DNA from: Saprospiraceae bacterium
GTDB taxonomy: Bacteria; Bacteroidota; Bacteroidia; Chitinophagales; Saprospiraceae
Reading direction: 5' to 3'
DNA: 64,000 nt
Assembly (NCBI GenBank): GCA_029263015.1
Contig: JAJCYI010000142.1
Location: 1 to 64,000, forward strand
The translations under genes were made by a program, and so were the position numbers. Shown here piece after piece: positions 1 through 64,000 of this stretch. The notes beneath the pieces were generated by a model, which was given only the letters and a program-made list of their open reading frames with translations, searched no databases and was not told the DNA's origin. Numbering within the stretch: the stretch's first letter is position 1; the number at the start of each line of letters is the position of its first letter.

Positions 1-1
1 T

Positions 2-802
2 TCCACCTTTTCGCCGGACGGCACACGGTATGTCAGGTACGACCGTATCAACCAGGCCCTGCTGTACAGCTTCGACCGTTCCACGGGCCAGCTAAGCAAC
101 CTGGTGCAACTGGAGGCGGACACCACCTTCGAGGGCTACGACGGCTCCATCGCCTTTTCGCCCTCGGGGCGTTTCCTGTACGTCAACTCCACGCTGCGGC
201 TGTACCAGTTCGACCTGGAGGCCTCCGACATCCAAGCCTCCCGGATGCTGCTCGGCGAGTACGACGGCTTCCTCTACAAGGACATCTTCCCTGCCGACTT
301 CGGCCTGATGCAGCTGGCGCCGGACTGCCGGATCTACTTCCCCACCCGCAGTTCCACGCCGTTCTACCACGTCATCAACTTCCCCGACCGCAAGGGGCCG
401 GAGTGCGGTTTTGTGCAGCGGGGCCTACCGCTCATCGCCACCAACATTGCCTCCATCCCCAACTTCCCCAACTACCGCCTCGGCACGGGCTTTCCCGTGT
501 GCGACAGCACCATACAGCTGGTCGTCAGCAGCGTGCAGGTGCCGCACCCGCAGCGCCGGGTGGCCGTCTTCCCCAACCCTGCCAGCAGTTATGCCACCAT
601 CGAAATGCCGCAGCCGCTCACCACCGATAGCAGGTGGTCACTGTACAGCGCCGTGGGGCAGCGGGTGCTCTCGCAAAAACTTGGAAAAGGGCAGGTGCGG
701 TACAATGTCCCGCTGGCAGGTGTGCCACCGGGGCTGTACTTTTGGGAGGTACGCTTGGAGGGTGTGGGGCTGGGGAGCGGGAAGCTGGTCGTTTCGGAAT
801 GA
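2..802 (+). CDS. T9SS-sorted secreted protein with beta-propeller-like repeats, 5' end missing
   Basis: The reading frame is open from the window edge, so the N-terminus and any signal peptide lie outside. The visible part has repeated blades of the form FSPDGTRYVRYD and FSPSGRFLYV, as in WD40/PD40 or lactonase-like propellers. The last 80 or so residues (from VAVFPNPASSYATIEM to KLVVSE) are a typical type A T9SS C-terminal sorting domain: FPNPA, GQRVL, PPGLYFWEV. The protein should be exported by the Por/type IX system and held at the cell surface or released. The DNA is clearly more GC-rich, by eye, than the genes that follow. The propeller call is from motif resemblance only; the sorting domain is secure. 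Confidence 0.8.
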   Translation, partial: STFSPDGTRYVRYDRINQALLYSFDRSTGQLSNLVQLEADTTFEGYDGSIAFSPSGRFLYVNSTLRLYQFDLEASDIQASRMLLGEYDGFLYKDIFPADFGLMQLAPDCRIYFPTRSSTPFYHVINFPDRKGPECGFVQRGLPLIATNIASIPNFPNYRLGTGFPVCDSTIQLVVSSVQVPHPQRRVAVFPNPASSYATIEMPQPLTTDSRWSLYSAVGQRVLSQKLGKGQVRYNVPLAGVPPGLYFWEVRLEGVGLGSGKLVVSE

Positions 803-814
803 AAAACAGGAGCA

Positions 815-847
815 AGAAGCGACACTTTTCCAAAAAGCGTCGCTTCT
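815..847. repeat. 33-base palindromic repeat, copy 1 of 3
   Basis: Imperfect hairpin with arms of the AGAAGCGWCRCTTTT kind and a short CC-containing loop, 13 bases after the first gene's stop. The same 33-base unit recurs at 20292-20324 and 31292-31324. It could act as a terminator here, but its spread suggests a REP-like dispersed palindrome. Confidence 0.7.
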
Positions 848-949
848 ATGTCTGGTGGGGGTAATTTTTCAGATAAATATTTCTTGATTTTATAAAAATG
901 GCTATATATTCGTGACTGAGAGAAATACGTTTAGGGAAGAGAAAACAAA

Positions 950-3304
950 ATGAGCAAACGACCATTATCCTATTTGGGCATTCAGTTATTGTTTTGGGCA
1001 TTGTTGCCCTGCCTTTCGTTATTGGCTCAGCAGCCCGATGCTGAACCGTTTTATATCCCCCCTCCATTACAAGTCGAGTTTGTTCCTAAAAATGGTTTTT
1101 ATACTGATTCCATCGACGTGCAATTGCTTGCCCCAGGGGCTAAGGTTTATTTCACGACCGACGGCACGGAACCACGACCCATTTCGGCGCACCGTTTTAC
1201 TACCCCGCTGAGGGTCACACGGACGACGGCAATCAGAGCCATCGCATTGATGAAAGGCGAAATAAGCCATGTTTTTTCGGCTACTTATTTTATTGATGAA
1301 CCTGAACCAACTTTCCCGGTTGTTTCTGTTTCGGTAACGCCTGCTTTGCTTTTCGATCCGGTGATGGGTTTGTTTAGGAAAGGGACGAATGCGGTTGATT
1401 CGCTGTGGTACCTGCCAGGTGCCAACTTTTGGAGCCACCAGGAGCTGGTTTCCAATTTTGAATTTTTTGAAACGGACGGTAGGTCTGTCTGGGAGAATGA
1501 AACTGGGTTGCGGTTGTTTGGTGGCATGAGCCGGCTTTCCAGGCAAAAGTCTCTGAGCATCACTGCTCGGTCGCGGTATGGCGACAAGCGCATCCGACAC
1601 AAGGTTTTTGGAAAAAAAGGATTAAAAAAGTACAAGTCACTGGTGCTCCGCAACAGCGGTAGCGACTTTGGGGGTACCCATTTCCGAGATGCTCTTATGA
1701 CTCACCTGGTGAAAAGCTGGGACCTTGATGTACAAGACTACCGCCCTTCGCAAGTTTATATTAATGGAAAATACTGGGGCGTTTACAACCTTCGAGAAAA
1801 GATAAATCGCTATTTTATACAATCTCACCACGATGTGGACAAAGATAGCCTTGATCTGATCGAGCACCGCTTGACCCGCAAGAATGGCCGCACCGATAAT
1901 TATCGGGAATTGCTCCGTTTCCTGAAAAAAAACGACCTGTCGCGCTCCGCTAATTATGCCTATGTCAAGTCACAAATGGAAGTAGGGAATTTCATGGACT
2001 TCCAAATTGCCCAGATCTATTTCGACAACCAGGACGCTGGCGGCAATATCCGTTTTTGGCGGCCACAGACCCCCAATGGCCGCTGGCGCTGGATCCTGTA
2101 CGATACAGACTGGGGCTTTGGTCTCAACGATAGTAAAGCATACCGAAACAACAGCCTCGATTTCCATACCGATCCTAATGGCCCCAGGTGGCCCAATCCG
2201 CCTTGGAGTACTCTTATTTTGCGTAAACTATTGAAGAACAGGGACTTCGAGCGGGAGTTTGTTACCCGTTTTTGTGATTACCTGAACGAAGACCTCGAAG
2301 AAGTTCATGTGCTTGCCACGATTGATAAATTCTATAATAAACTGCTCCCCGAAATCCCGCGGCACCTTGACAGGTGGCGTCTTGACAAGGAAAAGTGGGA
2401 AGGGGACGTGGAAACTTTGAGGACTTTTGCCAATGCGCGCCCAAGATATATTCGAAAATTTTTGAAGGACAAATTCGACATTGGTGAGGAACGAACCATC
2501 AACATACAGGTCGGGGATGGAGGGAAAGTAGTGGTGAATAGCCGCATAAAATCGAGGGAACATTTTACGGGGAAATATTTTGAAAAAATACCGTTGCGGC
2601 TGCTCGCCAAACCTGACCTCGGTTATCGTTTTGTACGCTGGGAAGGGGAGGGCATTGATTCCGAATCGCCTGAATTACTGCTGGAACTGACCCCCCCGAT
2701 CTTAGACTTGTGGTGTGTTTTTGAAAGGTTCGAACATCCGCTGGCCGGGAAGGTCATCATCAACGAACTCAGCTGCAACAACAAAAAAAGCCAAGACTGG
2801 ATAGAAATTTATAACTCAACCAAAGAACGGATCAACCTGAAAGGCTGGGTGCTGACCGATCGTAAAAATGAATTTGTTTTTCCGAATTATACCCTTCCTC
2901 CAAAAGGCTATGTCGTGATATGTGAAGACTCGGTAAGATTCCTGAAAGTACACCCTCAAGTGCAAAGCTTGATCGGTGGCCTTAATTTCGGATTGAACAA
3001 ACGGTATGAAGTAATCCAGCTATTTTCACCCGAAACGGCTGCGGTGGATAGCTTGGCTTATGAGTTGGAACCAATGGACAGCGTTTTTTCTTTTGACCTG
3101 TTGCTGCCAGCGCTCGACAATGGCGACCAAGGGAATTGGGAAATTGTGATGGGCAGCGGTTCTCCAGGTGCGGCCAATCAATATTATTTGACCAGCAGCA
3201 TACAAGCGAGACGGGATCTTTGGATGCAGATCGGTGGGGCTTTGGGTGTTGTTTTCCTTTGCCTGATATTTCTGGTGCTGAGGGCGAAGGGTGTTTTCCT
3301 TTAA
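950..3304 (+). CDS. CotH kinase family protein with lamin-tail domain and C-terminal membrane anchor
   Basis: 784 residues. A signal peptide (residues 1-26, ending LSLLAQQ) is followed by a chitobiase-C-like domain with VYFTTDGTEP (about 40-115). A CotH-type domain spans about 130-510; RWRWILYDTDWGFGL is the family's metal-binding hallmark. A lamin-tail domain is near 625-740 (KVIINELSCNN, DWIEIYNS). One hydrophobic helix lies at the extreme C-terminus (about 760-780). CotH proteins of spores are atypical protein kinases; the role of the bacteroidotal secreted forms is not established, and substrates cannot be read from sequence. There is no T9SS domain: the terminal helix probably anchors it. 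Monocistronic by layout, ending in the large palindrome at 3304. Confidence 0.85.
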   Translation: MSKRPLSYLGIQLLFWALLPCLSLLAQQPDAEPFYIPPPLQVEFVPKNGFYTDSIDVQLLAPGAKVYFTTDGTEPRPISAHRFTTPLRVTRTTAIRAIALMKGEISHVFSATYFIDEPEPTFPVVSVSVTPALLFDPVMGLFRKGTNAVDSLWYLPGANFWSHQELVSNFEFFETDGRSVWENETGLRLFGGMSRLSRQKSLSITARSRYGDKRIRHKVFGKKGLKKYKSLVLRNSGSDFGGTHFRDALMTHLVKSWDLDVQDYRPSQVYINGKYWGVYNLREKINRYFIQSHHDVDKDSLDLIEHRLTRKNGRTDNYRELLRFLKKNDLSRSANYAYVKSQMEVGNFMDFQIAQIYFDNQDAGGNIRFWRPQTPNGRWRWILYDTDWGFGLNDSKAYRNNSLDFHTDPNGPRWPNPPWSTLILRKLLKNRDFEREFVTRFCDYLNEDLEEVHVLATIDKFYNKLLPEIPRHLDRWRLDKEKWEGDVETLRTFANARPRYIRKFLKDKFDIGEERTINIQVGDGGKVVVNSRIKSREHFTGKYFEKIPLRLLAKPDLGYRFVRWEGEGIDSESPELLLELTPPILDLWCVFERFEHPLAGKVIINELSCNNKKSQDWIEIYNSTKERINLKGWVLTDRKNEFVFPNYTLPPKGYVVICEDSVRFLKVHPQVQSLIGGLNFGLNKRYEVIQLFSPETAAVDSLAYELEPMDSVFSFDLLLPALDNGDQGNWEIVMGSGSPGAANQYYLTSSIQARRDLWMQIGGALGVVFLCLIFLVLRAKGVFL

Positions 3305-3387
3305 GACCTGTCAGGTTGTTTTTTTTATATATGTTGAGGGGGATTAATCCCCCTCAACATATATAAAAAAAACAACCTGACAGGTCT
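3304..3387. repeat. Perfect 84-base palindrome between convergent genes
   Basis: Two 42-base arms are exact reverse complements with no spacer, centred between 3345 and 3346. Each arm contains AGACCTGTCAGGTTG, a run of eight T, an ATATATG segment and GAGGGGGATT. It starts at the last base of the CotH stop codon region and ends 13 bases before the stop of the kinase gene on the other strand. It could serve as a bidirectional terminator, the T run lying within the arm. Confidence 0.9.
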
Positions 3388-3400
3388 GCGCAAGCAAACA

Positions 3401-4243
3401 TCAATTCCTGCCACCATGAAATTCCACCAGTCCCTCCATGGGTTCTTTCAAAAACAAACCAGTCTGAATGCCATGTTCAAGTGCCAACTCACAGATGAGT
3501 TCCTGAAAGCCAAAGGCAACTGAACCAGTAAAATGAATAGGCAAGGAACCCTTGCGATAGTAGGGCAATACCATTAGGTCAAAGAATCGGGAAAAATGTT
3601 CATGGAGTAAAGTGGTCATATAAGGCTGGTTCCTATGGTCGTTCGCAAAACGAGCAAACGAAGCCAAAAAGCGACTCGGCATTTGACCCTGATACACTTC
3701 ATCAATTATTTTTTGCTCATCTAATTCAAAAATCTCCACCATCTTCGATTTAATTTGTGACGGTATTTTATCGTATAAAAAATCGATGACGAGTTGTTTT
3801 CCGAGCGCTGCACCACTGCCAGCATCACCAATAATGTAACCATAGCCCCGCCTGTTTTCCACTATTTTTTTTCCATCATAAAAGCAAGTATTCGACCCGG
3901 TGCCTAAGATGCAGGCAATTCCCTTTTTATCTCTACAAAGCGCTCTTGCAGCGGCGAGCAGGTCAGAATTGACCTCAATTTGTTTTGCATTGGGGAAATG
4001 TGCTTGCAGTATTCTTTTGATCTTTAATTTTTTGCTGTCGTTGTCACATCCTGTCCCGTAATAATAAATTTCACCGACACCCTCCGTGAGGGAAACAACA
4101 TGTTTTTCCAACAATTGCATAATGGAATCTTCGTCCATATAATAGGGACTGATTCCAGGACTGGTGATCCGGCTAACGATCTTACCATTTTGAACAAAAC
4201 ACCAGGCTGTTTTGGTAGCGCCACTATCTGCGATTAGTTTCAT
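3401..4243 (-). CDS. BadF/BadG-type N-acetylglucosamine/N-acetylmuramic acid kinase
   Basis: About 280 residues from the chosen ATG. The N-terminal phosphate loop (LIADSGATKTAWCF), the ILGTGSN motif and GYIIGDAGSGAALG mark the ASKHA-fold BadF/BcrA ATPase family, which includes GlcNAc kinases and the MurNAc/GlcNAc kinase MurK. It should phosphorylate an amino sugar with ATP in the cytoplasm. The longer open frame begins 19 codons upstream, but the ATG at 4243 overlaps the stop of the upstream amidase gene as ATGA and follows an AGGGAA ribosome site, so this start is preferred and translation is likely coupled. With murQ nearby, a role in making MurNAc-6-phosphate during peptidoglycan recycling is inferred. 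Confidence 0.85.
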   Translation of the reverse strand: MKLIADSGATKTAWCFVQNGKIVSRITSPGISPYYMDEDSIMQLLEKHVVSLTEGVGEIYYYGTGCDNDSKKLKIKRILQAHFPNAKQIEVNSDLLAAARALCRDKKGIACILGTGSNTCFYDGKKIVENRRGYGYIIGDAGSGAALGKQLVIDFLYDKIPSQIKSKMVEIFELDEQKIIDEVYQGQMPSRFLASFARFANDHRNQPYMTTLLHEHFSRFFDLMVLPYYRKGSLPIHFTGSVAFGFQELICELALEHGIQTGLFLKEPMEGLVEFHGGRN

Positions 4244-5892
4244 TTCCCTTTTACTATCTTTCTTACCGTCACTGCTTCCCCTTGCCGGATAAAGAGCCAA
4301 TACATTCCCGAAGGCAGTCCGCTCAGGTCAAGTGAAAATCCAGCTTGTTCTTTTGGTTTTTCAACAGCTTCCCCGATTAGGACGGTCCTTGAGAGTGCAT
4401 CCACAAGCTGGAGGGAAATCGGGAGGGTCAAGCCATTTTCCACCATCCCGTTCAATTCCCCGTTGGTGGGGTTGGGAAATAGTTGAACAGTCTGGTCATT
4501 CAAAAAAGCATTATGCACAGCAGTTGCACCAGTGCCGACCCATTCATCATTGCTATAAAAAGAATCGAGCGAATCCCGAACGGCTTTGACTCGGTAGAAA
4601 TAACCAGAATTGGGGAGAACAGTGTCGTCCTGATAACTTTCTGTATCAGGCGGAAGCGTCGCCAGAATGGCGTATTGATTGTTGAAAGTCATAGAACGTT
4701 CCAGCACATAGTTGTCCTCGTCAGTAGCGTTATCGTTCCAGGTCAGGTCAATTTGAGTCGGTGTAACTCCAAAGCCTTCCAAGTTGCTTGGGGCTGCCAC
4801 AGCTGAACTGCAATCATTTTCGATGAGATTAACCACAGCTTGTCGGATAGCTGGGACTTGGGGGTAAAATAAATCGCCGGGACAGACAGTAGAACACCCA
4901 TCTCTGTGTCCAACAATATTGGGAAGAGTTAGGCCGGAGGGTGAGTGCCAAGCCATGCCCAACGGGTCAATGTCTTTGTCACAAACTTTCCAAGAGAGTA
5001 ATGCAGCGAGCGTGTTTTTTGCAAGGTCAGTGGGTTCGGCGTTAGTAAAATCTCCAATCACGGCAGTACCCATAGTATAGGTGTTCTGGCCGCAGAAATG
5101 AGCGCCGAGCACGTTGTCCCCTCGACCCTGATAAAGTACACCATTGGGGTCGATGAGCCAGTTGTAGCCAATGTCGCTCCAGCCGTTATTATTCACGTGG
5201 AAATCCCAAATAGCCCGCACCACGGCTGACCAATCATTTGCTGTATTTGAAGTTGCGGTATGGTGAATAATGAGGTGGGTAACATTGGTTGAGGCAGGGT
5301 TTGGGTTGGGTGGACAATCTCCGGTCGGACACCAATCTTCCCGGGCCTGGTGTGCTGGCTGGGGGCATTGGCAGAGGGAGCGATTATTTATCCCATTGTC
5401 GGAGGAGCCTGTTGATTGTGAAACGCCAGGATTGTAAAAATGGAGTTGCACTTGTTCTGGCAGACAGCTGCTAATAGGGAGTATCGTTTTGATTTCCAAC
5501 GAGTTATAATTATTTTCCAAAAACATCAAAGTACTGACTGCTCGGTACGCATCTGTTTTTCCGTGGGGGTCGGTTTCGAGAAGTTGCCATGCGTCCCATG
5601 CATCTTTTCCTGTTTTAAAGCGGACAAAAAACTGCGCTTTTTCCACGGGACAATTTTCAATAACCCAGTTGGCAGAAAATGCCAAAAATGCCGACGGGCC
5701 TTTTTGGAGGGGCATTTCAAAAGGTATGGTGTACTGCGGCAAACCTTTATTAGAAGTGGTTGGCGTAAACGATTGGAAATCTGATTTTTGGATATGCAAA
5801 ATAGCCCGCTGGGACGAAGTGTTTTCAGGCTGGCCAAAAGCCATGGACATACAAACAATTGCCAAAAGACTGAGAAGGATAATTTTTTTCAT
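4240..5892 (-). CDS. Secreted N-acetylmuramoyl-L-alanine amidase (PGRP/amidase_2) with T9SS sorting domain
   Basis: 550 residues. Signal peptide 1-20 (ends SMAFGQ), then a beta-rich N-terminal region, then a PGRP/amidase_2 domain about 190-355: LIIHHTA supplies the first zinc histidine, IGYNWLID, GAH and NIVGHRDG follow, and CSTVCPGD gives the last histidine/cysteine-type ligands and conserved cysteines. A fibronectin III domain covers about 365-450 and a T9SS sorting domain the last 80 residues (VQLFPNPTNG to RKIVKGK). It should cut the amide between MurNAc and the stem peptide outside the cytoplasm. It sits between murQ and the amino-sugar kinase on the same strand, linking extracellular wall hydrolysis to recycling of the released sugars. 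Confidence 0.9.
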   Translation of the reverse strand: MKKIILLSLLAIVCMSMAFGQPENTSSQRAILHIQKSDFQSFTPTTSNKGLPQYTIPFEMPLQKGPSAFLAFSANWVIENCPVEKAQFFVRFKTGKDAWDAWQLLETDPHGKTDAYRAVSTLMFLENNYNSLEIKTILPISSCLPEQVQLHFYNPGVSQSTGSSDNGINNRSLCQCPQPAHQAREDWCPTGDCPPNPNPASTNVTHLIIHHTATSNTANDWSAVVRAIWDFHVNNNGWSDIGYNWLIDPNGVLYQGRGDNVLGAHFCGQNTYTMGTAVIGDFTNAEPTDLAKNTLAALLSWKVCDKDIDPLGMAWHSPSGLTLPNIVGHRDGCSTVCPGDLFYPQVPAIRQAVVNLIENDCSSAVAAPSNLEGFGVTPTQIDLTWNDNATDEDNYVLERSMTFNNQYAILATLPPDTESYQDDTVLPNSGYFYRVKAVRDSLDSFYSNDEWVGTGATAVHNAFLNDQTVQLFPNPTNGELNGMVENGLTLPISLQLVDALSRTVLIGEAVEKPKEQAGFSLDLSGLPSGMYWLFIRQGEAVTVRKIVKGK

Positions 5893-6032
5893 GATGTTTG
5901 GTTGGAATTTTTTTTAGAGGTCAGAATCCTCACTCCTCTCTTCTAACACTTTAGGCAAATAACCTCGTCAAAATGTCCAATTTATTAGTTTAATCTGCCT
6001 AAAGATAATTGCATTTCATAGTAGGTCAACAT

Positions 6033-6845
6033 TTATTGCGTGTCAACATGTTCTTTCATTGCCATCCGGACACTTCCATGTTTCATCAATAAGCTGTGTG
6101 CGTCTTCGTAAGAAAGATGGAAAGCGTTTTTCAGGATTTTAGTGCCCCTGTCCACCAACTTATTATTGCTCAGTTGCATATCCACCATTTTATTGTCCAT
6201 GATTCTGCCCATGCCGATCATTACCGTAGTGCTAATCATATTCAGCACCAGTTTTTGTGCGGTGCCAGCTTTCATGCGGGTGCTTCCAGTGACGAATTCT
6301 GGGCCTGTTATCACTTCAATCGGGTAGTCGGCATATTGACTGACTGGTGCTTTGGGGTTACAGGTGATACAGCCTGTAATAATACTGTGTTCTTGGCAAG
6401 ATTTCAAACCTCCTATTACATAAGGTGTGGTACCTGATGCAGCAATGCCCACCACGACATCCTGGGAATTGATATAATGTTTATTCAGGTCTTCCCAAGC
6501 TTGAGTAATACTGTCTTCTGCAAACTCGACCGCTTTGCGGATGGCGCCATCCCCTCCAGCTATTAAGCCGATGACCCAATTGTCGGGTACACCATAAGTA
6601 GGCGGACATTCAGATGCATCGAGGATGCCAAGCCTACCACTGGTACCGGCACCAATGTAAAACAACCTGCCTCCTTCTTTCATTTTTGAGACAATGGATT
6701 TCACCAAGGGCGCTATTTGTGGGATCGTTTCTTCAACAGCAAGCGCAACGGTCTTGTCCTCCTTGTTGATGTTCTTCAGCAAGTCCTCGACAGGCATTTT
6801 TTCGAGATGGCGGTATGGAGATGGTTGTTCAGTAATGTTATTCAT
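6033..6845 (-). CDS. murQ: N-acetylmuramic acid 6-phosphate etherase
   Basis: 270 residues, somewhat shorter than the roughly 300 of many MurQ proteins. It has the SIS-fold signature GAGTSGRLGILDASE, the IAGGDGAIRKAVE segment carrying a catalytic acid, and the family signature EFVTGSTRMKAGTAQK. It cleaves the lactyl ether of MurNAc-6-phosphate to give GlcNAc-6-phosphate and D-lactate in the cytoplasm. First gene of a minus-strand cluster followed by the amidase (140-base gap) and kinase, matching a cell-wall recycling unit. No MurR-like regulator is adjacent. Confidence 0.95.
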   Translation of the reverse strand: MNNITEQPSPYRHLEKMPVEDLLKNINKEDKTVALAVEETIPQIAPLVKSIVSKMKEGGRLFYIGAGTSGRLGILDASECPPTYGVPDNWVIGLIAGGDGAIRKAVEFAEDSITQAWEDLNKHYINSQDVVVGIAASGTTPYVIGGLKSCQEHSIITGCITCNPKAPVSQYADYPIEVITGPEFVTGSTRMKAGTAQKLVLNMISTTVMIGMGRIMDNKMVDMQLSNNKLVDRGTKILKNAFHLSYEDAHSLLMKHGSVRMAMKEHVDTQ

Positions 6846-7079
6846 AAGCAGATATTTAAGTAGGGAACTTAAAAGTGTCGATTATTGAACGCTACCTACT
6901 TACACAAGATGCGGAGAGAAATAAAGATTATTATCCTTATCCAAATGCCGAAAGGGATAACAATACGCAAACGCCTCCAAATCCGTAATCACAGGATATG
7001 ATTTTTACCCTTATCCGACAGTAGGGCGAGAAAATAACACCGATATGCCTGCTGTTCCTGATGTATAAAGGAAAATTAT
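6846..7079. other. Intergenic region upstream of murQ
   Basis: AT-rich divergent spacer that should hold the murQ promoter. I see no convincing promoter pair, gene or RNA here. Confidence 0.4.
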
Positions 7080-7138
7080 ATTACATTGCTGCCCAGCAGA
7101 TTTTGTTCCATGCAAAATCTGCTGGGCAGCAATGTAAT
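7080..7138. repeat. Long hairpin, 26-base perfect arms
   Basis: Arms at 7080-7105 and 7113-7138 are exact reverse complements around a 7-base loop (TTCCATG). The stem contains GCTGCCCAGCAGATTTTG. It lies ten bases before the miniature element at 7148. Confidence 0.85.
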
Positions 7139-7147
7139 TACTTATCT

Positions 7148-7312
7148 TAGGAACTATGTAGAAATAGATTTACAAATTTTGAGTAGTTAATTTTGGTCTT
7201 AGTTTTTATTTTAAAAATAGGAGTTATATTGATATAGTGACCGTTTTTAAAGTAAAAAATAAGGGCAAAAGAAACAGTCAAAATTGTAAATTTATTTTTC
7301 CATAGTTCCTTA
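7148..7312. mobile_element. 165-base MITE-like element, copy 1
   Basis: Ends are inverted repeats of about 36 bases beginning AGGAACTATG (left) and, on the other strand, AGGAACTATGGA (right). The interior (TTAGTTTTT, GGAGTTAT, TTGATATAGTGAC, TTTTAAAGT) is shared with a second element of exactly the same length at 56066-56230. No coding capacity. A non-autonomous transposon remnant is the simplest reading; no target duplication was clear. Confidence 0.65.
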
Positions 7313-7369
7313 TCCTCTTCTGATAGATCAAGCTATCTGTGCGGAATAGGATATTAAAACAAAATTAGT

Positions 7370-9148
7370 ATGAAAAAACGTTACTTACCTTTTTTTCTAT
7401 TTATCACATTGTGCTTTATGGTGGCCTCAACTGTAAATGCCCAATTGACTTGCGATGCACCCAATGTCATTGTGGACGACAACCTAGATGGCTACGCAGA
7501 AGGCGCGCTGGGGCCACAAGCAGCACATTGGACCACTTGGAGCGGTAATGAAGGAGGGGCAGAGGATGGCGAAGTCACTTCTGAAAATGCCAATTCAGCC
7601 CCTAATAGCCTTAAAATAGTGGGAGAATCAGGTGGTGGTCCACAGGATGTCCTGCTGCTGTTGGGTGACAAGACACAAGGAATGTACGTGCTGGAATGGC
7701 AGATGTATGTTCCTGAAGGAGTAGCCGCCTATTACAACATCCAACATTCTGAAACTCCAGGTGACGAATGGGCCAACGAAATCATGTTCGAATCGGACGG
7801 CAGTGCGGCCCTCAATGCCGGTATCCAAGATGCGAGGGTCTTTTCCTACCCACAAGAAGAGTGGTTCAAAGTGCGCTATCTGATTGATCTGGACAACGAT
7901 CTGGCCTATCTTTGGGTAGCTGGGCGGTTCATATATTCTTGGCCTTTCAGTTGGCAGACCACCTCAATGGGCGGTACCAAAAGGCTTGGTTCTGTGGATT
8001 ATTTCCCCATTGACGACAACCATTGGTTTTACGTGGACGACATCTATTATGCCGAAGTTCCAGCAGCTGAGGCTGGGAAGTATTGCCATTCAGCCACCAC
8101 CATTGATGTTGGAACTCACACCATTGGAACTATTGATTGTTTCGGGGCGGGTTTCACGGTCAGGAGCGGAGGCCAGGGGCAAGCTGGTGCGTGGTACGCT
8201 TACACGCCTTCTGAAGATGGTGTTATTTCGTTGACTTCTTGTGGAAACGGAGGGGATTCGAGAGTTTGGATTTTTTCAGGAGGTTGCGAAAACCTGAACG
8301 TAGAAGGCGTTAACGATGACCTCTGCGGGATAAATATGGATGGCGAAGATGAATGGGCGTCGTACCGCGAAGCAATGGTGACCGCTGGCGAAACCTACTT
8401 TATCGTTTGGGACAATATTTGGGAAGATGGGAATTTTGATTTCACCCTTGACTTCACCACAGATGTGCCTGCTGACGGAGATTTTTGTGAAACTGCTATT
8501 GCCATAACTCCGGGTACTTATACCATTGATCAGATAAATGGGCATGCAACAGTGGCTGGGCCAAATATCAACCATACTGGTGCCAGTACGACCGCTTATG
8601 ATCAATCCGAATGGTATGCTTTCACTCCCGACGAAGATGGGATGATGACGGTTTCTTCTTGTGCACTAACAGACGAAGACACTCGCCTTTGGATTTATAC
8701 AGGAGATTGTGGCATTGAAAACATCCAATTGTTTGCCAATGACGATGATGGTTGTGGTTTGCAATCGTTGTTGATGGATATGGAAGTGGATGCAGGTACG
8801 ACCTATTATATCGAATGGGACAGTGAGACTTTGGATGCTCCTGGATTTGATTGGGAGTTGATTTTTGATCCTGCCACGGCCGTAACGGAAGAGGAGTTTC
8901 TTTCAGCCTTCACGCTCACTCCAAATCCAGCTTCCAATGCTGCTTTTGTCAATTATCGTTTTTCAGAATCAACAGACCTTACTATTCGCCTTATTAATAA
9001 TATTGGTCAACTGATCAGCACGCGTAAAATAAGCAGTACCCTCTCTGGCAGTGAGCGCTTTGATTTATCTGGGATTGCTTCGGGGATATACTCTGTGGTG
9101 ATGACTGATGGTGAAAATGTAACAACTCAGAGGCTTGTGGTGGAATAA
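7370..9148 (+). CDS. T9SS-sorted secreted protein with lectin-like domain and two PPC-like repeats
   Basis: 592 residues. Signal peptide 1-25 (VASTVNAQ). Residues about 30-230 look like a concanavalin/LamG-type beta-sandwich (VLEWQMYVPEG, WFKVRYLIDLDND). Two related repeats follow at about 236-365 and 370-495, each with WYAxTPxEDGxxxxxSC, a short RxWIxxGxC strand and AGxTYxIxWD; they resemble pre-peptidase C-terminal domains. The last 80 residues are a T9SS sorting domain (TLTPNPASNAAFVNY, SGIASGIYSVVM). No enzyme motif is evident. The 57-base spacer upstream follows a miniature element, which may contribute regulatory sequence. Confidence 0.85.
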   Translation: MKKRYLPFFLFITLCFMVASTVNAQLTCDAPNVIVDDNLDGYAEGALGPQAAHWTTWSGNEGGAEDGEVTSENANSAPNSLKIVGESGGGPQDVLLLLGDKTQGMYVLEWQMYVPEGVAAYYNIQHSETPGDEWANEIMFESDGSAALNAGIQDARVFSYPQEEWFKVRYLIDLDNDLAYLWVAGRFIYSWPFSWQTTSMGGTKRLGSVDYFPIDDNHWFYVDDIYYAEVPAAEAGKYCHSATTIDVGTHTIGTIDCFGAGFTVRSGGQGQAGAWYAYTPSEDGVISLTSCGNGGDSRVWIFSGGCENLNVEGVNDDLCGINMDGEDEWASYREAMVTAGETYFIVWDNIWEDGNFDFTLDFTTDVPADGDFCETAIAITPGTYTIDQINGHATVAGPNINHTGASTTAYDQSEWYAFTPDEDGMMTVSSCALTDEDTRLWIYTGDCGIENIQLFANDDDGCGLQSLLMDMEVDAGTTYYIEWDSETLDAPGFDWELIFDPATAVTEEEFLSAFTLTPNPASNAAFVNYRFSESTDLTIRLINNIGQLISTRKISSTLSGSERFDLSGIASGIYSVVMTDGENVTTQRLVVE

Positions 9149-9191
9149 GGATTTCATTCCGCAACTTTCTTTTAGTTTTATAATAAATGAT

Positions 9192-9222
9192 GAGGCGGTG
9201 TCTTTGGACACCGCCTTCTTTT
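9192..9222 (+). terminator. Rho-independent terminator after the 592-residue T9SS gene
   Basis: Stem AGGCGGTGTC / GACACCGCCT with loop TTTG, followed by TCTTTT, 44 bases after the stop codon. Confidence 0.8.
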
Positions 9223-9518
9223 GCAACAAAACGCCGATTGAAGTATTCCTTTTGTTTGTCGGAATATTGGCATTTTAAAAGGTAGGGCACAAGGAGGTTG
9301 TATATCTCGAGACATTCGTCTAAATTTGGCCAGCCTATGTACAAGGTGGAATTGCCAATCCGCATGTTATCATTTTAGATCTTCACCTTTTCTGTTATAG
9401 CCCATTGAACAGTTAATCATTACAAGACCTGTTGGTATAGGAATTTATTCAGTACGAATTCAGTGTTTACCTGATTCGACTTTCCATATTTAATAATCTA
9501 TTTTAATCAAGATCACCC
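9223..9518. other. Intergenic region before the SprB-repeat gene
   Basis: AT-rich, no gene that I can support. It should contain the promoter of the following gene. Confidence 0.35.
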
Positions 9519-12500
9519 ATGAAGAAATTCTATTCTATCTTTCTTTTTTTTCTGTTGAATACTTTGTGCAGCGCACAGGGAATTAATTTTTTTGATATAC
9601 AAGATTGTTGTACTGCTGGCCGTCTTGAAGGGCCAACAACCTTACAAGTGTTCATGACAGTCGGTGCTGGAGTTGACGATGACCCCATACAGGATTGCTC
9701 ATGTGCCGACGAACCAGAAATAAACACATTTTGGTTTGAATTTGATGCCCTTTCATCTTCTGTCCTTGAGTTTATTGTAACACCCATGACGCATGCAGGA
9801 GACTACGATTTTGTAGTATTTCAGGGAGGATGCCCATGCGGTTCACCTGGAAATTTAGTGCTGGAAGTCGCATGTGATAATTCTCCTTTGCCAGGAGGTA
9901 TGCCTGAGCCAACCGGCATGGGCAATCCGGCGCAATGGGGCTTCCCCGGGGCTACGCAATTCCAACCAGGTTTTCCTATGCTGGAAGGTGCCACTTATTA
10001 TTTGATGATCAACAACACAACGGATGCAGGTGGCTTTACCATTGAATTTGGACCGAATGTTAATATTGGGCAATTACCTAAACCTGGGCCTCCTGTGACT
10101 GGCCCAACTGCATTGTGTCCTGGGGCTGAAGCACAATTCATGACAGGGGGGAACCCAATGTTTAATATAGATTGGACAGTGAACAATGTGCCCGTTCCAA
10201 CATTAACTAGTACCCCCGTACTTAATTGGGAATTTCCTGATACCGGAACATTTGAAATTTGTGCCACTATAGAAGTGGGATGTTTAATATTCGATCCGTC
10301 GTGTATTACTGTGGTGGTCGAATCCATCCCGACGACCATCCTTTCTGATGTGATATGTTTTCCGCCCGGTATTTACAATGCACCCGATGGCAGCACGCTT
10401 TTCGCCCCAGGGGTCTATGATTTTACATTTGAATCCTTACTCGGTTGCGACAGCACGGTTCAACTGACATTGGCTTCAGCGTTTGGTAGTTTAGAGGTCA
10501 GGTCAGCGATAGTATGTGAGGGTGACTGTGTTGAATTTGAAGGTCAAACCCTTTGTGAATCAAACGTTTATGAAGAGACCTACTCCAATCAGGAGGGCTG
10601 TGATAGTACCATTCAGTTTAATTTGATTGTAGTGCCGTTGGAGACGCTCATAGATATAGAAGATACGCTTACTTGCAAAAAGACAAGCGTCACCCTCGAC
10701 GGAAGCCTGTCGCTTGGCGGTGCGGATATGATTTATATTTGGACAAATTCGGCGGGCGATACCATCGATACCGATTCGATTACGGTGGTGGATGAACCTG
10801 GATTTTATACCCTGACGACAACAAGTTTCATTACTGGGGATACTTGTATGGACTTTAATACGATCGAGGTAATTGGAGATCTTTTACCACCAGAAGAGGT
10901 AACGGCCATTGGCGACACCTTATCATGCTTGGTCGATACGGTAGTGCTGATGGGGAATTCAATAACGCCAAATGTTACCTATGAATGGTCTGGGCCAAAT
11001 GGGTTTAGCTCCTTTGAACAAAATCCTTCAGTTCTTGATACGGGAATATATTCGCTGACTGTCACGGGTGAAAATGGCTGCATAGATTTTGCCTCAACTC
11101 AAGTAATTGAAATTTTAGAGGAGATTGAAACCTCGGCTGTTGGAGGTACAATAGATTGCATAAATAGCTCAGTTGTTATAAGTGGCAATTCACAAGTACC
11201 CAATGTCACTTATTTATGGGAAGGGCCTAATGGCACATTTTATAATGGGCAAAACCCCACAGTAACTGAAGTAGGCATTTATATTCTCACTGTAACTGAT
11301 GATAATGGTTGTACAGGGACTGCGGAAACAGAGGTTAAAGAAAACACGATTCTTCCTGAAGTCAATACGACTGATGTAGAGATTTTGAATTGTAATTCAA
11401 CGACTATTCTTTTAAATGGTGCTGGTTCATCTTTTGGAAATGATTTTAGCTATTTATGGACAACAACCAATGGTAATATCGTTTCTGATGAAACGACTTT
11501 GACTCCTACCGTCAACGTTATTGGTAATTATACATTGACTGTTACCAACAACTTGAATGGTTGTACTAATACTGCTACCACGTCTGTTGAAGAATACCCT
11601 CCTCTTTTCGCAGTTATAACGTCCCGAGAGAGTATATCCTGTTTCGGAGCAGATGATGGATCTGCTTCTGCTGTTGGCTTTGGGGGTGGTGGAACATATA
11701 CTTACGCTTGGTCGAATGGTCAAACTACACCTGATGCTTCTGGCCTCAGTGAAGGTATTTATACAGTGACCATTTCCAGTGCCGGCAATTGTAGTGCTGT
11801 GGTTTCTGTACTCATTACCCAGCCCTCTACTCCTTTATCTGTTATTGCTTCTGCAACACCCGAAACAAATGCCGGTGCAAATGATGGTACTGCTACTGCA
11901 AGCGCTGACGGTGGTACACCGGATTATTCCTACCTATGGAGTAATGGCGAATCAACAAGTTCAATCACTGATCTGGCCCCAGGGAATTATACTGTTACCG
12001 TGACCGATGAAAACGACTGCGAATCTATTCAAACAGTTACCGTGAGTCAGGTGGATTGTTTCATTACAGCAGATATTGACAAAGAGGATGTAAACTGCAA
12101 TGGTGGAAGCGATGGAACGGCCATAATATCTCTTGATAATGCTATGGAGCCATACACTTTCATCTGGTCCAATGATAGTACAACTCAGCAGGTCACAGAC
12201 CTTGCACCTGGCACTTATACTGTAACTGCTACCGATGCCAATGGCTGTGAGATTGCTGCCTCTGTTACAATTCTACAGCCTTTGGTTTTGAGCGTAAATG
12301 CAGCTTCTACCGATCTAACCCTACCTAATGCAGACGATGGCACAGCAAGTGCCAACCCCACTGGTGGCACCAGTCCTTACTCCTATGAATGGTCAAACGG
12401 AGAAATGACTGCCTCAATAATTGATCTTACTGCTGGTGATTATATCGTGACCATTACTGACGATCATGGATGTACTGAAACCCAAACTGTAACTGTTGAA

Positions 12501-14186
12501 GGTTTTGGATGTATTATGACCATTAGTCTTGCCTCTGTGGACGTTAGTTGTTTCGGGGGAGATGATGGGCAGGCAACTGTTTTACCTTCCGGAGGACTTG
12601 CTCCTTTCACTTATGAATGGTCAAATGGTGAAACGACTCCTACAATTGGTAACCTCACTGCTGGTATTTATAACATACTTGTAATTGATTCAACCAATTG
12701 CCCAGCGAATGGACAAATCTCCATCACCGAACCGACCGAACTGGTATTGGAAATAACAAACCTTGTACCAGCAGATTGTGGTAGCGATAACGGAACCGCT
12801 TCTGTAACACCTGATGGCGGCACACCTGGGTATTCTTACGAATGGTCAAGCGGCCAAACTGATTCAACAGCCACTGATTTAGCAGCAGGCATTTATATCA
12901 TCACAGTGACTGATGAGAATGGATGTGCCACGAACATTGAATTGGAAATTGAGACTGATAATACCAGCGATTCGGAGCCCCCAGTCGCCATTGCCCAAAA
13001 TCTGACCATTGAACTGGATGCGGACGGCCTTGCCTCCATTACCGCTATGGAGATTGACAATGGCAGTTCTGACAATTGTGGCATTACATCTATGGATATT
13101 GATGTCTCCAACTTTGATTGTAGTAATTTAGGTGAAAATACCGTGACACTCACAGTTACAGATGTGGGTGGGAATATGGTTTCCACGACTTCTGTCGTGA
13201 CCGTAGAAGATAATATTGCACCCACGATTTCCTGTCCAGATAACATGATCGTAGCCTATTGCAATCCTGTTGCTGAATTTGAAGTTGAGGTGAATGATAA
13301 CTGTTCGATGGATCTGGTCACCAATCAAACCAATGGCCTGCCGAGCGGCTCGGAATTTCCCGAAGGAGGAACCACCACTCAAACTTTTGAAGGCATGGAT
13401 GCTGCTGGCAATTCGGTGACCTGTAGTTTTACGGTCGAAGTTTCCGAAGTTATGTCCATTAATTCTTCTGGAAATGATGTTTCCTGTTTCGGGGAAGCCG
13501 ATGGCAGCATCTCAACAATGGTAACTGGTGGTGTGCCTGATTATTCTTATCTATGGAGCAATGACAGTACGGGCGTTTCCATAAATGGCCTTGATCCTGG
13601 CATCTACACGGTGACTGTTACAGATGATGCAGGTTGTGAAGAAACCGAGGAAATTGAAGTGACCGAACCAACCAATTTGGTAACGACATTGGTAAACATC
13701 ATTAACGAAATGGGCACAGCGATGGACGGTGCTGTGGACGTGACCATAAGTGGCGGCTTGATGCCTTATACTTTTGAATGGGCCGACTTAGACGGGAATG
13801 TGTTAGGTGATACCGAAGATATAAGTGGCTTGGCAGCAGGTACCTACCAGCTATTTGTGACCGACGCAAATGGGTGTGTATCTTCCAGTGCTTATACCAT
13901 TCAGAATGTTACCAGCACTTTTGATCCGACCCTCGATAGCCGGATTCGGCTTTTCCCGAATCCTTCCAATGGCTGGGTGACTATCGAACTTACGGAAGTG
14001 CCAGTTACTGAAATTGAAATCGCAGTATATGATGTGATTGGCAAATTGGCCTATATGAATCCTGTGGCCGATGTGAAAACTGGTAAATTCCTGTTGGACT
14101 TAACCAGTTTCCCAGAAGGGGTTTACATCGTGAAATTGACGATCGATGGCCAAGTGATTACGAACCGATTGGTGAGAGGGCTGTAG
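9519..14186 (+). CDS. Giant SprB-repeat surface protein with T9SS sorting domain
   Basis: 1555 residues. Signal peptide 1-19 (LNTLCSAQ). An N-terminal PPC-like part is followed by PKD/Ig-like repeats (about 380-690) and then at least seven SprB-type repeats of about 75-80 residues. Each repeat begins with a VSCFGxxDGxA-like motif, carries YxYxWSNGxTT, and ends GxYTVTVTDxNGC. A HYR-like segment (IAPTISCPDNMIV) interrupts them near 1240, and a T9SS sorting domain ends the protein (RLFPNPSNGWVTIEL to TNRLVRGL). Such proteins move on or decorate the cell surface in gliding Bacteroidota and can act as adhesins. It is not the SprB orthologue by size; the adhesin role is inference. Confidence 0.9.
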   Translation: MKKFYSIFLFFLLNTLCSAQGINFFDIQDCCTAGRLEGPTTLQVFMTVGAGVDDDPIQDCSCADEPEINTFWFEFDALSSSVLEFIVTPMTHAGDYDFVVFQGGCPCGSPGNLVLEVACDNSPLPGGMPEPTGMGNPAQWGFPGATQFQPGFPMLEGATYYLMINNTTDAGGFTIEFGPNVNIGQLPKPGPPVTGPTALCPGAEAQFMTGGNPMFNIDWTVNNVPVPTLTSTPVLNWEFPDTGTFEICATIEVGCLIFDPSCITVVVESIPTTILSDVICFPPGIYNAPDGSTLFAPGVYDFTFESLLGCDSTVQLTLASAFGSLEVRSAIVCEGDCVEFEGQTLCESNVYEETYSNQEGCDSTIQFNLIVVPLETLIDIEDTLTCKKTSVTLDGSLSLGGADMIYIWTNSAGDTIDTDSITVVDEPGFYTLTTTSFITGDTCMDFNTIEVIGDLLPPEEVTAIGDTLSCLVDTVVLMGNSITPNVTYEWSGPNGFSSFEQNPSVLDTGIYSLTVTGENGCIDFASTQVIEILEEIETSAVGGTIDCINSSVVISGNSQVPNVTYLWEGPNGTFYNGQNPTVTEVGIYILTVTDDNGCTGTAETEVKENTILPEVNTTDVEILNCNSTTILLNGAGSSFGNDFSYLWTTTNGNIVSDETTLTPTVNVIGNYTLTVTNNLNGCTNTATTSVEEYPPLFAVITSRESISCFGADDGSASAVGFGGGGTYTYAWSNGQTTPDASGLSEGIYTVTISSAGNCSAVVSVLITQPSTPLSVIASATPETNAGANDGTATASADGGTPDYSYLWSNGESTSSITDLAPGNYTVTVTDENDCESIQTVTVSQVDCFITADIDKEDVNCNGGSDGTAIISLDNAMEPYTFIWSNDSTTQQVTDLAPGTYTVTATDANGCEIAASVTILQPLVLSVNAASTDLTLPNADDGTASANPTGGTSPYSYEWSNGEMTASIIDLTAGDYIVTITDDHGCTETQTVTVEGFGCIMTISLASVDVSCFGGDDGQATVLPSGGLAPFTYEWSNGETTPTIGNLTAGIYNILVIDSTNCPANGQISITEPTELVLEITNLVPADCGSDNGTASVTPDGGTPGYSYEWSSGQTDSTATDLAAGIYIITVTDENGCATNIELEIETDNTSDSEPPVAIAQNLTIELDADGLASITAMEIDNGSSDNCGITSMDIDVSNFDCSNLGENTVTLTVTDVGGNMVSTTSVVTVEDNIAPTISCPDNMIVAYCNPVAEFEVEVNDNCSMDLVTNQTNGLPSGSEFPEGGTTTQTFEGMDAAGNSVTCSFTVEVSEVMSINSSGNDVSCFGEADGSISTMVTGGVPDYSYLWSNDSTGVSINGLDPGIYTVTVTDDAGCEETEEIEVTEPTNLVTTLVNIINEMGTAMDGAVDVTISGGLMPYTFEWADLDGNVLGDTEDISGLAAGTYQLFVTDANGCVSSSAYTIQNVTSTFDPTLDSRIRLFPNPSNGWVTIELTEVPVTEIEIAVYDVIGKLAYMNPVADVKTGKFLLDLTSFPEGVYIVKLTIDGQVITNRLVRGL

Positions 14187-14324
14187 AGTCATGAATTTCT
14201 TTTTGATTTTAGATTTACATGGTTTTTGATTTTAGATTAAGTGTTCCCCAAATCAAAAATCTTACATCATGTAATCTTACATCTTAAATCAAAAAGTGTA
14301 AAATTAGTACAGAGTACTAATTGA

Positions 14325-14366
14325 GCGAGGGCAGGTATCATGTAAGATGCCTGCCCTCGCCTTTTT
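14325..14366 (+). terminator. Rho-independent terminator after the SprB-repeat gene
   Basis: Stem GCGAGGGCAGGTATC / GATGCCTGCCCTCGC (one G-U pair) followed by six T. A smaller hairpin ATTAGTA/TACTAAT sits just before it. Confidence 0.8.
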
Positions 14367-14959
14367 TAAACATGATAAATTTTTTACATTTTTACATTAA
14401 CCTAATAAAAAAAAGGCCTCTTCCCAGTAAATCCGGGAGAGAGACCTGCGAGAATCAAACATCACGTATCTTCCTACGATATTGTATCGTGATGTGTGCT
14501 CTATTAAGTCAATATTATGAACCAGTTTTGGGTCTGAAAGCCTCTCAAATTGTTCGAGGCCTGACATTAAACCAGTGTTAAAAAAGGGGTAGAGCGGTCG
14601 TTCATTTTTGTGCTTGTTTGGGCACTCCTTTAATAATTCGCTCATTAGTGTTTTAAAGTGTGAGGCGCGCCGCACATATTCTTTTATTTCAGAATGGGTT
14701 TTTTGTTTAAGCTGTTCATTTCGTTCGTCAAAAAAGCTGGTACTTGGGGATACTGATGGCAAGCCAGTCAATATCCCCAGTCCAGTTCCAAACTATTTCC
14801 CATGGCTATAATAAATCTTCAAGTTTTGGGATACACATAATACTACTTTTCAGAACTTGAGAAAGAAAGCTGGCGACATGGATAAATCCTTGGCCGCCAA
14901 CTTTTTATAATAGACACACGCTCTCTCAAGTTGTTAGCTCATTGTATATATTCGTTGTT
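14367..14959. other. Gene-poor spacer with no supported gene
   Basis: A 124-codon minus frame (14397-14771, TTG start) is present but has no recognisable motif. The stretch also holds an imperfect palindrome around 14459-14503 (CATCACG and CGTGATG arms). I leave it unassigned. Confidence 0.35.
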
Positions 14960-15961
14960 TCAATTCATTTTCGTGGTAGTTTTTACAACTCCCTCTTCTT
15001 TCTCATCATATTTGCTGAAAGTGTACATACCTTTTCCTGCCACAGCTTTGTTGTTCACAAATTGGCAATCGTTCACTATTGGATGGGTAAGCCCGTCAAT
15101 ATCCATGTTGAAAATGGCACCTCCCCTTAGGTAGGCTTCATTGTTTTGGAAAACACAATTGTTGATCTGAGGACTGCTTTCGCCACCACCGCCATAATTG
15201 CAAATGGCGCCGCCATAGTTACTTTTGTTATTGCTGAAAACACACCTTGTAAAAGAAGGATTAGCTTTACCTCCGTGCCTCCCATCGTTGTAAACTGCTC
15301 CGCCGTCAAGGTTGGCAATGTTGTTCAAAAACTGGCAGTTCTTGAAAGTTGGAGAACATTCCCCTTTCCTACCATATACATATACAGCTCCTCCATCACG
15401 TGCATAATTGTTCCTGAAAATGCAATCTTGGATTATTGGGCGAGCGCTCTCGTTCCCTATTGCTGTTTTGATATAAAGCCCGCCACCGCTCCGTTCCAGA
15501 TCAGCCGTCGGGCCTGATCCGTTGGCATTGCCATCAGCAATTATGAACCCGTCAAGATGGTTATTTTCAGTCGAATTATCAATTAAAACGACCGTAAAGG
15601 AATTGTCGGCGCTCTCTGATCTTGAGCCTATGTTGCCACTTAAAATAGATTTATTGGGTTGGGTGTTCCGGTGTTGTGGAGAGGTTTCGTCACCAAGGAA
15701 ACCGCCATAGATTTTCACTCCGGAAGGTATGGTAAAACAGGCCGTCCTGTCTTGGCCTTGCGTGGGGTAGTAGGTGCCAACACCTACCCATATCTGGTCG
15801 CCAAGCTGTGCATTTTGCAGGGCGGACACAAGGTCGTTTGTTGCTGTTGACCAAGTAGAGCCATTACCGCTACCAGAGGGCTTCACATAGATCGTTTTTG
15901 AAACGAGTTGGAAAGAAATTAAACCAATAATTGCCGTGAGTAGGATGTGTCTCATATTCAA
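14960..15961 (-). CDS. Secreted right-handed parallel beta-helix protein
   Basis: 333 residues. Signal peptide 1-22. The KTIYVKPSGSGNGSTW opening and SALQNAQLGDQIWVGVGTY are the typical first turn of DUF1565/'choice-of-anchor' beta-helix proteins. Repeats of the form CxFxNNxAxxGGAxxN (CIFRNNYARDGGAVY, CQFLNNIANLDGGAVY, CVFSNNKSNYGGAIC, CVFQNNEAYLRGGAIF) resemble the polymorphic outer membrane protein repeat. Such proteins often end in a T9SS domain; this one stops shortly after the repeats at TTTKMN, so it may be truncated or simply secreted. No catalytic residues can be named. Confidence 0.8.
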   Translation of the reverse strand: MNMRHILLTAIIGLISFQLVSKTIYVKPSGSGNGSTWSTATNDLVSALQNAQLGDQIWVGVGTYYPTQGQDRTACFTIPSGVKIYGGFLGDETSPQHRNTQPNKSILSGNIGSRSESADNSFTVVLIDNSTENNHLDGFIIADGNANGSGPTADLERSGGGLYIKTAIGNESARPIIQDCIFRNNYARDGGAVYVYGRKGECSPTFKNCQFLNNIANLDGGAVYNDGRHGGKANPSFTRCVFSNNKSNYGGAICNYGGGGESSPQINNCVFQNNEAYLRGGAIFNMDIDGLTHPIVNDCQFVNNKAVAGKGMYTFSKYDEKEEGVVKTTTKMN

Positions 15962-17133
15962 AGTTTTTGTTTCTTGTAGCTATCGATTCAAGACGCGACT
16001 TTTGCTGAAAACCAACTCACAGGGGAAAAGAAAGAGAGTGGTGGATAAGTAGTCGAGCCTAAATAATTTCCTTTTTTATCGACCGCTTTTTCCGTATAGC
16101 TGTGTTAAAAAAAAGTTCACGTAGCTATGCTATACTCACCTTTTTTACCTTCCTATAACGTAAAAGTCAACGCGCTAAAATTCTAAAATTATTAAATCCC
16201 GGCTACTTATCATGTGTTGGAATTTTTGGTTGATTGGGGTCAAATTAAACAGTTCAGAGTTTTTGCCTATGGGGTTTCTGACCCATAGATTGTAAAAAAA
16301 ATAGGTATGGTGTTGTTAAATAAACAAAGTTTAAAAGGTGTAAAATTTAGTGTTATGTTCAAATCGATTGTTTGCTCCACTTAGGGAACAGGTGTAATGT
16401 GTTTGTTTTATCGCTTGTCCCTTGTATTGTACACTAGTTTTGTTCATAGCCATGCCAATTGAAATAATGTACTATTATTCATATACATCTTGTTCAGATA
16501 AGGTATGGATCGTTCCATTATCAAAATCAAAAGATTTTGAAATCTCAGGAATAAAAAGGGGAATTGTCAGTAGGGAATAATTAAGAGGAATCTAATGAGG
16601 GAAATCAAAAACGAGGAGGACGTTATCGAAAACGTGTCACAAAATTACTTGCAATTAGCGTGCGAGTCAAGAGGAGAATTAAAATAAAATAAAATCTTAA
16701 GACGTATTTAAAAATGTATTAAGTGATTGATAATCAATTTGTTGTGTTTTATTTATAACTTGTTGTAGTTTTAATGTTCAATGTTTTATATGTTTTGATA
16801 TTTCATAATTTGAAACAGGATATTTTTTAATATTTTTTTCGATTTTGATTTATATTTTACAAATACCGTCACGTTTTGTTTTTGATAGATTGATATGTGC
16901 ATATGATATTATATATATTGGAAAACAGGTTAATGTGACATAAAGGCTGTTTTATTGCTGGAAATAACGCCTTTTTGGAAAAGCGTTTTTAATATGTATT
17001 AGTGACTGGTTTGCTAGGCAATAAATAATGCATAAATTAACACTCCAAGTGTATCGAAAAAATATAAATCCCTAACAAGCTCTTATCGATCACAATTCCG
17101 CAATATTCCTACCTTCGCCTCAAAGCATAAATC
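15962..17133. other. 1.17-kb AT-rich non-coding stretch
   Basis: No frame of note on either strand. A small hairpin (CCTATGGG/CCCATAG) is at 16267-16288 with no T run. Just before pyrC, TACCTTCG at 17107-17114 resembles the bacteroidotal -7 element. Otherwise I see nothing. Confidence 0.45.
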
Positions 17134-18471
17134 ATGAAAACCATCCTACTCAAAAACGGACTGATAGTCAATCGGGGACAAATAAAAGCTGGAGATCTGT
17201 ATATTGAAAATGGCAAGATTGAATTGGTCGCAAACATTATCAACCTAAAAGCAGACCTAGAAATAGATTGTACCGGCAAACATATCCTGCCTGGTATCAT
17301 TGACGATCAGGTGCATTTCCGGGAACCTGGGCTTACCCATAAATCAGACCTTTATACGGAACCCCGATCTGCAGTTGCTGGAGGTGTCACTTCCTACATG
17401 GAGATGCCCAACACAAAGCCGCCGGCGCTCACTCAAGAATTATTAGAACAGAAATATCAGGCTGCTGCTGCCAAGTCGTTGGCCAATTATTCTTTTTTCA
17501 TGGGAGCTTCGAACGACAATATTGAGGAGGTGCTGAAGACCAACCCAAGGAATGTGTGTGGCATAAAAATATTCATGGGATCGAGCACTGGCAATATGCT
17601 GGTCGATGATGCGACGACGCTGGAGAGTGTTTTTTCACGATGCCGAATGCTCATTGCGACCCACTGTGAAGATGAAGCGACGGTTCGAAGCAATGAGGCC
17701 GTATTCCGGAAAAAATACGGAAACGATGTGCCGATCGAGTGCCACCCCGAAATCCGTAATGCGGAAGGATGCTTCAAATCTTCCTCTCTTGCAGTAGCGT
17801 TGGCTAAAAAGCACAATACCCGGCTCCACATCCTCCACATTTCAACCAAAGATGAATTGGTACTTTTCAAAAATGACGTCCCACTAAGGGAAAAACGCAT
17901 CACCGCTGAAGTATGTGTACATCATCTTTATTTCAACAGTAAAGATTATAAAACAAAGGGGACACTGGTGAAATGTAATCCCGCGGTTAAAGACGCGTCG
18001 CACCAAAATGCACTTTTCCCGGCCCTGCTCAATGATCGGTTGGACATCATAGCCACCGATCATGCACCGCACACTTGGGAGGAAAAACAGCATACCTATT
18101 TCAATGCCCCATCGGGTGTTCCGCTTGTCCAGCATTCATTGAACATTATGTTGGAGTTTTACCAACAAGGAAAAATTACGCTTGAAAGAATCGTGGAGAA
18201 GATGTGTCACGCGCCAGCTGAATGTTTTAGGATAGACGGAAGAGGATATCTTGATGAGGGGGCTTGGGCAGATGTGGTTATCCTTGACTTGGAAAAAGAA
18301 TGGAAGGTAGATAAAAGCAATATCCATTATAAGTGCAACTGGTCACCTTTTGAGGGGCATACTTTTAAAGGCAAGGTGGATTCCACAATAGTAAGTGGTC
18401 ATTTGGCTTATCGGAATGGGGTGTTTTTTGAAGATAAAAAGGGGGAAAGGTTGTTGTTTGAGGCTTCGTAA
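17134..18471 (+). CDS. pyrC: Dihydroorotase
   Basis: 445 residues, full length for a class I-type dihydroorotase. It makes dihydroorotate from carbamoyl aspartate in pyrimidine synthesis. Metal and substrate motifs are in place: IIDDQVHFREPG (His61, Arg63), GIKIFMGSSTG with the lysine region, IATHCEDE, LHILHIST and IATDHAPHT. The first histidine of the usual HxH pair is a glutamine (QVH), which I recall as common in bacteroidotal members. Stands alone, with a long empty region upstream. Confidence 0.92.
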   Translation: MKTILLKNGLIVNRGQIKAGDLYIENGKIELVANIINLKADLEIDCTGKHILPGIIDDQVHFREPGLTHKSDLYTEPRSAVAGGVTSYMEMPNTKPPALTQELLEQKYQAAAAKSLANYSFFMGASNDNIEEVLKTNPRNVCGIKIFMGSSTGNMLVDDATTLESVFSRCRMLIATHCEDEATVRSNEAVFRKKYGNDVPIECHPEIRNAEGCFKSSSLAVALAKKHNTRLHILHISTKDELVLFKNDVPLREKRITAEVCVHHLYFNSKDYKTKGTLVKCNPAVKDASHQNALFPALLNDRLDIIATDHAPHTWEEKQHTYFNAPSGVPLVQHSLNIMLEFYQQGKITLERIVEKMCHAPAECFRIDGRGYLDEGAWADVVILDLEKEWKVDKSNIHYKCNWSPFEGHTFKGKVDSTIVSGHLAYRNGVFFEDKKGERLLFEAS

Positions 18472-18538
18472 TCAAGAGCTTGTATAGAATTCCATCAATT
18501 TGCTCCCTTTCTCTCAATCATGAAAATATAGACAAGTT

Positions 18539-19027
18539 CTAAATCATCATCAACCCACGCACTCGTTTTATCATCATTTTATCAAAAAACACCAACATTG
18601 CCAGAGATAGCAAGATCAATATTGAAAACTGAATGGTCATGCTTGGTAAATGGCTGACCGTGTTATTGATGAAGTTTGTAATTTCTTCTAAATAGGGGAG
18701 GCTGATAGTAGAAGTTCCCGACGACTTGGGAATGGATATTATGACCGCAAATATGGCTACCATTGCTCCCACAAATACTTTCATCCAAATTGGTTTCACC
18801 AGCGGCTCGATTTCTTTATTGGCATAAAGTTCTGGTAAAGCATCGATCACGTTTTGTGTGAAATGCAAAGAAGGAGACTGCGCCTCCATGCCCGCTAAAT
18901 TGGACTGGACATCCAGCATAATTTCCAGCTCCTTTCTGAGTAAGGGATCACTGGCAATCATTCTTTCAACTGCCACTTTTTCATCGGGGGTACAGTTGCC
19001 TTCAGCATATTTCCAGAGTAATTCCAT
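18539..19027 (-). CDS. Putative anti-sigma factor, membrane protein
   Basis: 162 residues. The N-terminus (MELLWKYAEGNCTPDEKVAVERM, in two parts of the helix) has the layout of short anti-sigma N-domains of Bacteroidota, without a zinc HxxxCxxC motif. Two transmembrane helices follow at about 79-100 and 130-152. It lies 48 bases downstream of an ECF sigma gene on the same strand, which is the main reason for the call. It would hold the sigma factor at the membrane until signalled. Confidence 0.7.
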   Translation of the reverse strand: MELLWKYAEGNCTPDEKVAVERMIASDPLLRKELEIMLDVQSNLAGMEAQSPSLHFTQNVIDALPELYANKEIEPLVKPIWMKVFVGAMVAIFAVIISIPKSSGTSTISLPYLEEITNFINNTVSHLPSMTIQFSILILLSLAMLVFFDKMMIKRVRGLMMI

Positions 19028-19075
19028 GATGATGGTTTATCGGTTTAATGGTTTTGATGGTGCATTGGAACACCA

Positions 19076-19645
19076 TTAAACCAAACTATTTACTTCCTCT
19101 TTCAGGTTTTGGGTCAAGATATTTTTCAGGGTGTTGCGCAGCCGAAACAATTTTACTTTTACATTGCTTTCCGTCAGTCCAGTTATGCTGGAAATCTCTT
19201 TGACAGATTGCTCGTTCAGGTAGAACAATGTGAGCAGGGTCGCATTTTCCGCTTTCATTTGGCCGAGGGCATTTTCAATTAGTGACCTTGTGTTTTGTTG
19301 TTGGACCTGCTGGAGAGGCGTAGCAGAAGTGTCCCTAATCTGTAAAAATGATTGTTCGTCATCGAGCGATTGTCTGGTAGCTGGTCGTGACCTGTACCGA
19401 TCAATCGCTGTACGCCAAGCTATCTGATACAGCCATGTTGCAAATTTTGATCTTTGCTCAAAGCTGCCCAAAGCTCGGTAAGCTTTTATAAAAGTATCTT
19501 GTGCTGCTTCTTCTGCTTCTTCCCGGTTCTTCAATATCTTTAACGTGACGGAAAAAACATAATCCTGATATTGTTCCACCAAAGACTTAAAGGCAGTCTT
19601 GCTGCCTTGCATCGTTTCTTTGATCAAAAGAATGTCCTTTTCCAT
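19076..19645 (-). CDS. ECF-type RNA polymerase sigma factor
   Basis: 189 residues. Region 2 shows FKSLVEQYQDYVFSVTLKIL, EEAEEAAQDTFIKAYRALG and FATWLYQIAWRTAIDRYR. Region 4 is a helix-turn-helix, VKEISSITGLTESNVKVKL FRLR. The linker between them is typical in length. It should direct RNA polymerase to a small regulon and is controlled by the anti-sigma protein encoded next. The target promoters are not evident. Confidence 0.93.
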   Translation of the reverse strand: MEKDILLIKETMQGSKTAFKSLVEQYQDYVFSVTLKILKNREEAEEAAQDTFIKAYRALGSFEQRSKFATWLYQIAWRTAIDRYRSRPATRQSLDDEQSFLQIRDTSATPLQQVQQQNTRSLIENALGQMKAENATLLTLFYLNEQSVKEISSITGLTESNVKVKLFRLRNTLKNILTQNLKEEVNSLV

Positions 19646-19760
19646 GTTTTAGAGTCTTGGAAAACCCGAAAGCAGCTTCCGCAGGCTTTGACGGGAAGTA
19701 AATATAAGTGGTTACAAAGGAGTGGTGCAGAGGTTTATTGGAGTACCAATTCACCGTTCT

Positions 19761-20246
19761 TTAGTGATCGTAGCTGACAACCCTTGCTATTTTCCAAGCG
19801 TCATTTTCCTTTCTCCAGATGTGGACGAATTTAAAAGTGCCAGTCATTTTTTCACTTTCCCCAATTTCTGTTGCATAAAAATGGTGGTTCCCTTCTTGAA
19901 TAGCGCCATAATCTGGAATGGGAAATACTCGGAGGCTGCCTTCCACAAGTTCTCGCCTGACCTTTCTCCCGCTTTCACACATGCTATTAATCGATTGCAT
20001 CGTTTGTTCGAATCCTGTCAGCCCGCCTTTGTCATGAAAAAATTCCAGGTCATTTGTGAAAAATGACTTCAGCTTTTCAAGTTGGCAGGTATTGAAAGCA
20101 TCAAACAGCAAGCTATCCATCTGGGCTATTTCGTCAGACAATTCAAGGGGCATTGATTGGTCAGATGTTTCTTGCCCGAAAATACCTATGGCAGGAGTTA
20201 AAAATAACAAGCAGATCACAACAAGGCAAAGGGTTGTGGTTTTCAT
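19761..20246 (-). CDS. Secreted NTF2-like/DUF4440 protein
   Basis: About 161 residues from ATG 20246, which begins a clear signal peptide (MKTTTLCLVVICLLFLTP to GIFGQ). The longer frame adds 11 residues that would bury it. The mature part has the cone-shaped NTF2-like pattern: IAQMDSLLFDAFNTCQ, FFTNDLEFFHDKGG, and a final FKFVHIWRKENDAWKIARVVSYDH. Family members bind or convert small molecules; no catalytic pair can be assigned here. Confidence 0.8.
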   Translation of the reverse strand: MKTTTLCLVVICLLFLTPAIGIFGQETSDQSMPLELSDEIAQMDSLLFDAFNTCQLEKLKSFFTNDLEFFHDKGGLTGFEQTMQSINSMCESGRKVRRELVEGSLRVFPIPDYGAIQEGNHHFYATEIGESEKMTGTFKFVHIWRKENDAWKIARVVSYDH

Positions 20247-20291
20247 CGAAGTATAGGTAAATTTTAATGCGGTTGTCAAAGGTGCAGAATT

Positions 20292-20324
20292 AGAAGCGTC
20301 GCTTTTCCAAAAAGCGACGCTTCT
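20292..20324. repeat. 33-base palindromic repeat, copy 2 of 3
   Basis: AGAAGCGTCGCTTTT and its complement around CCA, same unit as at 815 and 31292. Located between two minus-strand genes. Confidence 0.75.
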
Positions 20325-20333
20325 CCTCTTTTT

Positions 20334-21764
20334 TTAATTTTCAATCACCACTGGATTGTGCCGTGAAATCAATTCACTTTGATCGATTTTCTGCCGTAAA
20401 GTATCTGTGGCAGAGACCTTGGCCAGGCTTTCATTTGCCAATTCGATGGTGGCATTTTTTACTGTGAAATGCTCGGCATCCAGTTCGGCATCATCGCTCA
20501 GGATGGCGGTGAGGGTATTGCCAATACCGCGTACATCCAGCTCATTGTCGCCAGTGAGTTGCACATTTAAATTTTCGATATCAGCAAATACTTTGATCTG
20601 GGCATACCCTTCGTTCACGATGTGTAGGTTTTCGAGTTTAAAATCCCTGATTTCGATGTCATCGGAATTGATTGCCCATATTTCATCCAAACTAGGTACG
20701 GTAATATCGATCATAATGACTTCGTTTGGATCAATCTCAGTGGAGATATTGAGTCGATCATCCGCCTGGCTCACTTTAATGTCTTTGAAGTAATCAGAAC
20801 CCCTAACCAAGTCAATATGGTGACGGTTGCCTTGTTTGATGTTCAGCCTAATATTCCCTTCCAGACGGATTTTAGAAAAATTGTCGAACGGGAATTCCTG
20901 CTTATATTCTGATATGTAATCAGGAGCAATCAAACCATTAGTGCCCATTTGCCAGATTTGGCTATTGTCCCAAGAGGAAGGGAATTTATAATTTTCGTCC
21001 TCGTCTATACGGTAAATATATTCCTCGACTATTTTGCTCCTTTGCAAGTATTTGCCCTCTGGGATTTTCAGGAAAAGATGGACACATTGGTTTCTCCATT
21101 TTTCCCCTTCTTTTATGATGAAGTAGGATGGGAGGATTAATTTGTTGCCATCTACTTGATAGGTATAATCGATTGCATCGGCAAGTTCCTGTGACTCTGA
21201 AAGGCCATTTCCGCGGGATGAATTTTTCTGTATGATCTCGAATTGACCTGATTCAGATTTCTCTATATATATATGTATATTTTTGAAAATGAGCTGATTA
21301 TCAGAAATGATCATTTCGTCGCCTATTTGAAACCAGGTATCCTCAAAAGGGGATTCCTCCATTTCAATCAAAATGGTGTCTGGTTCAACAGAGTACATGC
21401 TGGATCCCAGGCTTACATCATTTGTACCGGAAAAATCTTTGGCAGTAGAAACTCCGATTAAAGCAAAGCTGAGTACATTGATGAACCAAAAAGCCCAAAG
21501 TCCAAACTGCCATTTAGGACGGAAATGTGAGCGTAAAAACACACGCATGATGAGCATGATTAGTGCCATTAGCGGGATTCCAATAATGCTAAGAATGTTG
21601 AGTCCACCAAGAAAGGTAGTAAGAGAAGAGCCAGGATGGATGAATCCTGAGAGGGGCAGGCCTATAAACAGCATCACCATCGAACCTATCCAAAAAATAA
21701 CCAAGAAAGAAATAAGTCCGATACCAAGAATAAAAATGGCTGGTCTTAATATTTTGCCAATCAA
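20334..21764 (-). CDS. C-terminal part of a frameshifted PspC/DUF2807 membrane protein
   Basis: 476 residues from the first in-frame ATG, but the frame stays open back to the A10 run at 21887-21896 (SYDAESKGSAAS and onward), so it reads best as the continuation of the PspC gene. Three to four membrane helices occupy the first 110 residues. A DUF2807 (GIN) domain is at about 290-460: FDNFSKIRLEGNIRLNI, then parallel beta-strand turns. As a separate gene it would start inside a membrane segment with no good ribosome site. The joined protein would be about 730 residues. Confidence 0.8.
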   Translation of the reverse strand: MIGKILRPAIFILGIGLISFLVIFWIGSMVMLFIGLPLSGFIHPGSSLTTFLGGLNILSIIGIPLMALIMLIMRVFLRSHFRPKWQFGLWAFWFINVLSFALIGVSTAKDFSGTNDVSLGSSMYSVEPDTILIEMEESPFEDTWFQIGDEMIISDNQLIFKNIHIYIEKSESGQFEIIQKNSSRGNGLSESQELADAIDYTYQVDGNKLILPSYFIIKEGEKWRNQCVHLFLKIPEGKYLQRSKIVEEYIYRIDEDENYKFPSSWDNSQIWQMGTNGLIAPDYISEYKQEFPFDNFSKIRLEGNIRLNIKQGNRHHIDLVRGSDYFKDIKVSQADDRLNISTEIDPNEVIMIDITVPSLDEIWAINSDDIEIRDFKLENLHIVNEGYAQIKVFADIENLNVQLTGDNELDVRGIGNTLTAILSDDAELDAEHFTVKNATIELANESLAKVSATDTLRQKIDQSELISRHNPVVIEN

Positions 21765-21790
21765 ACGGATAACTCCTTTGATGATGGAGC

Positions 21791-22531
21791 CTAAAACATG
21801 AATCCCTTTGGAAGCGGCTGAACGGATATTATTTCCGATAGAGGCCGCTGAGCCTTTGCTTTCGGCATCATACGACCTGCTGAAACTTTTTTTTTTGAGT
21901 GGAACTCAGATTTCAGCTCTTCGCCGATTTCGCTAACCTTCTTGGTTACGTGGTCCAATTCTTCTTCGATTATCTTGCTGATATTCTCCACGTTGGCTTG
22001 CTCGCCTCGCATGGCGAGGCGGTCGCTGGAAGATTCAGCTTTTGGTAGAACAGCCCAAAGGATGATATATACAACTACTGCAAAACCACCAGTAAATGCT
22101 AATAATATAAACAAGAGGCGAACCCACAGAGCATCTTGGATGCCAAAATAAGCAGCTATGCCTGAACAGACTCCCGCAATGGCTTCATGCTCTGGGTTGC
22201 GGAAAAGGCGTTTTCCTGTTTTGATCTTCCATTTGCCGGAAGATTTGGGTGCTTCATCCATAAATACATCCTCTGCCCCAAAATCTTCCGGAGTACCCAT
22301 GGTAAGGATGACATTCTTTACGTCGGGTAAAGTAACAATCGGGCGATCTTCCAGCTTGTCCTGGAAAAGTTCAGCCATCCTGGTTTCAATATCGGTGGTG
22401 ATTTCTTCATAGCTGTCCGACTTGCCAAAATGCTTGTGGATGGTTTTCAAATACTTGTCAAGGTGATTGAACGCATCTTCATCAATAGTGAACGGGAAGC
22501 CCCCAAGGTTGATATTTGATATTTTATTCAT
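21791..22531 (-). CDS. PspC domain protein, N-terminal part of a frameshifted gene
   Basis: 246 residues as read. Residues 1-80 form the small domain common before PspC in Bacteroidota (NINLGGFPFTIDEDAF, ILTMGTPEDFG). The PspC domain is at about 105-165 (RLFRNPEHEAIAGVCSGIAAY, WVRLLFILLAF). After HSKKK at the A10 run the frame gives 30 unrelated residues; a -1 shift instead continues smoothly into the next membrane helices. PspC-type proteins sense envelope stress. The gene follows padR by 6 bases. Confidence 0.85.
   Translation of the reverse strand: MNKISNINLGGFPFTIDEDAFNHLDKYLKTIHKHFGKSDSYEEITTDIETRMAELFQDKLEDRPIVTLPDVKNVILTMGTPEDFGAEDVFMDEAPKSSGKWKIKTGKRLFRNPEHEAIAGVCSGIAAYFGIQDALWVRLLFILLAFTGGFAVVVYIILWAVLPKAESSSDRLAMRGEQANVENISKIIEEELDHVTKKVSEIGEELKSEFHSKKKVSAGRMMPKAKAQRPLSEIISVQPLPKGFMF
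21887..21896 (-). other. A10 homopolymer at the PspC frameshift site
   Basis: Ten T on the plus strand, so ten A in the message (TCA AAA AAA AAA GTT). One extra A, or -1 slippage, changes VSAGR to SFSRSYDAE and joins the two halves. May be a sequencing error, a phase-variable tract or productive slippage. Confidence 0.8.
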
Positions 22532-22537
22532 TTGTTA

Positions 22538-22894
22538 TTACTTGTTAACTTTCAAATTTTTAGTGGAATGTTTGACGGCTTTGACCAATTGTCCCCAAGT
22601 GCCCATAAGGCCATCGAGGAATTCGCTGCCCCCGTCTGTCAGGGCGTAATATTTTCTTGGCGGCCCTGCGTCCGACTCTTTCCAGGTATAGTTTAGCAAA
22701 CCTGCACTTTTGAGCCGTGCCAATAAAGGATACATGGTGCCCTGCACAACGATCAACTGCGACTCTTGGAGTCGGGTGATGATGTCGCTTGGGTAAGCTT
22801 CGCCTTCGTCAGATATAATAGACATAATGCAAAGCTCCAATATCCCTTTCCGCATCTGTTGTTTAGTATTTTCCAAAAGATTTTGAACTTTCAT
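22538..22894 (-). CDS. PadR family transcriptional regulator
   Basis: 118 residues. Winged-helix PadR features: LCIMSIISDEGEAYPSDI, VVQGTMYPLLARLKSAGLL and PPRKYYALTDGG, with a short C-terminal dimer helix. Regulators of this kind paired with PspC/GIN-domain genes are common in Bacteroidota and usually repress their own operon. It is the first gene of the operon with the pspC-like gene. Confidence 0.93.
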   Translation of the reverse strand: MKVQNLLENTKQQMRKGILELCIMSIISDEGEAYPSDIITRLQESQLIVVQGTMYPLLARLKSAGLLNYTWKESDAGPPRKYYALTDGGSEFLDGLMGTWGQLVKAVKHSTKNLKVNK

Positions 22895-23000
22895 TGATTA
22901 ATTAATAATGATGGTTCAGTGCACTGATTTTTGAGTGGGTCAAGGGTTGAAAAAATCCGACTTGGCCTCCTCAAAACAATTGATGGGGCAAATATATAAC

Positions 23001-23030
23001 ATTGCAAGGTACTTTGCAATGCAAGGTACT
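23001..23030. promoter_or_regulatory. Candidate PadR operator
   Basis: ATTGCAAGGTACTTTGCAAT is a 20-base imperfect palindrome with ATTGCAA arms, and TGCAAGGTACT repeats directly 17 bases on. It is about 107 bases before the padR start, where an autoregulatory site would be expected. Confidence 0.4.
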
Positions 23031-23544
23031 ATCTTTTGCAAGGAATTATGGATAGAAAGGTAGCTTGCATCGACGAATAGTCAGCAGAATTAGGTGTTTC
23101 AGCGTAAAACGTTCTACCTTTAAACTTTCAGAAATCGAAAATTCATCCATTTGATCAATAATTTTATCTATAATTATCTATTTTTCTGATAATTTATTTG
23201 ACCTTCGATCCGTTTTGAAATGAAATCACCCAAAGCTGGGAAATACAGTTTTTTTTGAAAGGGCGGTAGTTTTGAAATCTGATGGATTTTGGACGTAACT
23301 TCAAGTTGCCCCCTAAATTGCCGTCGTTTCTAAAACCACCCATCAAATTTTTTATTCCTGGCTGTAAAGTAACGATCAAAGAATAACATCCCGTTTTACG
23401 CTGTTTCTTTTACCCGTATTTTCTCTTTAAAAATCAGTCATAGTATCAACAATATTCTTTCTTTTAAAGAAAAACTACGGACAAAATAATTCAGCCTAAA
23501 ATTGGGATCTTATTTTTTGATCGGTGCTAAAAAAAATTACTTTC
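23031..23544. other. Intergenic region before the DUF4407 gene
   Basis: AT-rich, no supported gene or RNA. Should contain the promoter of the DUF4407 gene. Confidence 0.4.
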
Positions 23545-24660
23545 ATGACCCGACTAAAAGAATTTTTCCTCTTCTGTTCTGGCGTTGACTCATCTATTTT
23601 GGATAAATGTCCTTCTGATGAAAACAAATATATAGGTATAGGTGCCACTGTATTTTTTACAGGAGTGCTGGCTTTTTTCTCTTCTGGCTATGCACTGTAC
23701 ACTGTGTTCGATTCCTATTTTGCAGCTATTGCTTTTGGCCTTGTTTGGGGTTTGATGATTTTCAATCTTGACCGATACATCGTGATGAGCATGAAAAGCT
23801 ATGGCAAATGGTGGCGTGACTGGATGGTCGCAGCACCGAGGCTGGCGTTGGCGGTTCTGCTGGCGGTAGTTATTTCAAAACCATTGGAACTGAAAATTTT
23901 TGAAAAAGAAATCAATGCGGAATTGGTACAGATGGAGCAGGAGGTTTTTAAAAACCAAGAGGATTTGGTGAAGGTGCGCTACCAATCGCAGATTGAGGCG
24001 CAAAAAAATGAGATTGCCAGTTTGAAAGCAGAAATAGTTGAAAAGACAACTGTTCGGGACAATCTTGCCCAAATGACTTTAATGGAAGCTGATGGCACGG
24101 GAGGCTCTGGCAAAAGAAACATGGGACCTATTTATCGAGCCAAAAAAGCAGACACGGACAAAGCTCAGGCCGAACTGGATGCATTGCTGGCCGCCAACCA
24201 ACCATTGATCGATTCGAAGGAGCGTTCGATTCAAGAACTGGAAAGCGCTGCACAGGGCGATATTGCGAATTTGGAACGCACAGCTTATGGCGGTATGGCT
24301 GCCCGCATGGATGCTTTGTCACGCCTTACGGCAGGTAGCGATGCGATCTTGTTTGCCAGCATCTTTATCATGTTGCTTTTCATTGCTATTGAGACAGCTC
24401 CAATTTTTGTAAAACTCATCTCCTACCGCAGTCCTTACGACTACCTTCTTCATGAACACGAGCATGTTTTTGAAATGGCCAATAAAGAAAGAACGACGGT
24501 GCTTACCAATGAAGTAACGCACAAGTTGAAGCACAATACCGAAGTTGGTGCTCATGCCGTAAAAGCAAAAATCACTGAGGAAAAAGCTGTAATCAACAAG
24601 AATTTGAAAGAGAAACTCGATGCGCTGGGGCAGGGGAGTCTGGATTGGAAAGTTGGATAA
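23545..24660 (+). CDS. DUF4407 membrane protein
   Basis: 371 residues from ATG 23545 (MTRLKEFFLFCSGVDSSIL); a GTG 21 bases upstream is less likely. Two N-terminal membrane helices at about 35-80 (VFFTGVLAFFSSGYALYTVF, LVWGLMIFNLDRY) and a third at about 97-115 precede a long coiled coil (120-255). A final helix (FASIFIMLLFIAIETAP) and a charged cytoplasmic tail follow. FNLDRYIV and ETAPIFVKL are typical of the DUF4407 family. Function unknown; the shape suggests an envelope scaffold. Confidence 0.85.
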   Translation: MTRLKEFFLFCSGVDSSILDKCPSDENKYIGIGATVFFTGVLAFFSSGYALYTVFDSYFAAIAFGLVWGLMIFNLDRYIVMSMKSYGKWWRDWMVAAPRLALAVLLAVVISKPLELKIFEKEINAELVQMEQEVFKNQEDLVKVRYQSQIEAQKNEIASLKAEIVEKTTVRDNLAQMTLMEADGTGGSGKRNMGPIYRAKKADTDKAQAELDALLAANQPLIDSKERSIQELESAAQGDIANLERTAYGGMAARMDALSRLTAGSDAILFASIFIMLLFIAIETAPIFVKLISYRSPYDYLLHEHEHVFEMANKERTTVLTNEVTHKLKHNTEVGAHAVKAKITEEKAVINKNLKEKLDALGQGSLDWKVG

Positions 24661-24668
24661 CAATGAAA

Positions 24669-24723
24669 AATGAGTAATGAACAACGAATCAGCCACATCA
24701 CTATTCGTTATTCATTACTCGTT
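24669..24723. terminator. Inverted repeat between convergent genes
   Basis: Arms of 21 bases (AATGAGTAATGAACAACGAAT and its complement, two mismatches) around a 13-base loop, between the DUF4407 gene and rny. It may stop transcription from both sides, though no T run is present. Confidence 0.5.
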
Positions 24724-24732
24724 GCCCATTGT

Positions 24733-26382
24733 TTATCGCGCAAATTGTATCGCCCGTTTTTCACGGATCACGGTTACTTTTATCTGGCCGGGATACTGCA
24801 TTTCGTCCTGTATTTTCTGCGAAATCATAAAAGCCAGATCGTCGGCATACTGATCGCTGACTTTTTCTGATTCTACAATGACCCTCAATTCACGACCAGC
24901 TTGCATCGCATACGCTTTCTGCACGCCATCATGGCCCATGGCCAATTCTTCCAGTTCACCAATGCGTTTGAGGTAACTCTCCAGGATTTCACGACGAGCA
25001 CCAGGACGGGCTCCTGAAATGGCATCGCATGCCTGCACGATGGGAGAAATGATATTGGTCATTTCGATCTCATCGTGGTGGGCGCCAACGGCATTGGAAA
25101 CAAGGCCTATCTCACCGTGTTTTTCACAAATCTGCATTCCGAGGATGGCGTGTGAAAGTTCGGTTTCTTCCTCTGCCACTTTCCCTACATCGTGCAATAG
25201 TCCTGCACGTTTGGCGATTTTTGTCTGTTTGGGGTTGAGGCCAAGTTCGGCAGCCATGATGGCGCAAAGGTTGGCGGTTTCGATGGAGTGCTTGAGAAGG
25301 TTCTGGCCATACGATGAACGAAAACGCATGCGTCCGACCATTTTTACGAGATAGGCGGTCAATCCATGAATGCCCAGTTCGATGACGGTCCGCTCACCTA
25401 TTTCGACAATCTGTTCGTCAAGTTGTTTCCTTGTTTTGGCAACCACCTCTTCAATACGTGCTGGGTGGATCCGTCCATCGGCCACAAGTTTTTTCAAGGA
25501 TAGGCGGGCTATTTCCCTGCGGATGGGGTCGAAGCTGGAAATGACGATGGCTTCTGGCGTATCGTCCACAACAATTTCGGCGCCAGTGGCAGCTTCAAGG
25601 GCACGGATGTTCCGGCCTTCCCTGCCAATGATCTGGCCTTTCAGTTCGTCGCTTTCCAATTGGAAAACAGATACCGTGTTTTCGATGGTATATTCCGAGG
25701 CCATCCTTTGGATGGTCTGGATAATGATCTTTTTGGCTTCTTTGTTAGCATCGGCCTTTGCTTGGGTTACAGTATCCTTCACCAAAGCCATGGCTTCGGT
25801 TTCGGCTTTTTGTTTTACTGCCAATAATAGTTGTTCTTTGGCATCGGCCTCCGATAATTTGGCAATGTTTTCGAGAACCTTGATGCGTTCCTCATTGGCA
25901 ACTTCCAGTTCTTCTTTTTTGCGCTGCACCACTTTCAACTGTTTCTCAATATTCTCTCTGATGCTTTTGGTTTCCGATTCCCGCTGGTCGAGGTCGGCAT
26001 TGCTGTTTTCCAGTTCTTTGAGCTGGCCTTTGAATTTGTCTTGCTTCGATTGCAAGTCTTTCTCCAGTTCCCGCACCTCCAGGTCTCGGTTTTTCACATC
26101 GACCATTTTGTCAGCCTTCTCGGTTTCGAATTTAGCCCTCATGCTGTTGAACCGCTCTTTTGCCTCCTGGATTTTTCGCTGTTTGATGCTTTCGTTTTTT
26201 GCATCTGCTTTATCAACGATACTTTTTGCTGTGTTCTGGGCCTTCTTGATTTCTGTATCAGCTTTGGTGTTCATTTCGTCAATCATTGCTTGGCGCTTTT
26301 TTGCCAGCGCTGCACGCCCAATGACGAAGCCAATAATAGCTCCTATTACAATCCCTGCGATTGCTAATAATCCTATATCCAT
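24733..26382 (-). CDS. rny: Ribonuclease Y
   Basis: 549 residues. One N-terminal membrane helix ([20 protein letters not shown]), a long coiled coil to about 230, a KH domain ([20 protein letters not shown]) at about 250-310, and an HD domain with [11 protein letters not shown] and the conserved SHA. This is the endoribonuclease that starts mRNA decay at the membrane. The frame, length and order of domains are standard. Confidence 0.96.
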
Positions 26383-26547
26383 GTTTATAAATGGTTTGAT
26401 GGTTTGATGGTTTGACAGTTTACTGGTTCAACGGTTAGCTGGTTTGACGGTTCAATGGTTTTGCAACCACTTATTCATTAAACAAATTAGCCATTTAGCA
26501 TTAAACTATTTAGCCATTTAGCCATGCGTATTTACAACGGCAAGTAA
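26383..26547. repeat. Short degenerate tandem repeat between zapA and rny
   Basis: On the plus strand GGTTTGAYGGTT-like units repeat about eight times, then ATTTAGCCATT units follow. No gene; checked for 6S RNA and not seen. Confidence 0.5.
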
Positions 26548-26847
26548 TCAGGAGAGGGCTTCATCTAAGAGTGCCTCAAGGTGGGTCAATTTTTTGGAAA
26601 GTTCTGGAGAGGAAGCTGTCGGTTTGTTAGAGGATGCTTTATGAAGATCAACCGCATATGCGAGGAGTGCCATTGCAAGGCAGTCTTGCTTTTCACGGTT
26701 GGGATAGGTCAATTGAAATCGGTTTACCTTTTCATTGACTTCTTTGACGATCCTTCTTATTACGGGTTCGTCACTTGTTTTTATCTTCAGAGGATATGGT
26801 CTTCCTGCTATCGTAACGGTCAACTGTAAGCTGTCTTTTTCTTCCAT
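26548..26847 (-). CDS. zapA: Cell division protein ZapA
   Basis: About 99 residues from the ATG at 26847 (MEEKDSLQLTVTIAGRPYPL). The longer frame adds seven residues with no homologous look. Family pattern: beta-strand VTIAGRPYPLKI, then VNEKVNRFQLTYP and LAMALLAYAVDLHK, then a coiled-coil end. ZapA binds FtsZ and bundles filaments in the Z ring. Preceded by a coiled-coil gene and pheT on the same strand. Confidence 0.85.
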   Translation of the reverse strand: MEEKDSLQLTVTIAGRPYPLKIKTSDEPVIRRIVKEVNEKVNRFQLTYPNREKQDCLAMALLAYAVDLHKASSNKPTASSPELSKKLTHLEALLDEALS

Positions 26848-26895
26848 ATCCTGCGAAATGAAAATCAAAATTTAAATGAAAATTTAAATGCTAAT

Positions 26896-26903
26896 CAAAG
26901 GTA
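26896..26903 (-). promoter_or_regulatory. Possible -7 element for zapA
   Basis: TACCTTTG on the minus strand, matching the bacteroidotal TAnnTTTG consensus, about 49 bases before the zapA ATG. No clear TTTG -33 partner. Confidence 0.3.
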
Positions 26904-26942
26904 TATCACCAGCATCTTCATTTTAATTTTTATTCCTATTTA

Positions 26943-27236
26943 TTAAGCATTCTTCAACCACTCAACACATTTATCAATTTCTGAAATGTATTGATCTATC
27001 TGCTTTCTCAATATTTGGGAACTTTCCGTATCGTTGTCCCCACGCTGCCCGGTCAATGCCTGCTGCGTATTAGATAATCTTTCTGTCAATTCGCCGATGC
27101 GGCCATTTTGTTCGGCCATATCGGTTTTTAGCTTTTTATTTTCTTCCTTTAAAACGGAATTGCTGCTGCGAAGGGCCTTTAATTCTTCGACCAACAAGTG
27201 TATTTTTTTTTCAATATGTTCGAGTCGTTCGGTCAA
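26943..27236 (-). CDS. Small coiled-coil protein upstream of zapA
   Basis: 97 residues, nearly all heptad-patterned: RLEHIEKKIHLLVEELKALR, then KEENKKLKTDM, ending YISEIDKCVEWLKNA. No signal peptide. Genes of this size and make-up are often next to zapA in Bacteroidota and recall ZapB-type partners of ZapA, but that role is inferred only from position and coiled-coil shape. Confidence 0.75.
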   Translation of the reverse strand: MTERLEHIEKKIHLLVEELKALRSSNSVLKEENKKLKTDMAEQNGRIGELTERLSNTQQALTGQRGDNDTESSQILRKQIDQYISEIDKCVEWLKNA

Positions 27237-27367
27237 TCTTTTGTGATTAGTAAAACAGTGATTGGTGATTAGTTAGATTTGTGATTGCCATTCGGTTAGT
27301 TTCCTAAATCTAATTTCCTGATAGTAACAATATGGCTAACATTTTCCACTATTTTACTAATCGCTTT

Positions 27368-29863
27368 TTAACGCCGTATCACCGCCCCCGTTTTCTCCTC
27401 ATAAGTCCGTATCAATTCGTTCATCACTTTGTCCACTTCCTTTTCATTCAGGGTTCTTTCCGGGTTTTCGAAGGTGAAGCTGATGGCATAGGATTTTTTG
27501 TCTTTGCCCAACTTTTCTTCGTCCTCGTAAACGTCGAACAAATTTATATCTTTTATGAGCTTCTTTCCAACTTTTCCGGCAAGGGCTGCAAGATCGCTAA
27601 ATTTAATGTCATTTCCAATTACCAAAGCGAGGTCCCTGCGCATGGTTGGAAACTTGTTGAGTTCCACCAGAGTGATGCTGTTCTTCTTGGCCGCTTTTAC
27701 TAGTGTACCCCAGTCAAAATCAGCGTAGAATACATTATTTTTTATTCCTATGTTTTGGCAGATTTTGGGTTGGATTTTGCCGAATCTTACAATGCTCTTT
27801 GCCCCTCTGTGATAGTTCATAGCGTAGCCATACTCCCCACCTTGCTCGGCAGTTTGTTGGAAGCCCGAAAGCCCCAAACGGGCCAGCACATTGTCCACAA
27901 AAGATTTTAAGGTGTAATAATCGGCATCAGCTTTTTCAGGATTTCGCCAGCTTTCCCCCCAACGTTGTCCCGTCACGAACAAGGTCAAGTGCTCTTGTTC
28001 CTCGAACATTCTTTTAACATTAATAGTCTCCTGTGCTGTGCCGGCCGTCCGCTGTCCGCCGTCTCCCGTTCGCCGCTTGTAAGTTTTCCCGAATTCAAAC
28101 AATTTTAGGTCGTGCTGCTGGCGGTTCTGGTTGTGTAGTACAGCCTCCAATCCACTGAACAACATGGTGGGGCGCATGATATCCAAATGCACATTGGAAG
28201 TGTTGTTGACCCACACAAGCTCATTTTCTTCTAGCGGTAAAATTTCTTTGTAATACTTTGATTCTGAAAGGGATAGCGCCATTATTTCATTAAAACCATT
28301 TGCGGCGAGGAACTCAGCAATGGCATTCTTGACTTGGTTGGGATCGGGGTGTTCCCGTTCCACCATGCTGCTCCGCATCTGATTTGGTACAGGCACATTG
28401 TCCAAGCCATATACCCGTAAGATTTCCTCCACCACATCTGAAGGGCGAGTGACATCAGCTTTGTTAGTCGGGACAGAAACAGTGAAGCTATCAGTGGATT
28501 CGGCAGTAATCTCCATGCCGAGTGCCAGCAGTATTTCGTTTATTTCTTTTGGTGAAATGGCGGTGCCGATCAGGCGATTCACGTAATCGTATTGTACCTT
28601 GATCTTGGCCGGTTCGATGGGGTTCGGGTAGATGTCAACAATGTCCGAAGCAATCTCGCCCCCTGCCAGTTCAACGATCAGGGCCGCTGCCCGTTTCAGT
28701 GCAAAAACGCAGATGTTAGGGTCACTACCTTTTTCAAAAACCTTGGCTGCATCGGTACGTAGGTCGTGATGGGTGCTGGTACGGCGGATCCATTTCGCGT
28801 TGAAATGCGCACTTTCCAAGAATATGTTTTTGGTAGAATCTTTCAACCCCGACCTTATGCCGCCAAATACCCCGCCGATGCACATACCATTCGAGTCACC
28901 ATCGCAGATCATCAGGTCTTTGTCGCCAAGGGTGCGTTCCTGCTCGTCGAGCGAGAGGAATTTCGAGCCATCGGGCAATGTTTTTACAATCACTTTTTGC
29001 CCAGCTATTTCATCCATGTCAAATGCATGGAGCGGTTGCCCAAGTTCGTGCAAGATGAAATTGGTGATGTCCACGATGTTGTTGATGGGGCGCACATCGA
29101 TAGATAACAGCTTGTTTTTCAGCCAGTCAGGTGATTCTTTGATGGTCACCCCTTTTATAGAAACACCCGCGTAGCGGGGGCAGGCTTCTGAGTTTTCGAC
29201 CACCACTTCCACTGGCAGGTCGTGGTTGTTTATTTTGAAATTATCTACGGAAGGTTTTTTTATGATGCCCTCTTGACCGTGCTGAATTTTGAGAGCGGCA
29301 GCCAGATCTTTGGCGACGCCGAGGTGGCAAGTGGCATCGGATCGGTTGGGGGTGAGGCCGATGTCGTAAACTACATCATTTTCGATCTGGTAAAACGCAT
29401 GACCAGTCGTGCCAACAGCGGTATTTTCAGGCAGCACGATGATGCCGTTGTGATCGATGCCAATGCCGAGTTCATCTTCCGCACAGATCATCCCTTCTGA
29501 TACTTCACCCCTGATCTTTCCTTTTTTTATTTTTAATGGTTCACCGTCAGAAGGATACAGCATGGTGTCAATGGTGGCCACCATGACCTTTTGCCCTGTG
29601 GCAACATTTGGTGCCCCACAAACAATACTTAAAGTCTCCTCACCTCCCACGTCAACTTTGGTGAGGCTGAGTTTATCGGCATTGGGGTGCTTGATGCATT
29701 CTTGAACTTGGCCGACAACGATGCCTTTGAGACCGCCTTTAATTGATTCTACTTCTTTCATGCCTTCTACTTCAAGGCCAAGGCTGGTGAGCAGGTCACT
29801 GATTTTTTCAGGTGACAGATCGGTGTCAACGTAATTTTTTAGCCAATTAAGGGATGTGATCAT
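27368..29863 (-). CDS. pheT: Phenylalanyl-tRNA synthetase beta subunit
   Basis: 831 residues, slightly long. Order: core opening SLNWLKNYVDTDL, EMAP-type tRNA-binding domain (about 40-155, with VGQVQECIKHPNADKLSL), B3/B4 editing domain with HHDLRTDAAKVFEKG, B5 domain (about 410-480), catalytic-like core, and the FDX-ACB anticodon domain at the end (FPTMRRDLALVI, YAISFTFENPERTL). With PheS it charges tRNA-Phe. Residues near 597-610 (KRRTGDGGQRTAGTAQE) come from a low-complexity stretch at 28038-28076 not expected in the family. Confidence 0.96.
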   Translation of the reverse strand: MITSLNWLKNYVDTDLSPEKISDLLTSLGLEVEGMKEVESIKGGLKGIVVGQVQECIKHPNADKLSLTKVDVGGEETLSIVCGAPNVATGQKVMVATIDTMLYPSDGEPLKIKKGKIRGEVSEGMICAEDELGIGIDHNGIIVLPENTAVGTTGHAFYQIENDVVYDIGLTPNRSDATCHLGVAKDLAAALKIQHGQEGIIKKPSVDNFKINNHDLPVEVVVENSEACPRYAGVSIKGVTIKESPDWLKNKLLSIDVRPINNIVDITNFILHELGQPLHAFDMDEIAGQKVIVKTLPDGSKFLSLDEQERTLGDKDLMICDGDSNGMCIGGVFGGIRSGLKDSTKNIFLESAHFNAKWIRRTSTHHDLRTDAAKVFEKGSDPNICVFALKRAAALIVELAGGEIASDIVDIYPNPIEPAKIKVQYDYVNRLIGTAISPKEINEILLALGMEITAESTDSFTVSVPTNKADVTRPSDVVEEILRVYGLDNVPVPNQMRSSMVEREHPDPNQVKNAIAEFLAANGFNEIMALSLSESKYYKEILPLEENELVWVNNTSNVHLDIMRPTMLFSGLEAVLHNQNRQQHDLKLFEFGKTYKRRTGDGGQRTAGTAQETINVKRMFEEQEHLTLFVTGQRWGESWRNPEKADADYYTLKSFVDNVLARLGLSGFQQTAEQGGEYGYAMNYHRGAKSIVRFGKIQPKICQNIGIKNNVFYADFDWGTLVKAAKKNSITLVELNKFPTMRRDLALVIGNDIKFSDLAALAGKVGKKLIKDINLFDVYEDEEKLGKDKKSYAISFTFENPERTLNEKEVDKVMNELIRTYEEKTGAVIRR
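28038..28076. repeat. Low-complexity in-frame insert within pheT
   Basis: On the minus strand GCGGCGAACGGGAGACGGCG-type units of CGGN(5) repeat about five times, encoding RRTGDGGQRTAG. Looks like repeat DNA of the intergenic kind lodged in the gene without breaking frame. Confidence 0.5.
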
Positions 29864-29999
29864 TTCACTGATTTTTAAAAAGGGCGCAAAGATAAACGGG
29901 ATTATAGATTGATTTGACTGATATTAGGGATTTTCATGGATTGTTTTCAAAAAAAAGTAACTTGTGGGCAAATTGCACTCTTTAACCACGAATTTAGTT

Positions 30000-30087
30000 G
30001 ACCACGGGGAACACAGAGGCCGCAGGAAAAGTGATTGTTTCCATCTCCGATGAAAAACCCCGTGTCTCCCTGTGATCCCCGTGGTTA
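30000..30087. repeat. Imperfect inverted repeat between pheT and xerD
   Basis: ACCACGGGGAACACAG at 30001-30016 pairs with its near complement at 30070-30086. A perfect relative with ACCACAGGGGACACGGGG arms is at 55325-55413. On the xerD side, TACCTTTG at 30120-30127 resembles a -7 element only five bases before the xerD ATG. Confidence 0.6.
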
Positions 30088-30132
30088 AATGATCCAGCCT
30101 TTTCATCCATTCTGTTCCCTACCTTTGCCCCC

Positions 30133-31047
30133 ATGTGGCAATCCTATCTGAACGGTTTCAAAGCTTACCTGCAACTGGAGCGGGCCATGTCTGCCAATAC
30201 CGTTGAGGCATACATGCGGGATATTGGCAAGTTGGTGCAATACCTCGAAATACAAGGATTGGTCATTTCACCAGAAAACATCACCCTCGACTTGTTGCAG
30301 GATTTTATCAAATGGCTCAACGACCTGGGCTTGGATGCCCGTTCCCAAGCGAGGTTGATTTCTGGGATCAAAGCATTTTATAAGTACCTGTTGGTGGAAG
30401 ACGTTATTCTCGGCGACCCTACTGAGCTGCTTGAAACGCCCCGCCTCAGTCGTAAAATCCCAGAGGTGCTGACCTATGATGAAATACAGCGCATGACCGT
30501 CGCCATTGACCACAGCGAGCCCCACGGCCTGCGCAACCGGGCCATGCTCGAAACGCTCTATGCATGCGGCCTGCGGGTTACTGAACTCATTAATTTACGT
30601 ATCACCAACCTTTACCTGGATATTGGTTTTATAAAAGTGCTTGGCAAAGGGGACAAGGAACGGCTCGTGCCGATAGGGGAGGATGCGGTCAAGCACATTG
30701 GTTTTTATGTGGAGGGCGTTCGCAGACATTTAAAAATAAAAAAGGGAAATGAAAACGTGCTATTCCTCAACCGGAGGGGCAGTAAACTCAGCCGGATCAT
30801 GGTTTTTTACATCATTAAGGATTTGGTGAAATTGGCGGACATCGAAAAAAACGTCAGCCCACACACCTTCCGCCATTCATTTGCGACTCATTTGATAGAG
30901 GGGGGCGCCGACCTGAAAGCAGTTCAGGATATGCTCGGCCACGAATCCATCACGACCACGGAAATCTATACCCACCTCGATACTGATTATTTAAAAGAAA
31001 CAGTTTTGAATTTCCATCCGAGAAATGTGGCGATGCGGGGGCGGTGA
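30133..31047 (+). CDS. xerD: Tyrosine recombinase XerD-like
   Basis: 304 residues, normal XerD/XerC size. N-terminal SAM-like core-binding domain (FKAYLQLERAMSANTVEAY), then the catalytic domain with the R-K-H-R-H-Y set: ACGLRVTELINLR (Arg), GKGDKERLVPI (Lys), SPHTFRHSFATHLI (His, Arg), MLGHESITTTEIYTHLD (His, Tyr). It should resolve chromosome dimers at dif with its partner. No phage or integron genes are adjacent, which favours the housekeeping role. Confidence 0.92.
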   Translation: MWQSYLNGFKAYLQLERAMSANTVEAYMRDIGKLVQYLEIQGLVISPENITLDLLQDFIKWLNDLGLDARSQARLISGIKAFYKYLLVEDVILGDPTELLETPRLSRKIPEVLTYDEIQRMTVAIDHSEPHGLRNRAMLETLYACGLRVTELINLRITNLYLDIGFIKVLGKGDKERLVPIGEDAVKHIGFYVEGVRRHLKIKKGNENVLFLNRRGSKLSRIMVFYIIKDLVKLADIEKNVSPHTFRHSFATHLIEGGADLKAVQDMLGHESITTTEIYTHLDTDYLKETVLNFHPRNVAMRGR

Positions 31048-31235
31048 TTCATTTTTATTCCTTCCCCTGATAACTTTTCCTACCTTGCCGTATTAATAAA
31101 AAAATGCCTCGACCAATGAAGATATTGACTTTTTGCTTTGCCCTACTCTGTAGCCTTTCCCTCACCCGAAGGGCAAAAAGACTGAAAGCGGCTGGTGCAG
31201 GTCTTTGTCCCATGCTGGGTATAATCATGTCAGAT

Positions 31236-31428
31236 GGCACAGTTCTACGCCAGCCAGTAAAAAGCCAGTTGCCCAACTCTTCCTTCGCCCGAGAAGCGAC
31301 GCTTTTTAGAAAAGCGTCGCTTCTGTATTTTATGAATTTCTCAGGAAGAATAATTTTGGCGTACACCAATGTATTGCGAATCCCCCGATTCGCAATACAT
31401 TCTGTTGGCACTGTCCTGCGCCAGCGAG
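31236..31428. repeat. Repeat-rich intergenic block
   Basis: Two direct copies of GGCACWGTYCTRCGCCAGCSAG lie at 31236-31257 and 31407-31428. Between them are the 33-base palindrome at 31292-31324 (copy 3 of the family) and a hairpin with perfect 15-base arms (AATGTATTGCGAATC) at 31368-31401. The 31048-31492 gap begins with a short stretch encoding a signal-peptide-like MKILTFCFALLCSLSL, possibly the stump of a lost secreted gene. Confidence 0.65.
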
Positions 31429-31492
31429 TCTTGGCATTGTTAATTTTCAGTAAATACAGCACTTTTGTGGCCTTTTCAGGCATTCTTTATAA

Positions 31493-33331
31493 ATGATGAA
31501 CGGCGAACCACATAATAACTGTAACCTTTTAAAATTTGCAAAAGCTATAAATTTTCTGCTCACTCGCTTTTTTGCTTTTTTGCTTACCTTTTACCTCATT
31601 GGCTGCGCCAATCCAATTGCACCAACTGGTGGACCAAAAGACGAGACCCCCCCAAAACTCGATACCCAAAACTCGACCCGGAACATGCAGATTCGTTTTG
31701 AGAAAAAAGACATCGTGCTGACTTTTGATGAATGGGTGGAATTGAAAGATGCGTTTAACCAGGTGGTTGTTTCGCCCCCGCTCGAATTCCGTCCGACCAT
31801 TGAGCGGAAAAAAAAGGCGATCCATTTCAAGTTCAATGAAAAGGAAAAATTGCGCGACAGCGCCACTTATGTGGTCAACTTTGGCGAAGCCATCAAGGAC
31901 CTGACGGAAGGGAATGTAGCACCCATTGTCTTTGTCTTTTCCACGGGCGATTTTATTGATTCCTTATCCGTGGAAGGAGAGGTGATGGATGCATATACTG
32001 CTGAACCTGTGAAAGATGTGCTTTTTATGTTGTATGAAAACTTGGCCGATTCGGTTTTCCACACCGACCGCCCTTTCTATTTTGCCCGTACCGATGAAAG
32101 TGGGAAATTCAAGGTCAGCAATATGAAATCGGGCAAGTTTAAAGCTGTGGCGCTAATTGATGAGAACCTCAATTATCGCTTTGATAACGAAGCTGAAAAA
32201 ATTGCCTTTCTCGATTCTGCTATTATTTTGAATGGCGTTGAAAAAATCAAGATTGATTCGACTTCTGAATTGCTGGACAGCATAAACATTGACAGTACTA
32301 AGTTTGACTACTCCCTAGCAAACCAACAACCATCAACCAACAACAAAAAACAATCAATCACCCTCAAACTTTTCGAGGAAGAAAAACAACTCTACCTCCG
32401 AGATGATGATGCCGCAACCTATGGCAAGGTCAAATTAACTTTTAACCGAGATCCGTATGATGCAGTGGTCGCATTTGACAGCATCGGCCAGTTCACTTTT
32501 TTGGAAAAGGAACTGGACACCTTGGCGTTTTGGTATGCTATGGAAACAGAAATGCCCTTTAATATATATGTGCAGCGAGATACTTCGGTTGATACAGTGG
32601 AAGTTGGCAGCGGCTTGAGAAAATCTTTTTTAGAAAAGGCAAAGCTTCGGCCTGAAAAGAAAAATCCATCCAATTCATCAGTGCTCACACCTGAAAATGC
32701 ATTTGAGTGGATGTTCAATCACCCCATTTCTGGTTTTGGTAAATCGATGGTCACCCTTTTTGAGGATTCTGTAAAAACATCGGCGCTTGTGGAGCTTGGA
32801 ATTGACTCCATTCAAAAACGGAAACTGAAAGTGGAGGCAAAATGGAAAGAGGGCTTGCGTTATGAATTGGAAATATTGCCGGGCGGCTTGATCGATATTT
32901 TTGGTCTGTCCAATGAAGATACTTTGCGAGCCGATTGGAATGTAGGATTGGAAAAAGATTTCGGCACTTTGACTTTGAGGGTAAATGACTTGCTCCCCGA
33001 CACCAGCTATGTGATACGGCTATTGGCAAAAAATGAATCATTGTTTAAGGAGTTCAAAATCAGTGGTGCGTCAGTGTTTGAGGCGAAACTGAAATTTCTT
33101 CCACCAGATACTTATAGTGTTGAAATAATAGAAGACCTCGATGCCAATGGCCGTTGGACAACTGGCAATTATGACCTGAAAAGACAGCCCGAACGGGTAC
33201 ATAGGGCAACCATTGAGGAAGTACGTGCCAATTGGGAAGTTGATGCAGAAGTAAGATTCAATCCCCTGTCAAAGGCCCGAAGCCCTGCGCCTCCTGCTTC
33301 GAGCCCACAAACTCCAGAGCGAGGGAGGTGA
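31493..33331 (+). CDS. Ig-like domain lipoprotein
   Basis: 612 residues. Hydrophobic N-terminus ends in a lipobox, FYLIGC, with the mature protein beginning CANPIAPTGGPKDETPP, a very typical opening of a conserved bacteroidotal lipoprotein family with a bacterial Ig-like (Big_5/SbsA-type) first domain (IRFEKKDIVLTFDEWVEL). A carboxypeptidase-regulatory-like fold (VEGEVMDAYTAEPVKDVLF) follows near 160-250. The rest is beta-rich. Probably an outer-membrane or periplasmic lipoprotein; function not known. The 5' end lies in repeat DNA, so the exact start is less sure. Confidence 0.8.
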   Translation: MMNGEPHNNCNLLKFAKAINFLLTRFFAFLLTFYLIGCANPIAPTGGPKDETPPKLDTQNSTRNMQIRFEKKDIVLTFDEWVELKDAFNQVVVSPPLEFRPTIERKKKAIHFKFNEKEKLRDSATYVVNFGEAIKDLTEGNVAPIVFVFSTGDFIDSLSVEGEVMDAYTAEPVKDVLFMLYENLADSVFHTDRPFYFARTDESGKFKVSNMKSGKFKAVALIDENLNYRFDNEAEKIAFLDSAIILNGVEKIKIDSTSELLDSINIDSTKFDYSLANQQPSTNNKKQSITLKLFEEEKQLYLRDDDAATYGKVKLTFNRDPYDAVVAFDSIGQFTFLEKELDTLAFWYAMETEMPFNIYVQRDTSVDTVEVGSGLRKSFLEKAKLRPEKKNPSNSSVLTPENAFEWMFNHPISGFGKSMVTLFEDSVKTSALVELGIDSIQKRKLKVEAKWKEGLRYELEILPGGLIDIFGLSNEDTLRADWNVGLEKDFGTLTLRVNDLLPDTSYVIRLLAKNESLFKEFKISGASVFEAKLKFLPPDTYSVEIIEDLDANGRWTTGNYDLKRQPERVHRATIEEVRANWEVDAEVRFNPLSKARSPAPPASSPQTPERGR

Positions 33332-33713
33332 AATTTGACAAGTTTTGATATTGAATATTAACAGGCATGTGAAGCTACTGTTATTGCCAAACTCGTTATC
33401 TTCATTTGAAAACAGGTGTTAAACCTTTTTGAGTTGCAGTTAAACCAACGTTAAAGTGCTTGACGTGGGAGTGAGGGTGTTGGTTCTAATACGTTCATTT
33501 TCAGTTTTTTATAAAATATCCTAATAAATGCTTAATGAAATGAGATTGTAACATTGGATGCAAATCTTTGTCTTAACTAACGAATGATAGGAGAATGGTT
33601 AATTTTGGCGGCGATTTAAAAACAGGCTATTGGAAATCGGTCAGAAGTATCTACTCAAGCTGTCAAGTTTCCAAGATTCTCATTTTCAAACAAACAAATA
33701 AAACTCTAAAATC
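33332..33713. other. Intergenic region before the OmpH pair
   Basis: No gene or RNA recognised. Should hold the promoter of the first OmpH gene. Confidence 0.4.
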
Positions 33714-34229
33714 ATGGTAAGAAAAACAGTTTTCGCACTCCTCATGACGATCGGTTTCGCATTCGTGGCCAATGCCCAGCGCATTGCTTACGTAGATGTA
33801 AAAGCCGTTCTTGAAAGCATCCAAGAATACCAACAGGCCCAGGGTGAACTGGACGAATTGGCTGCCCGTTGGCGCACTGAGATTGCCAACGAATACGATA
33901 AAATAAAAGGTGAATACAACCGCTACCAGGCAGAGCAAGTGTTGTTGAGTGATGATGCTCGACTCCAGAAAGAAGAGGAAATCATGGAAATGGAAAAGAA
34001 AGTCCGTGAAATGCAGAAAGAACGCTTTGGTCCCAACGGCCTGCTGTTTGACAAGCGGAAAGAACTGGTACAGCCAATTCAGGATAGGGTCTATGCCGCA
34101 ATAGAAGGATATGCCAACGACCGTGGCTATGATTTTATTTTCGATAAAAGCGGTTCAGCCGGAATGATCTTCGCCAATCCCGATTATGATAAAACCAATG
34201 ATGTGGTGGATAGGATAAGAAAGAACTAA
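33714..34229 (+). CDS. OmpH/Skp family periplasmic chaperone, paralogue 1
   Basis: 171 residues. Signal peptide to FVANAQ, then RIAYVDVKAVLESIQEYQQA, a long charged coiled-coil hairpin (about 45-120) and the closing strand YDFIFDKSGSAGMIFANPDYD. This is the Skp 'jellyfish' layout. It should hold unfolded outer-membrane proteins in the periplasm. Followed at 170 bases by a second family member; in many Bacteroidota such pairs sit next to bamA, which is not seen here. Confidence 0.9.
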   Translation: MVRKTVFALLMTIGFAFVANAQRIAYVDVKAVLESIQEYQQAQGELDELAARWRTEIANEYDKIKGEYNRYQAEQVLLSDDARLQKEEEIMEMEKKVREMQKERFGPNGLLFDKRKELVQPIQDRVYAAIEGYANDRGYDFIFDKSGSAGMIFANPDYDKTNDVVDRIRKN

Positions 34230-34399
34230 GAGATAGTTAGGGATGTAGTTTTAGAGATTTGCCGATAGACCCAATCACCAATGTACCGTTACACCCTTCC
34301 AAACCAACCATTTTTATACCTTTGCACTCTTTTTTTGAAATAGCTCTGTGTCACGGGTTCGTTTGGGCAGAGTATTAATGAACAAAATTTGACTAAACT

Positions 34400-34915
34400 A
34401 TGATGAAAGTATTGTTAAAATCAGGAATCCTGCTTGCTGTATTTCTTCTAATGACAGATGCTGTGCAGGCACAGAAATTCGGATATGTCAATTCTGGCCT
34501 TTTGGTTGGTGAATTGCCAGAAATGAAACAACTTCAATCTTCTTTGGAAGCATTGCAGACCCAATTGAAAAAGAAAGGGGAAGCTGAAGTGGCTAAGTTT
34601 AAGCAAGAAGAACAGGCTGCCGTCCAGAAAAAACAAAGAGGGGAAATGACTCCTAAGGAAGAGGAAGAAGTGATGACCAAATTGCAAAAAATGCAAGATG
34701 ACATTTACGCTATGGGCACCGAAATGGAGCAGAAATTGGCAGAGAAACAACAAGAGGGCATGAAGCCCATTTTAGAAAAAGTGGATACTGCAATCAAAGC
34801 TGTTGCTACCGAGGGTGGCTTTCAATACATCTTTGATACACAAGCTGGAGTTATTCTCTATGCTGATGAAACTGCTGATGTAACGGATCTCGTTAAGGAG
34901 AAAATGAACATGTAA
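34400..34915 (+). CDS. OmpH/Skp family periplasmic chaperone, paralogue 2
   Basis: 171 residues, equal in length to its neighbour but diverged. Signal peptide to DAVQAQ, then KFGYVNSGLLVGELPEMKQL, a coiled-coil with EEQAAVQKKQRGEMTPKEEE, and the end strand FQYIFDTQAGVILYADET. TACCTTTG at 34317-34324 may be the -7 element of its own promoter. Role as for the first copy. Confidence 0.9.
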   Translation: MMKVLLKSGILLAVFLLMTDAVQAQKFGYVNSGLLVGELPEMKQLQSSLEALQTQLKKKGEAEVAKFKQEEQAAVQKKQRGEMTPKEEEEVMTKLQKMQDDIYAMGTEMEQKLAEKQQEGMKPILEKVDTAIKAVATEGGFQYIFDTQAGVILYADETADVTDLVKEKMNM

Positions 34916-34970
34916 GCAATGTTGAACTATGAACTAAATTATCAATAGTTCATTCTGATGATAGCTTATG

Positions 34971-35003
34971 AAAAGCGGAGCGGTATTAACTGTTCCGCTT
35001 TTT
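34971..35003 (+). terminator. Terminator after the second OmpH gene
   Basis: AAAAGCGGA / TCCGCTTTT stem followed by T-rich sequence, 56 bases after the stop. Confidence 0.6.
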
Positions 35004-35099
35004 CTATGTTATTAAAGAATGAAGATTGAGGATATAACCTGAACCGTGCAACCCTTTTTTACAATAGCTGTCAATTGTTAACGAAAAACACAACAAGAT

Positions 35100-35648
35100 T
35101 TGGACTACGGAAGTACCCATAGAGAGATCGTTGAAAAATGCATGCGCGGCAACCGTAAAGCGCAGTTCGAGTTGTACAGGCTGTATTCTCGGGCTATGTA
35201 CAATATCTGTCTGCGTATGATAAATGACGATTTGGATGCAGAGGATTTACTCCAGCAATCTTTTGTTGATGTTTTTACAAAAATGAACAGTTTCCGTTAT
35301 GAATCGTCCATAGGGGCGTGGATCAAACGGATCGTAGTGAACAACTGCATCAATTTTTTGAAAAAGCGGCGTTTGAAGATAGAAAGCCTTGATGACCGTT
35401 ATCACCATGTAGCACAGGAAGTACCGATAGATGGTTTGGTTTTGAATGTAAATACCATTAATTCAGCCATTTGCAAATTGCCTGATGGTTATCGGGCAGT
35501 ATTCAATCTTTACCTGTTTGAGGGATACGATCATCAGGAAATCGGCCAGATTCTGGACATTACAGAGGCTACTTCGAAATCACAATATAGTCGCGCAAAA
35601 AGGAAATTAAGAGATTTGCTCGCAGGGCAAAAACTAATGATAGAGTGA
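35100..35648 (+). CDS. ECF-type RNA polymerase sigma factor
   Basis: 182 residues with a TTG start (MDYGSTHREIVEKCMRGNRK); no ATG gives a complete region 2. Region 2: AQFELYRLYSRAMYNICLRM, DDLDAEDLLQQSFVDVFTKM, IGAWIKRIVVNNCINFLKKR. Region 4: YRAVFNLYLFEGYDHQEIG and TEATSKSQYSRAKRKL. This is the bacteroidotal subgroup with the AQFELY opening. It heads an operon with a probable anti-sigma gene and a DUF4097 gene. Confidence 0.92.
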   Translation: MDYGSTHREIVEKCMRGNRKAQFELYRLYSRAMYNICLRMINDDLDAEDLLQQSFVDVFTKMNSFRYESSIGAWIKRIVVNNCINFLKKRRLKIESLDDRYHHVAQEVPIDGLVLNVNTINSAICKLPDGYRAVFNLYLFEGYDHQEIGQILDITEATSKSQYSRAKRKLRDLLAGQKLMIE

Positions 35649-35700
35649 ATGATGAATATTTTCTTTTTTTATCATTTTCTCATTGTATTATAAACTGAAG

Positions 35701-36237
35701 ATGGATCAATTAGAAAAATTTATTCACGAAAACCGGCCAGCTTTCGATGCGGAAGTGCCTAACCTTAGAGTATGGGCCAATATTGACCGACAGTTGGACA
35801 GACGAGTTCAGCCTAAGGTAGTTTGGATGCGGCGATTGCGTGCAGTTGCAGCTGTCGCAATAATAACAGTGACTGCGTGCGTTATAGGTTTTAAAATGGG
35901 TTCAGCATCGGCAGAAGCAAGGTCTCTGGCTGATATTTCACCAGATCATGCAGAGATGGAACGCTATTTTAACGAAGAGATACAACAGAAAATGAAGCAG
36001 TTGGTGAGCTATCGCCAAGATGGTTTTGTGCGGGCTGATTTTCAGGAATTGGATGCGATTTATGAAGAGTTGAAACAGGAACTGGAAAAAGCGCCGGTTG
36101 GCAACGAAAGTCAAGTGGTCCAAGCTATGATCAATAATTATCAAACGAAGATAGACATATTAGAGCAAGTACTCGAAAAGGTTAAAACGACCGGACAAAC
36201 AAATTTAAAAACTGAAGAAAATGAAGTTAGCATTTAA
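35701..36237 (+). CDS. Probable anti-sigma membrane protein
   Basis: 178 residues from ATG 35701 (MDQLEKFIHENRPAFDAEVP); six more residues are possible upstream. A short N-terminal helix domain (LRVWANIDRQLD) is followed by one membrane helix at about 53-70 (VAAVAIITVTACVIGFKMG) and a coiled-coil outer part. This pattern directly after an ECF sigma gene fits an anti-sigma regulator. Its end overlaps the next gene by 17 bases, so the two are translated together. Confidence 0.75.
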   Translation: MDQLEKFIHENRPAFDAEVPNLRVWANIDRQLDRRVQPKVVWMRRLRAVAAVAIITVTACVIGFKMGSASAEARSLADISPDHAEMERYFNEEIQQKMKQLVSYRQDGFVRADFQELDAIYEELKQELEKAPVGNESQVVQAMINNYQTKIDILEQVLEKVKTTGQTNLKTEENEVSI

Positions 36238-37420
36238 AAATCGGCGCATGCGCCTAATGGCAATAATGAGTGTTGTATTATTTGGTTTGCTGTTGGCCCC
36301 ATTTATTGGGTTTGCAGGAGAACCAGAACCAATACAGCAACAACCAACGCCAGAACAATCAACCCAGCCTGAACAAAATGCTCAGGAATTTACAAAGACA
36401 ATCAAGAAGGAATTCTCGATTACAGCAACAGGAACCGTTGACCTGTCCAATAAATATGGAACGGTAGATGTGCATACTTGGGAGCGCAATCGGGTGAAAA
36501 TTGATGTAACCATCGTCGTGGATGCCCGCAGCGAATCATCTGCACAGAACGTATTTGATCGCATTCAGATTGATTTCAACAATGATGATTCTTTTGTGAA
36601 AGCAGAAACCACCATTGAGACAAATAAAAGCTGGTGGGGTGGCAACGCTAAATCTGAATTTCAAGTGAATTACAATGTGTATATGCCAGAAAGCTGCAAC
36701 TTGGTATTGAGTAATAAATACGGAGACTCCAATGTTGAGGCAATAACGGGCAAAGCTGATGTGATTGTAAAGTACGGCAATTTCCAATTGGATGGTATTG
36801 GTGGCGACTTGAAGGTTAGTCTTGGTTATGGCAACGGCACGGTAGCAAAAGCAAGGAACGTCGCAGCTGAAGTTTCTTATAGCAAACTCAATCTCAATGA
36901 GGTGCAGGATGTGGATTTTGAAACTAAATATTCCAAACTGTACGTAGAAAAAGGAGCTGCCATAAAAGCTAATTCACGTTATGACCATTTTAATATGGCT
37001 AAAATAGATCGCTTTAATTGCGAAAGCCGTTATGGCAATGTGGAAATTGGCAATGTGGAAACAGTGATTGCCGTTTCAAGGTACACCGACTATAAGGTAG
37101 ACAAATTGGTGGAGAGCGGTGATTTCAACCTTGAATACGGTGGCTTACGAGTGGGCGACCTTGCCAAAGGGTTCTCTACAGTTGTGCTGAACGGCAAATA
37201 TTCTGACTTCAAAATATATGTAGAGCCTGGAGCAAGTTATGCCCTTGACGGAGCGACCAACTATGCTGGCATTGCCTACCCAACGGAAATGAACGTAACT
37301 CTTGATAAAGACAAAGGGACTTCCCATGAGGTTAAAGGCCATGTTGGAACTGCAGGGGCGAGGAGTACGATCAAAGCCAACCTAAATTACGGAGGACTGA
37401 AAGTGAAGCACAGGGAGTAA
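36221..37420 (+). CDS. DUF4097-type secreted beta-helix-like protein
   Basis: 399 residues. Signal peptide, then a proline/glutamine-rich linker (PEPIQQQPTPEQ). The main part has repeated short strands with SNKYGTVDVHTW, SNKYGDSNVEAITG, VKYGNFQLDGIGG, as in the DUF4097 (putative adhesin) family. It starts inside the anti-sigma gene and ends the operon. Genes of this set are often found together in Bacteroidota, but the function of the secreted member is not known. Confidence 0.8.
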   Translation: MKLAFKNRRMRLMAIMSVVLFGLLLAPFIGFAGEPEPIQQQPTPEQSTQPEQNAQEFTKTIKKEFSITATGTVDLSNKYGTVDVHTWERNRVKIDVTIVVDARSESSAQNVFDRIQIDFNNDDSFVKAETTIETNKSWWGGNAKSEFQVNYNVYMPESCNLVLSNKYGDSNVEAITGKADVIVKYGNFQLDGIGGDLKVSLGYGNGTVAKARNVAAEVSYSKLNLNEVQDVDFETKYSKLYVEKGAAIKANSRYDHFNMAKIDRFNCESRYGNVEIGNVETVIAVSRYTDYKVDKLVESGDFNLEYGGLRVGDLAKGFSTVVLNGKYSDFKIYVEPGASYALDGATNYAGIAYPTEMNVTLDKDKGTSHEVKGHVGTAGARSTIKANLNYGGLKVKHRE

Positions 37421-37511
37421 AAATTATGAGTGGTGGTTTATGATTGATAATACAGACATTCGTAAATCATCGCTTATGAATCAAAAAGCAATTTCATACT
37501 AATTCAATAAT

Positions 37512-37545
37512 AACCATTCCGATGATTTGTCGGGATGGTTTTTTT
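37512..37545 (+). terminator. Terminator after the sigma/anti-sigma/DUF4097 operon
   Basis: AACCATTCCGA / TCGGGATGGTT (one G-U) followed by seven T. Confidence 0.75.
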
Positions 37546-37613
37546 GTTAGGAGCTGTTGGCATTTGAGTGCGGGATGATTCTTTTTAACCACAGAGGACA
37601 CAGGGTAGTTACC

Positions 37614-38252
37614 CTATTGCAAAAATGGATTGTTTCTTTTCTCCCACCCAATCGTTGTCTCTGGGCCATGCCCAGGATAAACTTTCACGTCATCTCCTAG
37701 TGGAAAAAGGTTGTTTTTGATACTACTAATCAAAGTGGCGTGATCCCCACCAGGCAAGTCGGTACGGCCAATGCTTTCCCGAAACAGCACATCGCCAGCA
37801 ATTAATATTTTATCCTCTTTGCAAAGGAAAGAAATGCTGGCGGGGGAGTGTCCAGGAGTAAAATAAGTCTCCAATTTGGTATTTCCGAATGTGACAACAT
37901 CACCCTCCTCCAAATAACTGCCAGGCATGGGAGATGGCTCTGGGAAGGGGATGCCATAAAATTCACTGACTTGCGGGACAGCTTTGAGAACAGGGAGCTC
38001 ACCTTTGTGAATTTCCAATTGGAGGTCATAACGATCGCTGACAAATTTATTGCCGAATACATGATCGATATGACAGTGGGTGTTGATGAGCCTGACGGGT
38101 TGCAATTCGTTGGAGGTAATAAAATTGTCAAGTTCCAGTTTTTCGCTGTTTTCAAAACAGCCTGGATCAATGATGACGCACTCTCCCGTTTCATCATAAA
38201 GAACATAGGTGTTTTCCTGAAACGGGTTGAAGGTGAAGATAGCTAAATTCAT
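37614..38252 (-). CDS. MBL-fold metallo-hydrolase (glyoxalase II-like)
   Basis: 212 residues. Zinc motif INTHCHIDH, then TPGHSPASISF, IAGDVLFRESIGRTDLPGGD and VYPGHGPETTIG provide the ligands for two metals. The short form without the C-terminal helical domain of true glyoxalase II matches the YcbL-like group of hydroxyacylglutathione-hydrolase-related enzymes. It probably cleaves a thioester or similar small substrate in the cytoplasm. Confidence 0.9.
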   Translation of the reverse strand: MNLAIFTFNPFQENTYVLYDETGECVIIDPGCFENSEKLELDNFITSNELQPVRLINTHCHIDHVFGNKFVSDRYDLQLEIHKGELPVLKAVPQVSEFYGIPFPEPSPMPGSYLEEGDVVTFGNTKLETYFTPGHSPASISFLCKEDKILIAGDVLFRESIGRTDLPGGDHATLISSIKNNLFPLGDDVKVYPGHGPETTIGWEKRNNPFLQ

Positions 38253-38612
38253 TTGTTCATAGTTTTACCCGAATTTTTTCCATTGCAGTTGTTTGGCAAA
38301 GTGGAAAATGTCTTCTGTAATCCTTAATTTGGCTTTTGTTAAACAATCAGCGGCGAAGGTAGTATTTTTAGATGTGGGAACGTTTGAGAGGTGAAGCGAG
38401 AGGATGGTTCGATTTTTTCTTTGATAAAAATACTCCTCCGAATTAGTCGTTTTGGTAAGGGGTTTTGCAAGTCAGATGCGTAGATTATTATTTGCTAAAC
38501 CCCTGAAGTGTCAACTCTCCGTAAACTTGATTGCCTGTTCAAAGGTTTTGTATTAACAAGTTGGATGAATGGATCGGTTTTCATTCTTCATTCAACATTG
38601 ATCATTTTCGAC
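38253..38612. other. Divergent intergenic region
   Basis: Minus-strand TACCTTCG (38354-38361) is a possible -7 element for the MBL gene. No gene or RNA seen. Confidence 0.35.
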
Positions 38613-41600
38613 ATGCGCATACTTTACTCAATCTTTCCGCTGCTCCTATTGACCGTTTTCTCAATCGGTCAAACCACTCAAACTGAATTTGGAAAAAACA
38701 GGGTTCAGTATCACGATCAGTTCAAGGAATGGTCGCAGTACGAAAGCCGCAACTTCATTACCTTTTGGTATGGGGATGGTCGCCTGATTGGCCAGTCAGT
38801 GGTGCAAATAGCGGAGTATGATTTTTATGAAATACAAGGCATTCTCGAACACCGCATGAATGACAAAATTGAGATTATTGTTTACCATGATTTGACCGAC
38901 CTCAAACAGAGCAATATTGGAAGTGAAGAGGCTTTTATGAACACTGGGGGGCAGACCAAGATTGTTGGCAATAAGATGTTCGTTTATTTCAATGGTGACC
39001 ACAATGATCTGCGGCGCCAGATTAGGGAAGGCGTGGCGACAGTTTATCTTAATGCGATGTTATTCGGTTCTAATTTGCAAGAAATAGTACAGAATGCTGT
39101 GATGATGAACCTGCCCCTATGGTTCAAAGAAGGCCTGATTTCATTCGTTGGGGAGGAGTGGAGCTCCGATTACGACAATCAACTGCGTGATTTGTTCCAA
39201 TCTGGACAATATGAAGATTTTGAGAAAATGGCAGAAGAGCATCCCCGCTTGGCGGGGCATTCCCTGTGGCACTTTATCAGTCAGCACTATGGCTATGCCA
39301 CCGTGGCAAACCTGCTTTATCTTACCCGCATCAATCGCAGTGTGGAAAGTGGATTTCTTTATGTCCTAGGCAGCACCTATTTCAAAACGACTCAAAGTTG
39401 GGATGTCTTTTTCCGCCAACGGTATGCCAATGAAAGCAAAGAGTTTCAGGCAACAAGTGAACTGGAAGGTACCATAGATTTCAAGAATAAACGTAACTCA
39501 CCACTCACCCAACTCAAAATAAGCCCAGACGGGACTAAGATTGCCTACGTTATCAATGAAATAGGCCGTACAAAGGTGTACGTACAGGAGCTTGCAACGG
39601 GCGAACGCACACTCGTCCATAAGGGTGGCTTCCGCAATGCCATACAGGCTACAGATTACAATTATCCACTTATGGCCTGGAATCCCAACAACCTCGAATT
39701 GGCCATCATTTATGAACATCGGGACCTCATTAGCCTGAAGAAATACAATATTATGACCAAAGATGAGGTCACTGAGGAAATGTCTGCACAGTACCAGCGC
39801 ATTTATAGCATGGATTATGTGAACTCGAACGACCTCGTGTTTTCGGCAGCGGTTCGGGGACAATCAGATTTGTTCTTATACTACACCATGACAAGGCAAA
39901 CCCAACGGCTAACTACAGATTTTTGGGACGATATTGACGCAAGTTATGTGAACATACATGGGCAACGGGGGGTTTTATTTGCTTCCAACCGTCCTGACTC
40001 ACTGAATATTATAGCTTCATTGGATACAATCTTGCCGATCACCAATTTTGACATTTATTATCTAAACCTTGATTCAATTGGATTTAAGTCTACCGGTGAA
40101 TTGGTGCAAATTACTAACACGCCCCATGCGAATGAAAGGAATCCAATGGGGATTGACTCCACATGGTTCTCTTTCCTTACTGACGAAACAGGGATATTCA
40201 ACCGCAAAAACGGTTACCTCGAAGACTATATCCATCACTTTGAGCATGTCATCGTTTTTGACGATGATACTGAAATGCGACTCCACGCTGATACTATAAT
40301 CGTCGAAAAGTTGGATAGCGTAGCTTATTCGAGAATAGCCTCCGTGACACTTGATACCATTATCAAACAGCGGGCGGTTAACCATTTTTCCAGCAATTAT
40401 GACCGAAATATCCTTGAGCAACATAAAGCTCGTCGGAATAATAGGTATGTGGAAATGATTTATCGTGATGGCAAGTGGGGTTTTTATATGGGCGAAATGG
40501 ATGCTGAAAAAAACATCAGCCCCCCGCTGACTAACTACCAACGGAGAAAGGTTCGCATAATAGAAAACCCCGTTCTGGATGAGAGAGAAATAAAAGTGGA
40601 AACGGTGTTAGAAGAATCGGAGAAGGGGGCAATTGATGTGTCAGAAGTGCCGCAGGAAAAGCAGGACACGGGGGAAATTGATATAGACAATTATCTTTTT
40701 CAAAGTGAATTCGATGATGATGAAGTGCCAGTTCAAAAGGCCGATGATGAAATAGCCAAAAATGAGCAAGAGTCTACTCAGCCCATTGTTTACAAAACCG
40801 TGGAAGAAAAAGATGATACAAAAAAAGTACATGATTTCCGTTCCAGCCGCATCGTGCCTTACCGTCTGAAATTCCGGACGGATTTTGTCACCACCCAACT
40901 TGACAATAGCCTATTGTTCGATGGGTTGAACACGTTTGCGGGCGTACCGGAGGATTTTGGTTACCCGCCACCCGGCATTTTGCTGAAGGCAAATTTTAAA
41001 GATCTGTTTGAAGATTATGAATTTGAGGGAGGCATCAGGGTGCCTACATCGTTCAATGGAGCTGAGTATTTCGCATACTTTTATGATAAAAAGAAAAGGT
41101 TGGACAAACGCTACGCTGTGTACCGCCGACGTTTGCGTTTTACTGCCGACCCTGCTCCTCCTCCTGTGAAATATGACAATTCGACTTTCCTTATGCAGTA
41201 TCAGGTAAGGTACCCGCTCGATATTTATACTAGTATTCGAGGTTCGGCTACTTTGCGTTTTGATAAAACAGTAGTGCTTTCTTCAGATATTGCTACCCTT
41301 GAATTCCCAACTGAACGCACCCAGCGTTTTGGCATTAAAGGCGAATTTGTTTTTGATAATACGCTAGATATATCACTGAATATCAAGAATGGTACTCGTT
41401 ATAAAGTTTTTGCAGAAATTGTCAAAGGATTTGAAATCGACATACGGGAGAATTTCCAGGTCAAAGCCAATGATGGTTTTATGACCGTGGTCGGGTTGGA
41501 TGCACGGCATTACCAACGCGTACTCAAGTGGTCGGTCCTGGCAGGCCGCTTGGCCGGGGCAACTTCGTTCGGGCAGGAAAAGATACTTTATATGCTGGGT

Positions 41601-42080
41601 GGTACGGATAACTGGCTGCTCCCGTCTTTTGATGAAACCATTCCGTTGCCGACCAGTGGCGATTTTGTGTACCGTTCTATCGCTACCAATGCAAGGGGCT
41701 TTAAAATGAACGTGCGGAACGGCAACTCTTACGCCGTTTTTAATGCAGAATTCCGGATGCCAGTATTCCGTTATATATTCCCACGGTCGTCTTCCAATTT
41801 TGTGCGCAATTTCCAAATGATCGGATTCTTTGATGCTGGCACAGCATGGGAAGGAATTGACCCATTTAATGAAACAAGCCCGCTCAATACCTGGCGTGAC
41901 AACAACAACAATGTTGCTATAGAAGTGAATTTTTTCCGAGACCCGATCGTGTATGGTTATGGTGTGGGCGCCCGTACTTTGCTGTTTGGCTATTTTGTGC
42001 GACTGGATTATGCATGGGGCGTGGAGACGAGGGAAGTACAGGATCCAAAATTGTATTTCTCGATTGGGATGGATTTTTAG
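38613..42080 (+). CDS. Large surface protein: peptidase-MA-like start, TolB-type propeller, outer-membrane barrel end
   Basis: 1155 residues from ATG 38613, which opens a clean signal peptide (LYSIFPLLLLTVFSIGQ); the frame extends 35 codons further up without a sensible start. Residues about 30-270 resemble gluzincin-like domains (LPLWFKEGLISFVGEEW), but the expected HExxH is replaced by a QIREG segment, as I recall for this bacteroidotal family, so it is likely not a protease. PD40-like blades follow (about 300-560). The C-terminus, with DNNNNVAIEVNFFRDPIVYG and the closing LYFSIGMDF, fits a surface-antigen/Omp85-like beta-barrel. A decayed copy of the last 100 bases lies at 47867-47967. Confidence 0.8.
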   Translation: MRILYSIFPLLLLTVFSIGQTTQTEFGKNRVQYHDQFKEWSQYESRNFITFWYGDGRLIGQSVVQIAEYDFYEIQGILEHRMNDKIEIIVYHDLTDLKQSNIGSEEAFMNTGGQTKIVGNKMFVYFNGDHNDLRRQIREGVATVYLNAMLFGSNLQEIVQNAVMMNLPLWFKEGLISFVGEEWSSDYDNQLRDLFQSGQYEDFEKMAEEHPRLAGHSLWHFISQHYGYATVANLLYLTRINRSVESGFLYVLGSTYFKTTQSWDVFFRQRYANESKEFQATSELEGTIDFKNKRNSPLTQLKISPDGTKIAYVINEIGRTKVYVQELATGERTLVHKGGFRNAIQATDYNYPLMAWNPNNLELAIIYEHRDLISLKKYNIMTKDEVTEEMSAQYQRIYSMDYVNSNDLVFSAAVRGQSDLFLYYTMTRQTQRLTTDFWDDIDASYVNIHGQRGVLFASNRPDSLNIIASLDTILPITNFDIYYLNLDSIGFKSTGELVQITNTPHANERNPMGIDSTWFSFLTDETGIFNRKNGYLEDYIHHFEHVIVFDDDTEMRLHADTIIVEKLDSVAYSRIASVTLDTIIKQRAVNHFSSNYDRNILEQHKARRNNRYVEMIYRDGKWGFYMGEMDAEKNISPPLTNYQRRKVRIIENPVLDEREIKVETVLEESEKGAIDVSEVPQEKQDTGEIDIDNYLFQSEFDDDEVPVQKADDEIAKNEQESTQPIVYKTVEEKDDTKKVHDFRSSRIVPYRLKFRTDFVTTQLDNSLLFDGLNTFAGVPEDFGYPPPGILLKANFKDLFEDYEFEGGIRVPTSFNGAEYFAYFYDKKKRLDKRYAVYRRRLRFTADPAPPPVKYDNSTFLMQYQVRYPLDIYTSIRGSATLRFDKTVVLSSDIATLEFPTERTQRFGIKGEFVFDNTLDISLNIKNGTRYKVFAEIVKGFEIDIRENFQVKANDGFMTVVGLDARHYQRVLKWSVLAGRLAGATSFGQEKILYMLGGTDNWLLPSFDETIPLPTSGDFVYRSIATNARGFKMNVRNGNSYAVFNAEFRMPVFRYIFPRSSSNFVRNFQMIGFFDAGTAWEGIDPFNETSPLNTWRDNNNNVAIEVNFFRDPIVYGYGVGARTLLFGYFVRLDYAWGVETREVQDPKLYFSIGMDF

Positions 42081-42136
42081 ACTGAAGCGACAATCAAAAG
42101 AAGGATGGTTTTACTTGAGCGAAAATAAACCCTACT

Positions 42137-42375
42137 TCCGCCTCACTTCTCATAGCTCACTTTCACTAATCTTACTTTGTGTCGCCGTTCGCTGGGCGCT
42201 ACAAAAGTGTCCTTAGAAATTTGAATCCCGTCCCTGAAACGGATGGCCAGACCTTTCCTTTCCGTATTCATCACAGCATTGCGGTCATATTCACCATTAC
42301 CATTGATAACGTACTCGCTGACTGTATTTTCCTGTTTAATTTCATCATTGAAGACAACTCGGAGGGAAGACGGTG
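42137..42375 (-). pseudogene. Broken 3' end copy of the secreted gene at 48567
   Basis: 239 bases match 48561-48799 with eight differences. All eight are silent: the last 76 residues (from PSSLRVVFNDEIKQ to LVKVSYEK) are identical in both. Upstream of the match the sequence changes abruptly. It lies 56 bases from the end of the barrel gene. On the plus strand the next 75 bases encode VITKDRSIAERLFERM before a stop, perhaps the tail of another lost gene. Confidence 0.9.
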
Positions 42376-42473
42376 GGGCGGCGCAGGTGATCACGAAAGA
42401 CAGGAGCATCGCGGAGCGGCTGTTTGAGCGGATGCTGGCAGTGCAACAGTAACATTGTGGCAAAAAAGAAAAA

Positions 42474-42693
42474 CGCTCATGTTCCCTCCTAACCGATTTC
42501 CGAAATTTCAGTAAACCTTGAGCGGAAACCATGCCCAGTACACAGGGTAGGTTCAGGGCGAATTTCGGAAATCTGGGTGATGGTTTCCCTGAGAGATTTC
42601 CGAAATTGCTTGTGGGAAATATTCCGGAATGGGCAATAGTCTTTTTTCAAAAGGACTGAAATTTCGGAAATCAGTTAGATGGAAACATGGGCG
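42474..42693. repeat. Nested inverted-repeat element upstream of the RiPP island HTH gene
   Basis: Outer arms of 39 bases (42474-42512 and 42655-42693, 34 matching) contain AATTTCGGAAATC and AACATGRGCG. Inner arms of 14 bases (AATTTCGGAAATCT, perfect) are at 42561-42574 and 42594-42607. So GATTTCCGAAATT occurs four times in alternating direction. Could be a MITE or a four-site operator for the HTH protein 64 bases downstream. Confidence 0.7.
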
Positions 42694-42756
42694 AAAGAAA
42701 TTGAACATTATTATTTCACTCAACCTATTGAACAATAGGAACAAACCTCTTAAAAG

Positions 42757-43101
42757 ATGAAATTTTCAGAAGAAGCAAACCTCCGCGAAAGGATACACCA
42801 GCTCACCCGCTTGAAAGCAACTGGCACGCCTGACCAATTGGCCAGGCGGCTGGATATGTCAAAACGCAACCTGTTCAGGACAATAAACGAGATGAGGGCG
42901 GACGGCTTTCCCATTGTCTATGACAGGTTGCGGGAAAGGTATTATTATGAGAAGGAAGTGGTGTTCGAGGTGAAGTTTTATGTGGCCGAAAAAGTGGAGG
43001 CCCAAAAGATAACAGGTGGGGAGTTTTTTCAATTTTTTGACAACTTTTTTGGTTCAGTGCCGGATTTTGGCAGCGGGAGGGGTTTCCTTTGTGGGAGATA
43101 A
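42757..43101 (+). CDS. Small helix-turn-helix protein of the RiPP island
   Basis: 114 residues. Residues about 8-55 are a DeoR/HTH_11-like winged helix (LTRLKATGTPDQLARRLDMS, then KRNLFRTINEMRADGFPIVYD). The tail EVKFYVAEKVEAQKITGG is less defined and the final part may be partly degraded. Proteins of this type are frequent next to double-glycine precursor genes in Bacteroidota. It may bind the repeated GATTTCCGAAATT sites just upstream; that is inference. Confidence 0.75.
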   Translation: MKFSEEANLRERIHQLTRLKATGTPDQLARRLDMSKRNLFRTINEMRADGFPIVYDRLRERYYYEKEVVFEVKFYVAEKVEAQKITGGEFFQFFDNFFGSVPDFGSGRGFLCGR

Positions 43102-43161
43102 CGTTGTCGAAGGGAAACTCCGAACCCTGAATAGAGGAGATCATCAAAAGATTTAAAAATC

Positions 43162-43380
43162 ATGAAATTTGAAAAACTCTCAGATTCAAAATTTGCTGCA
43201 TTTGAGAAATGTGCATTGCCCAATCTCAAAGGTATTTTTGGTGGGACCACTGATACAGATGGGACTGGCACTCATGACGAAGCTGAAACATGGCAGTCTC
43301 CCAATGACCTTGACGATATCACTACATCTGTCAATGGAACGACAATTAGTAGTGACACATCAAACAATGACAGCCATTGA
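43162..43380 (+). CDS. RiPP precursor peptide, grasp-with-SPASM type
   Basis: 72 residues. The leader MKFEKLSDSKFAAFEKCALP and LKGIFGG has the bacteroidotal double-glycine precursor form (K-EKL-, F, L-IFGG). The predicted core after GG is 44 residues, almost wholly Thr, Ser, Asp, Asn and Gly (TTDTDGTGTH, DLDDITTSVNG, SSDTSNND). It has no Lys and no Cys, so ATP-grasp macrocycles would have to be esters between Asp/Glu and Thr/Ser. It stands just ahead of the maturation genes with a hairpin in between, as expected for a highly expressed precursor. Symbol withheld; it corresponds to a GwsA-type peptide. Confidence 0.8.
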   Translation: MKFEKLSDSKFAAFEKCALPNLKGIFGGTTDTDGTGTHDEAETWQSPNDLDDITTSVNGTTISSDTSNNDSH

Positions 43381-43400
43381 AAATTATTCAGCTTAGTGTT

Positions 43401-43468
43401 GAAATACAAATATTGATGGTATGTCTAAATTATCTAGACATACCACTCAATTTGTATTTCTTTTTTCA
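43401..43468 (+). terminator. Hairpin terminator or attenuator after the precursor gene
   Basis: Long stem built from GAAATACAAAT and GGTATGTCTA with their complements, followed by six T. It would let most transcripts stop after the precursor. Confidence 0.7.
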
Positions 43469-43543
43469 ATAATTTGCCCACAATCATTATGTCTATTTAA
43501 TATGTAAAGTAACGTTAAATTGAATAAATCAAAGTCGGCATCT

Positions 43544-45484
43544 ATGAAAAACAATTATTATTTCTTAATGAATTTAATGAACATTGCTTTAATCACCTTG
43601 ATTTTTTCAATCAACAATTTAGCGGCGCAAAATTTAGTTAAAAACTCAGGATTCGAAGAGCATCAAAATATACCATCTTTATGGTTCGACAATTGGGGTT
43701 ATAGCAAAACATGGAAAAATATTGGCTTTTACGTGCAAATTTTCGATACAGACTATAAATTGAATAAGCAAGAAATTTCTAGGGGTTATAAAATGGATGA
43801 CTATTTACCATATAAAGGGAAAGCCGTGGCTTGGATTCCCGCATATTTGATGGACACAAGAGGGTCTGTCGTAGGTGGGGGAGAAAGTGGTTACCTTTAT
43901 TCACTTTTAAAAAAGCCTTTAGAAAAAAATAAATTATATAGTATAAAATTTTGGGTCAATATAAGGGGAAATTTAATTTTTGATAAATCAAAAGATTATT
44001 CTTTCCTTAAGCATTTTGGTATTTCTTTTTGCAATGAAAAGCCTTACGTGACGGGTAAATATCCAACACCAAGTTTACTAAGAAGCGATAGCCCATTTTT
44101 AATACCTATGGTTGATTTTGGGAAATGGATACAAGTCGATTACATAATAAAACCCACTGCTAATCTAAAATATATAGTAATAGGGTGGTTTGACAACCCT
44201 AATGATCCAGCTTACCGTCCTGACACATATGGCCCAACAAGATATGAATTTTTAGTAGATGATATAGTTGTAGAACAATTGGCATCTTCAGATACGGTTA
44301 ATGCCAATAAAGCTATTGAATGGCCTTATGTAAATGCTGACGGTAAAATAGTATCTTATCAGCCGGAGGTTAAAAAAAATACCACCATTAATTTCGACTT
44401 TAATTCCTCGGCAATTAACCAAAAGGGGGAAACTGTTCTTGACTCGTTCATTCTCTGGGTTAAAAAGACTTCGCCCGACGAAGTCTTTCAAATAACTGGC
44501 TATACAGATAGTATTGGCACTATTGAATACAATGACGTTTTGTCTTTAGAGCGTGCTCAAACAGTAAAAACTTATTTGGTAGAGAAAGGGAAACTGCCAG
44601 ACTATCAATTTATTATTAATAATAATGGAAACAATAATTTCATCTCGGAAAACAAGACCGAAACTGGTAGGAATATTAACAGAAGGGCAAAAATATCAGA
44701 AGCTGGAACACAACTATCTCAGAAGGTTTACCATTTGGTTACACAACATGCATTAACTGGCCAAATAGATTCTGCATTTTATTTCTTAACCAAGTGGCTA
44801 AAGATTCCAAGCACTGACAAGATTTTATTATTATTTGACCCAGATTTAAAGAACCTTCATACGGACAAAAGGTGGAATGGTGTTGAATATTTTATTCGGG
44901 AATCCTATAAAAAATATAGAAAGCCTGAATTAGCATTTAAGTTAGACAGCCTTTACTGTGTTGACCAATACTATCGGAGTTTGGGCAATAAATTTAAATC
45001 GGCAAAGGGAAGCACTCCACTTGCTTTGGAATCAGGCTTTATAGAAAATGCCAATAAAGCTCAGGTTTTACAAGAGTCAGCCATTAAAACAGTGGAAAAA
45101 TTGTTATTGAATCAAGATTGGCCATCTTCAAACGAAGTAGGGCAACGCTCTTCCGAAGCTCCGGCGCTTATAATAGTGCATTCAACTGATACTACGTTAA
45201 TGAAAAGTTACTTACCCATATTTCTAAAAGCGTCAAAAAATGAAAAACTCCAAGTAGTCTGGTATGCACGGCTTTTTGACAAAATAATGTTGGCTGAAAA
45301 AGGAATACAGCATTTTGGAACACAATACTGTTCTACAAAAGAAAACCCTATGGAATATGTGCTGTGCCCTATAGAATCCCCAGATGACATAAATGAAATC
45401 AGGGCCAATTTGGGATTGCCCTCTCTTGACCTAAATGCTAACATTCGAATACATGAACCGAACAATCTTAAGGAGCAAAATTAA
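43544..45484 (+). CDS. Secreted OmpA-domain protein with C-terminal DUF6624-like domain
   Basis: 646 residues from ATG 43544, where a signal peptide starts (ends INNLAAQ); a TTG lies eight codons earlier. Residues 20-255 open with NLVKNSGFEEHQNIP, a carbohydrate-binding-like sandwich typical of such OmpA proteins. The OmpA domain is at about 285-390 (TINFDFNSSAINQKGETVL, FQITGYTDSIGTIEYNDVLS, RAQTVKTYLVEKG, NINRRAKI). The end (LIIVHSTDTTLMKSYLP, YARLFDKIMLAEKGIQHFGT Q) resembles DUF6624. It is placed between precursor and maturase genes on the same strand, 6 bases before the ligase gene, so it belongs to the operon. Wall-anchored export, binding or immunity are all possible. Confidence 0.8.
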   Translation: MKNNYYFLMNLMNIALITLIFSINNLAAQNLVKNSGFEEHQNIPSLWFDNWGYSKTWKNIGFYVQIFDTDYKLNKQEISRGYKMDDYLPYKGKAVAWIPAYLMDTRGSVVGGGESGYLYSLLKKPLEKNKLYSIKFWVNIRGNLIFDKSKDYSFLKHFGISFCNEKPYVTGKYPTPSLLRSDSPFLIPMVDFGKWIQVDYIIKPTANLKYIVIGWFDNPNDPAYRPDTYGPTRYEFLVDDIVVEQLASSDTVNANKAIEWPYVNADGKIVSYQPEVKKNTTINFDFNSSAINQKGETVLDSFILWVKKTSPDEVFQITGYTDSIGTIEYNDVLSLERAQTVKTYLVEKGKLPDYQFIINNNGNNNFISENKTETGRNINRRAKISEAGTQLSQKVYHLVTQHALTGQIDSAFYFLTKWLKIPSTDKILLLFDPDLKNLHTDKRWNGVEYFIRESYKKYRKPELAFKLDSLYCVDQYYRSLGNKFKSAKGSTPLALESGFIENANKAQVLQESAIKTVEKLLLNQDWPSSNEVGQRSSEAPALIIVHSTDTTLMKSYLPIFLKASKNEKLQVVWYARLFDKIMLAEKGIQHFGTQYCSTKENPMEYVLCPIESPDDINEIRANLGLPSLDLNANIRIHEPNNLKEQN

Positions 45485-45490
45485 CAGTAT

Positions 45491-46483
45491 ATGTTATTAA
45501 TTCTTTCTCAAGAAAATGATGTAAGCACAGTTCATATTCTTCAGTGGCTTATCCATTGGGGGGTTCCTTTTTTCAGAATAAATGAGGAAGACAACATATC
45601 GGTAGATACACTTTCTATTGGCCCAAATAATTGCAGAGAAATAATTTTGATGAAAAATGGTAAACATCGTCTAGTTTTAAACGAATTAAAGGCTTGTTGG
45701 TATAGACGTGGTGCAGTTCATTTAAGAATAAAAAACCAGTTTCCGATTGAAATTGAAAAGCCACTTAGTGAGAGAGTTTTTACTCACATGAAAGCGGAAG
45801 CTAGAGCTTGTGAGGATTATATTAATTTTATAATAGAATCTTTGCCTCGGATAAATACTTACAATCGGAGAGATGTCAATAAGCTTATAATATTAGATAT
45901 TGCTTCGAGAATTGGACTAAAAATACCAAAGACATTAGTGACAACTAAGAAAGAAATATACTTGAGCACATTTGGCAATAATCAAAAAACGATTACGAAA
46001 AGCATACATACAGGTTTTGATTACATGCGTGTAAATGATGAAGGGAAAGAGGAACGATATTCAACCTATACTGAAGTCCTAGACTTTTTAAATCTTCCAA
46101 ACAGTTTTTTCCCTTCAAAATTTCAGGAAAAAATTGAAAAAGAGGCCGACATTCGAGTATTTTATTTATTCGGTGACTTTTACACTATGGCTATTATGTC
46201 ACAGGACAACCCTCAAACTTCGACTGATTTTAGAAAATATGATAATATTAAACCAAATCGGAGATTCCCTGCGAAACTACCTTTTGAAGTTGAGCAAAAG
46301 CTTGATTCTCTCATGAGAGCAATCGAATTAGAGTCTGGATCCATTGATTTAATACTAACTAAAGATGGCGAATTCATTTTCTTAGAAGTGAATCCAGTGG
46401 GTCAATTTAACATGGTTTCAGTTCCATGTAATTACAACCTTGAAAAGATTTTTGCACATAAACTTAAAACATTCCTTAGCTAA
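45491..46483 (+). CDS. gwsG: ATP-grasp peptide maturase, grasp-with-SPASM type
   Basis: 330 residues. The N-terminus (LLILSQENDVSTVHILQWL, then ACWYRRGAVHLR) matches the MvdC/MvdD-like ligases that close lactone or lactam rings in graspetides. The ATP-grasp core ends with LILTKDGEFIFLEVNPVGQF, giving the metal-binding Glu and Asn. It should activate Asp/Glu side chains of the precursor with ATP and link them to Thr/Ser hydroxyls. Its stop overlaps the next start as TAATG. Family assignment is firm for ATP-grasp, good for the Gws subgroup because of the neighbours. Confidence 0.85.
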   Translation: MLLILSQENDVSTVHILQWLIHWGVPFFRINEEDNISVDTLSIGPNNCREIILMKNGKHRLVLNELKACWYRRGAVHLRIKNQFPIEIEKPLSERVFTHMKAEARACEDYINFIIESLPRINTYNRRDVNKLIILDIASRIGLKIPKTLVTTKKEIYLSTFGNNQKTITKSIHTGFDYMRVNDEGKEERYSTYTEVLDFLNLPNSFFPSKFQEKIEKEADIRVFYLFGDFYTMAIMSQDNPQTSTDFRKYDNIKPNRRFPAKLPFEVEQKLDSLMRAIELESGSIDLILTKDGEFIFLEVNPVGQFNMVSVPCNYNLEKIFAHKLKTFLS

Positions 46484-46722
46484 TGAATACCATAAAAGAA
46501 AAACTATTAGTCCACAATTTTCCTGACCTGCTTAAGTATGGAGATTTACCGATTACTATTCATTATACTCAAAAATTTACTACCCTTATAGAGGGGCAGG
46601 AGGTAGTTGTTGAGCCATTGAAACTAAAATTCCATGAAGTGGAAGATTATCATAGCAACAATGTTCAGCCAAAGGGTGGGCACTATAAGCCTATTTCTAA
46701 ATTTGTTGATGGAGTATTATGA
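46483..46722 (+). CDS. 79-residue protein of the RiPP maturation operon
   Basis: Starts within the ligase stop codon (TAATG) and its own stop overlaps the next start (ATGA), so all three are translationally coupled. Sequence has no signal peptide, membrane helix or cysteine. The middle (PITIHYTQKFTTLIEGQEVV) looks beta-stranded and the end is QPKGGHYKPISKFVDGVL. I do not recognise it. A leader-recognition or chaperone role would fit its place, but nothing in the sequence proves it. Confidence 0.75.
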   Translation: MNTIKEKLLVHNFPDLLKYGDLPITIHYTQKFTTLIEGQEVVVEPLKLKFHEVEDYHSNNVQPKGGHYKPISKFVDGVL

Positions 46723-47849
46723 AAAAGCTTGAAGCAAATTCTAATGAAATATATGTATTGAACCCTACAGCAATACCTGTTAAAGGTTTAAGCAGAAGCA
46801 TATTATGTGATATAGAACGTCATGTATATACTCTTATTCCTAATGCGCTATACGAATTACTAAGAGAAAATAGAACTGGAATAATTTCTGAAGTCATTTA
46901 TAGATATTCAAATAAAGATGAATTGATTACAAAAACAATTGAAGAATATTTTGATTTTCTGATTCAGGGTGATTATATATTTTTTACCAATTCTCCTGAC
47001 CTATTTCAACCGTTAGAATTTGAATGGGATTATCCAGCTAAAATAACAAATGCCATTATTGACGTTAACGATTTTACTGATGTCAATTTTGAAGAAATAT
47101 TATCCCAGTTAGAATCATTAGGTTGCTATGCTATACAGATTCGACTATATTGTCAAATGGCTGCTTCTGAAATGGCCAAAAAAATTTTCGAACCCACCAA
47201 AAAATCAAAAATTCAAGCGATTGAGATTGTACTACCATTTGCCAGTTTCTGTGAGTTGGATAGCTGGAGCAAATTGACTGATTTATACACCAGAATCAAA
47301 TATTTACAATTTTACAATGCTCCGAAATATGAAATTTTACAGGAATTTGGTTACAATGGTATGGGGCTTATTTACCTCATTAAGGACAATATAGAAAATG
47401 AAAAATGCTGTGGCGTAGTACACTCGCAATATTTTACTTTGAATATATCATCATACACCGAGGCCCAACACCACAACACCTGCCTCAACCGCAAAATCTC
47501 CATAGACACCCACGGCAACATCAAAAACTGCCCCAGCATGAAAGAAAGCTACGGCAACATCCGCGACACCACCCTCCGCGAAGCCCTCGGAAAGCCCGGC
47601 TTCAAAAAATACTGGAACATCAACAAAGACCAGATAGAAGTATGCAAGGATTGTGAATTCAGATATATCTGCACCGACTGCCGGGCCTATATAGAAGACC
47701 CAGAAAACATCCACTCCAAGCCCCTCAAGTGCGGCTACAACCCCTTCACCTGCGAGTGGGAGGAGTGGAGCACCAACCCCCTCAAGCAAAAGGCCATCGA
47801 GCACTACGGCTTGGAGGAACTGGTGAAAAAAGAAGAAAAAGCAATGTAA
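46719..47849 (+). CDS. gwsS: SPASM-domain peptide maturase, grasp-with-SPASM type
   Basis: 376 residues. The N-terminal two thirds have the shape of radical SAM-associated maturases (SILCDIERHVYTLIPNALYE) but lack the CxxxCxxC motif for the SAM iron-sulfur cluster. The C-terminal SPASM domain is intact: NTCLNRKISIDTHGNIKNCP, YGNIRDTTLREALG, VCKDCEFRYICTDCRAY and CGYNPFTCEWEEW. This is exactly the GwsS pattern. It may bind two Fe-S clusters and assist the ligase. Base composition shifts: AT-rich up to about 47455, then much more GC-rich to the end apart from a short patch near 47640-47670, suggesting a recombined gene. Confidence 0.85.
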   Translation: MKKLEANSNEIYVLNPTAIPVKGLSRSILCDIERHVYTLIPNALYELLRENRTGIISEVIYRYSNKDELITKTIEEYFDFLIQGDYIFFTNSPDLFQPLEFEWDYPAKITNAIIDVNDFTDVNFEEILSQLESLGCYAIQIRLYCQMAASEMAKKIFEPTKKSKIQAIEIVLPFASFCELDSWSKLTDLYTRIKYLQFYNAPKYEILQEFGYNGMGLIYLIKDNIENEKCCGVVHSQYFTLNISSYTEAQHHNTCLNRKISIDTHGNIKNCPSMKESYGNIRDTTLREALGKPGFKKYWNINKDQIEVCKDCEFRYICTDCRAYIEDPENIHSKPLKCGYNPFTCEWEEWSTNPLKQKAIEHYGLEELVKKEEKAM

Positions 47850-47866
47850 ATAATGCAATCCGATCG

Positions 47867-47967
47867 TGTTTGGTTATTTTGTCCGATTTGATTATGCGTG
47901 AGGGGGGGTGGAGACACGGGAGGTGCAGGATCCTAAATTGTACTTCTCGATTGGAATGGATTTTTAG
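47867..47967 (+). pseudogene. Decayed copy of the 3' end of the barrel gene at 38613
   Basis: About 100 bases match the end of the 38613-42080 gene (FGYFVR, DYA, GVETREVQDPKLYFSIGMDF and stop). A TGG is now TGA and one GGG codon is inserted. Divergence is clearly greater than for the fragment at 42137. It marks the right border of the RiPP island. Confidence 0.85.
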
Positions 47968-47995
47968 GAGGGGGGCTTATTTATTTCCCGTCTCA

Positions 47996-48517
47996 CTATC
48001 CAAAACCCTCGAACACCTCATCAATATCCAGTGTAATTCCAGTAGCAGGATCGGTGAATTTGCCATCGGCATAGGTGACGAATTTTTCGTCTGGGGTAAA
48101 AATGCTGACCGTGCGGGTGGTGGGCACCACGATCCAAGCAGACTTGACTCCAGCAGGGAAGTAATTTTCAAAAATCTTGTTTTTTACGCTTTCGAGGTCT
48201 TGTTTTGGAGAAAGGATTTCGATAGTGGTAAGGGGCGGCTCTTTGACTTTCAAGACATCTTTGGACAGAAGTAGTTCTCTTTTTGCGAATATCGAAATAT
48301 CCGGTACGGTAGGACGAGAAGACTTTGGGAGTTCCAAATCAACTTCGGTCACTATACTATATTTCTTTCTATAATGGGTGCGGAGTGCAAATCCTACATT
48401 CAATTGGATTTGGCTGTGATTGAGGCTTGGCATGGGTTTGTTGCGTTCTGTTTCGTAATCGGTAGTATAGCCCGTTTCACTGGCAGCAAGGTCTTGATAG
48501 TCATCGTCTTTCATCAT
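47996..48517 (-). CDS. Uma2 (DUF820) family endonuclease-like protein
   Basis: 173 residues. PD-(D/E)xK fold pattern of the Uma2 family: opening helix QIQLNVGFALRTHYRKKY, then RPTVPDISIFAKRE with the catalytic Asp, LTTIEILSPKQ with the Glu, and VKSAWIVVPTTRTVSIF. These are common in cyanobacteria and some Bacteroidota, often in many copies, with unknown natural targets. It lies between the island border and the secreted gene, convergent with the island. Confidence 0.85.
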   Translation of the reverse strand: MMKDDDYQDLAASETGYTTDYETERNKPMPSLNHSQIQLNVGFALRTHYRKKYSIVTEVDLELPKSSRPTVPDISIFAKRELLLSKDVLKVKEPPLTTIEILSPKQDLESVKNKIFENYFPAGVKSAWIVVPTTRTVSIFTPDEKFVTYADGKFTDPATGITLDIDEVFEGFG

Positions 48518-48566
48518 GGCTATTTTTTTATGATAACAAATTTAAGTATAAAACCGGATATCCGCC

Positions 48567-49994
48567 TCACTTCTCATAGCTTACTTTCACCAACCTTACT
48601 TTGTGTCGCCGTTCGCTGGGCGCTACAAAAGTGTCCTTAGAAATTTGAATCCCGTCCCTGAAACGGATGGCCAGACCTTTCCTTTCCGTATTCATCACAG
48701 CATTGCGGTCATATTCACCATTGCCGTTGATAACGTACTCGCTAACTGTATTTTCCTGTTTAATTTCATCATTGAAGACCACCCGGAGGGAAGACGGTGT
48801 TTTAGCCAAAAAATAAGATGAATAAATGGCGTCGTCGTCTTGAGAATATTGTTTTTTGTGGAGGATGTTTTTCCAGTGCAACTCTCCGGTAGGGTGTATG
48901 GAGAACAAGAATATATCGTCGTAATAGTAATCAATAATGGGACGGATTCCTGTCCTGCCGTTATAGGCCGCTGAAGAACCGCCGCGCACAAATTCCCTGG
49001 CAAGTTCCCCTATCATTAAAATACCTCCGTCCCTCCTCAACACTATTTCTTGAACGTTTACTTCAGTAAGGCTCGTTTTTTTGGAATTCTCTTTTTCGAG
49101 GAGTATTTTGATAAATTCATCTTCAAACGGATGGAAAACAAGTACTTGATCCTCAGGATTTGCGTGTGAAATATTGAGGTAAAAAAGACCGTCCGTTTTG
49201 GCCGTATTATCGTCGCCGTATAACCCACCTGCCACGAGGGACTTGTTGAGGTTGTCAAAGGTGAAAAAGGCATCATAAGTCAAGTGGTTCTGCATGTTGA
49301 CAGTATACCGCCTCAATTGGCTGTCTTCCCCTCCACTGCATTCAAATATTTCGATGTAATGGCTGGATTGCTTAGATCGCTTGTTTTCTTTTTTCAGCAC
49401 AAAATACATATTGCCGTTGTTGTCCACCAACATCTCTTGGAAATCCCTCCCAAATTGGAAATCTTCGGTAGTGAGCTTCCGTTCCCATAACAATTTCATA
49501 CGTCCCATGTGAAAGGCCATGGCATTGATTTCGTTTTGGTTTTCGAAACTCCATAGCAAGGCCACCTTTTTGTCTTCGGAATAAGCCACGTCTATATTGG
49601 GCTTGTAAAATATCCCTCCTAAGTCTTTTATTGAAACTGAGTCCACAAGGTTGGCGCCAGGATTATAGCGGTGTGCTTTGACGATAGTGTGTTGTTTTTT
49701 CCGAAAGGTATAAAGAACACAAAAATCCCCGCCAATGGTGACGACATCAATAAGTTCTGGGCGTTTTTTATCCAGTTCTATCTCTTTTTCCCATTGCTGG
49801 TGCAGGCGTTCATCAAAGCCCTGCACTTCAAAGCTAGTGCCCCGGTCATGGAAAAGGAGCACATTGCCGCGCTGGTCATCAAACATATAATAAGAGACGT
49901 TTTCCCGAATCAATATTTCATCAGAAACAGTAACTGACTGGGCATCAAGCAATAAGGGAGACAGAAGGATGGAGAAGCATATTAATTTTTTCAT
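48567..49994 (-). CDS. Secreted beta-propeller-like protein of unknown function
   Basis: 475 residues. Signal peptide 1-19 (ILLSPLLLDAQ). Repeated beta segments with NNGNMYFVLKKENK, RRDGGILMIGEL, HPTGELHWKNIL give a propeller-like look but no named family comes to mind. No T9SS domain or lipobox. A truncated duplicate of its last 76 codons is at 42137-42375. It follows the RDD gene by 81 bases with a hairpin between them. Confidence 0.75.
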   Translation of the reverse strand: MKKLICFSILLSPLLLDAQSVTVSDEILIRENVSYYMFDDQRGNVLLFHDRGTSFEVQGFDERLHQQWEKEIELDKKRPELIDVVTIGGDFCVLYTFRKKQHTIVKAHRYNPGANLVDSVSIKDLGGIFYKPNIDVAYSEDKKVALLWSFENQNEINAMAFHMGRMKLLWERKLTTEDFQFGRDFQEMLVDNNGNMYFVLKKENKRSKQSSHYIEIFECSGGEDSQLRRYTVNMQNHLTYDAFFTFDNLNKSLVAGGLYGDDNTAKTDGLFYLNISHANPEDQVLVFHPFEDEFIKILLEKENSKKTSLTEVNVQEIVLRRDGGILMIGELAREFVRGGSSAAYNGRTGIRPIIDYYYDDIFLFSIHPTGELHWKNILHKKQYSQDDDAIYSSYFLAKTPSSLRVVFNDEIKQENTVSEYVINGNGEYDRNAVMNTERKGLAIRFRDGIQISKDTFVAPSERRHKVRLVKVSYEK

Positions 49995-50026
49995 AGCCTG
50001 GTTGGTCTGTGGGCAGTGGTAGTAAA

Positions 50027-50073
50027 CAGCAGGCAGTGGGCAGGAAGAAAAGGTTATTGCCCACTGCCTACTG
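50027..50073. terminator. Hairpin between the RDD gene and the secreted gene
   Basis: CAGCAGGCAGTGGGCA and its complement (one mismatch) around a 15-base loop, three bases after the RDD stop. The T run lies on the plus-strand side, so terminator action on the minus strand is uncertain. Confidence 0.5.
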
Positions 50074-50075
50074 TT

Positions 50076-50813
50076 TTATCTTGTCAAAACGATATAATCC
50101 CTGATTATTGTTTTCAAAAATTCAGTTTGTCTTCCTTTTGGGGGCGCAATATCCAACTGTTTTGAAATGACTTGAACGGCTTCGTTGATAGCGTGTGCGT
50201 GAGCTGGGTTGCGCCAAGATTTGTACCTGGTCAAAGTGTTTTTTATCAAGAGCACATCAGGTTCAGCGAGTTGTTTGACTTCGGGGTATTTTGGTTCGTA
50301 ATCTTCGATTGTTTGGATGTTCAGAATGTCGGATAGTTGAAAATGAAGTTGGTTTTTCACTCTGATGACGGCTGTGTTGGCAGCAAGGTCACCAAGCCGT
50401 TGACCCCGGTAAGTAGAAGAAATCAATACGGCACCAAGAACCCCAGCGGAGAAAATAAAATCAACCAAAAGGAACAAGCTTCTCATCAGGAAATCACCTG
50501 GCCCTGGTTCTTGTCCATCGAGCCGAACCACTTTCAGGTTAGTCGCTTTTTTGCCCCAGGATTGGCCGTTAGAAAATATTTCGGACATAAAATGATAGAG
50601 CATCAATCCTGCCAGTTGCATCAGCCCAAGAAAACGGAATCCCCAATCAGTTATAAAATCCCCGAATAAGGTCGCCAAGAAAAATAATAGGAAAAAATAG
50701 ATGACAAAAAATAACAGCAGGTCGATAAAAAAACCAAAGAACCGCTCCCGCAAGGAGGCCAGCTCATATTCTATCATCACATTTTGAGTGGTGCGTATGT
50801 CTATGGTTGCCAC
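50076..50813 (-). CDS. RDD family membrane protein
   Basis: 245 residues. RDD hallmarks: LASLRERFFGFFIDLLLFFV (Arg, Asp in helix 1), QSWGKKATNLKVV, and DFLMRSLFLLVDFIFS with Arg-Asp in the third helix, then STYRGQRLGDLAANTAVIRV. Three membrane helices followed by a soluble tail. In Bacteroidota these often stand near stage II sporulation-like SpoIIM genes; that partner is absent. Function unknown, perhaps transport. Confidence 0.88.
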   Translation of the reverse strand: MATIDIRTTQNVMIEYELASLRERFFGFFIDLLLFFVIYFFLLFFLATLFGDFITDWGFRFLGLMQLAGLMLYHFMSEIFSNGQSWGKKATNLKVVRLDGQEPGPGDFLMRSLFLLVDFIFSAGVLGAVLISSTYRGQRLGDLAANTAVIRVKNQLHFQLSDILNIQTIEDYEPKYPEVKQLAEPDVLLIKNTLTRYKSWRNPAHAHAINEAVQVISKQLDIAPPKGRQTEFLKTIIRDYIVLTR

Positions 50814-50894
50814 GAATCAGTTTACTGGTTACTGTAAAACAAGGCTTCGAAAATACGAACAATGTATTTAATACTCAACACCTAATTCCATTCC

Positions 50895-51698
50895 TTAACA
50901 GCCCGCTAACATTTTTCCGGCAATTTCTTTAAGCAACTTCGCCGCAAGGGCGGCAGTCATATCCGAAATATCGCGGTGAGGGTTGTATTCCACAATATCG
51001 GCTCCGATAACTGGTGCATTGATGTTTTGGATTAAGCGCAGCACTTCCCTTGTTGTCAGTCCACCAGGTTCATGGTGCGATACCCCTGGTGCGAAAGCAG
51101 GGTCGAGGCCGTCAAGGTCAAGTGAAATATAGAGTGGTTTTTCAAATGAAAGGCTCTTCCATTTTTCCTCAAAATCTTTTGCTTCAACCACTGAAATATC
51201 AAAACGGGCCACCTGTTCTCGTTGGTGGGGATTGAATGTGCGAATGCCCACTTGTGTCAGTTTGCCAACTAATTTCTCCTCCATGATGCGGGCAAACGGG
51301 CAGGCGTGGGAATATCGGTTGCCCTCAAATTCATCGTATAGGTCGCCGTGGGCATCGATTTGCAGAATTTCAAAATCATCAAAAAACTGTTGGTATGCAC
51401 GGATGATGGGGTAGGTGATGGAATGGTCGCCACCAAGCGTCAATGCCTTTGAGCCATTGGTTAGCACTTTCGCCATCCTTCTTTCGATGTCCAAATAGTT
51501 GTCGAACTCTATATTGCCGATGTCCTGGAAATGCTCGTGCTCGATGGGGTTGTCGGTATTTTCCGTCCAGTAGTTGCCGGCACCGTTGTGCAGCGTTTGC
51601 CTGATGCGATCGGGGGCAAGGGCAGGGCCTTGAAGAAAGCTGGAATGTGGATCGAAAGGGATGCCGAGGAGGGTGACTATGGTATTGTTGTTTTGCAT
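50895..51698 (-). CDS. Ureohydrolase of the agmatinase/arginase family
   Basis: 267 residues, a bit short. Manganese ligands are all visible: LGGDHSITYP (His), QIDAHGDLYD (Asp-His-Asp), and ISLDLDGLDPAFAPG (Asp-x-Asp). VSHHEPGGLTTREVL is typical for the family. It cleaves a guanidino group to give urea; agmatine, arginine or formiminoglutamate are all possible, with agmatine-like (SpeB) or arginine most usual. It is divergent from the nuclease operon. Confidence 0.88.
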   Translation of the reverse strand: MQNNNTIVTLLGIPFDPHSSFLQGPALAPDRIRQTLHNGAGNYWTENTDNPIEHEHFQDIGNIEFDNYLDIERRMAKVLTNGSKALTLGGDHSITYPIIRAYQQFFDDFEILQIDAHGDLYDEFEGNRYSHACPFARIMEEKLVGKLTQVGIRTFNPHQREQVARFDISVVEAKDFEEKWKSLSFEKPLYISLDLDGLDPAFAPGVSHHEPGGLTTREVLRLIQNINAPVIGADIVEYNPHRDISDMTAALAAKLLKEIAGKMLAGC

Positions 51699-51722
51699 GT
51701 TTGGAATAGATTGTTACCTTGC
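51691..51722 (+). promoter_or_regulatory. Promoter for the nuclease-mnmE operon
   Basis: TTTTG at 51691-51695, a 19-base spacer and TACCTTGC at 51715-51722, matching the bacteroidotal TTTG/TAnnTTTG promoter. It overlaps the start codon of the divergent ureohydrolase gene and is 38 bases before the nuclease ATG. Confidence 0.55.
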
Positions 51723-51759
51723 TGTGGTAAAAGTATTGATAACTCAAAAAACCATAACC

Positions 51760-52797
51760 ATGATTGACTCCTCAAATCACCTTCCTCTCCTTGAAGGCAT
51801 TCGCGCATTAATCCTCCAATCTCGACAACGGGTATTAAAACAGGTTAACCAGACCATGGTAGTTACTTATTTTGAGATTGGAAAAATGATTTTTGAAAAC
51901 ATCCAAAACAGTGCTGATCGAGCTAAATATTCAGACAAACTGATGAAGACTTTGTCTGGAAAATTAACGGCTGATTTTGGTAGAGGCTTTTCTTATCGAA
52001 ATCTGAATTTGATGCGTCAGTTTTTCAGAACTTATCAAAATCGAATTGTGCAGACACTGTCTGCACAATCAGGTGTTCCTTCTGGAAAAGTTGCCTATCG
52101 TTTCAATTTAAGCTGGTCGCATTATGTTTTTTTACTTAAAATTCCTGATACCTCCGAGCGTAGTTTCTATGAAATAGAGTCAGCTGAAAACAACTGGTCG
52201 TTGCGTGAATTGAAACGCCAGTTCAACAGTGCGCTTTTTGAACGTTTGGTATTGAGCAAAAACAAAAAAGAAGTGGCAACTCTTGCCCAGAAAGGTCAAG
52301 TCATTGAAAAACCTGCTGACTTGATCAAAGATCCATATATACTCGAATTTTTGGGGATGAATGAAATGGCCTCCTATTCTGAAACAGAATTGGAAACTGG
52401 GCTGATCGACAAATTGCAACATTTCTTACTTGAATTGGGCAAGGGTTTTACTTTTGTGGCCAGACAAAAAAGGATCAGCTTTGGCGAAAAACATTTCCAT
52501 ATAGATTTGGTGCTTTTCAACCGCATCTTGCAGTGCTTTTTTATCATCGACCTTAAAATTGGAGAACTTGGGCACAAGGATTTCGGCCAGGTTCAGATGT
52601 ACGTAAATTATTACGATCGGGAAATAAGACTTCCGCACGAAAACAAGACCATCGGATTGGTTTTGTGCAAAACAAAAGAAAATGCAGTAGTAGAATATAC
52701 CTTGCCAGCAGATAATAAACAGATATTTGCCAGTCAGTACCAAATGGTTTTGCCGGACAAGAAGGCACTCCTAAAGATATTGCAAGAAGAAGAATAG
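51760..52797 (+). CDS. YhcG-family PDDEXK nuclease (DUF1016)
   Basis: 345 residues from ATG 51760; the frame runs 33 codons further up into the ureohydrolase gene without a sensible start. N-terminal winged helix part: VNQTMVVTYFEIGKMIFENI, LMRQFFRTYQNRIVQTLS. C-terminal PD-(D/E)xK nuclease: HIDLVLFNRILQCFFIIDLK gives the Asp and the DLK. These proteins appear as orphans, as here, or in toxin-antitoxin and restriction loci. The stop is 5 bases before mnmE. Confidence 0.88.
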   Translation: MIDSSNHLPLLEGIRALILQSRQRVLKQVNQTMVVTYFEIGKMIFENIQNSADRAKYSDKLMKTLSGKLTADFGRGFSYRNLNLMRQFFRTYQNRIVQTLSAQSGVPSGKVAYRFNLSWSHYVFLLKIPDTSERSFYEIESAENNWSLRELKRQFNSALFERLVLSKNKKEVATLAQKGQVIEKPADLIKDPYILEFLGMNEMASYSETELETGLIDKLQHFLLELGKGFTFVARQKRISFGEKHFHIDLVLFNRILQCFFIIDLKIGELGHKDFGQVQMYVNYYDREIRLPHENKTIGLVLCKTKENAVVEYTLPADNKQIFASQYQMVLPDKKALLKILQEEE

Positions 52798-52802
52798 CCA
52801 AT

Positions 52803-54203
52803 ATGCAATACACCAAGCACAACCTTGCTGACACCATAGTCGCTCTTGCCACACCGCCAGGCGTTGGTGCCATCGGCATAATTCGCCTGTCAGGAATAGA
52901 TGCCTTGCTCACCGTGCAAAAGGTTTTTGGCGGAAAGGATTTGACCAAACAGGCGAGTCATACCCTGCATTTTGGCACGATCAAAAACGGGGATGGGAAA
53001 ATATTGGACGAAGTGCTTGTTTCCATTTTCAAAGCTCCCAATTCATACACCGGAGAGGACATTGCCGAAGTTTCCTGTCACGGCTCGCCATTTATATTAA
53101 AACAAATACTGGAACTGTTCATAGAAAAAGGTGCCCGTCTTGCACAGCCAGGTGAGTTTACCATGCGCGCTTTTTTGAATGGTAAAATGGATCTCTCCCA
53201 GGCTGAAGCCGTGGCCGACCTTATCGCCTCCACTTCTGAAAGCGGCCACCGCGTTGCGATGCGGCAGATGCGGGGAGGGTTCAGCAATGAGATACAAAAA
53301 CTGAAGGAAGAACTCATCAATTTTGCCAGCCTCATCGAACTCGAACTGGACTTCGCAGAGGAGGATGTCGAATTTGCCAACCGGGAAGAACTGAAAAATA
53401 CGGTTCAAAAAATTCAATCTTTTATTCATTCCCTGATTGAATCCTTCAAGCTGGGGAATGTGCTGAAAGAAGGTGTGCCCACCGTCATTGCGGGCCGCCC
53501 CAATGCGGGCAAGTCCACGTTGCTCAATGCTTTGTTGAACGAAGACAGGGCCATCGTCAGCGAGATCGCTGGTACCACCCGCGACACCATCGAAGAAGTG
53601 CTCAATATCAACGGCATCGAATTTCGCCTCATCGATACAGCGGGAATACGGGAAGCCACAGGCGCAATCGAAGCCATCGGCGTGGAAAAAGCATTGGAAA
53701 AAGTCAGTCAGGCAGCCCTGCTCGTTTACGTTTTTGATGTCGGAGAAATGAAGGTTGACGACGTATTGGCAGACATCGGAAAACTGCAACGGGACGACAT
53801 GCCGCTCCTCGTTGTCTGCAATAAAATGGACACCTACCCCTATTTCAAACCTGGTTCAGTGAGCAGTGAGCAGTCGGCAGTCGGCAGCTGGGAGGTTATT
53901 ACCTGTTCTGCCAAGAACGGGATGAACGTTTCCTATTTAAAAGAGAAACTCTACGACCTCGCCATTTCGGAAAAAATAAACCTGGAAAGCCCCATTGTCA
54001 CCAATGCCCGCCATTTAGAAGCCCTGCAAAAAGCCCACGACAGCCTCAGCGATGTACTCGCAGCAATGGATTCTGGCATCACTTACGATTTTGTGGCAAT
54101 GGACATCCGCCGGGCGCTAGCCCACCTCGGTGAAATAACTGGGGAAGTCGGGGTGGAGGATTTGTTGGAAAATATTTTTGGAAAATTTTGCATCGGTAAA
54201 TAA
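52803..54203 (+). CDS. mnmE: tRNA modification GTPase MnmE
   Basis: 466 residues. N-terminal THF-binding domain (IVALATPPGVGAIGIIRLSG), helical domain, and a GTPase: GRPNAGKSTLLNALL (G1), AGTTRDTIEE (G2), DTAGIRE (G3), NKMD (G4), SAKNG (G5). The C-terminal FCIGK carries the conserved Cys. With MnmG it makes the cmnm5 group of wobble uridine in tRNA. A repeat insert between G4 and G5 (53854-53892) gives SVSSEQSAVGSWE. Confidence 0.96.
   Translation: MQYTKHNLADTIVALATPPGVGAIGIIRLSGIDALLTVQKVFGGKDLTKQASHTLHFGTIKNGDGKILDEVLVSIFKAPNSYTGEDIAEVSCHGSPFILKQILELFIEKGARLAQPGEFTMRAFLNGKMDLSQAEAVADLIASTSESGHRVAMRQMRGGFSNEIQKLKEELINFASLIELELDFAEEDVEFANREELKNTVQKIQSFIHSLIESFKLGNVLKEGVPTVIAGRPNAGKSTLLNALLNEDRAIVSEIAGTTRDTIEEVLNINGIEFRLIDTAGIREATGAIEAIGVEKALEKVSQAALLVYVFDVGEMKVDDVLADIGKLQRDDMPLLVVCNKMDTYPYFKPGSVSSEQSAVGSWEVITCSAKNGMNVSYLKEKLYDLAISEKINLESPIVTNARHLEALQKAHDSLSDVLAAMDSGITYDFVAMDIRRALAHLGEITGEVGVEDLLENIFGKFCIGK
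53854..53892. repeat. Simple-repeat insert within mnmE
   Basis: CAGTGAGCAGTGAGCAGTCG and further GGCAG units, in frame, encoding SVSSEQSAVGS. Similar GCAGTGGGCAG sequence occurs between genes at 50027-50073. Confidence 0.5.
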
Positions 54204-54325
54204 CACCATTACTTTTGATTAGCGATTAAAACCAGAAAGCCCAGATCGTAGATCGACCTTATAAGTGATTCACTCACAAGATGTTGTAAAGCTAGTCATT
54301 AATCTCTAATCACTAAAATTCAACC

Positions 54326-54745
54326 ATGCAAGAACCACCTGAATATTTCCTACCTTTTATGCATACCATTGAATCAACGGTGCTCAAACTCTGGAAAGAA
54401 CTCCGTTCGATGAATGACAGCGACGTGGAATTTGTGTACGAAAAACTGAAAGATTATTTCAGGAAAAAAGTACAGGGGAAGGACTTGGGCGAACCCGAGA
54501 CTTCTTCCGAACGCCGACAAGCACTGATAGATGAGCTGCTCAATGCAATTGATATGCGGGAGGAAATAGAAGCAGACATTCCGTTCATCAACGATCCGGA
54601 CTATGCGCCGACAGGGGTACCTATTTCTTCCCTGGCAAGTTTTTATATGATGTGCTTTAATCGGCTGATAAAATCGGTGCGGATGTGGCGCAAGGAATAT
54701 GGGCCGAAAGGTTATCTGTCGTTTATTGACAAGCATGTGATGTGA
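54326..54745 (+). CDS. Hypothetical protein
   Basis: 139 residues, soluble and acidic, mostly helical by look: TIESTVLKLWKELRSMNDSD, YEKLKDYFRKKV, LLNAIDMREEIEADIP, FNRLIKSVRMWRKEYG. No signal peptide or cysteine. It follows mnmE by about 120 bases. I do not recognise the family; the start and composition make a real gene likely. Confidence 0.7.
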   Translation: MQEPPEYFLPFMHTIESTVLKLWKELRSMNDSDVEFVYEKLKDYFRKKVQGKDLGEPETSSERRQALIDELLNAIDMREEIEADIPFINDPDYAPTGVPISSLASFYMMCFNRLIKSVRMWRKEYGPKGYLSFIDKHVM

Positions 54746-54850
54746 TGGACTTTGTTTTGCCCTGAAATAATCTTTCACAAAAGTGTAAAATATCAGTAAA
54801 ATCAAAACCGCCTTTTGAGAAGATTGATGTGACTGTGGCGAAAGTGTATT

Positions 54851-55297
54851 TCAAACCCCCATCCTAAACTGCACCACCCGAAATGTCTCCTCAAACCCTT
54901 CCCGAAGGTAAAATTGCTGTGCCCGTCCGTTTTCCAATTCGGTATCAACGGCCAGTTCGGTGCAGCCTGATTCCCTTGCCCATTTTTTTATAAAAACAAG
55001 CATTTCTTTGCCGAGGCCTTGCCCTCGGTATTTTTCATTTAAATAAAGCCCGTCGATATAGGCAACGGGAGAGGAGGTGCAGCCTTCCACAATATTGCGG
55101 AAGGATAATTCAATCATGCCGACGGGTTCAGTTTTATCTTTTTCTAAAAATACGAGGTAGGAGCAAAGGTCAGGAGCGCTGATAATGCGCTTGATTTCAG
55201 TCTCGATATATTCAGGTTGGAGGTCTCCGTACAGTTCGTCGCGGAAGCGGCACCAAGTGTCAAAATCATCGAGGGTAGCAAGCCGGAAGTGGAGCAT
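54851..55297 (-). CDS. GNAT family N-acetyltransferase
   Basis: 148 residues. Acetyl-CoA motif: YIDGLYLNEKYRGQGLGKEM with RGQGLG, and the end strand VDTELENGRAQQFYLREGFE with the Asn and Tyr positions of the family. Resembles the AAC(6')/aminoglycoside-like branch in general form, but substrate cannot be named. Confidence 0.88.
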   Translation of the reverse strand: MLHFRLATLDDFDTWCRFRDELYGDLQPEYIETEIKRIISAPDLCSYLVFLEKDKTEPVGMIELSFRNIVEGCTSSPVAYIDGLYLNEKYRGQGLGKEMLVFIKKWARESGCTELAVDTELENGRAQQFYLREGFEETFRVVQFRMGV

Positions 55298-55324
55298 ATT
55301 AAAAATTAATTGAGAATTGAGAAT

Positions 55325-55413
55325 GAACCACAGGGGACACGGGGAGCACAGAGAAAGTCATTATTTCCGCCAGAGGCGGGAATCCCCTGTGCTCCCCGTG
55401 TCCCCTGTGGTTC
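55325..55413. repeat. Inverted repeat with perfect 27-base arms
   Basis: GAACCACAGGGGACACGGGG and seven more bases, repeated as a complement at 55387-55413, with a small inner CCGCC/GGCGG stem. Lies between the GNAT gene and the exosortase partner gene. Related to the repeat at 30000-30087. Confidence 0.85.
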
Positions 55414-55414
55414 G

Positions 55415-56053
55415 CTATTTATCACCAAAAAAGTTACCGATGTCGTTCTTTTTAACCGTCGTCAATGCCCAAATAACAAATGTAGAGATGAAGATAAATT
55501 CAATGCTCTGCATGTTGAACACCCCGTAAATGTATTTTTCCGAAAAAGAAGAAAGGCCAAGAGGTTCCAGAACAGGGGACTCAAGGGCATAATATTTCAA
55601 TGTACAGTGAAAACGGTGGAAGGTGAACAGCGCCAAAATAAAGCTACCGACTAAAAAGGAAATGCCTTTTCGTTTCCACGAAATAGGAGAAGCCAGCACG
55701 AGGGCAATCAGCACTATAAACTGCAATAGGAAGTAATCCCAGACGCTGAAATACGAAGAACTGACATCGAGGTTGGCGGTCTGTTGGCCAGCTTGCCTGG
55801 CAGCATCAATTTTTGCTTCTTTTGTTTTGGTGTTCATATATGTGATGACGAGGTCGTGTTCGCCACCACCTTCCGCTGGGGAAAAACTTGCTTCAGCATC
55901 GGGGATAAAAGTGCGATAGGTGCCTGTGGCCCAATTGGCAAAGGATTGGGTGAAGCCACTGCGAAAACCGCTGACTCCAGCCAAGATGACCAGCACCAGA
56001 TAGACCGCCAAAAAAGTCAAAGTAAAACGGGCAATTTTAGGAAACTTGGGCAT
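55415..56053 (-). CDS. Exosortase-associated membrane protein, copy 1
   Basis: 212 residues. One N-terminal membrane helix (FTLTFLAVYLVLVILAG), an outside loop of about 90 residues (ending SSSYFSVWDYFL), then three to four helices (LLQFIVLIALVLASPISW, ISFLVGSFILALFTF, FIFISTFVIWAL). The same size and plan as the protein at 61344-61988, and each lies directly downstream of an exosortase gene. This corresponds to the exosortase H-associated membrane protein. Role unknown, likely a partner in substrate handling. Confidence 0.8.
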   Translation of the reverse strand: MPKFPKIARFTLTFLAVYLVLVILAGVSGFRSGFTQSFANWATGTYRTFIPDAEASFSPAEGGGEHDLVITYMNTKTKEAKIDAARQAGQQTANLDVSSSYFSVWDYFLLQFIVLIALVLASPISWKRKGISFLVGSFILALFTFHRFHCTLKYYALESPVLEPLGLSSFSEKYIYGVFNMQSIEFIFISTFVIWALTTVKKNDIGNFFGDK

Positions 56054-56065
56054 CGGCAGGTGGTT

Positions 56066-56230
56066 TAGGAACGGTGAATAAATAAGTCGAGGTTCATGGG
56101 TCGGTTGTTTTGTTATTAGTTTTTGCTTTAAAAGAGGGAGTTATGTTGATATAGTGACTGATTTTAAAGTGAAAAATAAAAGCAAAAAAAGTAGCCAAGA
56201 ATCTTGATTTATTTATTCACCGTTCCTTAG
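56066..56230. mobile_element. 165-base MITE-like element, copy 2
   Basis: Terminal inverted repeats begin AGGAACGGTGAATAAATAAG at left and the near complement at right; the interior shares TTAGTTTTT, GGAGTTAT, TTGATATAGTGAC and TTTTAAAGT with the element at 7148-7312, also 165 bases. Its right end lies within the last codons of the exosortase gene (KER and stop), and its left end is 12 bases before the ATG of the partner gene. Confidence 0.65.
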
Positions 56231-56795
56231 TGACCCAGTGGAGCCAATAGAAAAAATAGAGGATGGCCAGCCCGATAAATACAACCTGCCAGAACTCTAT
56301 GTGCATGAACTCAAAATAATCAGGCGCATAGACCCCCACAAAATACAGGGTAATGATGCGGAACAGGTTGAGTGCAAACAAAGACACCACGCCGATGCCG
56401 ATGCCGGCCAGTTTTTTGCGCCTATCGGACGGGAACAACAATATGCCAGTCACCACCAGCATGATCGGGGCAATGGCGTCGCAGCCTTTTTTTATCAACA
56501 ATAAATAATCATCTGATATGATCGACATGCCTTTGGCTGTGGTACCCTGTCCCATCAGGCTGAGGAGGCCACTGCTGATATGGGCGAAAAAAGTAGAGAC
56601 GGGCTCCTGGATGTTTTCGACATAAAACGGCTGAATGGCAAGGATGTAAAACAACAGCATGATGCCAGCAAATCCCAACCAGAATTTGACAATAGGCTTT
56701 CGCTCCCCCAAACTATTTTCCCACCAGTTTTTCAAACCTCCAGTGGAACTGGGCTTTTTCTTTGCTTGGGATTTTCTGGTTTTCTTTTTAGACAT
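56217..56795 (-). CDS. Exosortase of the XrtH (IPTLxxWG) type, copy 1
   Basis: 192 residues, usual for the short exosortases. Catalytic set visible: Cys105 in LLIKKGCDAIAPIML, Arg146 in ALNLFRIITLYFVG, His165 in FEFMHIEFW. Six to seven membrane helices after a lysine-rich start (MSKKKTRKSQAKKK). It should recognise a C-terminal tag on secreted proteins, cut and transfer them at the inner membrane. Downstream is its membrane partner; upstream are two substrates with IPxMGEWG tags. The last residues come from a miniature element. Confidence 0.85.
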   Translation of the reverse strand: MSKKKTRKSQAKKKPSSTGGLKNWWENSLGERKPIVKFWLGFAGIMLLFYILAIQPFYVENIQEPVSTFFAHISSGLLSLMGQGTTAKGMSIISDDYLLLIKKGCDAIAPIMLVVTGILLFPSDRRKKLAGIGIGVVSLFALNLFRIITLYFVGVYAPDYFEFMHIEFWQVVFIGLAILYFFYWLHWVTKER

Positions 56796-56822
56796 GAATG
56801 AGTTTTAGTGAAACGTTGTAGT

Positions 56823-56870
56823 ACGAATCCCCAGATTCATACAAATAGACTTACGAATCTGGGGATCCGT
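56823..56870. repeat. Inverted repeat upstream of exosortase 1
   Basis: 19-base arms with CGAATCCCCAGATTC (two mismatches) around a 10-base loop. It is similar in feel to the hairpin at 31368-31401. Confidence 0.6.
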
Positions 56871-56909
56871 ATTACATTGAGTTCGCCAAAATTAAGAAAG
56901 CTCCAACAA

Positions 56910-56949
56910 AAATAAAGGCAATACCCAATCTTGGATACTGCCTTTATTT
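56910..56949 (-). terminator. Terminator after exosortase substrate 1
   Basis: AAATAAAGGCA / TGCCTTTATTT stem with trailing T, 31 bases after the stop of the 56981 gene, so the substrate and exosortase 1 have at least partly separate transcripts. Confidence 0.75.
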
Positions 56950-56980
56950 CTGCATTTCAGAATCTGCAAATTCCGCACCA

Positions 56981-58381
56981 TCAGCTGTGGCTTTTAACAG
57001 AAAATAGCAAGTGCAGCAAATAAGCCAGTGCCGGCCCCGCTATCAAGCTCCCCGGCAAATCCACTGCCGTCATTTCATAGCCGAATACGGAAACTGCAAG
57101 AACAAAAGTCGCTGCCAGTCCAATCATCACATATACCAACATTTTACCAAAAGAAGAACGGTCGAAAGGAATGCCTTTGCTTTGGGTAGCCATATTTCCA
57201 GCACCTACCAAAGCTGTCTGGCGGCGCATCATGGAGACCGTAGCAAATGACAGCAGGAACAAAGCCAAAACGATAAGTCCCCATTCACCCATAGCTGGAA
57301 TCCCCAACACTGGGCAGGCATTGCAGGTGCCACCGGTCATCAAGGGGAACGGAAAGCCGCCTGCGGTACGGTCAACGGTGACGTTAAAACCGACACCGAC
57401 AGGATGCCAGAGGTTTAGTTTGTAAATGCCAGGTGATATTTCAGGAAGGGTGGTGCCTAAAGGAATGGCCACCAGTCCGTTGTCGAAGATGGCGCCGCTG
57501 TTGAGTGCGGTGATCTGCCAAGTCTCGCCAGGCCCAGAATTGACCAGTACAAAATCGTGGAAATGGGTGATGTTGCCACCGCCGTCGATGATATTCAAAG
57601 GGTCGCCACAGGCACAAGGGTCAGTAATGTCAGGTGTGCCGTCGCCATCTTCATCGGTCTGACTGATAGCAGGGGCCACATTCGCTTTCAAAGTGAGCAT
57701 TATATCACTTGAAATATCAAAATCGTCAAAAGGGGTAATATTGATGACGTCACATTCGGGCGCAAATAGCCAGGTGGTAGCCCCTTCGTCAAAACCATAA
57801 CCCATCCGAAAAGCAACACCAAGGTTGCCAGGGGTAATTATTTTGATCACCACTTCATCACCAGGTATGGCCACGCCGGAAGGCGTGAGGGGTATATCTA
57901 TTGGGTTCGTGCCGGTCATGGTTGATTGGATGATGGCAGAAGATGCTATTTCGGTAAATGTCCCGCTCGGAAAGGGAAAACCAGTGTGGACGGAAATAAC
58001 AACTTGAAGGTTGGCGCCTACCGCCGAAGCTCCTTCAACTATTACGCTTGCTTGAGTGAACTCCACAGCATCGGTGCCTGGCAGAATCAATTTTCGGTAA
58101 TGTTCGCTATAATACGTGATGTCCAGCGGGCCATCTGAGCAACCGATTCCCTGATCAAAAACAGCTGGGCCAAGATCGAACATCACCATGGCTGATTTCT
58201 GGGCATCATTTGCTGATGGGAGGTTAAGGTTACCTTTTCCATTTGTCATATCGAAGTTGGAAAAGAGGCTGGGGCTAAGGGCTTGGGCCTGCAAAATTTC
58301 TTGGCCGGTAAAAAATGCCAGCATCAGGATTATCAAGTTGAAAATCCTTTTGTTCAATCGAGTGGTAAAATATGTTCTCAT
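56981..58381 (-). CDS. Exosortase substrate 1: secreted protein with extended IPTL-like tag
   Basis: 466 residues. Signal peptide (LIILMLAFFTGQEILQAQ). N-domain of about 200 residues (VFDQGIGCSDGPLDITYY) of unknown kind. DEDGDGTPDITDPCACGDPL begins a calcium-type loop and a Cys-bearing domain that ends GGTCNACP. The tag is LGIPAMGEWGLIVLALFLLS followed by FATVSMMRRQ. Unlike usual IPTL-CTERM proteins, about 80 residues follow: a linker, IPFDRSSFGKMLVYVMIGLA, FGYEMTAVDLPGS and a last helix. It lies upstream of exosortase 1. Confidence 0.85.
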   Translation of the reverse strand: MRTYFTTRLNKRIFNLIILMLAFFTGQEILQAQALSPSLFSNFDMTNGKGNLNLPSANDAQKSAMVMFDLGPAVFDQGIGCSDGPLDITYYSEHYRKLILPGTDAVEFTQASVIVEGASAVGANLQVVISVHTGFPFPSGTFTEIASSAIIQSTMTGTNPIDIPLTPSGVAIPGDEVVIKIITPGNLGVAFRMGYGFDEGATTWLFAPECDVINITPFDDFDISSDIMLTLKANVAPAISQTDEDGDGTPDITDPCACGDPLNIIDGGGNITHFHDFVLVNSGPGETWQITALNSGAIFDNGLVAIPLGTTLPEISPGIYKLNLWHPVGVGFNVTVDRTAGGFPFPLMTGGTCNACPVLGIPAMGEWGLIVLALFLLSFATVSMMRRQTALVGAGNMATQSKGIPFDRSSFGKMLVYVMIGLAATFVLAVSVFGYEMTAVDLPGSLIAGPALAYLLHLLFSVKSHS

Positions 58382-58729
58382 AAATTAAAACTGGGTTTGG
58401 TATGGATATGAACCAAGCCTGCCAACATTGAAATAAATGCCACAGGTTGTTCGAATTGAATGCTGATATTAGGAAAGGAGAAACTATTTACCGGAAAGGA
58501 AGCTATTAAAGAGCACAAGCATAAAGCAAGCCAAAACCTTCATTATATTCTGAAATATAGATTGTTACGCATGAAAAATTAAAATGATTGGTAACGCTTG
58601 CCCAGTTTTGAGGTGACGCCTTTGGGCGTGGCGGAGCGGGAAGGGGAAGGTGTTGATTGAAAAATCCTTTATTGAAATGTCTGAGGCTTCCGATCGAACC
58701 GCCGCCAAGGCGATCCGATCGATCTTTGG
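58382..58729. other. Intergenic region between substrates 1 and 2
   Basis: Promoter region of substrate 1, with a GATCGAACCGCCGCC / GATCCGATCG patch just before the long repeat. No gene seen. Confidence 0.4.
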
Positions 58730-58913
58730 AAAAAGTATTTGATCCAGGTGTCGGACGCCCTTCGAGGCGTCGGACACCTGGAAGGTAAGGCTCGGTGTCC
58801 GACGCCTCAAAGGGCGTCCGACACCTGAATTAACAAGCCGTCTAAATTTGGAAAGTGAGGTAGTTAAATCGTTCGGTCGGATCGGCTAAGCGCCGGTCCG
58901 ATCGAGTAGCGCC
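58730..58913 (+). repeat. About 184-base composite repeat, copy 1 (R1)
   Basis: Begins AAAAAGTATTTGAT, then four GTGTCSGACGCC units in two palindromes, then a non-palindromic tail (TTGGAAAGTGAGGTAGTTAA, TCGTTCGGTCGGATCGGCTA, GAGTAGCGCC). A second copy in the same direction is at 61011-61189. Confidence 0.85.
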
Positions 58914-58960
58914 AAGCCATTTGCTAAATGCAGGAAAAAACCAAAAACCAAAAAAAACCG

Positions 58961-58992
58961 AACCCTGCCTCGCCGGCAGGCAGGCAATAACC
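58961..58992 (-). repeat. GTTATTGCCTGCC repeat, copy 1 of 3
   Basis: Minus-strand GGTTATTGCCTGCCTGCCGG, then CGAGGCAGGGTT. Other copies at 61223 and 62007, plus strand. Confidence 0.75.
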
Positions 58993-58994
58993 AA

Positions 58995-59029
58995 AAGAGG
59001 TGTTAGCACAGTCAGCGCTAACACCTCTT
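58995..59029 (-). terminator. Terminator after exosortase substrate 2
   Basis: AAGAGGTGTTAGC / GCTAACACCTCTT, perfect 13-base arms with a 9-base loop, then TTTT on the minus strand. Confidence 0.85.
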
Positions 59030-59052
59030 CCTTGTCATTATCTAACGTCGTA

Positions 59053-60444
59053 TCAGTCCTTTTTGGAAAGCACCAAGTGCAGCAGATAAGCCAACGCTGG
59101 CCCTGCCAACAAACTGCCCGGCACATCCGCAGCTGTCATTTCATAACCGAATGCAGAAACCGCAACTGCAAACGCAGCAGCCAGACCAATCATCACATAA
59201 ACGAGCATTTTAGCAAAAGAAGCTTTGTCGAAAGGGATGCCACTGCTCTGCGAGGTCACATTCCCAAAACCTGCGATGGCCGTCTGGCGGCGCATCATGA
59301 ACACGGTGGCGAACGACAGGAGCAGCAATGCCAATATGATAAGTCCCCATTCGCCCATGGCCGGAATACCCACCAAAGGACAGGCATTGCAGGTGCCGCC
59401 CGTCACCAAAGGGAAAGGCCCGCCGCCCGCAGTACGGTCAACGGTGACATTGAAACCGACGCCGACCGGGTGCCAAAGGTCGAGTTTGTAAACGCCCGGT
59501 GATATTTCAACCAAAGGAGTATTTAAAGGGATGGCCACTAGGCCATTGTCGAAGATGGCGCCGCTGTTGAGTGCGGTGATCTGCCAGGTCTCGCCGGGGC
59601 CGGAAACGACCAGCACAAAATCATGGAAATGGGTGATCTGGCCCATGCCGTCTATGATGTTGAGGGGGTCGCCACAGGCACAGGGGTCGGTGATGTCGGG
59701 GTTGCCGTCACCGTCCGAGTCGGTCTGGCTGATGGTGGGGTCCATAGCAGTACCTTCAATGATAAAAGGAAAACCTTTACTTCCAGTATCGGCTATGGAG
59801 TTGTACGTTCCTCCATTATTTAAAGACTGTCTGGCGTTCCCAGTTTGCCCTTGTCCTAATATGGTGACGGGAGGAGCCCAAGGGCCAGAACCAAGTGTGC
59901 CATTTGTTTGCCAGGCCAACCAATAAGTGCCAGGCCCCAGCACGGTATTGACATTGACCACATTCTTCATGATAGGGCGGTTGGTAGCACTTCCCATTGT
60001 AGTTTCTGTCACCCTGTATATACCCGACCAGGTGGTACTGGCCATACGGTTGGTGGTCAGATCCCCAAAAACAAGGTTGCTGCCAACTTCATTTGGTGGC
60101 CCGTCCCAAATCTGTAACCTTACTTCGGTAATAGTGGATGCAGTGCTGGAGCCTGTTTGATAGGCATAAAAAGTAATGGTGGAAACATTCCACATGCCAC
60201 TTGAAACGGTAAAATCATCGGCAACTACATTTTGGAAATTGACTTGATGGCCCCATCCTAATATATTGTCCCCCAAGGTAATAGTCTGAAGGATAGATTC
60301 ATCCGCCCCTCCCGACCCGCTGCCGGGGCTATTGACCAGTGGGCCGTTGTCATAAAGTACAGCTCCCAATGAAAGGGAAATACTTGTGGCAACTAAAAAA
60401 AGCAGGAGGCAGAGCCTCTTTATTGTTGAGATTATAATTTTCAT
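59053..60444 (-). CDS. Exosortase substrate 2: secreted protein with extended IPTL-like tag
   Basis: 463 residues. Signal peptide (LLLFLVATSISLSLG). N-domain opens VLYDNGPLVNSPGSGSGGAD and has VADDFTVSSGMWNVSTITFY, a form I recall from exosortase substrates of Proteobacteria. SDGDGNPDITDPCACGDPL, the HFHDFVLV strand and GGTCNACPL are as in substrate 1. Tag: VGIPAMGEWGLIILALLLLS, then FATVFMMRRQ, linker, IPFDKASFAKMLVYVMIGLA, FGYEMTAADVPGS, final helix ending LSKKD. It is nearly the same as substrate 1 from the Cys domain onward, but unrelated before it. Flanked by the two long direct repeats. Confidence 0.87.
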   Translation of the reverse strand: MKIIISTIKRLCLLLFLVATSISLSLGAVLYDNGPLVNSPGSGSGGADESILQTITLGDNILGWGHQVNFQNVVADDFTVSSGMWNVSTITFYAYQTGSSTASTITEVRLQIWDGPPNEVGSNLVFGDLTTNRMASTTWSGIYRVTETTMGSATNRPIMKNVVNVNTVLGPGTYWLAWQTNGTLGSGPWAPPVTILGQGQTGNARQSLNNGGTYNSIADTGSKGFPFIIEGTAMDPTISQTDSDGDGNPDITDPCACGDPLNIIDGMGQITHFHDFVLVVSGPGETWQITALNSGAIFDNGLVAIPLNTPLVEISPGVYKLDLWHPVGVGFNVTVDRTAGGGPFPLVTGGTCNACPLVGIPAMGEWGLIILALLLLSFATVFMMRRQTAIAGFGNVTSQSSGIPFDKASFAKMLVYVMIGLAAAFAVAVSAFGYEMTAADVPGSLLAGPALAYLLHLVLSKKD

Positions 60445-60487
60445 TGTTCAATATTTACAGGATTAAGAAAAAAAGATTTGTTCCAGG

Positions 60488-60745
60488 TTATTCCTCCAAG
60501 AAGCCAAGGGCCCAATCGCAATATTCAACTGCGGCGGTGTTCCCCTGTTCGAGGCAGGTCTCCCTTAATTCCTGAAAATATTCTATTTTTTCTGTTTTGG
60601 TCTGAGGTAAGTTGCTGGTGTCTGCTCCCTCACTTGCAGACATATTGGCTTTTCCGTTTTGCTGTGCATAGACCCAGCCTACCATGGGCAAAGCCAAAAC
60701 CATTACAATAAGGAGCACCCTTTTAAGGGCATTTCGATTTTTCAT
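60488..60745 (-). CDS. Small secreted protein upstream of substrate 2
   Basis: 85 residues from ATG 60745; the frame extends 15 codons further up with no better start. Signal peptide (RVLLIVMVLALPMVGWVYAQ). The mature 58 residues are acidic with two cysteines (ETCLEQGNTAAVEYCDWAL). It precedes substrate 2 by 43 bases and is likely co-transcribed. No family recognised. May be a helper or just a passenger. Confidence 0.75.
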   Translation of the reverse strand: MKNRNALKRVLLIVMVLALPMVGWVYAQQNGKANMSASEGADTSNLPQTKTEKIEYFQELRETCLEQGNTAAVEYCDWALGFLEE

Positions 60746-61010
60746 AAGATAATAATTGTTTAAACAGTGTTTATAAATCGTGTCCGGCAACCATGAAAGC
60801 CACAGTGGCCAAACGGAAAGTCTGAGAACAGGTCAATCTTTAGATGTCAGTAAACCGGTACAGGGAAGGTGAAAAGTCTAAACGAGGTGAGTATCATAAA
60901 ACTCCAAATATTTTGGAGACACCTTAGAACAGCACAAAGTAAGCCAAAAGTTGGTGAATATCCAAATGGGGGGGCTTGGTCAAAAAGCTCCTTTAACCAT
61001 TATGGATACA
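60746..61010. other. Intergenic region upstream of the small secreted gene
   Basis: Should hold the promoter for the 60745/60444 pair. No gene seen; GC-poor with no clear consensus. Confidence 0.35.
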
Positions 61011-61189
61011 AAAAGTATTTGATATAGGTGTCGGACGCCCTTTGAGGCGTCGGACACCGAGTATTACCTTGGTGACCGACGCCTAAATGGGCGTCCGACA
61101 CCTGATAAACAAGCCTCCTAAGCTTGGAAAGTGAGGTAGTTAAATCGTTCGGTCGGATCGGCTAAGCGCCGGTCTGATCGAGTAGCGCC
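61011..61189 (+). repeat. About 180-base composite repeat, copy 2 (R2)
   Basis: Same order of parts as R1 at 58730: AAAAAGTATTTGAT, palindromic GTGTCGGACGCC units, then the TTGGAAAGTGAGGTAGTTAA tail and GAGTAGCGCC. Palindrome loops differ, the tail is nearly identical. Confidence 0.85.
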
Positions 61190-61222
61190 CAACCGGTTCC
61201 AAAGGGAGGGGGCTTGGTTGCT

Positions 61223-61253
61223 GGTTATTGCCTGCCTGCAGCGAGGCAGGGTT
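61223..61253 (+). repeat. GTTATTGCCTGCC repeat, copy 2 of 3
   Basis: GGTTATTGCCTGCCTGCAGC, then GAGGCAGGGTT. Confidence 0.75.
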
Positions 61254-61343
61254 CGGGGTTTTGGGTTCACAATTCCTCTGCCAAATTCATGGTCAGCACG
61301 TATTTTGTTTTGTAACTAATTGATAATTAATATTTTATAATCA

Positions 61344-61988
61344 TCACTCGTCACTCATCACTAACTTCATATGTTCGATGTTCCGTTTGCTGAACACCAA
61401 CAATGCCCATATCAGGATGATGACAATGAAGATCAGCCCGAGGGACGTCAACAGGTTGTTGAGTTTGTGCAGGGAGAGGAAGGAATCGGGATTGCTTTCG
61501 TACAGCCCGATGTCGAGTTGGCCGATCTCGTACTTGAGCCTGATGGTCATCCTGAAAAAGGAATAGAGGTAGAACAGGACAATGCCAACACCTGCCAGTG
61601 CGAACCGCCTGCCCCAGGCAAGTGGCGTCGCAAGGAACAGTGCAATGAGGAATGCCAAAGCCATATTGATATGGTAGGAAGGGTCAATGCCGTAATCGTA
61701 TTTTGGAACATTTACCATGCCTGGCTTGCCAGATTTTTTGATTTCACGTACCATCTGGTCTGCCTGTTCCCTGCTGTAAAAGTTGAATTTGATCTCCCCG
61801 TTTTCGGAAACCGCCTCGGCGTTTAATTCCACCTCAGGAAGGAATCGCTGGAGCACATTCCCAAATATCGCAGCGTTTGCCCCGGCCAATCCGTTCCTGA
61901 TGCCTGTTATGGAAACCATAACTTGGAGCAGGATAAAAACCAACCAAAATATCCCAAAATGTTTCAACAATTTATTTGGATTCAGCAT
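61344..61988 (-). CDS. Exosortase-associated membrane protein, copy 2
   Basis: 214 residues. N-terminal helix (FGIFWLVFILLQVMVSI), outside loop with VPKYDYGIDPSYHINM, then helices ALAFLIALFLATPLAW, FALAGVGIVLFYLYSFFRM and LGLIFIVIILIWALLVF. Same plan and length as the protein at 55415, little residue identity by eye. It lies 70 bases after exosortase 2 on the same strand. Confidence 0.8.
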   Translation of the reverse strand: MLNPNKLLKHFGIFWLVFILLQVMVSITGIRNGLAGANAAIFGNVLQRFLPEVELNAEAVSENGEIKFNFYSREQADQMVREIKKSGKPGMVNVPKYDYGIDPSYHINMALAFLIALFLATPLAWGRRFALAGVGIVLFYLYSFFRMTIRLKYEIGQLDIGLYESNPDSFLSLHKLNNLLTSLGLIFIVIILIWALLVFSKRNIEHMKLVMSDE

Positions 61989-62006
61989 GGAAGCAAGGTG
62001 TTATTT

Positions 62007-62038
62007 GGTTATTGCCTGCCTGCCGGCGAGGCAGGGTT
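62007..62038 (+). repeat. GTTATTGCCTGCC repeat, copy 3 of 3
   Basis: GGTTATTGCCTGCCTGCCGG, then CGAGGCAGGGTT, between exosortase 2 and its partner gene. Confidence 0.75.
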
Positions 62039-62058
62039 ATTGGTTATTGATTTGGGGT

Positions 62059-62670
62059 TCATTCACCATTCACCATTGCCCTCCGCTGGTTCAATACTTT
62101 GATGACCCAATAGCCCCAGATGAGCATGGTGATGCTGATGAAAATGACAAATCCGCCCTGGACGTGCAGCAGCTCAAACAATGCCTGAGAACCTTTGGCG
62201 CCGGCAAAGTAGAGCATTGGCAGCCGGAGAATGTTCAAAATAGTAAGTACTCCAACTCCATATAACAATCCTCTTCCCTTTTCCGGCCAGCTGGAAGGAA
62301 ATGCCAAAATCCCAGCTACCAAAAGTGCCGTGACTTCCAGCCCATCGCAGCCCCCAGAAACACTCATCCTGAAAGTATCGCCAGAAATGGTTTCTCCAAT
62401 TGCTGTTACAGGCTGTCCCATTATTCCAAGCAGGAAAGCACCAATATTGGCTTGGCCATTTAAAAGATGTGGGTGGATATGAGTCAAGTTGAAGTCGGAA
62501 TAATAAAAAGCATAGAATGCACCGATCATAAGTGCAAAGACGCCGAGGAAACGCAGTGAAACACTTTGGTTGCGCCAGTAGGTTTTGAGCCTTGAGCGCA
62601 AAGTTGGTCCCGAGGCAGTTCCCCTTTTTTTTGAATGACGTTTAGAATTTTTATTTTTTTTACTGGCCAT
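62059..62670 (-). CDS. Exosortase of the XrtH (IPTLxxWG) type, copy 2
   Basis: 203 residues. Cys108 in RMSVSGGCDGLEVTALLVAG, Arg149 in LNILRLPMLYFAG, His169 in ALFELLHVQGGFV; the SGGCDG form is closer to the canonical exosortase motif than in copy 1. Lysine/serine-rich start, then six to seven membrane helices. It should process tagged secreted proteins at the inner membrane. Its nearest substrate (62873) is upstream and closed off by its own terminator. Confidence 0.88.
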   Translation of the reverse strand: MASKKNKNSKRHSKKRGTASGPTLRSRLKTYWRNQSVSLRFLGVFALMIGAFYAFYYSDFNLTHIHPHLLNGQANIGAFLLGIMGQPVTAIGETISGDTFRMSVSGGCDGLEVTALLVAGILAFPSSWPEKGRGLLYGVGVLTILNILRLPMLYFAGAKGSQALFELLHVQGGFVIFISITMLIWGYWVIKVLNQRRAMVNGE

Positions 62671-62796
62671 TTTCGAGATGAAATAAAAAGTTTGAGTTAG
62701 TCAAGTTTATGATGACTGGGTGATGGTTCTTGTTGTAACGAAAGAATAAATCAACAGATGCAAAAATCAATAAAAAAAACTGTTGATTGAAATGCT

Positions 62797-62841
62797 ATCA
62801 AAAAATCCCGAATTCCAGTCCTATGCCAGAATTCGGGATTT
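62797..62841 (-). terminator. Terminator after exosortase substrate 3
   Basis: AAATCCCGAATTC / GAATTCGGGATTT perfect arms, then six T on the minus strand, 32 bases after the stop. Confidence 0.85.
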
Positions 62842-62872
62842 AAAAAATTGGGAGTTTCAATTTCCCAATTTC

Positions 62873-64000
62873 CTATTTCTTTTTTACAAACAAATGAATC
62901 AAATAGGCCAACATAGGCCCCGCCACCAGACTGCCCGGCACATCCGCCGCAGTCATTTCATAACCGAATGCAGAAACCGCTACGGCAAATACCGCAGCCA
63001 ATCCGAACATTACAGCGATGAGCATTTTACCGAAAGAAGCTTTGTCGAAAGGCAATGTGAATTTGTTGTTAGAGACAGTAGTCCCGTATCCAGCCATTAC
63101 AAGCTCACGCTTGCGCAATGCCACCACACCGAAAGTCAATATGAGCAGGGACAATAGTATTAATCCCCATTGGCCGAGGGTCGGTACTTGCTTACAAGCG
63201 GTACAGGTGCCACCCTCCATCAATGGAAATGGGCCACCGCCAGCAGTCCGGTCAACCGTCATGGTAAACCCGACACCTGGCGGATGGAACAGGTCGATGC
63301 GGTAAATACCTGAGCCGGGAGGTGTTTCCGTCAGCCCATCGCCGATCACGATGTTCGTTGCGCCTGCATCGGAATATGCCATGGCTGAAACAGCCGCCAC
63401 TTCCCATGTTTCTCCGGTCATGGAAGTGACCTCTACAAAATCGTGAAAGTAAGTGATGTCGCCGTCTGCGTCATAAAAGTTCAAAGGATCACCACAGGAG
63501 CATGGATCGAAGCTGGTAGGGTCATTGGGGTTGGTTTGGCTGATGGTTGGGCAACCAGGGCCCAGTCCTGGGTCTACGGTTGCATAAGTGGAGGATGTGC
63601 ATGATGGGTCTGTGCTGCAACGGGCTGTGGCCGTATGCATGCCGGGTGTGACATTCATGAAAACATTGGAGGCCTGAAACGGCCCACCATCGAGGGAGTA
63701 TTCCAAGGTACCCGAACAGCCCATGGCAGAAGCGGTAATGGTGATCTTCCCATCATTGGTATTGCAGGAAGTTTCATGAGTGGGCGTGGCCGATGCAGTG
63801 ATCGAACAAGTTGGGCATGTTGAAAGTACAAGAGTACGTCCATCTGCTCCGTTTCCTCCGTCCGAACCAGTGGTAGAACTGCTACCGCCTGAAATATCCA
63901 GGGTTGCCAAAGCTACATTAGGGGGTGGACAGGAACTAAGTTCAATCGAACCGCCAGACCCGCCACCGCCAGCCCCTGAACTACAATTACCAATAGCACC
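62873..64000 (-). CDS. Exosortase substrate 3: secreted Gly-rich protein with extended IPTL-like tag, 5' end missing
   Basis: At least 375 residues; the frame is open to the window edge, so the start lies outside. The visible N-part is glycine/serine-rich (GNCSSGAGGGGSGGSIEL). A repeat-like domain follows (TASATPTHETSCNTNDGKIT, GTLEYSLDGGPFQASNVFMN). The Cys domain is FDPCSCGDPLNFYDADGDIT to GGTCTACK, without the DxDGDG loop of the other two. Tag: VPTLGQWGLILLSLLILTFG, then VVALRKRELV; then the tail, LPFDKASFGKMLIAVMFGLA, FGYEMTAADVPGS, LIHLFVKKK. It is the most canonical tag of the three. Confidence 0.85.
   Translation of the reverse strand, partial: GAIGNCSSGAGGGGSGGSIELSSCPPPNVALATLDISGGSSSTTGSDGGNGADGRTLVLSTCPTCSITASATPTHETSCNTNDGKITITASAMGCSGTLEYSLDGGPFQASNVFMNVTPGMHTATARCSTDPSCTSSTYATVDPGLGPGCPTISQTNPNDPTSFDPCSCGDPLNFYDADGDITYFHDFVEVTSMTGETWEVAAVSAMAYSDAGATNIVIGDGLTETPPGSGIYRIDLFHPPGVGFTMTVDRTAGGGPFPLMEGGTCTACKQVPTLGQWGLILLSLLILTFGVVALRKRELVMAGYGTTVSNNKFTLPFDKASFGKMLIAVMFGLAAVFAVAVSAFGYEMTAADVPGSLVAGPMLAYLIHLFVKKK

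Follow-up and report, generated by a model that had tools for sequence, protein, structure and literature searches.

A two-helix hairpin, fused to IPTL substrates or encoded separately, is a probable accessory subunit of XrtH-like exosortase systems in Saprospiraceae

CTERM sorting signals usually sit at the extreme C-terminus of the proteins that carry them and, to our knowledge, little is known about how exosortases recognize their substrates or which extra proteins they require. The closest described system is exosortase H (XrtH, TIGR04177) with its IPTL-CTERM substrates (TIGR04174 / PF18203). A related NCBIfam model, midcut-by-XrtH (NF033207), describes, judging by its name and layout, an IPTL-like XrtH signal located inside the protein. 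In the excerpts of a study of Flavobacterium johnsoniae, exosortase F (XrtF) is listed beside an associated protein, and deletion of either is listed as giving the same biofilm and colonization defects (PMC10936215). Searches of the open-licence literature found nothing on midcut-by-XrtH, exosortase H/XrtH, exosortases with IPTL-CTERM, or Saprospiraceae exosortases, and nothing on exosortases with an "associated membrane protein".

The window (the whole stretch of 64,000 nucleotides analyzed) contains, between positions 54851 and 64000, two XrtH-like exosortases and two partner membrane proteins interspersed with three substrates, A, B, and C (Table 1). A fourth tail-bearing copy lies immediately beyond the window end, at contig positions 65115-67508. 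The first gene of the interval (54851-55297) appears acetyltransferase-like by eye and falls outside the system. The locus resembles the XrtH/IPTL-CTERM system in its best exosortase model, in substrates that pass IPTL_CTERM, and in Cys, Arg, and His columns that are invariant across 68 aligned exosortases of the fetched set. Unlike in that system, the exosortases here score below the family cut-off, the substrates run on after their IPTL helix, and a hairpin subunit is present in addition. The preliminary description brought in XrtH-type exosortases; TIGR04177 is the top NCBIfam model for both enzymes, which nevertheless score below its 86-bit cut-off (77.2 and 61.0 bits). Both enzymes pass TIGR04178 (cut-off 23 bits) and PF09721 (cut-off 25.7 bits), and exosortase 1 has no solved relative at E <= 1. 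The two partner proteins are related to one another (E 6e-12), and neither matches a Pfam or NCBIfam family over cut-off. The AlphaFold2 model of partner 2 (pLDDT 83) consists of helices and a small beta part, with no PDB fold match at E <= 0.001. The pairing of an exosortase with an associated protein is shared with the XrtF system (as excerpted in PMC10936215), but neither partner here matches the NCBIfam model of the XrtF-associated family at E <= 1, and the same excerpts mention no hairpin subunit (PMC10936215).

Table 1. Features of the exosortase locus (window positions; cut-offs for the bit scores are 86 for TIGR04177, 23 for TIGR04178, 25.7 for PF09721, and 20.5 for TIGR04174).
Feature	Position	Strand	Length (aa)	Remarks
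Partner membrane protein 1	55415..56053	-	212	3' of exosortase 1
Exosortase 1, XrtH-like	56217..56795	-	192	TIGR04177 77.2 bits, TIGR04178 50.9, PF09721 40.5
Substrate A, IPTL signal and fused tail	56981..58381	-	466	TIGR04174 28.6 bits
Tail hairpin of A	56984..57175	-		
IPTL motif, helix, and basic patch of A	57212..57301	-		
Cys-containing conserved domain N-terminal to IPTL motif, in A	57302..57670	-		
Substrate B, IPTL signal and fused tail	59053..60444	-	463	TIGR04174 25.8 bits
Tail hairpin of B	59056..59241	-		AlphaFold2 helices 171-196, 204-226 (numbered in the modelled stretch)
IPTL motif, helix, and basic patch of B	59278..59367	-		
Cys-containing conserved domain N-terminal to IPTL motif, in B	59368-59736	-		
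Partner membrane protein 2	61344..61988	-	214	
Exosortase 2, XrtH-like	62059..62670	-	203	TIGR04177 61.0 bits, TIGR04178 48.5, PF09721 49.6
Substrate C, in-window part	62873..64000	-	630 (full ORF)	Full ORF reaches contig 64765; TIGR04174 32.7 bits
Tail hairpin of C	62876..63058	-		
IPTL motif, helix, and basic patch of C	63101..63187	-		
Cys-containing conserved domain N-terminal to IPTL motif, in C	63188-63547	-		

All of the parts originally described in the three substrates are present: an IPTL-like motif, a helix, and a basic patch, followed by a block with PFDK and two helices that places the signal about 80 residues away from the extreme C-terminus. The layout runs from the IPTL segment through a linker to PFD(K/R), a helix, FGYEMTA(A/V)D(V/L)PGS, and a final helix. 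TIGR04174 scores over its cut-off in A, B, and C, and PF18203 (cut-off 20.8 bits) is passed only by C (33.1 bits; A 17.3, B 20.4). Hydropathy and AlphaFold2 agree on three helices, which the model places at residues 127-155, 171-196, and 204-226 of the modelled stretch (mean pLDDT 72). Conservation of the block was also borne out, with identities to the tail of B of 77% for the tail of A and 79% for that of C; the domain preceding the IPTL motif, which has beta strands in the AlphaFold2 model, is 88% (A) and 57% (C) identical to its counterpart in B. The tails of A and B match the tail profile at E 6e-40 and 3e-40, both being members of the profile itself. A profile built from the three window tails only (n=3) recovers nine stand-alone ORFs in the regions of other genomes (E 3e-17 to 2e-6), and the tail similarity is therefore not due to chance.

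The tail does not correspond to an existing family model, since none of 23 tails scanned against Pfam and NCBIfam exceeded any model's cut-off. What matches there were came singly and were weak, such as one to PIG-P from one stand-alone protein (E 0.0012 for the whole protein, 0.0023 for the tail segment), which was put down to composition. Searching solved structures with the tail profile gave two matches (E 9.2 and 9.7), neither of them credible. The fold search with the substrate C-terminus gave two matches at E <= 0.001, both to chains of the translocon-associated protein (TRAP) complex at a query TM-score of 0.21; these were not used because query TM-scores were low, at most 0.23 throughout the best 50 matches. 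The mid-protein XrtH signal pointed out in the preliminary description is present here, and signals of this kind are already recognized by NCBIfam as NF033207. Substrates A, B, and C match positions 34-65 of the 175 in that model, which is the IPTL part only, with 15.6, 15.8, and 26.5 bits against a 45-bit cut-off. No genome among 73 searched from the phylum contained an over-cut-off NF033207 match, and the 23 tails gave no match to this model at E <= 0.1. Membership of the tail in NF033207 was rejected at the HMM level, a comparison made with the model rather than with its member proteins, and a very distant C-terminal tie is possible. On the best reading, the hairpin is a new accessory component of an XrtH/IPTL system and lies outside Pfam and NCBIfam (23 tails scanned).

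Beyond the window, 100 regions picked from earlier search matches were fetched and yielded 82 tails, of which 47 are fused and 35 stand alone as hairpin proteins of 63–130 aa (these fractions, and those that follow for the fetched regions, describe that set only). The claim that the block is no more than a piece of the sorting signal was not upheld, given that many relatives encode this hairpin in a gene of its own. For 21 of the 35 stand-alone genes, an exosortase gene is found no more than 700 nt away (19 on the same strand, all upstream of the exosortase, and 2 divergent). The other 14 have no exosortase gene within 700 nt, some of their contigs being short, and for 3 of these an exosortase gene follows 3.4-4.2 kb downstream. 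An IPTL substrate gene is located upstream on the same strand, overlapping or at a distance of up to 225 nt, for 14 of the 35, and in 3 of these 14 the stop codon overlaps the start codon. The IPTL proteins examined as examples in stand-alone genomes end 30-36 residues past the start of the motif.

Co-occurrence of tail and exosortase was found within the family. Among 248 family genomes, 47 contain the tail, 53 contain XrtH, and 46 contain both (Fisher p 2e-41), where the tail and XrtH searches are presumed to cover identical genomes, and where XrtH counts are matches at E <= 0.001 that are mostly under the family cut-off and are read as XrtH-like. A TIGR04177 match over cut-off occurs in 12 of the 248, and the XrtH search also matches the control Methanosarcina acetivorans, below cut-off. 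Tails thus accompany an exosortase gene in 46 of 47 tail-positive genomes but not invariably, the exception being a genome that is 90% complete in ~630 contigs (G544). IPTL proteins were counted in the 54 family genomes with XrtH or tail, for which the per-genome counts are complete. They occur in 48, comprising all 47 tail-positive genomes and G504, which has two IPTL proteins, the examined one bearing a divergent tail (20 bits); the six genomes without IPTL matches have no tail match either. In the window genome, IPTL matches and tails number 8 each, every tail being fused, and fused-only genomes in general approach one tail per IPTL protein. In 29 of the 47 tail-positive genomes, by contrast, the sole tail match is stand-alone and none is fused, against 1-33 IPTL matches (e.g., a single stand-alone tail alongside 30 IPTL matches in G627). 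The absence of tails from the IPTL proteins of stand-alone genomes refers to tail counts at E <= 0.001, a threshold that misses very divergent tails (the one in G504, one in G462, and one in G503). A broader profile gave matches in 14 of the 29 stand-alone-only genomes, 13 of which still have one tail and one of which (G503) has two. When IPTL matches were relisted in 7 of the 54 genomes, one of three in G579 was without a tail match and lay in a stop-containing frame. An association between the fused form and few substrates (median 1 versus 4 IPTL proteins, p 0.006) was dropped: it relied on the initial assignment of genomes to the two forms, G503 later proved mixed, and genome G708 of family f12 has 15 tail matches in long frames.

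The tail is probably a small two-helix accessory subunit of the XrtH-type exosortase system, supplied either separately (in trans) or fused to the substrate (in cis). This reading follows from the homology of the two forms, the gene order, the co-occurrence with XrtH-like genes, the near-complementary distribution, and the repeated changes of form, all of which are established at the level of sequence comparison, and the helper looks as if it had been moved repeatedly onto the proteins it helps to sort. An alternative, in line with the preliminary description, takes the tail as an extended C-terminal sorting signal that is recognized in cis and then discarded: all eight tails of the window genome are confined to IPTL proteins, and in the fetched set the tail begins 11-33 residues past the IPTL segment (47 fused proteins) and at most 12 residues follow the hairpin in 82 of 82 tails. 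However, stand-alone genes encode the same domain, often adjoining an exosortase gene, and serve as the only tail match in 29 of 47 genomes with 1-33 IPTL matches, which largely refutes this explanation for the family as a whole and leaves it very unlikely. It is scarcely credible that the fused forms are read-through artefacts of annotation or assembly, or that frameshifts in fused genes account for the stand-alone forms. In some loci (L052, L121, and L144) the two ORFs share one base, and single errors there could interconvert the forms. Against this, the window genome has eight stop-free fused copies on five contigs, four of them elsewhere in the genome than the cluster, and four of the eight do not adjoin an exosortase gene. 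Moreover, 29 genomes have one stand-alone match and no fused match at the search threshold, and the XrtH tree shows the two forms in clusters (none of 500 shuffles gave so low a value). That tree requires 7 changes between fused and stand-alone forms, at least 4 of them on strongly supported branches, and includes a sister pair (L055 and L144) of which one member is fused and the other split.

A further explanation accepts the hairpin as a helper but gives it a modulating or escorting role in place of docking: it would keep the substrate, or the helix once cleaved, in the membrane, slow down cleavage, or direct the remnant toward degradation. The hairpin itself, its acidic outside loop, and the roughly one copy per substrate when fused agree with such a role, and stoichiometric use in cis suits an escort as well as a docking part. 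The frequent position beside the exosortase gene and the covariation with the partner protein instead favor a component of the machine, and the escort role is considered unlikely. Tails were paired with exosortases in 42 locus sets and additionally with partners in 33 and 33. With XrtH held fixed, tail-partner covariation is 0.39 (0 of 2000 permutations; 33 locus sets), while tail-XrtH covariation with the partner held fixed is 0.04 (618 of 2000; 33 locus sets), and a plain-identity version gives the same picture (0.41 and 0.06; 33 locus sets), all of these statistics leaving shared ancestry in. The earlier suggestion that the block binds the exosortase partner protein is thus weakly favored by a test that retains common descent.

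As an accessory subunit, the separate form, often encoded in the exosortase operon, would act in trans. The hairpin is predicted to lie in the inner membrane with both ends cytoplasmic, the net charges being +1.4 in the N-flank, -1.9 in the loop, and +0.35 in the C-flank. Its acidic loop, E-x-T-x-x-D-x-P-G, would then face the periplasm, where the active site of the exosortase and the IPTL motif are likewise expected. The hairpin may serve to dock the IPTL helix on the complex of exosortase and partner, probably through contacts made chiefly with the partner membrane protein, as the weak tail-partner covariation suggests, and so allow XrtH to cut at the IPTL motif. Once a fused substrate is cut, a three-helix remnant (the IPTL helix and the hairpin) would stay in the membrane. 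A more tentative proposal, somewhat less than evenly likely, is that the subunit was transferred several times to its own substrates, so that each brings along its own copy of a part the exosortase needs, used only once and left behind after cleavage as the three-helix remnant, with the Glu-x-Thr-x-x-Asp-x-Pro-Gly periplasmic loop presenting the IPTL motif to the enzyme and partner. The existence of one helper in two forms, encoded by its own gene or built into a substrate, amounts to a natural experiment; it names a new component of the system and suggests direct contact among substrate, exosortase, and partner. Furthermore, proteins of these environmental bacteria do not always stop where their IPTL signal ends, and cleavage assays should look for products differently.

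The distribution of the tail outside the family indicates that XrtH-like systems generally do not need it, since in a phylum sample of 345 genomes (again presumed identical for both searches) the tail was found in 4, one of them weak, versus an XrtH match in 102, and since two loci from other families (L077 and L078) have an ordinary IPTL gene followed by XrtH with no hydrophobic ORF in between. Within the window's own genus, clear tails occur in 3 of 14 genomes (G000, G004, and G010).

Each of the two exosortases in the window lies beside a membrane protein, designated partner 1 or 2, and among secreted substrates A, B and C (see table). Both exosortases find their best NCBIfam model in exosortase H (XrtH, TIGR04177), exosortase 1 at 77 bits and exosortase 2 at 61 (cut-off 86), and both exceed the cut-offs of the superfamily model TIGR04178 and of Pfam PF09721. 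All three substrates pass the NCBIfam cut-off for IPTL_CTERM (TIGR04174), and substrate C alone among them passes the Pfam IPTL model. In each, the IPTL helix and basic patch are followed by a short linker and then by the tail, a block of 60 residues containing two hydrophobic stretches. The AlphaFold2 model of a substrate's C-terminal part shows three helices preceded by a beta domain, at moderate confidence (pLDDT 72). These model matches, the linker and block layout and the predicted helices confirm the preliminary description's observation that three window proteins carry an IPTL signal and then a conserved extra C-terminal block. Just past the window end, at contig positions 65115-67508, is a fourth such substrate. 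The partners match no Pfam or NCBIfam family over cut-off, and a fold search with the partner membrane protein found no solved fold at E <= 0.001 (the AlphaFold2 model of partner 2 is of fair confidence, pLDDT 83).

Exosortase locus in the window, listed in order of transcription
Feature	Position	Strand
Substrate C	62873 to beyond window end	minus
Exosortase 2	62059-62670	minus
Partner 2	61344-61988	minus
Substrate B	59053-60444	minus
Substrate A	56981-58381	minus
Exosortase 1	56217-56795	minus
Partner 1	55415-56053	minus

Other features of the locus include a conserved domain of ~120 residues ahead of the IPTL motif in substrates A, B and C (57302-57670, 59368-59736 and 63188-63547), with the pattern CxCGDPLN ... 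HFHD ... DRTAGG.PFPL..GGTCxAC, beta strands in the AlphaFold2 model and no Pfam or NCBIfam match in scans of the whole proteins. Between the two exosortase groups, a small ORF of 100 aa (60488-60790; TTG start as called, ATG inside) begins with a sequence resembling a signal peptide and matches no Pfam or NCBIfam family over cut-off. Substrate B is flanked by nested palindromic repeats of the GGTGTCGGACGCC... type (58730-58833 and 61010-61105), accompanied on either side by a 99-nt direct repeat (58829-58927 and 61105-61203).

A profile of the window C-termini detects eight copies in the window genome, each with an IPTL part and a tail part. In relatives, the same profile matches whole IPTL-plus-tail proteins, IPTL parts only, and short open frames matching the tail only, which their context identifies as real genes. 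Among 82 tails from 100 fetched regions, 47 are fused to a substrate and 35 are stand-alone genes of 63-130 aa; the tail is thus, as judged from sequence, a separate domain, and the earlier reading of it as merely a conserved part of the sorting signal is not borne out. Most stand-alone tails (21/35) lie less than 700 nt from an XrtH-like gene (19 upstream on the same strand, 2 divergent), and at 17 of these 21 loci a partner gene is also beside the exosortase. An IPTL gene lies upstream of 14 of the 35, in the same orientation and either overlapping or at most 225 nt away; at three loci (L052, L121 and L144, the last read in the DNA) the IPTL stop overlaps the tail start. The IPTL proteins read as examples from stand-alone-tail genomes end 30-36 residues past the motif start, as do ordinary IPTL-CTERM proteins.

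Across 248 genomes of the window genome's own family (Saprospiraceae), 47 have a tail, 53 an XrtH match, 46 both and 194 neither (Fisher p 2e-41 for co-occurrence). "XrtH" in these counts means XrtH-like, since most matches in family genomes do not reach the family cut-off and a match short of it also occurs in one control genome of 14 (Methanosarcina acetivorans). One genome (G544) has a tail without an XrtH match, and seven have the reverse (G024, G034, G478, G504, G511, G554 and G569), the matches of G034, G478 and G554 being weak. When the 53 XrtH-matching genomes and G544 were searched for IPTL proteins, 48 of the 54 contained them, namely all 47 tail-positive genomes and G504, in which the one IPTL protein read of two bears a tail of divergent sequence (20 bits, E 5e-4 for 20,000 sequences); the six without IPTL have no tail match. 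Five tail-bearing genomes from outside the family sample, detected with the profile of the window C-termini (G004, G010, G061, G081 and G099), also contain XrtH, and a sixth, G052, has neither an XrtH match nor any match beyond IPTL parts. At one G052 locus (L039, match at 1441-1620), the open frame continues 241 residues from the IPTL motif start; it includes an apparent second secretion signal, is unlike the tail, and may represent either a merger of two genes or a further mid-protein signal. In the phylum sample, tail matches occur in 4/345 genomes at E <= 0.001 and XrtH matches in 102/345; the four are the window genome, two others of its family, and a fourth whose weak match (9.7e-4), in a frame of 575 residues, is probably due to chance. 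Tails occur in 3/14 genomes of the window's own genus. A broader profile applied order-wide matched 50/396 genomes, 30 from the own family, 13 from the neighbouring family f12, 2 from family f2 and 5 from other families, the last all weak (E 3e-4 to 1e-3). The relatives that have names (11 loci) are metagenome assemblies of Saprospiraceae and Phaeodactylibacter, apart from one whose label is simply Bacteroidetes bacterium.

In the 23 members scanned, the tail is covered by no Pfam or NCBIfam model. The nearest named idea is the NCBIfam family midcut-by-XrtH (NF033207), which already has an XrtH signal inside the protein; at the HMM level, the window proteins match its model around the IPTL motif only, and its cut-off was reached in 0/73 genomes of the phylum. 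Two loci from other families of the phylum (L077 and L078) contain an IPTL gene, then XrtH, then a further membrane-protein ORF, with no hydrophobic ORF of at least 50 residues between the IPTL gene and XrtH, and the tail therefore appears to have been added, in this lineage specifically, to a system of a known type. Among the papers listed from an open-licence library, no title or abstract beginning pointed to an XrtH accessory protein; PMC10936215 deals with exosortase F.

Classified by frame, the tail-positive family genomes comprise 14 with fused tails only, 29 with stand-alone tails only and 4 with both. The fused-only genomes have 32 IPTL matches versus 30 tail matches; the broader profile recovered a fifth tail in G462, and the other surplus IPTL match, from G579, is in a frame containing a stop. 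Each of the 29 stand-alone genomes has a single tail match versus 1 to 33 IPTL matches, the highest counts being 33 in G503 (mixed once the broader profile added one fused copy) and 30 in G627. Heavy use of the apparently fused form is not limited to genomes with few substrates, as three f12 genomes have 15 (G708), 9 (G691) and 8 (G687) tail matches, all in frames at least 321 residues long. On a tree of 49 exosortases, 45 of them labelled (24 alone, 21 fused), the fewest changes between forms is 7 (5-7 in bootstrap trees), of which at least 4 are forced by strongly supported branches, and the labels are clustered (0/500 shuffles as low), so the pattern is not random error. The exosortases of L055 (G057, fused) and L144 (G598, split) pair as sisters with branch support, and the tails of the two loci resemble each other. 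Another G598 locus (L135) has two adjoining exosortase-partner pairs on opposite strands, with two fused substrates.

While these comparisons document the domain history of the tail and its association with the exosortase system, the tail's conservation, predicted topology and covariation with the partner lead us to infer that it would act as a docking subunit by which the IPTL helix is brought to both exosortase and partner. Conservation across the 82 tails is highest for Asp (98%), Gly (91%), Tyr (88%), Pro (83%), Ala (80%) and Leu (78%), with Phe (74%), Thr (73%) and Glu (71%) next. Of these residues, the inter-helix loop contains Glu, Thr, Asp and Gly and the final helix contains Tyr, Ala and Leu, while Pro and Phe precede the first helix. 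An acidic loop and a basic N-terminal flank would, under the positive-inside rule for membrane protein orientation, place the tail ends inside and the loop outside. Exosortase active sites are on the outer side of the membrane, and the loop is thus predicted to share a side with the active site and the IPTL motif. Since no Lys or Cys is conserved in the loop across the 82 tails, a role as acceptor in a transfer reaction is unlikely. Tail distances correlate with exosortase distances (r 0.54, 42 pairs, 0/2000 permutations). In 33 triplets, the correlation of tail with exosortase is 0.04 when the partner is held fixed (618/2000 permutations), and that of tail with partner is 0.39 when the exosortase is held fixed (0/2000 permutations, shared ancestry still included), which weakly suggests that the tail contacts the partner membrane protein.
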